From: Lachnospiraceae bacterium
Lineage (GTDB): Bacteria; Bacillota; Clostridia; Lachnospirales; Lachnospiraceae
Direction: 5' to 3'
NCBI GenBank assembly: GCA_022779165.1
Contig: JALFTO010000012.1
Location: forward strand, 1 to 41,737
DNA length: 41,737 bases
The translations under genes and the position numbers were made by a program. Below the pieces are notes generated by a model. It ran no database searches and was not told the DNA's origin. It saw only the letters and a list, made by a program, of their open reading frames with translations. This document shows positions 1-41,737 of the stretch, one piece after another (position 1 is the first letter of the stretch; every line of letters begins with the position of its first letter).

Positions 1-1
1 A

Positions 2-121
2 GTTGACTGGAGAGCGGTAAGAATTATTGTATGTGTAGATGTATCATTTTTTATGCATATATTTATTATGATGCTTTTCGTTGTAAAAAATATTTATTTT
101 TCGTTTTGGAAATCTAAATAA
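2..121 (+). CDS. C-terminal end of a CDS entering from upstream, probable membrane protein (partial)
   Basis: Open frame from base 2, ...VDWRAVRIIVCVDVSFFMHIFIMMLFVVKNIYFSFWKSK*, hydrophobic, stop TAA 119-121, followed by a terminator at 146. Confidence 0.4.
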   Translation, partial: VDWRAVRIIVCVDVSFFMHIFIMMLFVVKNIYFSFWKSK

Positions 122-145
122 TTAGGATGATATATCATAAACGAT

Positions 146-174
146 AGAGCTGCTTTATGGCAGCTCTTTTTTTA
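146..174 (+). terminator. Rho-independent terminator
   Basis: agagctgc-tttat-ggcagctct hairpin followed by a T run. Confidence 0.8.
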
Positions 175-439
175 TGTAGATTTTTCTTGGGAAAAGTATT
201 ATAATCTATTCAGACACATCTAACATATCTATCACACATATCGAAAGGACAAATCTATGGAATCTTGTATCGTATTCTTTGAATCTCAGTTAGCTTATCT
301 CATGTACCGTACAATTATCGACAAATATCATGTGAAAATCCATCCGTGTTATGGAATGCTGATCACGGAGAAGATGATGGCAGATGCACTAAGCAAGGTA
401 ATCGATACAAATTGTTAAGCTATCAATATTATATTCTGA

Positions 440-915
440 TCGGTACGCCAATCATCGCGATCGAGTCCGGCTATGTGGAGGCGCTTGGGTGGAATCAGTA
501 CGGTGGATGGCGGATCGGCATCCGGAGCTTTGACAAAAAACGCTACTATTATTATGCGCATCTGCGGCAGAATTTTCCGTATAGCAAACAGCTGAAAGAA
601 GGCAGCGTGGTGACGGCGGGCGATGTGATCGGTTATATGGGGCATACGGGCTACAGCAGCAGGGAGAATGTCAACAATATCAAGACGACACATCTGCACT
701 GGGGACTGCAGCTTATTTTTGATGAGTCGCAGAAAGACAGCAATAACGAGATCTGGGTGGACTGCTATCAGCTGACACGTTTCCTCTATAAAAACCGGTG
801 CGAGACGCAGAAAGAGGAGAGCACGAAAGAATGGCACCGCATTTATCAGATGGAGGATCCGGCGGTGGAGGAGTACAAGAGAGGAATCCTTTCACAGCAT
901 GGCCTGATGCGATAA
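440..915 (+). pseudogene. 5'-truncated M23 (LytM-like) peptidase domain remnant
   Basis: GTPIIAIESGYVEALGWNQYGGWRIGIRS...YYYYAHL...GDVIGYMGHTGYSS...THLHWGLQL matches the C-terminal half of M23 domains. No upstream HxxxD zinc-ligand motif and no N-terminal region in any frame. Confidence 0.6.
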
Positions 916-958
916 ACATTTTTTTACAAAAACTTCACAGTTGAAATCCTGAAAATCG

Positions 959-987
959 TTGCAAAAAGAAAAGGGCTATGATACAAT
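959..987 (+). promoter_or_regulatory. sigma-A type promoter for the thl operon
   Basis: TTGCAA (959-964), 17-nt spacer, TACAAT (982-987). Confidence 0.65.
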
Positions 988-1072
988 GAAAACAATGACA
1001 ATGATAAAAAAATAACAATCATTGAAAAGCCCCGAAAATCAGGGATATCAAAAAAATATGGAGGAAAAAAGA

Positions 1073-2254
1073 ATGGCAAAGAAAGTAGTTTTAGCAGGCG
1101 CATGCCGTACCGCTATCGGAACCATGGGCGGCGGCTTAAGCACAACTCCCGCACCGGTACTCGGTTCGATCGTGATCAAGGAGGCTCTGAACAGAGCAGG
1201 TGTAGATCCTAAGGAAGTGGATCATGTATACATGGGCTGTGTTATCCAGGCAGGTCTTGGACAGAATGTGGCACGTCAGGCTTCCATCAAGGCAGGACTT
1301 CCCATCGAGACACCCGCTGTTACGGTGAACGTTGTGTGCGGTTCCGGTCTGAACTGTGTCAACATGGCAGCACAGATGATCCTTGCAGGCGATGCTGATA
1401 TCGTTGTTGCAGGTGGTATGGAGAATATGTCCATGGCTCCTTATGCTATTCCTCAGGGACGTTACGGATATAGAATGAACAATGGTGTTCTGGTAGATAC
1501 CATGGTAAATGATGCACTCTGGGATGCATTCAATAACTATCATATGATTAAGACAGCAGACAATATCTGCGAAGAGTGGGGACTGACAAGAGAAGAACTT
1601 GACGAGTTCGCATTAAAGAGCCAGTTGAAGGCTGAGGCTGCTCAGAAGGCAGGCGCTTTTGACAAAGAGATCGTACCTGTTGAGGTAAAGAAGAAGAAAG
1701 AGATCGTTGAATTTAAGGTAGATGAGGGACCTCGTCACGGCTCTACCATCGAGGGACTTCAGAAGCTTCGCCCGATCAATCCGAACGGCTTCGTTACTGC
1801 AGGAAATGCTTCCGGTATCAACGACGGTGCGGCAGCGATTGTTGTGATGAGCGAGGAGAAGGCGAAAGAACTCGGCGTGAAGCCTATGGCTACATGGGTA
1901 GCAGGCGCACTCGCAGGCGTGAGACCTGAGGTTATGGGTATCGGACCTGTTGCTTCCACAAAGAAGGTTATGGCTAAGGCAGGCTACAAGATCGAGGACT
2001 TCGACATTATCGAGGCAAACGAGGCATTTGCAGCACAGTCTGTTGCAGTCGGCAAGGATCTGGGCATTGACGTGGACAAACAGCTCAACCCGAACGGAGG
2101 CGCAATCGCACTCGGACATCCTGTAGGAGCTTCCGGATGCCGTATTCTGGTAACTCTGCTTCATGAGATGCAGGCAAAGGGTGCTAAGAAAGGTCTTGCA
2201 ACACTTTGTATCGGCGGCGGCATGGGCTGCTCCACAATCGTAGAGATGGACTAA
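1073..2254 (+). CDS. thl: acetyl-CoA C-acetyltransferase (thiolase)
   Basis: [23 protein letters not shown]..., [18 protein letters not shown] active site, C-terminal [17 protein letters not shown] and CIGGGMG. Start trimmed from 1022 to ATG 1073, preceded by ggagg. Confidence 0.95.
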
Positions 2255-2287
2255 GTCCGGACGATTCATTTCAAAGGAGATATCATC

Positions 2288-3073
2288 ATGGAATTTATTT
2301 TATATGAGACAAAAGGTGCGGTCGGCATCATCACGATCAACCGCGAGAAAGCGCTGAATGCGCTGAACTCTACAGTTCTGGATGAACTGAATGCCACACT
2401 GGACGCAGTAAATTTGGACGAGATCAGATGTCTGATCCTCACAGGCGCAGGACAGAAATCTTTCGTAGCCGGCGCAGACATCGGAGAGATGAGCACACTG
2501 ACAAAGGCTGAGGGAGAGGCATTCGGCAAGAAGGGTAATGATGTGTTCCGCAAGCTGGAGACATTCCCGATCCCCGTTATCGCAGCAGTGAACGGCTTCG
2601 CTCTGGGCGGCGGCTGCGAGATCTCCATGAGCTGTGACATCAGGATCTGCTCCGACAATGCAGTGTTCGGACAGCCTGAGGTAGGCCTCGGCATCACACC
2701 CGGCTTTGGCGGTACACAGAGACTGGCACGTCTGGTCGGCGCAGGCATGGCAAAGCAGATGATCTACACAGCGCGCAACATCAAGGCTGACGAGGCGCTC
2801 AGAATCGGTCTTGTCAATGCGGTATATCCTCAGGAAGAGCTTCTTCCCGCAGCGGAGAAGATGGCTGCAGGCATCGCAAAGAATGCTCCCATCGCTGTCC
2901 GCAACTGCAAGAAAGCAATCAACGAAGGGCTTGATGTAGATATGGATCAGGCGATCGTGATCGAGGAGAAGCTGTTTGGTGACTGCTTCGAGACAGAGGA
3001 TCAGAAATACGGCATGGCATTTTTCCTTGACAAGAACAAGGAGAAGGTAAAAGAGCCGTTCAAGAACTGCTAA
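2288..3073 (+). CDS. crt: 3-hydroxybutyryl-CoA dehydratase (crotonase)
   Basis: Enoyl-CoA hydratase family: AGADIGEM, NGFALGGGCEISMSCDIRI, PEVGLGITPGFGGTQRL. Confidence 0.93.
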   Translation: MEFILYETKGAVGIITINREKALNALNSTVLDELNATLDAVNLDEIRCLILTGAGQKSFVAGADIGEMSTLTKAEGEAFGKKGNDVFRKLETFPIPVIAAVNGFALGGGCEISMSCDIRICSDNAVFGQPEVGLGITPGFGGTQRLARLVGAGMAKQMIYTARNIKADEALRIGLVNAVYPQEELLPAAEKMAAGIAKNAPIAVRNCKKAINEGLDVDMDQAIVIEEKLFGDCFETEDQKYGMAFFLDKNKEKVKEPFKNC

Positions 3074-3161
3074 TATTATGTAAACTATATGCTGTCGGGC
3101 TCCGATTCCGGGGCCCGGCTGTAAGCATGTTTATCAACAATTTTTTTAAGGAGGACTTATC

Positions 3162-4001
3162 ATGAAGGTAGGTATTATCGGTGCAGGTACTATGGGTTCC
3201 GGAATCGCGCAGGCATTTGCAATGACAGACGGTTATGAGGTATGCCTCTGCGACATCAAGACAGAGTTCGCGGAAAGCGGCAAAGCTAAGATTCAGAAGA
3301 ATCTCAATTTCCTGGTAGGCAAGGGAAAGATGGAGCAGGCAAAGGCTGACGCTATCATCGCAAAGGTACAGACAGGTCTGAAAGAGATCTGTACAGACTG
3401 TGATCTGGTGATCGAGGTTTGCCCTGAGAAAATGGAGATCAAGAAGCAGACATTTGCAGAGCTGCAGAACATCGTAAAGAAGGATTGCATCTTCGCTTCC
3501 AACACATCTTCTCTTTCCATCACAGAGATGGGCGCAGGACTGGATCGTCCGCTGATCGGTATGCACTTCTTCAATCCTGCTGACAGAATGAAGCTGGTAG
3601 AGGTAATTGCCGGTGCAAACACACCTGCAGAGCTTGTGACAAAGATCAAAGACATCTCCAAAGAGATCGGCAAGACACCTGTAGAGGTAAATGAGGCAGC
3701 AGGCTTCGTGGTAAACAGAATCCTGGTTCCCATGATCAATGAAGCGATCAACGTATACGCAGCAGGCGTTGCATCCGTTGAGGATATCGACGTAGCAATG
3801 CAGCTCGGTGCAAATCATCCTATGGGACCGCTGGCTCTCGGCGATTACATCGGACTGGATATCGTGCTTGCGATCATGGAAGTTCTCTATGCAGAGACAG
3901 GCGATTCCAAGTACGCTCCTTCACCTCTTCTTCGCAAGATGGTTCGCGCAGGCAAGCTTGGTAAGAAGACAGGTATTGGTTTCTACGATTACTCAAAATA
4001 A
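3162..4001 (+). CDS. hbd: 3-hydroxybutyryl-CoA dehydrogenase
   Basis: MKVGIIGAGTMGSGIAQAFA Rossmann motif; HFFNPADRMKLVEVI; GFVVNRILVPMINEA. Confidence 0.95.
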   Translation: MKVGIIGAGTMGSGIAQAFAMTDGYEVCLCDIKTEFAESGKAKIQKNLNFLVGKGKMEQAKADAIIAKVQTGLKEICTDCDLVIEVCPEKMEIKKQTFAELQNIVKKDCIFASNTSSLSITEMGAGLDRPLIGMHFFNPADRMKLVEVIAGANTPAELVTKIKDISKEIGKTPVEVNEAAGFVVNRILVPMINEAINVYAAGVASVEDIDVAMQLGANHPMGPLALGDYIGLDIVLAIMEVLYAETGDSKYAPSPLLRKMVRAGKLGKKTGIGFYDYSK

Positions 4002-4031
4002 GTAAAAATAAATTTATGGAGGAATAAGATC

Positions 4032-5198
4032 ATGGATTTTACTTTATCTAAAAAACATGAGATGGCGAGACAGCTGTTCAAAGATTTCGCTGAAAATGAA
4101 GTAAAGCCTCTGGCGCAGGAAGTTGATGAGACAGAAAGTTTCCCCAGAGCAACAGTTGAGAAAATGGCAAAATACGGCTTCTTAGGAATTCCGGTTCCGA
4201 AGGAGTACGGCGGACAGGGATGTGACATCCTGACATATGCTATGTGTGTTGAGGAGCTTTCCAAGGTTTGCGGCACCACAGGCGTTATCGTTTCCGCACA
4301 TACCTCTCTCTGCATCGACCCGATCCTTACGTATGGTACGGAAGAGCAGAAACAGAAATATATCCCGGATCTTGCTTCCGGCAAGAAGCTCGGTGCTTTC
4401 GGTCTGACAGAGCCCGGTGCAGGTACAGACGCTCAGGGACAGCAGACAAAGGCTGTTCTGGATGGAGATGAGTGGGTTCTGAACGGATCCAAGTGCTTCA
4501 TCACAAACGGTAAAGAGGCTGATGTCTACATCGTGATCGCTGTTACAGGCAAGGTCGAGAAGCGCGGCCGTATGCAGAAAGAGATTTCCGCATTTATCGT
4601 AGAGAAGGGAACACCCGGATTTACATTCGGTACCAAAGAGAAGAAGATGGGTATCCGCGGATCATCCACATACGAGCTGATCTTCACAGACTGCCGTATC
4701 CCGAAGGAGAATCTCCTTGGTGCAAAGGGCAAAGGCTTTGCGATTGCAATGCATACTCTGGACGGCGGACGTATCGGTATCGCTGCTCAGGCACTCGGTC
4801 TTGCAGAGGGCGCTCTTGAGACAACCATCAACTATGTAAAAGAGAGAAAACAGTTCGGTCGTTCCATTGCTCAGTTCCAGAATACACAGTTCCAGCTTGC
4901 TGACATGGCTACCAAGGTTGAGGCTGCCAAGATGTTAGTGTACAAGGCTGCACGCAAGAAGGACGAGTTCAAGACCAATCCTAAGATCTCCTATTCCGTA
5001 GAGGCAGCTCAGGCGAAGCTTTACGCAGCTGAGGTTGCTATGGAAGTTACCACAAAGGCTGTACAGCTTCAGGGTGGTTACGGATATATCAGAGAGTACG
5101 ATGTTGAGCGTATGATGCGTGATGCTAAGATCACAGAGATCTACGAAGGAACATCTGAGGTTCAGAGAATGGTTATCTCCGGTGCACTGCTGAAATAG
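4032..5198 (+). CDS. bcd: butyryl-CoA dehydrogenase
   Basis: Acyl-CoA dehydrogenase: GLTEPGAGTDAQGQQT, ITNGKEADVYIV, QLQGGYGYIREYDVERMMRDAKITEIYEGTSEVQRMVI. Confidence 0.95.
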   Translation: MDFTLSKKHEMARQLFKDFAENEVKPLAQEVDETESFPRATVEKMAKYGFLGIPVPKEYGGQGCDILTYAMCVEELSKVCGTTGVIVSAHTSLCIDPILTYGTEEQKQKYIPDLASGKKLGAFGLTEPGAGTDAQGQQTKAVLDGDEWVLNGSKCFITNGKEADVYIVIAVTGKVEKRGRMQKEISAFIVEKGTPGFTFGTKEKKMGIRGSSTYELIFTDCRIPKENLLGAKGKGFAIAMHTLDGGRIGIAAQALGLAEGALETTINYVKERKQFGRSIAQFQNTQFQLADMATKVEAAKMLVYKAARKKDEFKTNPKISYSVEAAQAKLYAAEVAMEVTTKAVQLQGGYGYIREYDVERMMRDAKITEIYEGTSEVQRMVISGALLK

Positions 5199-5237
5199 GC
5201 CGGATAAATTCAAAATATGATAAGGAGAGAAAATACA

Positions 5238-6023
5238 ATGAAAATTGTTGTTTGTATTAAACAGGTGCCTGATACAAAGGGCGGCGTTAAAATTAATCCA
5301 GACGGAACTCTTGACAGAGGCTCAATGCTTGCCATCATGAACCCTGATGACAAGGCAGGTCTGGAAGCAGCACTGAGATTAAAGGATCAGTACGGCGCAG
5401 AGGTTACCGTACTTACCATGGGCCTTCCCAAGGCAGCAGATGTGCTCCGTGAGGCGATCGCTATGGGCGCAGACAAGGGAATCCTTGTAACAGACAGAGT
5501 ACTCGGCGGTGCTGATACATGGGCAACATCCACAACGATCGCGGGCGCACTGAGAAATCTGGAGTATGATCTTGTGATCACAGGACGTCAGGCGATCGAC
5601 GGTGATACCGCTCAGGTTGGTCCTCAGATTGCTGAGCATCTCGGACTTCCTGTTATTTCCTATGCACAGGATATCAAGATTGACGGAGACAAGGTGATCG
5701 TTCAGAGACAGTATGATGACAGATATCATGTACTGGAAGCTAAGATGCCCTGCCTGATCACAGCTCTTTCCGAGCTGAATGATCCTCGTTACATGACACC
5801 CGGCGGAATCTTTGACGCATGTGAAGCAGAGATTACCACATGGGGCAGAGCAGATCTGAAAGATGTAGAGGACTGCAACCTCGGTCTTGCCGGATCTCCT
5901 ACAAAGATTGCAAAAGCATCTGATAAAGTCCGCAAGGGTGCAGGCGAGAAGATCGTTGCCGATTCACCTGAGGATGGCGTAAATTACATTATCGGTAAAT
6001 TCAAAGAGAAACATGTAATCTAG
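5238..6023 (+). CDS. etfB: electron transfer flavoprotein beta subunit
   Basis: MKIVVCIKQVPDTKGGVKINPDGTLDR... and ITGRQAIDGDTAQVGPQIAE. Start trimmed to ATG 5238, after aaggaga. Confidence 0.95.
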   Translation: MKIVVCIKQVPDTKGGVKINPDGTLDRGSMLAIMNPDDKAGLEAALRLKDQYGAEVTVLTMGLPKAADVLREAIAMGADKGILVTDRVLGGADTWATSTTIAGALRNLEYDLVITGRQAIDGDTAQVGPQIAEHLGLPVISYAQDIKIDGDKVIVQRQYDDRYHVLEAKMPCLITALSELNDPRYMTPGGIFDACEAEITTWGRADLKDVEDCNLGLAGSPTKIAKASDKVRKGAGEKIVADSPEDGVNYIIGKFKEKHVI

Positions 6024-6040
6024 TAAAGGTGGTGACAAGA

Positions 6041-7090
6041 ATGAATTTAGAAGAATATAAAGGCGTATACGTGTTTGCCCAGCAGGTAGACAACGAAATC
6101 AGCGGTATCGCATTTGAGTTACTTGGAAAAGGAAAAGAACTGGCAAAGGATCTGGATACAGACGTAACTGCTGTCCTGATCGGTTCCGGCGTAAAAGGTC
6201 TTGCCGACCAGCTTGCTGAGTACGGTGCAGACAAGGTAATCGTGGTAGACGATCCTGAGCTGAAGGATTACAGGACAGAGCCCTATGCACATGCACTGGC
6301 ATCTGTCATTAACAAATACAAACCTGACATCATGCTGGTAGGTGCTACGGCAATCGGCCGTGACCTTGGTCCTACCGTATCCGCAAGAGTGGCAACAGGT
6401 CTGACAGCAGACTGTACCGTACTTGAGATCGGTGATTTCCCGCTCGTTCCGGTTCCCGGCAAAGAGGCTGAGCAGAAGCACAAACAGCTCCTTATGACAC
6501 GTCCTGCATTCGGTGGCAACACGATCGCTACGATCGCATGCCCGAACAACCGTCCTCAGATGGCTACCGTTCGTCCCGGCGTTATGCAGAAGATCGAGCC
6601 GATCAAGGGCGCAAAGGCTGTTGTGGAAGAGTTCAATCCCGGCTTCACACCGAACAACAAATATGTTGAGATCAAAGAGGTTGTCAAGGCAGTATCTGAT
6701 GTCGTAGACATTATGGACGCTAAGGTTCTGGTATCCGGCGGACGTGGCGTTGGCAGCGCAGAGAACTTCAAGATCCTTGAGGATCTGGCAGAGGTACTCG
6801 GCGGTACCGTATCCTGCTCACGTGCCGTTGTAGATTCCGGCTGGAAGCCGAAGGATCTGCAGGTAGGCCAGACAGGTAAGACTGTTCGTCCTAACATCTA
6901 CTTTGCAATCGGTATCTCCGGAGCCATCCAGCACGTAGCAGGTATGGAAGAGTCCGACATCATCGTTGCGATCAACAAGGATGAGGACGCTCCGATCTTT
7001 GATGTGGCTGACTACGGTGTAGTTGGAGATCTGAACAAGATCGTTCCCGCACTGACCGCGGCTCTGAAGGCTGAGATCGCTGCAAAATAA
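6041..7090 (+). CDS. etfA: electron transfer flavoprotein alpha subunit
   Basis: C-terminal [16 protein letters not shown]...[30 protein letters not shown]-binding motif; probable start ATG 6041. Confidence 0.95.
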
Positions 7091-7129
7091 ATTGTGATTG
7101 ATAAATTGCAGACAGAAGTTTAAATAAAA

Positions 7130-7166
7130 AAGAAAGCTGTTGCGTTGTGCAGCAGCTTTCTTTTTT
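7130..7166 (+). terminator. terminator of the butyryl-CoA operon
   Basis: agaaagctgttgcgttgtgcagcagctttct hairpin followed by T6. Confidence 0.85.
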
Positions 7167-7277
7167 GAGGCTTCCAACATTATGCCGGAAGCCTCATACT
7201 AATTTGCATTTAACTGTTTTCAGAGAATTGTTACAAGAGTAAATCATTTTTGCTATGTTGTTTCGGTGTAAAAACTC

Positions 7278-7306
7278 TTGCGGAAATGCGTATTTTGAGA
7301 TATGAT
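7278..7306 (+). promoter_or_regulatory. sigma-A type promoter for the BMP transporter operon
   Basis: TTGCGG, 17-nt spacer, TATGAT. Confidence 0.5.
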
Positions 7307-7355
7307 GAAATCTATAGCACGTATTGCTACATATTTTTTATTTAGGAGGGTAATT

Positions 7356-8522
7356 ATGAAAAGCAAACTGATCAGCGCAGTATTATGCGTAAGTATGGTT
7401 GCAACCATGCTGGTTGGATGCGGAGCAAAAGAAGAGCCCGCAGCACCGGCAGCTGAGGAGACAGCTACAGAAGCTGCAGACACAGCAGAGACAGAGGCAC
7501 CGCAGGCTACCGCTTCCGAAGCAAATGCAGAGGGCGGCTATGAGTTGGCACTGGTGACAGACCTTGGTACGATCGACGACAAGTCCTTCAACCAGGGTGC
7601 ATGGGAAGGCATGAAGAAATACGCAGAGGAGAACGGTATCTCCTACAAGTATTATCAGCCGCAGGAAGGCACAACAGACGCTTATGTTGAGACCATCGGT
7701 CTTGCAGTAGAGGGTGGCGCCAAACTTGTTGTTTGTCCCGGATTCCTGTTCGAGGAGCCTGTATTTATCGTTCAGGATCAGTATCCTGATGTTCACTTTA
7801 TCCTGCTGGATGGTGAGCCTCACAACGGCGACTACAGTGAGTTTAAGACAAACGACACCGTTATGCCGATCCTGTTCCAGGAGGATCAGGCAGGATACCT
7901 TGCAGGTTATGCAGCAGTTAAGGATGGCATGACAAAGCTTGGATTCATGGGCGGTATGGCAGTTCCCGCAGTTATCCGTTACGGTTACGGTTTCGTACAG
8001 GGTGCTGACGCAGCAGCCAAAGAGCTTGGTGTAAACGTTGAGGTTATGTACAATTACACAGGTGCATTTGCAGCGACTCCTGAGGCACAGGCTATGGCAG
8101 CAAGCTGGTATCAGAACGGAACAGAGGTTGTATTTGGCTGCGGTGGTGCAGTAGGAAACTCTGTTATGGCAGCAGCTGAGGAGGCAGGCGCTAAGGTGAT
8201 TGGTGTTGACGTTGACCAGTCCGGCGAGTCCGATACCGTTATCACATCTGCAATGAAGATGTTAAGCAATTCCGTATATGATGGTGTTAAGGCATTCTAC
8301 GACGGAAGCTTCCCGGGTGGACAGACATCTGTATTTACAGCTGAGAATGATGGTGTAGGTCTTCCGATGGAGACATCCAAATTTGAGTCCTTCACACAGG
8401 CTGATTATGATGCACTTTTCGCAGATATGAAAGCAGGAAAGATCACGATCAACAACAACACAGAGGACAGCACAACTGCAGACCTTACACTTTCCAATAC
8501 AAAAGTAAGCTTTGTAGAGTAA
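7356..8522 (+). CDS. BMP family lipoprotein, nucleoside-type ABC transporter substrate-binding protein
   Basis: Lipobox MLVGCGAKEE; LVTDLGTIDDKSFNQGAWEGM typical of BmpA/Med; start ATG 7356 after aggaggg. Confidence 0.9.
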   Translation: MKSKLISAVLCVSMVATMLVGCGAKEEPAAPAAEETATEAADTAETEAPQATASEANAEGGYELALVTDLGTIDDKSFNQGAWEGMKKYAEENGISYKYYQPQEGTTDAYVETIGLAVEGGAKLVVCPGFLFEEPVFIVQDQYPDVHFILLDGEPHNGDYSEFKTNDTVMPILFQEDQAGYLAGYAAVKDGMTKLGFMGGMAVPAVIRYGYGFVQGADAAAKELGVNVEVMYNYTGAFAATPEAQAMAASWYQNGTEVVFGCGGAVGNSVMAAAEEAGAKVIGVDVDQSGESDTVITSAMKMLSNSVYDGVKAFYDGSFPGGQTSVFTAENDGVGLPMETSKFESFTQADYDALFADMKAGKITINNNTEDSTTADLTLSNTKVSFVE

Positions 8523-8537
8523 AACGAAAGTTTAGTA

Positions 8538-8604
8538 GGGGTGCCGAAAGGCACCCCATTCTAATTCATGACAATAGAAAGTTCGCAGGGCGTGCTTTCT
8601 ATTG
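8538..8604 (+). other. two consecutive stem-loops between the BMP gene and the ATPase gene
   Basis: ggggtgcc-gaaa-ggcacccc (8538-8557) and caatagaaag...ctttctattg, a 10-bp perfect stem (8572-8604). Confidence 0.75.
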
Positions 8605-8623
8605 TATATTACGGGGGTTTAGA

Positions 8624-10162
8624 ATGGATTACGTAATTGAAATGTTAAACATCACAAAGGAATTTCCCGGTATCATTGCGAATGATGACATTACACTGCG
8701 TTTAAAGCAGGGCGAGATCCATGCACTGCTGGGAGAGAACGGTGCAGGAAAATCCACTCTGATGAGTGTGCTTTTTGGCCTGTATCAGCCGGAAAAGGGC
8801 GTAATCAAGGTAAAGGGAAAAGAAGTGAAGATCAGGGGGCCGTTGGATGCCAACGCGCTTGGGATCGGTATGGTTCACCAGCATTTTAAACTGGTGCATA
8901 ATTTTACGGTATTGCAGAATATCGTTCTTGGCATGGAGACCACAAAGGGTGGGATCATCCAGATGGCGGATGCCAGGAAAAAAGTAGTGGAACTGAGTGA
9001 GAAGTACAATCTTCTGGTAGATCCCGATGCGATCATTTCTGACATCACTGTCGGAATGCAACAGAGGGTGGAAATCTTGAAAATGTTATATCGTGACAAC
9101 GATATTTTAATATTTGATGAGCCGACAGCGGTGCTGACACCGCAGGAGATCGATGAACTGATGCGGATCATGAAGGATCTCACCGCAGAGGGAAAATCAA
9201 TCCTGTTCATCACACATAAATTGAATGAGATCAAACAGGTGGCAGACCGGTGTACGGTACTGCGCCGCGGCAAATATATCGGTACGGTTGATGTGACGGA
9301 TACGGACAAAGAGCAGATGTCAGAGATGATGGTCGGCCGCAAGGTCAATCTCACTGTGGAAAAGAGTGAGGCAAAGCCCGGTGAGGTGGTCATGGAGGTG
9401 AAGGATCTCTGTGTGAAATCCGTCAGAGAAGGTCACACCAAAAATGTAGTGGATCATGTGAACTTTCAGGTGCGCAAGGGTGAGATCGTCTGCATTGCCG
9501 GTATCGACGGCAACGGGCAGACGGAACTGGTACATGCCATCACGGGAATCGGGAATATGAGCGAGGGACAGATTCTGATTAATGGCGAGGATGTGACGAA
9601 GAAGCCGATTCGTTATAAGAATACCCATGGCATGTCACATATTCCGGAGGACAGACATAAGCATGGCCTCGTGCTTGACTATAATCTGGCATACAATCTG
9701 GTTCTGCAACAGTATTTTGAACCGAGATTCAGCAAGGGCGGCTTCTTAAAAAAGAAGGAGATCAATGAATATGCGGATCTTTTGATCGAGAAATATGACA
9801 TCAGGAGTGGGCAGGGCAAGGAAACGATTACCCGGAGTATGTCGGGTGGAAACCAGCAGAAGGCAATCGTTGCGAGGGAGATCATGAAGAACCCTGATAT
9901 CCTGCTGGCGGTACAGCCCACCAGAGGTCTGGATGTCGGAGCTATCGAGTATATCCACAACCAGCTTGTGGCACAGCGCGATTCCGGCAGTGCGATCCTG
10001 CTTGTATCATTGGAACTCGATGAAGTGATGAACCTGAGTGACCGTATCCTCGTGATCTATGAGGGCGCCATCGTGGCGGATCTTGATCCGAAGCAAGTGA
10101 CGGTGCAGGAACTTGGACTGTATATGGCAGGATCCAAGAGAAAGGAGGCAGACCATGCTTAA
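8624..10162 (+). CDS. nucleoside-type ABC transporter, duplicated ATP-binding protein
   Basis: Two ABC modules: LLGENGAGKSTLMSVL, LIFDEPTAVLTPQE, and a second half with MSGGNQQKAIVAREI. Confidence 0.93.
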   Translation: MDYVIEMLNITKEFPGIIANDDITLRLKQGEIHALLGENGAGKSTLMSVLFGLYQPEKGVIKVKGKEVKIRGPLDANALGIGMVHQHFKLVHNFTVLQNIVLGMETTKGGIIQMADARKKVVELSEKYNLLVDPDAIISDITVGMQQRVEILKMLYRDNDILIFDEPTAVLTPQEIDELMRIMKDLTAEGKSILFITHKLNEIKQVADRCTVLRRGKYIGTVDVTDTDKEQMSEMMVGRKVNLTVEKSEAKPGEVVMEVKDLCVKSVREGHTKNVVDHVNFQVRKGEIVCIAGIDGNGQTELVHAITGIGNMSEGQILINGEDVTKKPIRYKNTHGMSHIPEDRHKHGLVLDYNLAYNLVLQQYFEPRFSKGGFLKKKEINEYADLLIEKYDIRSGQGKETITRSMSGGNQQKAIVAREIMKNPDILLAVQPTRGLDVGAIEYIHNQLVAQRDSGSAILLVSLELDEVMNLSDRILVIYEGAIVADLDPKQVTVQELGLYMAGSKRKEADHA

Positions 10163-11291
10163 GAAAAAGAAATTTGACTATACGGGCGTTCTGTCCTCTG
10201 TGTTTGCAATCCTGATCGGTCTGCTGATGGGATTTGTGATCCTGTTGCTTTGTAATCCGTCTCAGGCAGTACCCGGTTTCTTTACGATCCTGACCGGTGC
10301 ATTTACACACGGTGCGAAAGGTGTCGGACAGGTATTCTATTACTCTACAACGATCATCCTGACAGGTCTTTCCGTAGGGTTTGCGTTTAAGACGGGACTT
10401 TTTAACATCGGAGCCAGCGGACAGTTTATTGTCGGCGGATTCGGGGCTGTGTATGTCGGCATCATGTGCAAAAATCTGGGCAGTATCCACTGGGTAGTGG
10501 CCCTGCTCACGGGGGTGGTGCTGGGAGCGCTCTGGGGCATGATTCCCGGACTCCTGAAAGCATTTTTCAATGTGAATGAAGTTATTTCCGCCATCATGAT
10601 GAACTATATCGGCATGTACGGTGTGAACTGGTTTGTAAAGAGCTATAAACCGATTTTTAACAATATCAGAAATGAGAGTAAGCCGGTGCTGGAAACGGCC
10701 AATATCCCGAAGATGGGGCTTGATAAGCTGTTTCCGGAGTCCAGTATCAACGGCGGTTTCCTGATTGCGGTACTGGTAGTGATCCTTGTTTATATCGTTC
10801 TTGACAAGACGACCTTCGGCTATGAGCTGAAGGCAGTGGGCTACAACAGAGACGCCAGCCGGTATGCCGGTATCAATGAGAAAAAGAGTATCGTGCTCTC
10901 CATGGTGATCGCGGGAGCGATCGCCGGACTTGCAGGGGCTTGCCTCTATCTGGCAGGGACAGGCAAACACATTGAGATTGTGGATGTCATTGCAGATGAA
11001 GGCTTTACCGGTATTTCGGTTGCGTTATTAGGCTTGTGTCATCCGATCGGTGTGCTGTTTGCAGGTATTTTTATCGCATATCTGACGGCAGGCGGATTCT
11101 ATCTGCAGCTGTTTGAGTTCTCAGTTGAGATCATTGATATCATCGTGGCGATCATCATCTATTTCAGTGCCTTTGCATTGATGGTGAAGCTGCTTCTCGG
11201 TAAACTGGAGAAGAAAAAAGGAATGGCGGATCAGGTGAACAAAACGCCTCCGAATGATCCGAAACAGGAGAAAGGAGGAGAAGAAGCATGA
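10155..11291 (+). CDS. ABC transporter permease (nucleoside/BMP-type)
   Basis: Polytopic; GLSVGFAFKTGLFNIGASGQFIVGGFGA motif. Overlaps the ATPase gene by 8 nt. Confidence 0.9.
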   Translation: MLKKKKFDYTGVLSSVFAILIGLLMGFVILLLCNPSQAVPGFFTILTGAFTHGAKGVGQVFYYSTTIILTGLSVGFAFKTGLFNIGASGQFIVGGFGAVYVGIMCKNLGSIHWVVALLTGVVLGALWGMIPGLLKAFFNVNEVISAIMMNYIGMYGVNWFVKSYKPIFNNIRNESKPVLETANIPKMGLDKLFPESSINGGFLIAVLVVILVYIVLDKTTFGYELKAVGYNRDASRYAGINEKKSIVLSMVIAGAIAGLAGACLYLAGTGKHIEIVDVIADEGFTGISVALLGLCHPIGVLFAGIFIAYLTAGGFYLQLFEFSVEIIDIIVAIIIYFSAFALMVKLLLGKLEKKKGMADQVNKTPPNDPKQEKGGEEA

Positions 11292-12241
11292 GTGTAGTTT
11301 ATTTTATTTTTCAGCAGACAATGTTTTTCTCGATTCCGCTTTTGATCGTGGCGCTTGGCGGTATGTTTTCGGAGCGAAGCGGCGTAGTCAATATCGCACT
11401 TGAGGGTATTATGACGATGGGCGCGTTTACGAGTATCCTGTTTATCAATCTGACCGGAAACAGTATGAGCGGTCAGGGACAGCTGCTGATCGCGATCGTC
11501 ATTGCGATGGTGACGGGAGTTGTATTTTCCCTGTTCCACGCGTATGCGGCGATTAACATGAAAGCAGACCAGACCATCAGCGGTACGGCGCTCAATATGT
11601 TTGCACCTGCGTTTGCGATCTTTGTGGCAAGAATCATTCAGGGTGTACAGCAGATCCAGTTCAACAATACGTTCCGGATTGAGAGTGTGCCCGTGCTTGG
11701 AAGCATTCCCGTGATCGGTGACCTGTTCTTTAAAAACACTTATATCACAACTTATATCGGAATTGCGATCCTGATCCTATCGACGATTGTGCTGTACAAG
11801 ACAAGATTCGGACTTAGGCTCCGTGCCTGCGGCGAGCATCCTCAGGCAGCAGATGCAGCTGGTGTCAACGTGTACCGGATGCAGTATGCGGGTGTCATGA
11901 TCTCAGGTGCACTGGCAGGACTTGGCGGTCTGGTGTTCGTCGTTCCGACTTCCACGAACTTCAATGCATCTGTTGCCGGATACGGTTTCCTGGCGCTGGC
12001 AGTGCTGATCTTCGGTCAGTGGAAGCCGATCAGGATCATGTGGGCATCGCTGTTCTTTGGATTGACCAAAGCGGTCGCGGCAGCTTATTCGGGTATTCCG
12101 TTCCTCAATAACATGGGGATTCCGAGTTACCTGTACAAGATGATCCCGTATATTGCAACACTGATCGTACTGATCTTTACGTCCAAGAATTCCCAGGCTC
12201 CGAGAGCCAGCGGCGTTCCTTACGACAAAGGTGCGAGATAA
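11288..12241 (+). CDS. ABC transporter permease (nucleoside/BMP-type), second subunit
   Basis: ALGGMFSERSGVVNIALEGIMTMGAF motif; 4-nt overlap with the preceding gene. Confidence 0.9.
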   Translation: MSVVYFIFQQTMFFSIPLLIVALGGMFSERSGVVNIALEGIMTMGAFTSILFINLTGNSMSGQGQLLIAIVIAMVTGVVFSLFHAYAAINMKADQTISGTALNMFAPAFAIFVARIIQGVQQIQFNNTFRIESVPVLGSIPVIGDLFFKNTYITTYIGIAILILSTIVLYKTRFGLRLRACGEHPQAADAAGVNVYRMQYAGVMISGALAGLGGLVFVVPTSTNFNASVAGYGFLALAVLIFGQWKPIRIMWASLFFGLTKAVAAAYSGIPFLNNMGIPSYLYKMIPYIATLIVLIFTSKNSQAPRASGVPYDKGAR

Positions 12242-12290
12242 AGTCTGCCGTGCTGACACGGCATTGTTTTAGATATTTCATGATTGATGA

Positions 12291-12337
12291 TACAAAAAGC
12301 AACTGACACTTTGAGGACGTGGTCAGTTGCTTTTGTA
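12291..12337 (+). terminator. stem-loop, probable terminator of the transporter operon
   Basis: acaaaaagcaactga...tcagttgcttttgt, 12-bp or longer stem, A-rich 5' and T-rich 3' sides. Confidence 0.6.
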
Positions 12338-12364
12338 TGCAGAGATGCAGGGAGGAGTGGAAAA

Positions 12365-13390
12365 ATGTTATCGTTTGAATGTGATTATGCGGAAGGGGCG
12401 CATGAGAAGATCATGCAGCGCCTGATAGAGACGAACCGGGAGCAGAAGCCCGGTTATGGTGTTGACGGCTACTGTGACAGGGCAAAGAACAAGATCCGCG
12501 CGGCGTGCGGATGTCCCGAGGCGGAGGTTCACTTCCTGGTAGGCGGGACACAGACGAATCAGATCGTGATCGACAGCATGCTCCAGAGTTACGAAGGGGT
12601 TGTTGCGGTCCGGACCGGACATGTCAACGGACATGAAGCGGGAGCGATCGAGTATACGGGACACAAGGTGCTTGCACTTCCCCATAAGGAAGGAAAACTT
12701 GAGGCAGCACTTTTGCGTACCTATCTGAAAGGGTTCTATGAAGATTCCAGTTATGACCATATGGTCTTTCCGGGAATGGTGTATATCACACATCCGACCG
12801 AATACGGGACACTGTATACAAAGCGGGAACTTCTGGAGATCAAGGCTGTGTGCACAGAGTATCAAATCCCGCTGTATCTGGATGGAGCGCGGCTCGGCTA
12901 TGGTCTGGGGACGGATGGCACAGATGTGACATTAAAGGATATCGCCGATATCTGTGATGCCTTCTACATCGGAGGAACCAAACTCGGCGCATTGTTCGGG
13001 GAGGCAGTTGTGTTTCCGAAAGGAAATGCGCCCAAACACTTTTTTACAAGGATCAAGCAGCATGGCGGACTGCTGGCTAAGGGATGGCTTTTGGGACTTC
13101 AGTTTGATACATTTTTTACGGATGATCTGTATGTGGAGATCGGCAGACATGCCGTACGGATGGCAGACCGGATCCGGGCGGCACTGCGTGGAAAAGGCTA
13201 CACATTCTACATGGATTCCCCTACCAATCAGATTTTTATTGTGCTTCCAAATGACGGACTGGAGCAGCTGCAGCATAAGGTAGTTCTGAGTGTGTGGGAG
13301 AAGCCGGATGAAGATCATACCGTGGTACGTATCACGACGAGCTGGGCGACCACGGAGGAGATGGTACGGGAACTGACGGATATTTTGTAA
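12365..13390 (+). CDS. threonine aldolase-like, PLP-dependent beta-eliminating lyase family
   Basis: MLSFECDYAEGAHEKIMQRLIETN; HFLVGGTQTNQI; PLYLDGARLGYGL; YIGGTKLGALFGEAVVF. Start ATG 12365 after gggagg; the upstream ORF extension covers the terminator. Confidence 0.85.
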   Translation: MLSFECDYAEGAHEKIMQRLIETNREQKPGYGVDGYCDRAKNKIRAACGCPEAEVHFLVGGTQTNQIVIDSMLQSYEGVVAVRTGHVNGHEAGAIEYTGHKVLALPHKEGKLEAALLRTYLKGFYEDSSYDHMVFPGMVYITHPTEYGTLYTKRELLEIKAVCTEYQIPLYLDGARLGYGLGTDGTDVTLKDIADICDAFYIGGTKLGALFGEAVVFPKGNAPKHFFTRIKQHGGLLAKGWLLGLQFDTFFTDDLYVEIGRHAVRMADRIRAALRGKGYTFYMDSPTNQIFIVLPNDGLEQLQHKVVLSVWEKPDEDHTVVRITTSWATTEEMVRELTDIL

Positions 13391-13460
13391 TATTGACCGT
13401 AATGGTCACAAGTTGGCTGCAGATGCAGGATAACGGATTTTGCGGGAAAGGAAGAGAACA

Positions 13461-13949
13461 ATGGCAAAGAATAAGGAAGTCAAGACAAATGCCATGAGGA
13501 TACTTGATAAATTAAAGATTCCCTATGAGCATCATACATACGAGTGCGATGAGTTCATAAGCGGCATTCAGATTGCTGATAAATTGGAGTTGCCGCACGA
13601 GCTGGTGTACAAGACGCTGGTGACGATAGGAAACAGCAGAAATTATTATGTGTTTGTGATTCCCATTGAGCGTGAGATCGATCTGAAAAAGGCGGCACGC
13701 GAGGTCGGTGAGAAGTCCCTTGCGATGATCCCGGTGAAAGAGATCAATGCGGTGACGGGATATATCCGCGGTGGCTGTACGGCGATCGGCATGAAGAAGC
13801 AGTATCCCGTCAGGATCCAGAAAGAAGCGCAGACGTTGTCCAAAATCATAGTCAGTGGTGGGCGGATCGGCTCACAGCTGGAGCTAAGGCCTGAGGATCT
13901 GAGACGCGCAGCGGATGCAGAGTTTACGGATGTTTGTGTGGATTGGTAG
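13461..13949 (+). CDS. ybaK: YbaK/EbsC-type aminoacyl-tRNA deacylase (probable Cys-tRNA(Pro) deacylase)
   Basis: MAKNKEVKTNAMRILDKLKIPYEHHTY; IPVKEINAVTGYIRGGCTAIGMKKQYPV; GGRIGSQLELRPEDL. Confidence 0.9.
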   Translation: MAKNKEVKTNAMRILDKLKIPYEHHTYECDEFISGIQIADKLELPHELVYKTLVTIGNSRNYYVFVIPIEREIDLKKAAREVGEKSLAMIPVKEINAVTGYIRGGCTAIGMKKQYPVRIQKEAQTLSKIIVSGGRIGSQLELRPEDLRRAADAEFTDVCVDW

Positions 13950-14001
13950 TGGAGGGAGCTCTTTTTTTGGAAAGAAATGCAACCGAATATTCAGCCTGAT
14001 A

Positions 14002-14170
14002 AGTATCTATACAGAAAAAATCATTTTAGGGAATCCCTTTGATATATGCAAATACTATTATTAATATGGTATATACAAAGTACAGGTATCCATAGGAAAA
14101 AAGTTCCTTTCTCGATCCCTTTTTCTGAAAAATAGGGATTCTCTTTTTGGAATTATTATGTATAGATACT
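14002..14170. repeat. AT-rich imperfect inverted repeat, about 169 bp
   Basis: Ends agtatctatac (14002-14012) and gtatagatact (14160-14170). Similarity of the inverted arms continues inward to agggaatccct / agggattct. Confidence 0.5.
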
Positions 14171-14203
14171 CAAATGTTGTTTAATTTAAAATTTTTTTAG
14201 TTT

Positions 14204-14242
14204 TAAAAAAAGTGGCTCTGGGATATAAATCCCAGAGCCACT
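14204..14242 (-). terminator. terminator downstream of buk (minus strand)
   Basis: agtggctctggga...tcccagagccact perfect stem; A-run at 14204-14210 gives a U-run on the minus strand. Confidence 0.85.
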
Positions 14243-14297
14243 ATGTCTACACTTGAAGCGGCAGCTCCGTTCTCGATTCTGATGAAATAATCCGGAA

Positions 14298-15365
14298 TTA
14301 GTATTCCATCGCCTTCTCTTCGCCGTTTAAGACACGTAAGCCACCCTGAACGAGAGCCAGCAGCTCATCCTCGCCGGGATATACGGTCACAGGTGCGATC
14401 CAGCCTGCACGCTCTTTCAGCTGGCTGACTACATATTTGTCATAAGCGATACCGCCTGTGATGATGATCTGGTCAACCTTTCCTTCCAGCACACATGCCA
14501 TGGAGCCCATATCCTTTGCAACCTGGAGAATAAATGCGTCACGAACCAGCTTTGCATGCTCATCGCCGCCGTCAACCATCTTTGCAACATCACGCATGTC
14601 ATTTGTGTTCACATAAGCGTTGAAGCCGCCGTTTCCGCAGATCTTCTTATAAATCTCTTTCTCACTGTATTTGCCGGAGAAGCACAGTTTGATAAGTGCG
14701 CCGCTCGGTACACCGCCCGCTCTCTCGGGAGAGAAAGCGCCGTCGCCGTCAAGGGCGTTAAATACATCGATAACCTTGCCTGCCTTGTGTGCACCGACAG
14801 ATACACCGCCGCCCATGTGAACGACGATCAGGTTCAGGGAGTCATAAGCCTTGCCGGCTTCCTTGGCATATCTCTTGGCAACAGCCTTCTGATTCAACGC
14901 ATGGAAGACACTGATACGGGGAAGCTCCGGTACACCGGAGAGCCTTGCCTCGGGCATCAGCTCGTCAACAACAACGGGATCTACGATATAAGAGGGTACA
15001 CCGATGGAATCACCGATCTCTCTTGCCAGAATACCGCCCAGATTGGAAGCGTGCTGACCCTGTACACCGATCTTCAGATCCTCAAGCAAGGCATCTGATA
15101 CCGCATAAGTGCCTCCGGGAATCGGCTTTAACATACCGCCGCGTCCCACGATCATGTTCAGGGAGTTGATGTCGAAATCTTTTTCCTTCAACAGATTGAT
15201 AATGATATTTTTGCGGAAATCCTTTTGATCCACAATGGAAGCATACTGCGCGATCTCCTCGGTGGAGTGACGCAAAGTTTCCTCAAATAAAAGTGTCTCA
15301 TCTTCAAATACACCGATTTTGGTGGATGTGGAACCGGGATTGATAATTAAACTTTTGATAGACAT
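14298..15365 (-). CDS. buk: butyrate kinase
   Basis: [57 protein letters not shown] (acetokinase family, Buk-type). Confidence 0.94.
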
Positions 15366-15421
15366 AATAACCTCATTTCTGCGCATTTTGCGCTTCGGAC
15401 AAAAGTCCGGTAAATTCTGGA

Positions 15422-16339
15422 TTAGTTGTTCTTCATGGATTCTGCTACTACTGCAGCAAGAGCGATGGAGTTTACCTTAACCTCGAAGCTGTCGGAACGG
15501 GAGGTAAGGATAACGGGTGCCTTGGTACCTGTGAGCATATTGCCGTTCTTTACCTCTGCGGTATGTACCAGCGCTTTGTATACCAGATTGCCTGCGTGGA
15601 TATCAGGGAAAAGAAGGATATCCGCATCGCCCTGGATGGCACGGTCGGTTGCTCCCTTATGCTTTGCGGCCTCGGGATCGATGGAGAGGTCTAAGGAAAG
15701 AGGACCGTCCACGATACATCCTGTAATCTTGCCGTCCCTGTTCATCTGTGTCAGCTCTGCGGCTTCCACAGTTACAGGCATCTTGGGATTTACCACCTCA
15801 ACGGCAGCAAGAGGAGCTACCTTGGGATTCTCGATGCCGCATGCCTTTGTAATCTGAAGGGTGTTTTCGATGATGCTCACCTTATCTTCCAGAGTGGGAT
15901 AAGGCATAAAAGCTACGTCTGTCAGGAATAACAGGTGGTCGATTCCTTTGATCTCGAATACGCATACATGGGAAAGTGCCTTGCCGGTACGGAGGCCGAC
16001 TTCTTTGTTCAGCACACTCTTTAAGAAATCTTTTGTAGGAAGAAGTCCTTTCATGTACATGTCAGCTTTGCCGTCATGCACCAGCTTCACGGCTGTGAGG
16101 GATGCCTCAATGTCATCAGCTACATGAATGATCTCAAAATCACTGATGTCAACATTCATCTCATCGGCTACCTTCCGGATCTTGTCCTTGTCACCGACCA
16201 GAATGGCATCTGCAATCTTGCGGTCCTTGGCAGCTCTGACTGCTTCCAGTACTGCGGAATCCTGTGCAACGGCAACGGAGACCTTTTTCATCTCCATTTC
16301 ATTGACCTTTGCAATCAATTCATCGAAAGTTTTGCTCAT
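15422..16339 (-). CDS. ptb: phosphate butyryltransferase
   Basis: [68 protein letters not shown]. Confidence 0.93.
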
Positions 16340-16458
16340 TTGTCTACACCTCATATTCTTTGATTTTCCGCGGGCAATAAGCCGAGCGGATTCGCCCGCT
16401 ATATGTCTCGGAAACGGCATTTTTTAAGGTTTCCGGGGCGGTTTTTGTTATCGTTAAA

Positions 16459-16487
16459 ATAATAACACTTATAATAAAGAAGGTCAA
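16459..16487 (-). promoter_or_regulatory. sigma-A type promoter for ptb-buk
   Basis: Minus strand TTGACC, 17-nt spacer, TATTAT. Confidence 0.65.
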
Positions 16488-16498
16488 GACGCCAAAGG

Positions 16499-16527
16499 TT
16501 GAACTTGACGCATAAATCTGTTACAAT
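16499..16527 (+). promoter_or_regulatory. sigma-A type promoter for secA-prfB
   Basis: TTGAAC, 17-nt spacer, TACAAT. Confidence 0.55.
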
Positions 16528-16598
16528 ACTACTTAGGCTTTTTAAGAGGAAAAGTTTGATTTCGATGGAATCATTTCAAAAACGGGAGTAGGAATTGT

Positions 16599-19169
16599 AT
16601 GAGTAAAAATATCGTACAGAAACTGTTTGGAACTCACAGTGAGCGGGAACTAAAGAGGATTATGCCGATCGTTGCCAAAATAGAGGAGCTTCGTCCTTCC
16701 ATGCAGGTGCTTTCGGATGAGCAGCTGAGAGATAAAACAAAGGAATATAAGAAGAGGATTTCACAGGGAGAGACACTCGATGATCTGCTTCCGGAGGCGT
16801 TTGCAACGGTTCGTGAGGCGGCGAAGAGAGTGCTGAATATGGAGCACTATCCGGTTCAGCTCATCGGCGGTATCATCCTGCATCAGGGACGTATCGCGGA
16901 GATGCGTACCGGTGAAGGTAAGACGCTGGTGTCCACCTGTCCGGCGTATCTGAACGCACTGGAGGGCAAAGGTGTTCATATCGTCACAGTCAACGACTAT
17001 CTGGCCAAGCGTGATGCGGAGTGGATGGGACAGGTTCATGAGTTCCTGGGACTGAAGGTTGGCGTGGTGCTTAACTCCCTGAAGCCGGAAGAGCGCCGTG
17101 AGGCTTACAACTGTGATATCACATATGTGACGAACAATGAGCTGGGCTTTGATTACCTGCGTGACAACATGGTGATCTACAAGGAACAGCTTGTACTTAG
17201 AGATCTGCACTATGCGATCATTGACGAGGTTGACTCGGTGCTGATCGACGAGGCACGTACGCCTCTGATCATTTCCGGACAGAGCGGAAAGTCGACGAAG
17301 CTGTACGAGGCGTGTGACATTCTCGCCAGACAGATGAAGCGCGGTGAGGATATGGAGGATCTGTCCAAGATTGATGCCATCATGGGCGTGACGCAGGAGG
17401 AGACCGGTGATTTCATTGTCAATGAGAAGGACAAGGTGGTCAACCTTACTGCGGAAGGTGTGGCAAAGGTAGAGAAGTTTTTCCAGATTGAAAACCTGGC
17501 CGATCCGGATAACCTGGAGATCCAGCATAACATGATACTGGCGTTGCGCGCACACAATCTGATGTTCCGTGATCAGGATTATGTGGTGAAGGATGATCAG
17601 GTTCTGATCGTGGATGAGTTCACCGGGCGTATCATGCCGGGACGCCGTTATTCCGACGGTCTTCATCAGGCGATCGAGGCGAAGGAACATGTGAAGGTAA
17701 AGCGGGAGAGCAAGACGCTTGCTACGATCACGTTCCAGAATTTCTTTAACAAATTTACAAAAAAAGCAGGTATGACCGGTACTGCGCTGACGGAGGAGAA
17801 GGAGTTCCGCGATATTTACGGAATGGATGTTATCGAGATTCCCACAAACCGTCCCGTGCAGAGAATCGATCATCAGGATGCGGTATATAAGACAAAGAAA
17901 GAGAAACTCCATGCCATTGTGGAGGCAGTAAAAGAGGCGCATGCCAAGAATCAGCCGGTGCTGGTCGGCACGATCACGATTGAGGCATCGGAGGAGATCA
18001 GCAGGCTGCTGCGCAAAGAGGGTATTGAGCATAAAGTGCTGAATGCCAAGTTCCACGAGCTGGAGGCGGAGATTGTGGCGGATGCCGGTGTACACGGTGC
18101 GGTTACGATCGCGACCAACATGGCCGGACGTGGTACCGATATCAAGCTGGACGAGGAGTCGAGAGCGGCAGGCGGCCTTAAGATCATCGGTACGGAGCGT
18201 CATGAGTCAAGGCGTATCGATAATCAGCTGCGCGGACGTTCCGGACGTCAGGGAGATCCCGGTGAGTCTAAGTTCTACATTTCGCTGGAAGATGATCTGA
18301 TGCGACTGTTCGGCTCCGAGCGTCTGATCAAGATGTTTAATGCTCTGGGAATTCCGGAGAATCAGGAGATTGAGCATAAGACGCTGACGAATGCCATTGA
18401 GACGGCGCAGAAGAAGATTGAGGGCAATAACTTCGGTATTCGTAAGAACCTGCTGGAATATGATCAGGTCATGAATGAGCAGAGAGAGATCATCTATGCT
18501 GAGCGCCGCAGAGTGCTGGACGGCGAGAGCATGCGTGATGTGATTTATAAGATGATCACGGATATCGTGGAAAATACAGTGGATATGGTGATCGGTGACG
18601 ATACGGATCCGGATGACTGGAATATGCCGGAGCTGAATTCACTGCTGCTTCCGATCATTCCGCTGCAGGTGATCAACCGCGGCCGGATTCATAAGTTGAA
18701 GAAAAACAGCTTAAAGCAGCAGCTCAAGGAAGAAGCCGTGAAGCTGTATGAGAGCAAGGAGGCGGAATTCCCGCAGCCCGAGGCAATCCGTGAGCTGGAG
18801 CGTGTCATCCTGTTAAAGGTGATCGACAGACGCTGGATGGATCATATCGATGACATGGATCAGCTCCGTCAGGGAATCGGCCTGATGGCATATGGTCAGA
18901 AGGATCCTCTGGTAGAATACAAACTGAGCGGATACGAGATGTTTGACAGTATGACAGACAGTATCCGCGAGGATACCGTGAAGCTTCTCTTCCATGTGAG
19001 AGTGGAGCAGAAGGTTGAGAGAGAGCAGGTGGCTAAGGTGACGGGCACCAACAAGGACGATTCTGTCCAGAGAGGACCAGTCAAACGTGAGACCGCCAAG
19101 GTTTATCCCAACGATCCGTGTCCGTGCGGAAGCGGTAAAAAATATAAGAATTGCTGCGGCAGAAAGTAG
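16599..19169 (+). CDS. secA: preprotein translocase ATPase SecA
   Basis: [56 protein letters not shown]-terminal [17 protein letters not shown] zinc motif. Confidence 0.98.
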
Positions 19170-19179
19170 GTGACGTTAA

Positions 19180-20311
19180 TTGGTAGAATTTGATCAGATG
19201 AAGACAGAACTTCAGGCATACGAAACTCCATTAGCGGAAGTGAGGGATTCACTTTAACTTAGCGGATAAGGGAAAGCGGATCGAAGAATTGGAGCGGGAG
19301 ATGGAAGCACCGGGCTTCTGGGATGATCCCGATTACTCCAATCAGAAAATGAAAGAACTGAAGAACCTGAAGGATGTGGTGGAACTCTGTGACGGACTCT
19401 CACAGCAGTATGAGGATATCCAGACGCTGATCGAGATGGGTTACGAGGCGGAGGATCCTGATATGGTGCCGGAGGTACGTGAGGAACTGGATGAGTTTAT
19501 CAGACAGTTTGAGGATCTCAGGATCAGCACACTTCTTTCGGGAGAATATGATAAAAATAATGCAATCCTTAAGTTAAATGCGGGAGCAGGTGGAACGGAG
19601 AGTTGCGACTGGGCCGGAATGCTCTACCGTATGTATACCAGATGGGCGGAGAAACGTGGATTTTCCGTGGAAGTGCTCGACTATCTGGACGGGGATGAGG
19701 CGGGCATCAAGTCCGTAACCTTCCAGGTCAACGGGGAGAATGCATATGGCTACCTCAAATCAGAGAAAGGCGTGCACCGTCTGGTGCGGATTTCGCCTTT
19801 TAATGCACAGGGAAAGCGGCAGACATCCTTTGTATCGCTCGATGTCATGCCGGATATTGAGGAAGATCTTGATGTCGAGATCAACGATGATGATCTGCGC
19901 ATTGACACCTATCGAAGCAGTGGAGCCGGCGGACAGCATATCAATAAGACGTCCTCCGCGATCCGTATCACGCACCTTCCGACGGGCATCGTGGTACAGT
20001 GCCAGAATGAGCGAAGCCAGCACATGAACAAGGATAAAGCGATGCAGATGCTGAAAGCAAAGCTGTATCTCTTGAAGCAGGAGGAAAATGCACAGAAACT
20101 GTCCGGTATCAGAGGCGAAGTGAAGGAGATCGGATGGGGCAACCAGATCCGTTCCTACGTTATGCAACCCTACACGATGGTGAAGGATCACAGGACAGGA
20201 GCTGAGAGCAGTAACGTGGATGCGGTGATGGACGGGGCGATCGATCTGTTTATCAATGCGTATCTGAAATGGATCAACGACGGAGCAAAAGAGGGAAATT
20301 ATGGCGAATAA
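19180..20311 (+). CDS. prfB: peptide chain release factor 2, expressed by +1 programmed frameshift at CTT-TAA-C
   Basis: ORF1 TTG 19180 ...MVEFDQMKTELQAYETPLAEVRDSL-TAA(19255-57). The +1 frame reads N-LADKGKRIEELEREMEAPGFWDDP... with GAGGTESCDWAGMLYRMY and RSSGAGGQHINKTSSAIRITHLPTG (GGQ motif). Confidence 0.95.
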
Positions 20312-21482
20312 TTTTGCGTACTATACGCCTACCAGAGTGGTGTTTGGAAAAGGAACAGAAAATCAAGTGGGAGAGTTGGTAAAAGCGCAGGGAGCCACAA
20401 AAGTCTTGATTCACTATGGTGGACAGAGTGCCAGGAAATCAGGGCTGCTTGGCCGTGTTGAGACCTCACTTACAGAGGCGGGGATCACATATGTGACACT
20501 CGGCGGCGTGGTGCCGAATCCGCGGTTATCGCTTGTATATGAAGGAATCGCACTCTGTAAAAAAGAGAACGTTGATTTTATTCTTGCGGTGGGCGGAGGA
20601 AGCGTGATCGATTCTTCTAAGGCGATCGGTTATGGTACGCCCGATGACGGCGATGTGTGGGATTTTTACAGCAAAAAGAGAAAGCCTGCCTCCTGTCTTC
20701 CGATCGGTGTTGTGCTGACGATCGCCGCCGCAGGCAGCGAGATGAGCGACAGTTCGGTCATCACAAAAGAGGAGGGCTGGCTGAAACGCAGCTGCAAGTC
20801 GGACCTGGGGCGTCCCCGGTTTGCCGTGATGGATCCGGAGCTGACAATGTCCCTGCCGCCGTACCAGACGGCTTCCGGGTGTGTGGATATCATGATGCAT
20901 ACGATGGAGCGCTACTTTACGCAGGGCGGCAATATGGAGCTGACGGACGGTATTGCCGAGGCACTTTTGCGGACCGTGATGCATAATGCGGAGATCCTGA
21001 AAAAGGAGCCTGACAATTACGAGGCCAGAGCAGAAGTGATGTGGGCGGGCAGCCTTTCCCACAACGGCCTGACGGGCTGCGGCAACGATGGCGGTGACTT
21101 TGCCTCCCACGGACTGGAACATGAGATGGGCGGCATGTTTGATGTGACCCACGGCGCGGGACTGGCAGCAGTCTGGGGCAGTTGGGCAAGATATGTCTAT
21201 AAAGAGTGCCTGCCGCGCTTTGTAAAATTTGCCGTGAATGTGATGGGGGTATCCCCGGCTGCAACGGATGAGGAGACGGCGTTACAGGGAATCGAGGCGA
21301 TGGAGGACTTCTATCGTAGGATCGATATGCCGACCAATATGCGCGAACTCGGCATCACTCCGACGGATGAGCAGCTTCACACGATGGCTCGTCTGTGCAG
21401 CGAGGGAGCAGGCGGGAGGAAAGGTTCTGCCAAGGTACTCTTGGAGGAGGATATGTACCGGATTTACAAAATGGCTTTGTAG
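20301..21482 (+). CDS. iron-containing alcohol (butanol-type) dehydrogenase
   Basis: MANNFAYYTPTRVVFGKGTENQVGELV; ILAVGGGSVIDSSKAIGYG; FASHGLEHEMGGMFDVTHGAGLAAVWGSW metal-binding region. Confidence 0.92.
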   Translation: MANNFAYYTPTRVVFGKGTENQVGELVKAQGATKVLIHYGGQSARKSGLLGRVETSLTEAGITYVTLGGVVPNPRLSLVYEGIALCKKENVDFILAVGGGSVIDSSKAIGYGTPDDGDVWDFYSKKRKPASCLPIGVVLTIAAAGSEMSDSSVITKEEGWLKRSCKSDLGRPRFAVMDPELTMSLPPYQTASGCVDIMMHTMERYFTQGGNMELTDGIAEALLRTVMHNAEILKKEPDNYEARAEVMWAGSLSHNGLTGCGNDGGDFASHGLEHEMGGMFDVTHGAGLAAVWGSWARYVYKECLPRFVKFAVNVMGVSPAATDEETALQGIEAMEDFYRRIDMPTNMRELGITPTDEQLHTMARLCSEGAGGRKGSAKVLLEEDMYRIYKMAL

Positions 21483-21569
21483 AATGCAATTGTGCATTGT
21501 GACGAAAGAGCTTTGTGTTATTTTACTAAAAAACAGTTTGCAATTTTCAAAGTATTGTAGTAAGATTAT

Positions 21570-21601
21570 GACATCGGGCGGTCTGCCCGGTGTCATTTTT
21601 C
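21570..21601 (+). terminator. Rho-independent terminator
   Basis: gacatcgggcggtctgcccggtgtc stem followed by attttt. Confidence 0.8.
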
Positions 21602-21715
21602 ATTTCTGATTATCTTTTTTTCCGGAAGAATCAAACAGAAATCAAATTCTTAACACATTCAAACTTATTTCAAGGAAATTTTCTAAAGAGAAAAAACACA
21701 GGATCGGGAGGTAAC

Positions 21716-24328
21716 ATGAAACGGAAAAACAAAATAGTGTTGAAATTTTTCGCAGTCGCACTGACGGTTTCTTTTTTGTACCCTTTTTGCAGCCTTCCGC
21801 TTAATGCGGAAGAGATGGCAGCTGCACCGGCAATGCAATCAGTGACGGAAAGCAGGCAGGAGGAAGAGCAGGAAAATGTGCCGGAAGCTGAACGGCAGGA
21901 AAGCCGGGAAACGGTGCCGGATGTTGGACAGGAAGAGGAAAGCGAAAGCGCGTCAGAAGCCGGACAGGAAGAAGGGAAAGAAAGCGCGTCAGAAACCGGA
22001 CTGAGCGGAGAAGCAATCGGGGATGCACAGACGGACGATGCACAGGAGGAAGAGATCGCGGGGAGAGAAGAAATTGATGACGCAGAACAGGAGGAGGCAG
22101 TTGCGGAGCCACAGCCGGTTGTGGGCAGGAGTCTTATGGCACTCAGATCGGTTTCCACCACAGGGATTGACGGCGATGATCCGGAGGCGGGGCAGAGTGA
22201 TACATTCGGTTACACAGGAGGAGAAGTACAGTGGACTGTTCCGGTGAGCGGCTATTATGACATCTATTGTTATGGCGCAAAGGGCGGTAGTGGTTCGGCA
22301 CATCAGAGAAATAAATATAATTCGAACAACTATGCCAGCGCTTCCGGCGGAAATCCCGGTGCTGCACGCGCGTCCAGAGTGTTTTTGCAGCAGGGAATGA
22401 GCCTGACGATGCACGCCGGAGGTGCCGGTGGAAATGGAAAATGTGATTCCTACGCAGGCAGGGATCAGGGCGGCAGCGGGGGCTACAACGATGGCGGCAG
22501 AGGCAGCGGACGCAGTACAATATGCGACAATGATGACAATCATAATGGCTCCTGCGCCTCCGGCGGAGGCGGTGGGTCATCCTATATTTTATACGGGGAA
22601 ACCAAAATTATATCGGCAGCCGGTGGAAATGGCGGCAGTGCATCGTATCGTTGCAATGATGGAAGCGGCTCCGCATCGGGAGGTTACGGAGGAGGCAGCA
22701 CGGCGTTAAACAGTACGGATGAGGTGGCATGGCAGACGGATGAGCTAAATGAGGAAAGTTACGGAGTGAACAGTGGAGATGGATATATTCAGCTGACGCT
22801 GATCAAAGTGATGCCTTTTGTTAAACTGGAGGCAGTTCCGGAAGACTGGACATGTGATGCGGTGGAATTGACCGCAACGGTTAAGTCTACAGGGAACGGT
22901 CTGGAGGATAACTATCTGTCGTGGGAAAGTGCAGAGGACGGCAGCGAAATATGGACGGATTCTCTGACATACACGGTGGATAAAAATGGAACCTATACCT
23001 GTAAGATACGCGATATTGACGGAAATACAGGGACGGCGGAAATCAGAGTGGACAACATCGATAAACTGAAACCTTCGGCAGAGATCACATCGACACAGGA
23101 GTGGACAACCGAACCGGTCACTCTGACTGTGTCTGCCGAGGATAGGGCTGCAACAGATGAATATGGCTGCAGCGGCCTCGCGGAAGCAGCATATCTGTGG
23201 GGAAAGAACGGAGAAAGGCAGGAAGAGGAAATCTGGGGTACAGATATCACATACACAGTGGATGCGAGCGGCAGCTATTTCTGCAAGGTGCGCGATCAGG
23301 CAGGCAATATACGGAAGGTGGATTACTATATCGGCTGCATTGATGTGACAGCACCGTCAGCAACGCTGACAGCTGATCAGACAAAACCGACATGGAGAGA
23401 TGTGACCCTGACAGTCACTGCAACTGATACAGGCATCGGACTGGCAGAACTGCCGTACTGCTGGGAACAGGATGAGGACGGAGAGGATATCTGGACGGCG
23501 GAGAACACACTTGTAACAGATCAAAACGGCCTCTATCACTGTAAAGTACGGGATGTGCTCGGTAATACCACAGAGGTGACTTGTCTGGTCAATAATATTG
23601 ATAAGAGCTTAAAATATAAAAGTGACAGTGATGGCGGAAGTCATTCCGGAGGCGGTGGAGGTGAAAATGAGCCGCAAAAGACAGAACAGGATCAGGTGAT
23701 GCCGGATGGGATACTGCCTGAAGAACTTGTGGAGCTGGCAGCGGAAATGCAGACGGAACAGGACGGTGATGGAGATGATGGACATCGCGGAAGAAAAATG
23801 TCCGATGTAAACAGAGATGGAGACGTTCCGGATAAACTACAGGAGCTGCTTGGCATGACAGACGGAGAACCGGAAATCATGGAGGAGGAAATTATCACGC
23901 CGATCCGGCCGACGCTGTCTCCCGAGCCATCCGATGAGAATGCACAGCACGGAACGGTTCAGAAAGAGGAAGACGGGAAACGTTTTTGGGATGATCCCGA
24001 TATCAAAACCATCATTCTGTATTCCGCATGGCTGGCGGTGATACTGTGCGGACTTGCATGGCTTCTCTTCTCCCTGCTGTTTGAGCATGTGACAGTGTAC
24101 CGCGCTGACAGGAAGGGAAGATTCCGAAAGGCAGGGCGTCTCGTGATCGTTCGTAAGAAGGATTACCGGCAGATCAACCTCACTCCTCTGCAGGAAAAGA
24201 ATGAGGACAGGAAGTATAAACTGCGTTTTTCCCGGGGATTTGCATATTTGAACAAAAAGGAAAAAATACTGATCCGGACGTATCATGGCGTGGAACTCAG
24301 GAATGTCAGCAGGGAAATCATAATGTAA
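21716..24328 (+). CDS. large surface-anchored protein: signal peptide, Glu-rich segment, Gly-rich (ALK/LTK-like) domain, three Ig-like repeats, C-terminal TM and basic tail
   Basis: MKRKNKIVLKFFAVALTVSFLYPFCSLPLNA signal. GGEVQWTVPVSGYYDIYCYGAKGGSGS...SGGGGGSSYILYG. Three units ending YTCKIRDIDGNT / YFCKVRDQAGNI / YHCKVRDVLGNT. TM IILYSAWLAVILCGLAWLLFSLLF near the C-terminus. Start trimmed to ATG 21716 after gggagg. Confidence 0.75.
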   Translation: MKRKNKIVLKFFAVALTVSFLYPFCSLPLNAEEMAAAPAMQSVTESRQEEEQENVPEAERQESRETVPDVGQEEESESASEAGQEEGKESASETGLSGEAIGDAQTDDAQEEEIAGREEIDDAEQEEAVAEPQPVVGRSLMALRSVSTTGIDGDDPEAGQSDTFGYTGGEVQWTVPVSGYYDIYCYGAKGGSGSAHQRNKYNSNNYASASGGNPGAARASRVFLQQGMSLTMHAGGAGGNGKCDSYAGRDQGGSGGYNDGGRGSGRSTICDNDDNHNGSCASGGGGGSSYILYGETKIISAAGGNGGSASYRCNDGSGSASGGYGGGSTALNSTDEVAWQTDELNEESYGVNSGDGYIQLTLIKVMPFVKLEAVPEDWTCDAVELTATVKSTGNGLEDNYLSWESAEDGSEIWTDSLTYTVDKNGTYTCKIRDIDGNTGTAEIRVDNIDKLKPSAEITSTQEWTTEPVTLTVSAEDRAATDEYGCSGLAEAAYLWGKNGERQEEEIWGTDITYTVDASGSYFCKVRDQAGNIRKVDYYIGCIDVTAPSATLTADQTKPTWRDVTLTVTATDTGIGLAELPYCWEQDEDGEDIWTAENTLVTDQNGLYHCKVRDVLGNTTEVTCLVNNIDKSLKYKSDSDGGSHSGGGGGENEPQKTEQDQVMPDGILPEELVELAAEMQTEQDGDGDDGHRGRKMSDVNRDGDVPDKLQELLGMTDGEPEIMEEEIITPIRPTLSPEPSDENAQHGTVQKEEDGKRFWDDPDIKTIILYSAWLAVILCGLAWLLFSLLFEHVTVYRADRKGRFRKAGRLVIVRKKDYRQINLTPLQEKNEDRKYKLRFSRGFAYLNKKEKILIRTYHGVELRNVSREIIM
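21926..21997 (+). repeat. 36-bp tandem repeat, two units, inside the surface protein gene
   Basis: ggacaggaagaggaaagcgaaagcgcgtcagaagcc followed by ggacaggaagaagggaaagaaagcgcgtcagaaacc. Confidence 0.75.
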
Positions 24329-24358
24329 AGGCTGAGTGAAAAATATCAAAAATAATTC

Positions 24359-24387
24359 TTGCATTATTGTATACAATATGCTAACAT
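24359..24387 (+). promoter_or_regulatory. sigma-A type promoter for the T-box leader
   Basis: TTGCAT, 17-nt spacer, TAACAT. Confidence 0.45.
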
Positions 24388-24399
24388 AACTATCAAAGT

Positions 24400-24745
24400 T
24401 ACGGTCAGAGGCAAAGACCGGGGAAATGCGATGAAGGAGACTCTTGTTACAGAAAGCGACAGGAATGCGGTGTCACCGACTGAGAGCACTGCTGGTGGGA
24501 AGTAATAAAGGGAACACTCCGGAGCAGATATCCTGAACAGCCGGATTGGTAAAAGTAGGGGTATACGTTGTGCGCGTTAAGCACAGAGAGTGGATAAGGC
24601 GGTCAAGCGGCTTGGGTCTGTATCGGATGAGATTTGATAACAGATAGAGCTGTCGGCTTATCAATGCGGGTGGTACCGCGGGTGATTGAACAAAAGATTT
24701 CCCGTCCCGGAATGCAGTTAATTGCGTTCCGGGATTTTTTTATTC
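24400..24745 (+). promoter_or_regulatory. T-box riboswitch leader of aspS-gatCAB
   Basis: gatgaaggagac (24430-24441), gagagcactgctggtgg distal loop, ggaacactccggagc, aaaagtagg, gcgggtggtaccgcg T-box sequence (about 24666-24680), terminator cccggaatgcagttaattgcgttccggg + T7 (about 24706-24741). Confidence 0.92.
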
Positions 24746-24794
24746 CTTTTTCCAAAAGGCAGTTCCGGAATGCACCAAAGAAGGGAGAAAAGAC

Positions 24795-26543
24795 ATGAGC
24801 GCAAACATTTACAGAGACATGACATTGCAGCATATCGCGGAGAGTGATATCGGGAAGACCGTCAGGGTGGCCGGCTGGGTGGAAAACATCCGAGATCACG
24901 GCGGGGTATCCTTTATTGATCTGAGAGATATGTACGGCGTCCTTCAGGTGGTGATCCGCAAGACGGAACTGCTGAAAGGGATTGCGAAGGAGATGAGTGT
25001 ATCCATTCAGGGATTGATCGAGAAACGGGATGAGGAGACATACAATCCAAAGATCCCGACCGGAACGATTGAACTTGAGGCGCAGGAGATCACGGTGCTT
25101 GGCAAGGTCTATAAGCAGCTTCCTTTTGAGATCATGACCTCAAAGGAGACCAGGGAGGATGTCCGGTTAAAATACAGATACCTTGATCTGAGAAACCAGA
25201 AGGTAAAGGATAATATTATTTTCCGATCAAAAGTGATCGCATTCCTTCGGGAAAAGATGACAGAGATGGGATTTTTGGAGATTCAGACGCCGATCCTGTG
25301 TGCGTCCTCTCCGGAGGGGGCCAGAGACTATATTGTGCCTTCCCGCAAGTTCAAGGGCAAATTTTATGCGCTGCCCCAGGCACCGCAGCAGTATAAGCAG
25401 CTTCTGATGGTATCGGGGTTTGACAAATATTTTCAGATCGCGCCGTGTTTCCGTGATGAGGATGCAAGGGCGGACCGTTCCCCGGGAGAGTTCTATCAGC
25501 TTGATTTTGAGATGAGCTTTGCAACGCAGGAGGATGTGTTCCGTGTGGGTGAGAAGATTCTGGAGGCGACTTTCCGGAAATTTGCACCGGAGGGAGCGCA
25601 GATCACAGCGGCGCCGTTCCCTATCATCAGTTACAAGCAGGCGATGCTCGAGTTCGGGAGTGACAAGCCCGACCTGAGAAATCCGCTCAGAATTATTGAT
25701 GTGACAGAATTTTTCCAGAAATGTACCTTTAAGCCGTTCTTAAAAAAGACGGTGCGTGCGATCAAGGTTCACGCCGACATGTCAAAGGGCTTTCATGAGA
25801 AACTCCTTGATTTTGCCGTGTCCCTCGGCATGGGCGGTCTAGGCTATCTGGAAGTGGAGGAGGATCTGTCCTATAAGGGACCGATCGATAAATTTATTCC
25901 GGAGGAATATAAGAAGGAACTGGCTGAACTTGCGGGGCTTGAGGCGGGCGATACCATATTCTTTATCGCAGATAAAGAAGAACGTGCCTGCTATTATGCG
26001 GGACAGATCCGCAATGAGCTGGGAAAGAAGCTGGATCTGTACGAAAAGAATGCTTACCGTTTTTGCTATGTGAATGATTTTCCGATGTATGAGCTGGATC
26101 CGGAGACGAAGCAGTTGGGCTTCACCCACAATCCGTTCTCCATGCCGCAGGGCGGGCTGAAAGCGCTTGAGGAACAGGATCCGCTTAAGATCCTGGCTTA
26201 TCAGTATGACATCGTATGCAACGGCGTGGAGCTGTCCTCCGGCGCTGTGAGAAATCACGATATCGACATCATGGTCAAAGCGTTTGCGTTGGCAGGATAT
26301 GACGAGGAGACGCTCAAGAACAAGTTTGGCGCGCTGTATCAGGCGTTCCAGTTCGGCGCTCCGCCGCACTCAGGCATGGCACCCGGTGTGGACCGCATGA
26401 TCATGCTGCTTCGGAACGAGGAGAACATCCGCGAGGTGATCGCATTCCCGATGAACGGCAATGCGCAGGATCTGATGTGCGGCGCACCGAATGATGTGAC
26501 GGAGCAGCAGCTTCGTGAGGTGCACATCAAGGTGAGAGATTGA
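24795..26543 (+). CDS. aspS: aspartyl-tRNA synthetase, bacterial type
   Basis: VRVAGWVENIRDHGGVSFIDLRD; RYLDLRN; QAPQQYKQLLMVSGFDKYFQIAPCFRDEDARADR; GVDRMIMLL. Confidence 0.97.
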   Translation: MSANIYRDMTLQHIAESDIGKTVRVAGWVENIRDHGGVSFIDLRDMYGVLQVVIRKTELLKGIAKEMSVSIQGLIEKRDEETYNPKIPTGTIELEAQEITVLGKVYKQLPFEIMTSKETREDVRLKYRYLDLRNQKVKDNIIFRSKVIAFLREKMTEMGFLEIQTPILCASSPEGARDYIVPSRKFKGKFYALPQAPQQYKQLLMVSGFDKYFQIAPCFRDEDARADRSPGEFYQLDFEMSFATQEDVFRVGEKILEATFRKFAPEGAQITAAPFPIISYKQAMLEFGSDKPDLRNPLRIIDVTEFFQKCTFKPFLKKTVRAIKVHADMSKGFHEKLLDFAVSLGMGGLGYLEVEEDLSYKGPIDKFIPEEYKKELAELAGLEAGDTIFFIADKEERACYYAGQIRNELGKKLDLYEKNAYRFCYVNDFPMYELDPETKQLGFTHNPFSMPQGGLKALEEQDPLKILAYQYDIVCNGVELSSGAVRNHDIDIMVKAFALAGYDEETLKNKFGALYQAFQFGAPPHSGMAPGVDRMIMLLRNEENIREVIAFPMNGNAQDLMCGAPNDVTEQQLREVHIKVRD

Positions 26544-26555
26544 CGGAGGAAGAAA

Positions 26556-26849
26556 ATGGCAAATATCATTTCCGATGAGACAATAGAATATGTAGGCATT
26601 CTTGCCAAACTTGAACTCTCCGATGAGGAGAAGGAGCAGGCCAAGAAGGATATGGGCAGGATGCTCGATTATATCGATAAGCTGGGAGAACTGGACACGA
26701 CCGGCGTGGAACCGATGTCCCATGTTTTTCCTGTGGAGAATGTATTCCGTGAGGACGTGGTCACAAACGGAGATACCAGAGAGGAACTGTTGACAAACGC
26801 ACCGGGGGAGAAGGACGGTATGTTTATGGTGCCCCGGACATTTGAATAG
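26556..26849 (+). CDS. gatC: Asp/Glu-tRNA(Asn/Gln) amidotransferase subunit C
   Basis: [45 protein letters not shown]. Confidence 0.94.
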
Positions 26850-26862
26850 GAGGGCTCCCGGT

Positions 26863-28326
26863 ATGGACTTAAAACAGATGACGGCTGTAGAACTATCAGC
26901 TGCGATCAAGGACAAAAAAGTGACGGTGAGAGAGGCTGTGGAGGTTTCTCTTGACGCCATTGCAAAAAAAGAGGAAAGCCTGAACTGCTATGTGACTGTT
27001 GACAGGGAAGGCGCGTTGCAAAGAGCGGACGAAGTGCAGAAAAAAATGGATGACGGCACACTGACCGGACCGCTTGCCGGGGTGCCGGTTGCAGTCAAGG
27101 ACAATATGTGTACGAAGGGGATGCTCACGACCTGTTCCTCTAAGATACTCGGGAATTTTGTGCCCACTTTCACAGCGGATGCGGTGCTTCGGCTGGAAGA
27201 GGCGGGGGCAGTGATCCTCGGTAAGACGAATATGGATGAGTTTGCGATGGGGTCGACCACGGAGACATCCGCCTATGGTGTTACCAGGAATCCATGGAAT
27301 GAAGAGCATGTGCCGGGAGGATCTTCGGGCGGGTCGGCAGCCGCTGTGGCGGCAGGCGAATGCTTCTTTGCGCTCGGCTCCGACACCGGCGGTTCCATCA
27401 GACAGCCTGCGTCCTTCTGCGGTGTGGTGGGGATGAAGCCGACATACGGCACAGTTTCACGGTATGGATTGATCGCTTACGGTTCCTCACTCGATCAGAT
27501 CGGACCGCTCTGTAAGGATGTGACGGACTGCGCCACGATCCTGGAAGTCATTGCGGGACATGATTCCAAGGATTCCACTTCCATAAAGAGAGAGGATGCA
27601 GACTTTACTTCCGCACTGCAGGAGGATGTTACGGGGATGAAGATCGGCATTCCGAGAGACTATTTCGGAGAGGGACTTGATCCCGAGGTAAAAGCTTCCG
27701 TACTGGCAGCGGCAGAGCTTTTGAAGGCAAAGGGCGCTATGGTGGAAGAGTTTGACTTAAGCCTGGTGGATTATGCCATTCCGGCATATTATACGATCGC
27801 TGCGGCGGAGGCGAGTTCCAATCTGGAACGCTTTGACGGGATCAAATACGGTTACCGTGCCGAGGATTGTGAGGAACTCCATCAGATGTACAAGAAGACG
27901 CGCTCCCGGGGCTTCGGCGCGGAGGTCAAGCGCCGCATTATGCTGGGCTCGTTTGTTTTAAGTTCCGGTTATTACGATGCGTATTATCTGAAAGCGCTCC
28001 GTGTAAAGGCGCTGATAAAAAAGGCGTTTGATGATGCATTTTCCAAATATGACGTGATACTGGGGCCGGCGGCGCCCACGACGGCACCGGAACTCGGAAA
28101 GAGTCTACAGGATCCGATCCGGATGTATCTGGGCGATATCTATACGATATCCGTCAATCTGGCAGGACTTCCGGGAATCACAGTTCCCTGCGGTATGGAC
28201 AGCAAAGGGCTGCCGATCGGTGTACAGCTCATCGGGGACTGCTTCCAGGAGAAGAAGCTTTTGCGGATGGCATACACCTATGAGAAAGCAAGAGGACCCT
28301 TCGGTCTGGATAAGGAGGGCAGATAG
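26863..28326 (+). CDS. gatA: Asp/Glu-tRNA(Asn/Gln) amidotransferase subunit A
   Basis: Amidase signature VPGGSSGGSAAAVAAGECFFALGSDTGGSIRQPASFCGVVGMKPTYGTVSRYG; start ATG 26863. Confidence 0.97.
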   Translation: MDLKQMTAVELSAAIKDKKVTVREAVEVSLDAIAKKEESLNCYVTVDREGALQRADEVQKKMDDGTLTGPLAGVPVAVKDNMCTKGMLTTCSSKILGNFVPTFTADAVLRLEEAGAVILGKTNMDEFAMGSTTETSAYGVTRNPWNEEHVPGGSSGGSAAAVAAGECFFALGSDTGGSIRQPASFCGVVGMKPTYGTVSRYGLIAYGSSLDQIGPLCKDVTDCATILEVIAGHDSKDSTSIKREDADFTSALQEDVTGMKIGIPRDYFGEGLDPEVKASVLAAAELLKAKGAMVEEFDLSLVDYAIPAYYTIAAAEASSNLERFDGIKYGYRAEDCEELHQMYKKTRSRGFGAEVKRRIMLGSFVLSSGYYDAYYLKALRVKALIKKAFDDAFSKYDVILGPAAPTTAPELGKSLQDPIRMYLGDIYTISVNLAGLPGITVPCGMDSKGLPIGVQLIGDCFQEKKLLRMAYTYEKARGPFGLDKEGR

Positions 28327-29763
28327 ATGGCACGAGAATATGAGACAGTGATCGGTCTGGAGGTTCATGTGGAGCTTGCGACCAAAACCAAGATTTTCTG
28401 CGGCTGCTCCACGGCGTTCGGCGGAGAGCCGAATACTCATACCTGTCCGGTCTGTACCGGTATGCCGGGATCACTTCCGGTATTAAATAAGAAGGTACTC
28501 GAATATGCCGTGGCAGTAGGTCTGGCGGCAAACTGCAAAATCACGCAGTATTGTAAATTTGACAGGAAGAATTATTTCTATCCCGACAATCCTCAGAATT
28601 ATCAGATTTCCCAACTTTATCTGCCGATCTGCCGCGACGGTTATGTGGAGATTATGACGGAGAGCGGCACCAAGAAAGTCGGCATTCATGAGATCCATAT
28701 GGAGGAGGATGCGGGCAAGCTGATTCATGACGAGTGGGAAGACTGTACACTGGTGGACTATAACCGTTCCGGTGTGCCGCTGATTGAGATCGTGTCGGAG
28801 CCGGATATGCGCAGCGCCGATGAGGTCATTGCTTATCTGGAGAAGCTGCGGCTGATGATCCAGTATCTCGGCGCTTCCGACTGCAAACTGCAAGAGGGCT
28901 CCATGCGTGCGGACGTGAATCTGTCTGTGCGTGAGGTGGGAGCAAAAGAGTTCGGAACCAGAACAGAGATGAAGAACCTGAATTCCTTCCGGGCAATCGC
29001 CAGAGCGATCGAAGACGAGAGAGCACGTCAGATCGATCTGCTTGAAGCGGGCGAGGCAGTCGTGCAGGAAACCAGGAGATGGGATGACGGCAAGGGTGTG
29101 TCTTATGCTATGCGCTCCAAGGAGGATGCGCAGGACTACCGGTATTTCCCGGATCCCGATCTGACGCCGGTGCATGTGAGCGATGAGTGGCTTGAGCAGA
29201 TCCGCGCATCACAGCCGGAATTTCGTGAGGAGAAGATAGAGCGTTATCGGCGTGAATTTGATATCCCGGATTATGACATCGAGATCATCACGGGCGCCAA
29301 GCGGATGGCGGATCTGTTCGAGGAAACGGTGGCGCTGGGAGCCGAGCCCAAGAAGGTGTCCAACTGGCTCATGGGAGAAACGATGCGTCTGATGAAAGAG
29401 ACAGAGACGGACGCAGCGGATTTGTGCTTCACACCGGGACATCTTGCGAAGCTGATCTCGCTGGTGGACGCAAAGGCAATCACCAACACCGTGGCGAAAG
29501 AGGTCTTCGAGGTGATGTTTGCAAAGGATATCGATCCCGAAAGTTACGTTGAGGAAAAGGGCTTAAAGACCGTGAATGACGAGGGCGCACTGCGGGCGAC
29601 AGTGGAGCGCGTGATTGCGGAGAATCCCCAGTCGGTTTCCGATTATCTCGGCGGCAAAGAGAAAGCCATCGGATTCCTGGTAGGGCAGACGATGAAGGCG
29701 ATGAAAGGAAAGGCTGATCCCGGATCGGTAAATACATTGTTAAAAGAACTCCTTTCCAAATAG
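28327..29763 (+). CDS. gatB: Asp/Glu-tRNA(Asn/Gln) amidotransferase subunit B
   Basis: YETVIGLEVHVELATKTKIFCGCSTAFG; YFYPDNPQNYQISQ; MRADVNLSVRE. Confidence 0.97.
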   Translation: MAREYETVIGLEVHVELATKTKIFCGCSTAFGGEPNTHTCPVCTGMPGSLPVLNKKVLEYAVAVGLAANCKITQYCKFDRKNYFYPDNPQNYQISQLYLPICRDGYVEIMTESGTKKVGIHEIHMEEDAGKLIHDEWEDCTLVDYNRSGVPLIEIVSEPDMRSADEVIAYLEKLRLMIQYLGASDCKLQEGSMRADVNLSVREVGAKEFGTRTEMKNLNSFRAIARAIEDERARQIDLLEAGEAVVQETRRWDDGKGVSYAMRSKEDAQDYRYFPDPDLTPVHVSDEWLEQIRASQPEFREEKIERYRREFDIPDYDIEIITGAKRMADLFEETVALGAEPKKVSNWLMGETMRLMKETETDAADLCFTPGHLAKLISLVDAKAITNTVAKEVFEVMFAKDIDPESYVEEKGLKTVNDEGALRATVERVIAENPQSVSDYLGGKEKAIGFLVGQTMKAMKGKADPGSVNTLLKELLSK

Positions 29764-29871
29764 AAGACGTAAATCGCTTGAATCTGCCCCTGTTTTGTAT
29801 TACTATAAGTATATGTGGAAGCGGAAGTTTCCGAGTGTGTACTGCGAAGCAGACGGGGAAAGGATAAACCG

Positions 29872-30357
29872 ATGGATCATACATTTATTGAAGTGCTTAT
29901 TCAGAGGAAGAGGAACGGGGCGGCAGGAATTCTGAAGATCGCGCTTGGCGCGGTGGCGGTATTGTCTCTGCTTCTGTTTTTCTACAGCTTCTTTTGCATC
30001 GTTGTGACAATAGCAGCAGGGTTGGGAGCGTATTATTTCTATCTTCAGGAATATGTGGAATATGAGTACAGTTTTCTCGACAGAGAATTGACAGTGGATA
30101 AGATCATGGCAAAGAGCGTGCGCAGGAAGCAGGGAGATTACCAGATGGACAGGCTGACTGCCGCAGCGCCGGAAGGCTCATCGAAACTGGATGGATACCG
30201 TAATGGCCGGTATAAAGTGAAAAACTATTCCGGCAACACGGAGACGCCCAGGATGATACTTTATTTTGAGGATGGACTGGAACTGATTCTGGATCGTGAT
30301 GAGGAATTGCTGCAGGCGATGCGCATGGTTGCGCCGAGCAAGGTGTCGTTGCAATAA
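29872..30357 (+). CDS. small membrane protein of unknown function (resembles Lachnospiraceae DUF6106-like proteins)
   Basis: MDHTFIEVLIQRKRNGAAGILKIALGAVAVLSLLLFFYSFFCIVVTIAAGLGAYYFYLQEYVEYEYSFLDRELTVDKIMAKS; hydrophobic segments then a soluble domain. Confidence 0.6.
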   Translation: MDHTFIEVLIQRKRNGAAGILKIALGAVAVLSLLLFFYSFFCIVVTIAAGLGAYYFYLQEYVEYEYSFLDRELTVDKIMAKSVRRKQGDYQMDRLTAAAPEGSSKLDGYRNGRYKVKNYSGNTETPRMILYFEDGLELILDRDEELLQAMRMVAPSKVSLQ

Positions 30358-30367
30358 ATAACGGAGA

Positions 30368-30396
30368 AAAAGGCTGTTTTTTAACAGTCTTTTTTC
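30368..30396 (+). terminator. Rho-independent terminator
   Basis: aaaggctgttttttaacagtctttttt. Confidence 0.65.
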
Positions 30397-30407
30397 GGTT
30401 GGAAAGG

Positions 30408-30436
30408 TTGACACGGCAGGACAAGTTTGTTAAACT
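30408..30436 (+). promoter_or_regulatory. sigma-A promoter for guaB
   Basis: TTGACA, 17-nt spacer, TAAACT. Confidence 0.7.
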
Positions 30437-30456
30437 TTCTAACAATAAATTGATAG

Positions 30457-32320
<1,864 letters not shown>

Positions 32321-32326
<6 letters not shown>

Positions 32327-34756
32327 CATAATTACTTCTACCTGATACTCTGTCTTGCTGGGTTCGTAAGGAATAACACATCCTTCAACTTTTTGTCCGT
32401 CCACGATGAGAGAGGCAACTCCCTTCTGGACATGGGAAGGATTCTTCACGGTGATGTGATAAGTGCCTTCCCGGTACTTTCTGGTCAGTGTGAAGTCGCC
32501 GAAGTTCTCCGGAATGCAGGGATTGATGGAAAGTCCCTTGTGCGTGGGCGCAACACCCAGAATGTGCTGGGAGATGTTGACAAAGGTCCACGCTGCCGTA
32601 CCGGTCAGCCAGCTGTTCTTTGCCTCGCCGTGGGTTGCGGCGTCGGCGCCTGCCACCATCTGTGCGTATACATAAGGCTCAGCGCGGTGGATCTCACTGA
32701 ATTCTTCCACATATGCGGGACATGTCTTCTGATAAATTTCAAAGGCTCTGTCACCGCGTCCGATCACTGTCTCGGCGATGGATACCCAGGGGTTGTTGTG
32801 GCAGAAGATACCTGCATTTTCCTTATATCCCGGCGGGTAGGAAGAGATCTCGCCCAGCTCCAGATGATATGTGGTGTAAGCGGGCTGCAGGATCATTACG
32901 CCGTATTTTGTATCCAGACGTTCTTTTACGGAGTTGAGTGCTTTCTCTGCAAGACCTTCCTTGACACCGACACCTGCCATAACGCAGAAGCCCTGCGGCT
33001 CAATATAGATCTGCCCCTCCTCACACTCTGAGGATCCGACCTTGCGACTCTCGGCATCGTAGGCGCGGACAAACCACTCACCGTCCCAGCCGTCTGCGAG
33101 AATAGCATCATACATTTTCGATACTTCTTCCCTTGCGCGGGCTGCTTCAGCCTCGTCGCCCATCAGCTCAGCGAGCTGTGCATATTCTTCGCCATATTTT
33201 ACAAACATTCCGGCAATGAACACGGATTCTGCGACGGGTCCTTCGCTGGGGCCGAAGGTCTGGAAGGATTCGCCGGGATGCTCCGAGAAGCAGTTTAAGT
33301 TCAGACAGTCATTCCAGTCTGCCCTGCCGATCAGCGGCAGCTTGTGAGGTCCCTTGTGCTCGATGATATAATTCAGGGAACGTCTGAGGTGTTCCATCAG
33401 AGGCACAGCCTTGGAGACGTCGCTGTCAAAGGGAACCATTTCTTTCAGGATGCTCAGATCACCTGTTTCTTTAATATAAGCACTGGTTCCTGCGATGAGC
33501 CAGAGCGGATCGTCATTGAAGCCGCTGCCGATATCGGAATTACCTTTTTTTGTCAGAGGCTGATACTGGTGATAAGCGCTGCCGTCCTCGAACTGAGTGG
33601 AGGCGATATCGATGATACGCTCTCTTGCACGATCCGGGATCAGATGCACGAATCCGAGCAGATCCTGACAGGAATCGCGGAAGCCCATGCCGCGCCCGAT
33701 ACCGGATTCATAATAGGAAGCGGAGCGTGACATATTAAAGGTTACCATACACTGATACTGGTTCCAGATATTTACCATGCGGTTTACTTTGTCGTTCGAA
33801 GAAGAAACCGTATATTTGGAGAGCAGCGTATTCCAGTAATCCTTTAATGTTTCAAATGCTGCATTCACATCGCTGTCCGTGCTGTATTTCTTCAGAAGTT
33901 CTCTGGCGGGCTCTTTGTTGATCACACCTTTTCGCTCCCACTTCCGATCCTCGGGATTCTCGATGTAGGCAAGCACAAAGATGAAGGAGCGCTCCTCGCC
34001 CGGAACCAGAGACATGTTGATCTGGTGGGAAGCGATGGGAGACCATCCGTTATGGAGTTTGCCGGACAATTTGCCGTTTATCACGGCATCCGGAGTGTCG
34101 GCACCGTTGTATGCGCCCAGGAACTGATCCCTGCCGGTCTCAAAGCTGTCGATCGGAGCATTTACGGCAAACACGGCATAGTGGTTGCGGCGTTCACGGT
34201 ACTCTGTCTTGTGATAGATTGCGGAGCCCTCAACCTCCTGCTCGCCGGTGCTCAAATTACGCTGGAAATTCTTCATATCGTCATCGGCATTCCAGAGACA
34301 CCATTCTACATAGGAAAAGAGAGAAATCTTCTTTTCTTCTCTGCTGTTATTCTTTAAGGAAATCTGCATGATTTCACAGGCGTCATTCATAGGAACAAAG
34401 TGCAGCAGATCCGCGCTCAGTTCGTTTTTGGAAGAGCGGAAGCGGCTGTAGCCGAGACCATGGCGGCATTCATAGCTGTCCAGCTCCGTGCGGGTAGGCT
34501 GCCATCCGGGATTCCAGATAACGTTTTCGTCCTTTATGTAAAAATATTTTCCGTTATTGTCATAAGGTACATTATTATAGCGATACCTGGTGATGCGTAA
34601 AAGTTTCGCATCCTTGTAAAAACTGTAGCCGCCGCAGGTGTTGGAGATCAGACTGAAAAAATCCTTGCAGCCCAGGTAATTGATCCAGGGAAGCGGAGTT
34701 TTTGGCGTTGTGATCACATATTCTTTTGCGGCATCATCAAAATAACCGAATTTCAT
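32321..34756 (-). CDS. GH94 family glycoside phosphorylase (cellobiose phosphorylase-like)
   Basis: [29 protein letters not shown]...; [44 protein letters not shown]. Start ATG at 34756. Confidence 0.92.
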
Positions 34757-34830
34757 AGAGTGTCTCCTTTTCATAATACAGTATCTTCGTGTTTCCAAAA
34801 GCTTGATTTGAACTCAAGAACTAAACGAAA

Positions 34831-34845
34831 GAAAACGTTTAAGTT
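34831..34845. promoter_or_regulatory. putative LacI-family operator 1
   Basis: gaaaacgtttaagtt with AAACGTTT palindromic core, just downstream of a minus-strand promoter. Confidence 0.55.
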
Positions 34846-34853
34846 CTATTGCA

Positions 34854-34882
34854 ATAATAATAGAAGAAAAACGAAATGTAAA
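34854..34882 (-). promoter_or_regulatory. sigma-A type promoter for the GH94 gene
   Basis: Minus strand TTTACA, 17-nt spacer, TATTAT. Confidence 0.55.
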
Positions 34883-34966
34883 TGCAACAAATAGACAAAA
34901 ATGGATTATCAAACCTGTTAAAAACTAACAAAAAGAAAAAAATGACCAAAAAATTGAAATAATCTA

Positions 34967-34995
34967 TTGCAAAAGCAGGCAAGATGATGTATATT
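34967..34995 (+). promoter_or_regulatory. sigma-A type promoter for the lacI-type gene
   Basis: TTGCAA, 17-nt spacer, TATATT. Confidence 0.55.
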
Positions 34996-35003
34996 TGAGT
35001 TAC

Positions 35004-35018
35004 GAAAACGATTAAGTT
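35004..35018. promoter_or_regulatory. putative LacI-family operator 2
   Basis: gaaaacgattaagtt; 14/15 identical to operator 1. Confidence 0.55.
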
Positions 35019-35069
35019 AACAAGCGCAAAGAAAAATATTGTTAACGGAAATGCAGGAGGCTAAGCAGG

Positions 35070-36089
35070 ATGGCTTCTCTGAAAGATATCTCCAGGGTTT
35101 GTGGCGTATCGGTGGCCACGGTGAGTAAGGCACTGAACAACCACAGCGATATTGGAGAAGAGACAAAAGAGCATATTAAAAAAGTTGCGAAAGAGATGGG
35201 CTATCTGCCGAATCTTTCCGCCAGAGCTTTAAAGACAAACAAAACTCACGGAATCGGCGTCCTCTTTGTGGACGAGGCGGGAAGCGGTCTGACACATGAT
35301 TACTTCTCCAGTGTACTTGACAGTTTCAAGCGTACGGCCGAGAGCAGAGGATATGACATTACCTTTATTAATAGCTGTAAGAACAGAGAGAACAGGATGA
35401 CTTATCTGGATCACAGCAGATACAGAGGATTTGACGGTGTCGCTCTCGCATGTATCGATTTTGAGGATCCCGAGGTTGTGGAACTGGTGCAGAGTGATCT
35501 GCCGGTTGTGACGATCGACTACTTATTTAATAATAGGAACGCGGTTGTTTCCGACAATGTGTCGGGAGTCAGGGATCTGCTCGAGTACATATATGAGATG
35601 GGACACAGGAAGGTGGCATATATACACGGTGCACCTTCGGCGGTAACGACGAACCGGCTTTCCAGCTTTTACCGGACAGCCGAGAGGCTGGGAATCAAAG
35701 TGCCTGATGAATATGTGACGGAAGCGGCATACCGCGATACGGCGGCAACCTTTGAAGCGACGAATCGTCTGCTGGATCTGCCGGATCCGCCCACATGTAT
35801 TCTTTTCCCCGATGATTTTGCCGCTTTCGGCGGAATCAATGCCATCAGGGAGAGAGGTTTAAGGATTCCGGAGGATATCTCGGTAGCGGGATATGACGGG
35901 ATCAGGGCAGCCGAAATCCTGGAACCCAGGCTAACGACGGTGAAGCAGGACACGGAGCGGATCGGAAGTATGGCAGCCAGGAAACTGATCGATCTGATCG
36001 AAACACCGAAGACGACGCTGGTGGAACAGGTCATTATCCCCGGCAGCGTGTTCGAGGGAAAATCAGTCGCAAGACTTGAAACAGAATAA
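35070..36089 (+). CDS. LacI family transcriptional regulator
   Basis: MASLKDISRVCGVSVATVSKALNNHSDIGEETKEHIKKVAKEMGYLPN HTH; PEDISVAGYDGI. Confidence 0.96.
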   Translation: MASLKDISRVCGVSVATVSKALNNHSDIGEETKEHIKKVAKEMGYLPNLSARALKTNKTHGIGVLFVDEAGSGLTHDYFSSVLDSFKRTAESRGYDITFINSCKNRENRMTYLDHSRYRGFDGVALACIDFEDPEVVELVQSDLPVVTIDYLFNNRNAVVSDNVSGVRDLLEYIYEMGHRKVAYIHGAPSAVTTNRLSSFYRTAERLGIKVPDEYVTEAAYRDTAATFEATNRLLDLPDPPTCILFPDDFAAFGGINAIRERGLRIPEDISVAGYDGIRAAEILEPRLTTVKQDTERIGSMAARKLIDLIETPKTTLVEQVIIPGSVFEGKSVARLETE

Positions 36090-36210
36090 AATACGGTATT
36101 GATACTGTCATTTGCAAAAACGTCAGGGAGGACAATAAGAAGAGGATGACAGTATGAATCATAGAAGTAACCAAACAAAAATCAATCATAAAAAATGGGA
36201 GGAAAAAAGA

Positions 36211-37614
36211 ATGAAAAAAAGAGTATTGAGTGCATTGCTTTCAACAGTGATGGTGATGGGACTCCTCGCAGGATGCGGCAGCAGCGCTGCAGATGCACCT
36301 GCAGCGGACACATCTGCAAAGGCGGAGACAACAGAGGCGGCTTCCGATGACGGCGCTGTAGTGGCAGCAGGAGCGGAAGGCTCTGTATTCAACATCTACT
36401 GCTGGAACGAAGAGTTCAAGAGCAGACTTACCGATCACTATCCCGGATATGAGGAAGTGGACGGCACAACAGGCAAGATCGGTGATGTTACCGTGAAGTG
36501 GAACATTACACCCAGCAAGGACAATGCATACCAGAACAATCTGGATGAGCATCTGCTTACTCAGGCTGATGCAGCGGCTGATGACAAGATCGACCTGTTC
36601 CTGATCGAAGCTGACTACGCACTGAAATATGTAGACACAGAATTTACCATGAGCCTGGCTGATCTTGGGATCACAGATGATCAGCTCGTAAATCAGTACC
36701 AGTATACAAAGGATGTTGTAACAGATTCCAACGGCAATCTCAAAGGTGCTTCTTGGCAGGGATGCCCCGGTGTCCTGATCTACAGACGTGACATTGCTAA
36801 AGAGGTATTCGGCACAGACGATCCCGCTGAGATCCAGAAGAAAGTGGCTGACTGGGATACCTACAAGGCAACTGCTCAGGAACTCAAGGATGCAGGCTAC
36901 TACATGACTTCTTCTGTTAACGATACATACAGAACCTACTCCAACAACGTTACTTCCAAGTGGGTTGTAGACGGCAAGATCAATATTGATGACAACATCA
37001 TGAAATGGGTAGAGGACTCCAAAACGATGTATGATGCAGGTCAGATCGCAAACACAACAGAGCTGTGGAGCGATGACTGGAGCAAGGGCTTCTTCCAGGA
37101 TGCAAAGGTATTCTGCTACTTCGGACCGGCATGGTTCATCGACTTCTCCATGGCTGCTGACACAGAAGGCAGTGTGGCAAATGCAGGCGGCTGGGCAGCA
37201 ACAGAGGGACCGCAGGGCTTCTTCTGGGGCGGTACATGGATCTGTGGTGCAACAGGCACAGACAACCCGAGTCTTGTGAAAGACATCATGCTGAAACTGA
37301 CAACAGATGAGACGATCATGACAGATATCGTTAAGGCAGACAACGACTTTGTAAACAATAAGCCCGCTATGGAAGCTATGGCAGCAGACGCAAACTACAA
37401 GAGTGCAGTTCTTGGTGGACAGAATCCTCTTCCTATGTTCTGCACAGGAGCAGAGAGTGTGGATCTGAGCAATCAGGGCGCATATGATCAGGGATGTAAC
37501 GAGAGCTTCCAGAACGCAATGAAGAACTACTTTGACGGAAACGCAACACTCGATGAGTCTCTTGAGATCTTCTACAGCAGCGTTGAGGAGAAATATCCTG
37601 AACTTTCACACTAA
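36211..37614 (+). CDS. CUT1-type sugar ABC transporter substrate-binding lipoprotein
   Basis: Signal and lipobox MKKRVLSALLSTVMVMGLLAGCGSS; sugar-binding fold sequence; start ATG 36211 after gggagg. Confidence 0.9.
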   Translation: MKKRVLSALLSTVMVMGLLAGCGSSAADAPAADTSAKAETTEAASDDGAVVAAGAEGSVFNIYCWNEEFKSRLTDHYPGYEEVDGTTGKIGDVTVKWNITPSKDNAYQNNLDEHLLTQADAAADDKIDLFLIEADYALKYVDTEFTMSLADLGITDDQLVNQYQYTKDVVTDSNGNLKGASWQGCPGVLIYRRDIAKEVFGTDDPAEIQKKVADWDTYKATAQELKDAGYYMTSSVNDTYRTYSNNVTSKWVVDGKINIDDNIMKWVEDSKTMYDAGQIANTTELWSDDWSKGFFQDAKVFCYFGPAWFIDFSMAADTEGSVANAGGWAATEGPQGFFWGGTWICGATGTDNPSLVKDIMLKLTTDETIMTDIVKADNDFVNNKPAMEAMAADANYKSAVLGGQNPLPMFCTGAESVDLSNQGAYDQGCNESFQNAMKNYFDGNATLDESLEIFYSSVEEKYPELSH

Positions 37615-37655
37615 TCGATGCGAAGTTGTAAGGAAACACAAATGTTTTGAATGAC

Positions 37656-37693
37656 TGCTCCGCCCGTCTGCCGGACGGCAGGCGGGTGGAGCT
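37656..37693 (+). other. strong intercistronic stem-loop between binding protein and permease genes
   Basis: gctccgcccgtctgccggacggcaggcgggtggagc; no clear T run downstream. Confidence 0.8.
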
Positions 37694-37742
37694 TTCCCTT
37701 TGACGGGGAGAGATGGACGAAGCGGAAACGGAGGTTTTTGGA

Positions 37743-38669
37743 ATGAAACAGAAAGCGGGCCGGGGAAACTCGAAGGCGGTCAGTTATAACAAATGGGGCT
37801 ACATATTCCTGATTCCCTTTTTTGCAGTTTTTATTGTATTTCAATTTGTCCCCCTGGTGAACACGGTATATAACAGTTTCTTTGAAAACTACCGTTCGGG
37901 CTTGATCCAGGTTGGACCGAATTTTATCGGACTCGAAAATTATAAGACGCTCTTTACCAATGGTGAATTTTTGACATATACCAAAAATACGCTGATCATG
38001 TGGGTGATGGGATTTGTTCCACAGATCGTTGTATCGCTGCTGTTGGCATCATGGTTTTCGGATCAGAGACTGCGTCTGAAGGCGACTTCCTTCTTTAAGA
38101 CAGTCATTTATCTGCCGAATCTGATCATGGCTTCCGCATTTGCAATGTTGTTCTACACACTGTTTGCAGACGGCGGACCGATCAATCTGATCCTGATGCA
38201 GCTCGGAATCCTTCAGGAGCCCTTCAAGTTTTTCTCCAGTATCTGGGGAAGCAGAGGTCTGGTTGCTCTTATGAACTTCCTGATGTGGTTCGGAAATACC
38301 ACGATCCTGCTCATGGCCGGTATGATGGGAATCGATCCGGCGCTGTTTGAGGCGGCGGAGGTGGATGGAGCGACATCCACACAGGTTTTCTGGAAGATCA
38401 CATTGCCGCTCTTGAAGCCGATCCTGTTATATGTGATGATCACATCATTGATCGGTGGTCTGCAGATGTTCGATGTGCCTCAGATCCTGACAAACGGCAA
38501 GGGTGAACCGGTTCGGTCAACCATGACGCTGATCATGTATCTGAACAATCATCTGTACAGCAAGAACTATGGCCTTGGCGGCGCATTGTCGGTATGCCTG
38601 TTTATCATTACTGCAATCCTGAGCCTGATCATCTTTAAGGTTTCCGGAAATGACAAGAAAGCGAGGTGA
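37743..38669 (+). CDS. sugar ABC transporter permease (MalF-like)
   Basis: Multi-TM; EAAEVDGATSTQVFWKITLPLLKPIL EAA motif. Start either ATG 37713 or 37743. Confidence 0.92.
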   Translation: MKQKAGRGNSKAVSYNKWGYIFLIPFFAVFIVFQFVPLVNTVYNSFFENYRSGLIQVGPNFIGLENYKTLFTNGEFLTYTKNTLIMWVMGFVPQIVVSLLLASWFSDQRLRLKATSFFKTVIYLPNLIMASAFAMLFYTLFADGGPINLILMQLGILQEPFKFFSSIWGSRGLVALMNFLMWFGNTTILLMAGMMGIDPALFEAAEVDGATSTQVFWKITLPLLKPILLYVMITSLIGGLQMFDVPQILTNGKGEPVRSTMTLIMYLNNHLYSKNYGLGGALSVCLFIITAILSLIIFKVSGNDKKAR

Positions 38670-38673
38670 GAAC

Positions 38674-39540
38674 ATGGAACAGAATATGAATGAAAAACTT
38701 GATAAAGGTTTAAACATCAAAACAAGACGCTTAATTGCATATATCGTGTTGATCTTTCTGACATTCCTGTGTCTGTTCTGGTTCTATGTCCTCTTTATCA
38801 ATGCGACCAGATCAAACGGTGAGTTGAAAAAGGGCTTTGTTCCGATACCGAGTACTCACCTGATCGAAAACTGGAAAAATCTGCGTGCCGGAATCCTTCC
38901 GGTATGGCAGGGTATGTTTAACAGCCTGATCGTATCCACGCTGTGTGCGGTGCTGAGTACCTATTTTTCCACGATGACAGCATATGCGATCCATGCATAT
39001 GACTTCAAATTAAAGAAACCTACCTTTACGTTTATCCTGATGATCATGATGATCCCGACACAGGTGACGGCACTTGGTTTCGTGCAATTGATGGCTAAGA
39101 TGAAAATGGAAGATTCCCTGATCCCGCTGATCGTTCCGACGATCGCGGCTCCGGTTACCTTCTTCTACATGAAGCAGTATATGGAGAGCACATTGCCGCT
39201 GTCCATTGTGGAGGCGGCCAGGATCGACGGCTCAGGAGAGTTCAGGACTTTCAATCACATTGTACTGCCGTTGATGAAGCCCGCGATCGCAGTTCAGGCT
39301 ATCTTCACTTTCGTGCTGAACTGGAATAATTACTTTATTCCGGCATTGATCCTTCACAGCGACAACAAGAAGACGCTGCCGGTATTGATCGCACAACTTC
39401 GTTCCGCAGACTTCTTGAAGTTTGACATGGGTCAGGTATATATCATGATCGCGTTTTCTATCTTCCCGGTCATCATCGTGTATCTCCTTCTTTCCAAATT
39501 TATTGTACAGGGAGTTGCACTCGGCGGTGTCAAGGGATAA
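38674..39540 (+). CDS. sugar ABC transporter permease (MalG-like)
   Basis: Multi-TM; EAARIDGSGEFRTFNHIVLPLMKPAI EAA motif; start ATG 38674 after gaggtga. Confidence 0.92.
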   Translation: MEQNMNEKLDKGLNIKTRRLIAYIVLIFLTFLCLFWFYVLFINATRSNGELKKGFVPIPSTHLIENWKNLRAGILPVWQGMFNSLIVSTLCAVLSTYFSTMTAYAIHAYDFKLKKPTFTFILMIMMIPTQVTALGFVQLMAKMKMEDSLIPLIVPTIAAPVTFFYMKQYMESTLPLSIVEAARIDGSGEFRTFNHIVLPLMKPAIAVQAIFTFVLNWNNYFIPALILHSDNKKTLPVLIAQLRSADFLKFDMGQVYIMIAFSIFPVIIVYLLLSKFIVQGVALGGVKG

Positions 39541-39551
39541 TCATACAGACC

Positions 39552-40049
39552 GAAAGAATCGGGGCTGCCGCATCGCGGTGGCCCTGTTTACTATGTGCAT
39601 TTATCAAATCAAAGCATTGGAATGCTCTCAAAGTGTCAAGTGTCAGCAGGATTTTCGGAAAGACGATGTTCGATAGCAGGGCGTCTGCGGAACTCGCATC
39701 TGCCGGTATTTCAATTCTTTGTATGACATTGGAATCAAGCGGTGGATTTCCTTATTTTTTTAACGGGCGGATATGCGCCGCTTCGAGGACTGTCTGAGCA
39801 ACGCGAGTTCCGCAGAAGCGGCACGATAAGCGGTCCGCCCGAAAACAATTAGGAAATCACCGCGAAGGTTCCGGGAATACAAAGATTTGAAAACCGGCAG
39901 TGCTCAGACAGTCCTCGCCGCCCTGTTCATCGCCTTTCTCGAAAATCGCTGATACTAAGATACTTTTCGAATGCATTCCAACGCCTTGTTTGATAATGTT
40001 CACAACGTCAAACAGAACCACCGCGATGCGGCAACCTCGATTCGTTCGA
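39552..40049. repeat. large imperfect palindrome, copy E2, about 500 nt
   Basis: Left gaatcggggctgccgcatcgcggtgg... and right ...ccaccgcgatgcggcaacctcgattcg. Interior segment repeated in inverted form, e.g. ggaaatccaccgcttgattcc (reverse complement of 39740s) versus ggaaatcaccgcgaaggttcc (about 39850-39870). 46-nt exact match to the inverse of E1. Confidence 0.9.
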
Positions 40050-40168
40050 AAAGAACTCACCAAATTTTACAGATTTACTTGTATATGAGAGCGGCAGCGG
40101 GTAAAATAAATACGTTGAAAGTCTCACACGCGGCAACAGGCTGCTGTTGACTTGCAGGAGGAGTTCCG

Positions 40169-40585
40169 GTGTTTTTGACGGAAGGGATGATGCATATGGC
40201 CGGAATTGTATATGATGCGCGCAGAGTGAAGATTTATGAAGTGATGAGGACACTGTGTGAAAGTGTCGGGCTGGGCGGTTCCTGGGCGGATGACCTCTGG
40301 ATGGAAGCACTTGCGGACGGAGCATTGATGGAGGAACTGGTCTATTTTCTGGAGCATGGGTGCCTGCTCGATCAGATGCGGATCGAAGGGTACTCGGTCG
40401 TGGATCTGTATGTGTGGCAGATGGACCGCTATAATCTGATTGCGGATTCCGGAAAGAATACAGCATCGTGCAGCAAGGATGCCATGGTGCTCAAGGCACT
40501 CGCCGCCATGGCGGATATGAAGAAACGCCCGGCTTATTATAAGAAAAGACTGGAGGAAGGTCCCGGGATGGACCGGACAATATGA
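40169..40585 (+). CDS. conserved-looking hypothetical protein
   Basis: GTG start after aggagg; MFLTEGMMHMAGIVYDARRVKIYEVMRTLCESVGLGGSWADDLW...; coupled to the next gene. Confidence 0.6.
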   Translation: MFLTEGMMHMAGIVYDARRVKIYEVMRTLCESVGLGGSWADDLWMEALADGALMEELVYFLEHGCLLDQMRIEGYSVVDLYVWQMDRYNLIADSGKNTASCSKDAMVLKALAAMADMKKRPAYYKKRLEEGPGMDRTI

Positions 40586-40588
40586 TCT

Positions 40589-41020
40589 ATGAACAGAATG
40601 GAATTTGTACAGGCGCTGCGGCGTTCCCTTTCGGGCAAGATGAGTTATCAGGAAGTGAATGAACATATCGAGTATTATGAGAATTATTTTGACACAGAAC
40701 TTGCCCATGGAAAATCGGAAAGAGAGATTCTGGAAAAGCTGGGAGATCCCAGACTGATCGCAAAGACGATTTTGCAGACTTCCGGAGACGGCACGGAGCG
40801 TGGTGACGGCGAAACGGAGAATGGGAGAAAATCCGGCAGGCGGTGGTGCAGGTTGGAAAACGGCAGAGCGTTCCATATTCCGGGCTGGCTTTTCTTTACG
40901 GTTTTTGCTGTCATCTTTTTCCTGATTTTGTGGCTGGTGGGGTCGGTTCTTTCGTTCTTTCTCCCGGTCTTACTGCCGGTACTGCTTGTCTGGCTGATTT
41001 GGAGAAACAGGAGGCAATGA
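40589..41020 (+). CDS. DUF1700 (HAAS-type) membrane protein
   Basis: MNRMEFVQALRRSLSGKMSYQEVNEHIEYYENYFDTELAHGKSEREILEKLGDPRLIAKTIL followed by a C-terminal TM region. Confidence 0.8.
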   Translation: MNRMEFVQALRRSLSGKMSYQEVNEHIEYYENYFDTELAHGKSEREILEKLGDPRLIAKTILQTSGDGTERGDGETENGRKSGRRWCRLENGRAFHIPGWLFFTVFAVIFFLILWLVGSVLSFFLPVLLPVLLVWLIWRNRRQ

Positions 41021-41052
41021 GGGTTTGGACCGGAGAATATATCAATAGACGG

Positions 41053-41088
41053 GAAAATAGCCATCAGGGGAACTGATGGCTATTTTGA
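41053..41088 (+). terminator. Rho-independent terminator
   Basis: aaaatagccatcaggggaactgatggctatttt. Confidence 0.7.
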
Positions 41089-41316
41089 GGGGAGTATAAA
41101 TAATTAATATATAAGGGTTTGCAACAGAAATGAAATCATTTCTTGCTGCTGATATTAATGTAACACACTTTTTTGGATATTGCAAGGACAATAGTCAAAT
41201 TTTTTCAAAAATTTACATTTTTATCTTTTTTCAATTGAAAGGATTTGATATGCATACTTTCCTGAAAAGAAGAAATACTAAGTCTGTAACAAAAAAACGA
41301 TCAGGAGGAATGCAAA

Positions 41317-41472
41317 ATGTCTAAGAATGATTTTAACCAGAATGAGAAACAGAAATTTGAGAACAGCTCTGACCGCAGACAGAATGACAATTGTTCCAAC
41401 AGCACAAACAGCACAGGCAGCGGACAGAGACAGAATCAGAACGAGAAGCAGAACCAGAAGAATAACTTCTAA
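41317..41472 (+). CDS. small 51-aa Asn/Gln/Lys-rich low-complexity protein, absent from the ORF track
   Basis: MSKNDFNQNEKQKFENSSDRRQNDNCSNSTNSTGSGQRQNQNEKQNQKNNF*; strong SD aggagg 6 nt upstream of ATG. Confidence 0.65.
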   Translation: MSKNDFNQNEKQKFENSSDRRQNDNCSNSTNSTGSGQRQNQNEKQNQKNNF

Positions 41473-41513
41473 TCAGATCCCGGCATTCGTGCCGGGGTAC
41501 ATAATGTTTTCGG

Positions 41514-41542
41514 TTGACACTGGATTGCTCTGTGCTTTAATA
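41514..41542 (+). promoter_or_regulatory. sigma-A promoter immediately upstream of the THUMP methyltransferase start codon
   Basis: TTGACA (41514-41519), 17-nt spacer, TTAATA (41537-41542). Confidence 0.6.
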
Positions 41543-41549
41543 TAGTCCT

Positions 41550-41737
41550 ATGAGAAAATTTGAACTGATTGTGCCCTGTCATTTCGGACTGGAGGCACCG
41601 TTAAAACGTGAGATAACAGAATTGGGATATGAGATCACTTCCGTGGAGGACGGGAGAGTTACTTTTTTTGGCGATGAGGAGGCCGTCTGCCGCGCCAATA
41701 TTTTTTTGCGTACGGCAGAGCGTGTGCTGATCAAGGT
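41550..41737 (+). CDS. THUMP-domain class I SAM-dependent RNA methyltransferase, N-terminus (runs off the window)
   Basis: MRKFELIVPCHFGLEAPLKREITELGYEITSVEDGRVTFFGDEEAVCRANIFLRTAERVLIK, typical N-terminus of RlmL-like methyltransferases. Confidence 0.85.
   Translation, partial: MRKFELIVPCHFGLEAPLKREITELGYEITSVEDGRVTFFGDEEAVCRANIFLRTAERVLIK

Follow-up and report, generated by a model that had tools for sequence, protein, structure and literature searches.

T-box leaders respond to uncharged tRNA, which bridges the specifier codon and the UGGN bulge and thereby favors the antiterminator (PMC7583486). A 2008 survey reported no T-boxes upstream of amidotransferase genes (PMC2494555). In Clostridium acetobutylicum, according to two later papers (PMC4206432, PMC4052509) that cite the original work (Saad 2012, 2013), an operon encoding AspRS and GatCAB is preceded by a T-box whose Asn codon overlaps a Glu codon. 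Dual routes, with GatCAB and an AspRS serving tRNA(Asn) present alongside both AsnRS and GlnRS, are described for Deinococcus/Thermus and Bdellovibrio, with an extra archaeal-type AspRS being used in D. radiodurans and T. thermophilus (PMC4206432).

Here, we describe a leader located in a 41,737-nucleotide stretch of DNA from a Lachnospiraceae bacterium (contig JALFTO010000012.1; hereafter, the window) that is very probably a transcription-attenuating T-box sensing uncharged tRNA(Asn) via an AAC codon and switching on the transamidation operon aspS2-gatCAB, the G before AAC being a structural base. As in C. acetobutylicum, to the extent that the cited passages describe that system, the T-box controls AspRS and GatCAB in a genome with AsnRS and an extra AspRS, and an Asn codon overlaps a Glu codon; in contrast to the same account, GlnRS and AsnA are present in the window genome, the G of the overlap is a helix base, and one gatB was found in the assembly as opposed to the two GatCABs there. 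The coexistence of AsnRS and GlnRS with GatCAB and an AspRS serving tRNA(Asn) is shared with Deinococcus/Thermus and Bdellovibrio, but the route in the window is under an Asn-codon T-box, its extra AspRS is of the bacterial type, and AsnA is present as well. Compared with the canonical long Stem I T-box (PMC7583486), the specifier, the conserved 3' purine, the UGGN bulge, the terminator/antiterminator and the A-GA-rich distal Stem I are all retained, whereas a covarying Watson-Crick helix takes the place of the AGUA/GAA strands of the S-turn, with the codon in a 1x4 bulge. The best explanation is that the Asn-starvation switch on a transamidation operon is a known one, of the C. acetobutylicum kind, and that the specifier-loop variant is new, judged by the open-access literature searched.

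Identity and extent of the leader

The leader was matched by RF00230 over the full length of the model (Table 1), bearing out the preliminary description of this DNA, which had placed a T-box before aspS-gatCAB. Because the score of the leader, 70.0 bits, is below the RF00230 gathering score of 93 bits, the default-threshold Rfam search lacked this match, and a relaxed search was used; the RF00230 search yielded nine T-boxes in the assembly, with the window leader among them. Besides the covariance match, the leader possesses the specifier with its 3' purine, the UGGN bulge and a competing terminator, but not the S-turn (loop E: AGUA / GAA), in place of which there is a covarying CUC/GGG helix. 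The S-turn is typical of long Stem I and is not required, and the leader is classed as a T-box on its other features. The shortfall of 70 bits against 93 could also be the mark of a decayed or non-functional relic. However, the missing S-turn together with a long insertion accounts for the low score, while Stem I, the T-box sequence, the terminator and the operon are all intact and the leader is conserved, with compensatory changes, in about 40% of the family genomes, which makes a relic very improbable.

The genes 3' of the T-box, all on the same strand, are arranged in the order aspS-gatC-gatA-gatB. A small GGUC..GACC hairpin (window 24403-24419) lies directly 5' of the leader, and no promoter of the leader was identified by a consensus scan of the + strand.

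Table 1. Features of the T-box leader and of the operon that follows it (window positions)
Feature	Positions	Strand	Basis or remark
T-box leader	24422..24712	+	RF00230, 70.0 bits, E 3.6e-15, model 1-219/219 (cmscan)
Stem I	24428..24525	+	Model R1 (101 positions) matches 24428-24528 at 113.5 bits, a score that is not independent, the R1 training set including the window sequence
Helix below the specifier, 5' strand (GGAG)	24436..24439	+	Pairs with CUCC 24517-24520
Single A opposite the specifier bulge	24440..24440	+	Alignment fold and single-sequence fold
Covarying helix in place of the AGUA side of the loop-E/S-turn, 5' strand (CUCU)	24441..24444	+	Covariation counts
AGGG, 3' strand of the covarying helix	24509..24512	+	G24512 (first base of the proposed GAA) pairs with C24441
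AAC specifier codon (Asn)	24513..24515	+	Rfam alignment; 130/130 distinct paired-type and 27/27 loop-E leaders
Purine 3' of the specifier	24516..24516	+	A in 121/130, G in 9/130 leaders
Helix below the specifier, 3' strand (CUCC)	24517..24520	+	Pairs with GGAG
T-box sequence GGGUGGUACCGCG	24668..24680	+	Contains UGGU (24671-24674; N=U)
Intrinsic terminator with a stem of 14 bp and a U run	24704..24741	+	Competes with the antiterminator
aspS, bacterial-type AspRS, second genome copy	24795..26543	+	Probably non-discriminating
gatC	26556..26849	+	TIGR00135, 94.7 bits (cut-off 47.1)
gatA	26842..28326	+	TIGR00132, 640.7 bits (cut-off 481.1)
gatB	28327..29763	+	TIGR00133, 578.4 bits; no other gatB found in the assembly

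Elsewhere in the window, prfB (RF2; 19180-20311) is split as in programmed +1 frameshifting, with a short frame, MVEFDQMKTELQAYETPLAEVRDSL, that ends at UAA and a main frame that resumes in +1. The slippery site is CUU UAA C (about 19253-19259), the usual one being CUU UGA C; RF1 recognizes UAA just as RF2 does, a property that would blunt prfB autoregulation.

The specifier codon and the adjoining helix

With the window AspS as the query, 80 named loci were fetched, among which the leaders are of two builds, a paired type and the textbook loop-E type. Alignment A1 consists of 34 leaders of the window's build, with GGAGACUC..GGGAACACUCCGGAGC, and alignment A2 of 27 leaders with the textbook loop-E motif AGUA..GAAUAACAC; the pattern-based classing misplaces a few loci, and the counts given here rest on A1 and A2. 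The covariance model R1, built from A1, produced matches in 164 of 299 Lachnospiraceae genomes at E<=0.001, weak matches to other T-boxes included, and at E<=1e-9 in roughly 40% of the sampled family genomes (n=120). From the R1 matches, 98 leaders were taken, which together with A1 amount to 130 distinct sequences.

Under the TBDB rule (PMC7778990), the specifier bulge is counted from its 3' end and its nucleotides 2-4 are taken as the specifier; applied to the window leader, the rule gives AAC, in frame +0. The RF00230 alignment likewise places AAC opposite the model codon, and the codon is invariant in the leaders of both builds, which is not chance. The preliminary description, made from the letters alone, had arrived at the same Asn codon within GGGAACACUCCGGAGC, a string that is indeed present in the leader, and was also right that AGUA is lacking on the 5' side of the specifier loop; its position for GGAG was exact, but its coordinates on the 3' side were 10 too high, so that AAC was put at 24523-24525 and CUCC at 24527-24530.

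RNAalifold, run on the MAFFT alignment A1, paired the 5' CUC (24441-24443) with the 3' GGG (24510-24512) and left a single A opposite AACA (24513-24516 in the window leader), that is, a 1x4 bulge. The single-sequence fold of Stem I agrees with this helix; the z-score of the fold alone is unremarkable, and the support for the helix accordingly comes from covariation. In counts anchored on the 5' end and AAC only, without structure-aware alignment, the three pairs are present in 127, 130 and 128 of the 130 leaders, compared with only 59-68% paired in the control, where the 3' partners were slid by one or two bases; alignment A3, which leans to the model, yields the same pairing. The third pair varies among the leaders (CG, UA, GU, GC, UG and AU). 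Where the base before AAC is U (L218), its partner is G and a G-U pair is kept; where it is C (L080 and L233), another C lies opposite, the pair is lost and GAA is not regained; AAC is unchanged in all three leaders. Because the pairs stand in nearly all leaders, we take the G before AAC to be the closing base of the helix.

Three further aspS-gatCAB leaders (L081, L085 and L090) carry GAGAACAC; L085 shows the CUC/GGG helix in a different covarying form, its CUC being perfectly paired with GAG. A paired-type loop without the S-turn, with the codon GAC, is found before hisS in another Clostridia family (L259:1501-1602 and L263:1501-1599), and therefore the build is not tied to one codon. In these two leaders, GAC overlaps CAC (GACAC), possibly an Asp/His double reading of a hisS-aspS operon.

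The chances are about even that leaders of this build form a distinct and widespread T-box subclass, in which a Watson-Crick helix replaces the Stem I S-turn and the codon sits in a 1x4 bulge, common to the bacterial- and archaeal-type AspRS-gatCAB operons of Lachnospiraceae (AAC), aspS leaders of other Clostridia families, and hisS leaders (GAC). No description of an S-turn replaced by a covarying helix was found in the open-access papers searched, subscription papers and TBDB being outside the search.

Choice of tRNA

The arrangement of the leader suggests how it would operate. When Asn-tRNA(Asn) falls, the GUU anticodon of uncharged tRNA(Asn) would pair with AAC, which lies in the 1x4 bulge, AACA facing a single A, with a Watson-Crick helix on either side, and the 3' GCCA end of the tRNA would pair with UGGU. 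Bridging of the two sites would stabilize the antiterminator over the terminator, so that the operon is read and supplies a two-step route, Asp-tRNA(Asn) being made first and then converted to Asn-tRNA(Asn) by transamidation. Both the binding of tRNA and antitermination by the leader are predictions from sequence.

Since the first gene of the operon encodes AspRS, the leader might instead sense tRNA(Asp) through GAC or GAU, as an ordinary aspS leader would; aspS T-boxes with Asp codons exist. Neither codon is present in the specifier bulge, where AAC is invariant in 157 leaders; a GAC or GAU in that place was what the preliminary description had named as fatal to its own reading, and the AAC reading stands. 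Furthermore, paired-type leaders with GAC do occur, before hisS (L259 and L263), which shows that the codon is read in the bulge register. A response to tRNA(Asp) is thus extremely unlikely and, at the level of sequence, already refuted, barring a register error of several bases.

The preliminary description had also raised the possibility that GAA, which overlaps AAC by a one-base shift, serves as a Glu codon, so that in GAAC (24512-24515 in the window, and present in 127/130 paired-type leaders) tRNA(Asn) would read AAC and tRNA(Glu) would read GAA. The C. acetobutylicum operon is a precedent, with both tRNAs reported bound in the passage that cites the original work (PMC4052509, citing Saad 2013). 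The discriminator bases are relevant here. In the window genome, tRNA(Asn)GUU has G73 and a U1-A72 pair, the latter associated with GatCAB substrates (PMC4206432), whereas A73 is found in tRNA(Glu)UUC and G73 in tRNA(Glu)CUC; the tRNA list was drawn from loci and is incomplete, with no tRNA(Asp) seen in it. UGGU of the window leader would thus form a Watson-Crick pair with A73 of tRNA(Glu)UUC and only a wobble pair with G73 of tRNA(Asn). N=U, considered as evidence for tRNA(Glu), proved non-diagnostic and does not decide between Asn and Glu, because the same U/G73 wobble is used by Trp T-boxes, both in this genome (L003 and L006, each with the codon UGG and UGGU, the tRNA(Trp) having G73) and in 46% of the Trp T-boxes in the TBDB paper (PMC7778990); leaders with UAAC also mostly carry U.

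Several observations run against the double reading. G24512 is paired with C24441 (a pair standing in 127/130 leaders), so that the two codons are not both free, although the pair could still open on binding; moreover, in L218 this base and its partner have both changed, giving a G-U pair, and the leaders with CAAC lose the pair without regaining GAA. The genes controlled remain the same when GAA is missing, as the loop-E leaders L065 and L077, with UAAC, and the leader L080, with CAAC, all control aspS-gatCAB. Some leaders with GAAC carry UGGC (L144, L158, L177, L197 and L215 of Lachnospiraceae; L265, L269 and L274 of other Clostridia families), which pairs with G73 of tRNA(Asn) and would be mismatched with any tRNA(Glu) that has A73; UGGC leaders, too, stand before operons of this kind. 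Finally, GlnRS is over the cut-off in 107/120 Lachnospiraceae genomes and present in the window genome, and hence Gln can be supplied without GatCAB, there is no demand for Gln to be coupled to Glu, and sensing of tRNA(Glu) would have little purpose. Recognition of both tRNAs is, on this evidence, unlikely. The Asn-specific reading is well supported, and the leader appears to be ordinary in kind, with a structural variant.

Two kinds of AspRS and the role of the operon

Among the 98 leaders, 33 precede an aspS of the window type and 60 precede a different gene, for an archaeal-type aspartate--tRNA(Asn) ligase, with 5 not assigned by comparison. A 374-aa piece of the product of one such different gene matched NF003483, aspartate--tRNA(Asn) ligase, at 452 bits (cut-off 353). 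In the 9 long loci examined, seven archaeal-type and two bacterial-type, gatC, gatA and gatB follow in every case. Within the 80 named loci, gatCAB adjoins aspS in all 33 A1 loci but in 2 of the 26 assessable A2 loci. The A2 loci include L041, L050, L066, L091 and L093, where a loop-E AAC T-box precedes aspS with no gatCAB behind it, leaving AspRS alone under an Asn-type T-box.

Two bacterial-type AspRS genes were identified in the window genome, on G000:C144 and G000:C105, the copy on C105 adjoining hisS. The extra AspRS copy, the gatCAB linkage and the Asn T-box suggest that the window AspRS is non-discriminating and charges tRNA(Asn). The Asn reading fits because the same codon and loop serve both bacterial- and archaeal-type AspRS, and the leader shared with aspartate--tRNA(Asn) ligase operons is the best indirect support for the action of the window AspRS on tRNA(Asn). 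The earlier proposal of an Asn codon before an AspRS-GatCAB operon making Asn-tRNA(Asn) is supported.

The assembly is 2.23 Mb in size and 83% complete. Contrary to the expectation that asnS and glnS would be absent, profile searches detected AsnRS (646 bits) and GlnRS (723 bits) in the genome, along with AsnA (362 bits). Transamidation as the sole route to Asn was considered when AsnB seemed absent (none found over the cut-off in this 83% complete assembly) and was dropped, AsnA being present. Across Lachnospiraceae, AsnRS is over the cut-off in 90/120 genomes, and a link between the T-box and the absence of AsnRS was rejected as well (T-box in 13/30 genomes lacking AsnRS vs 37/90 having it, Fisher p 0.83, for matches at E<=1e-9). 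The remaining T-boxes detected in the window assembly all lie away from the asnS and asnA positions. The job of GatCAB here is likely to be the production of Asn-tRNA(Asn). Because AsnA and AsnRS are present, the transamidation route is redundant in this genome, and the operon looks like a reserve that is induced on Asn starvation.

The case of this leader is a caution against inferring two-codon T-boxes solely from overlapping codons, the overlap base being a covarying stem base. The role ascribed to the S-turn is the avoidance of clashes with tRNA modifications, and tRNA(Asn) generally carries t6A37; should the proposed subclass prove true, T-boxes can do without the S-turn even for tRNA(Asn), and the S-turn-less specifier loop poses a concrete structural question. 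One T-box build is found on two kinds of AspRS, bacterial- and archaeal-type, which would share the job of making Asp-tRNA(Asn). For Lachnospiraceae, where a GatCAB route under T-box control is often found together with AsnRS and GlnRS, the operon would represent a testable backup against asparagine starvation.
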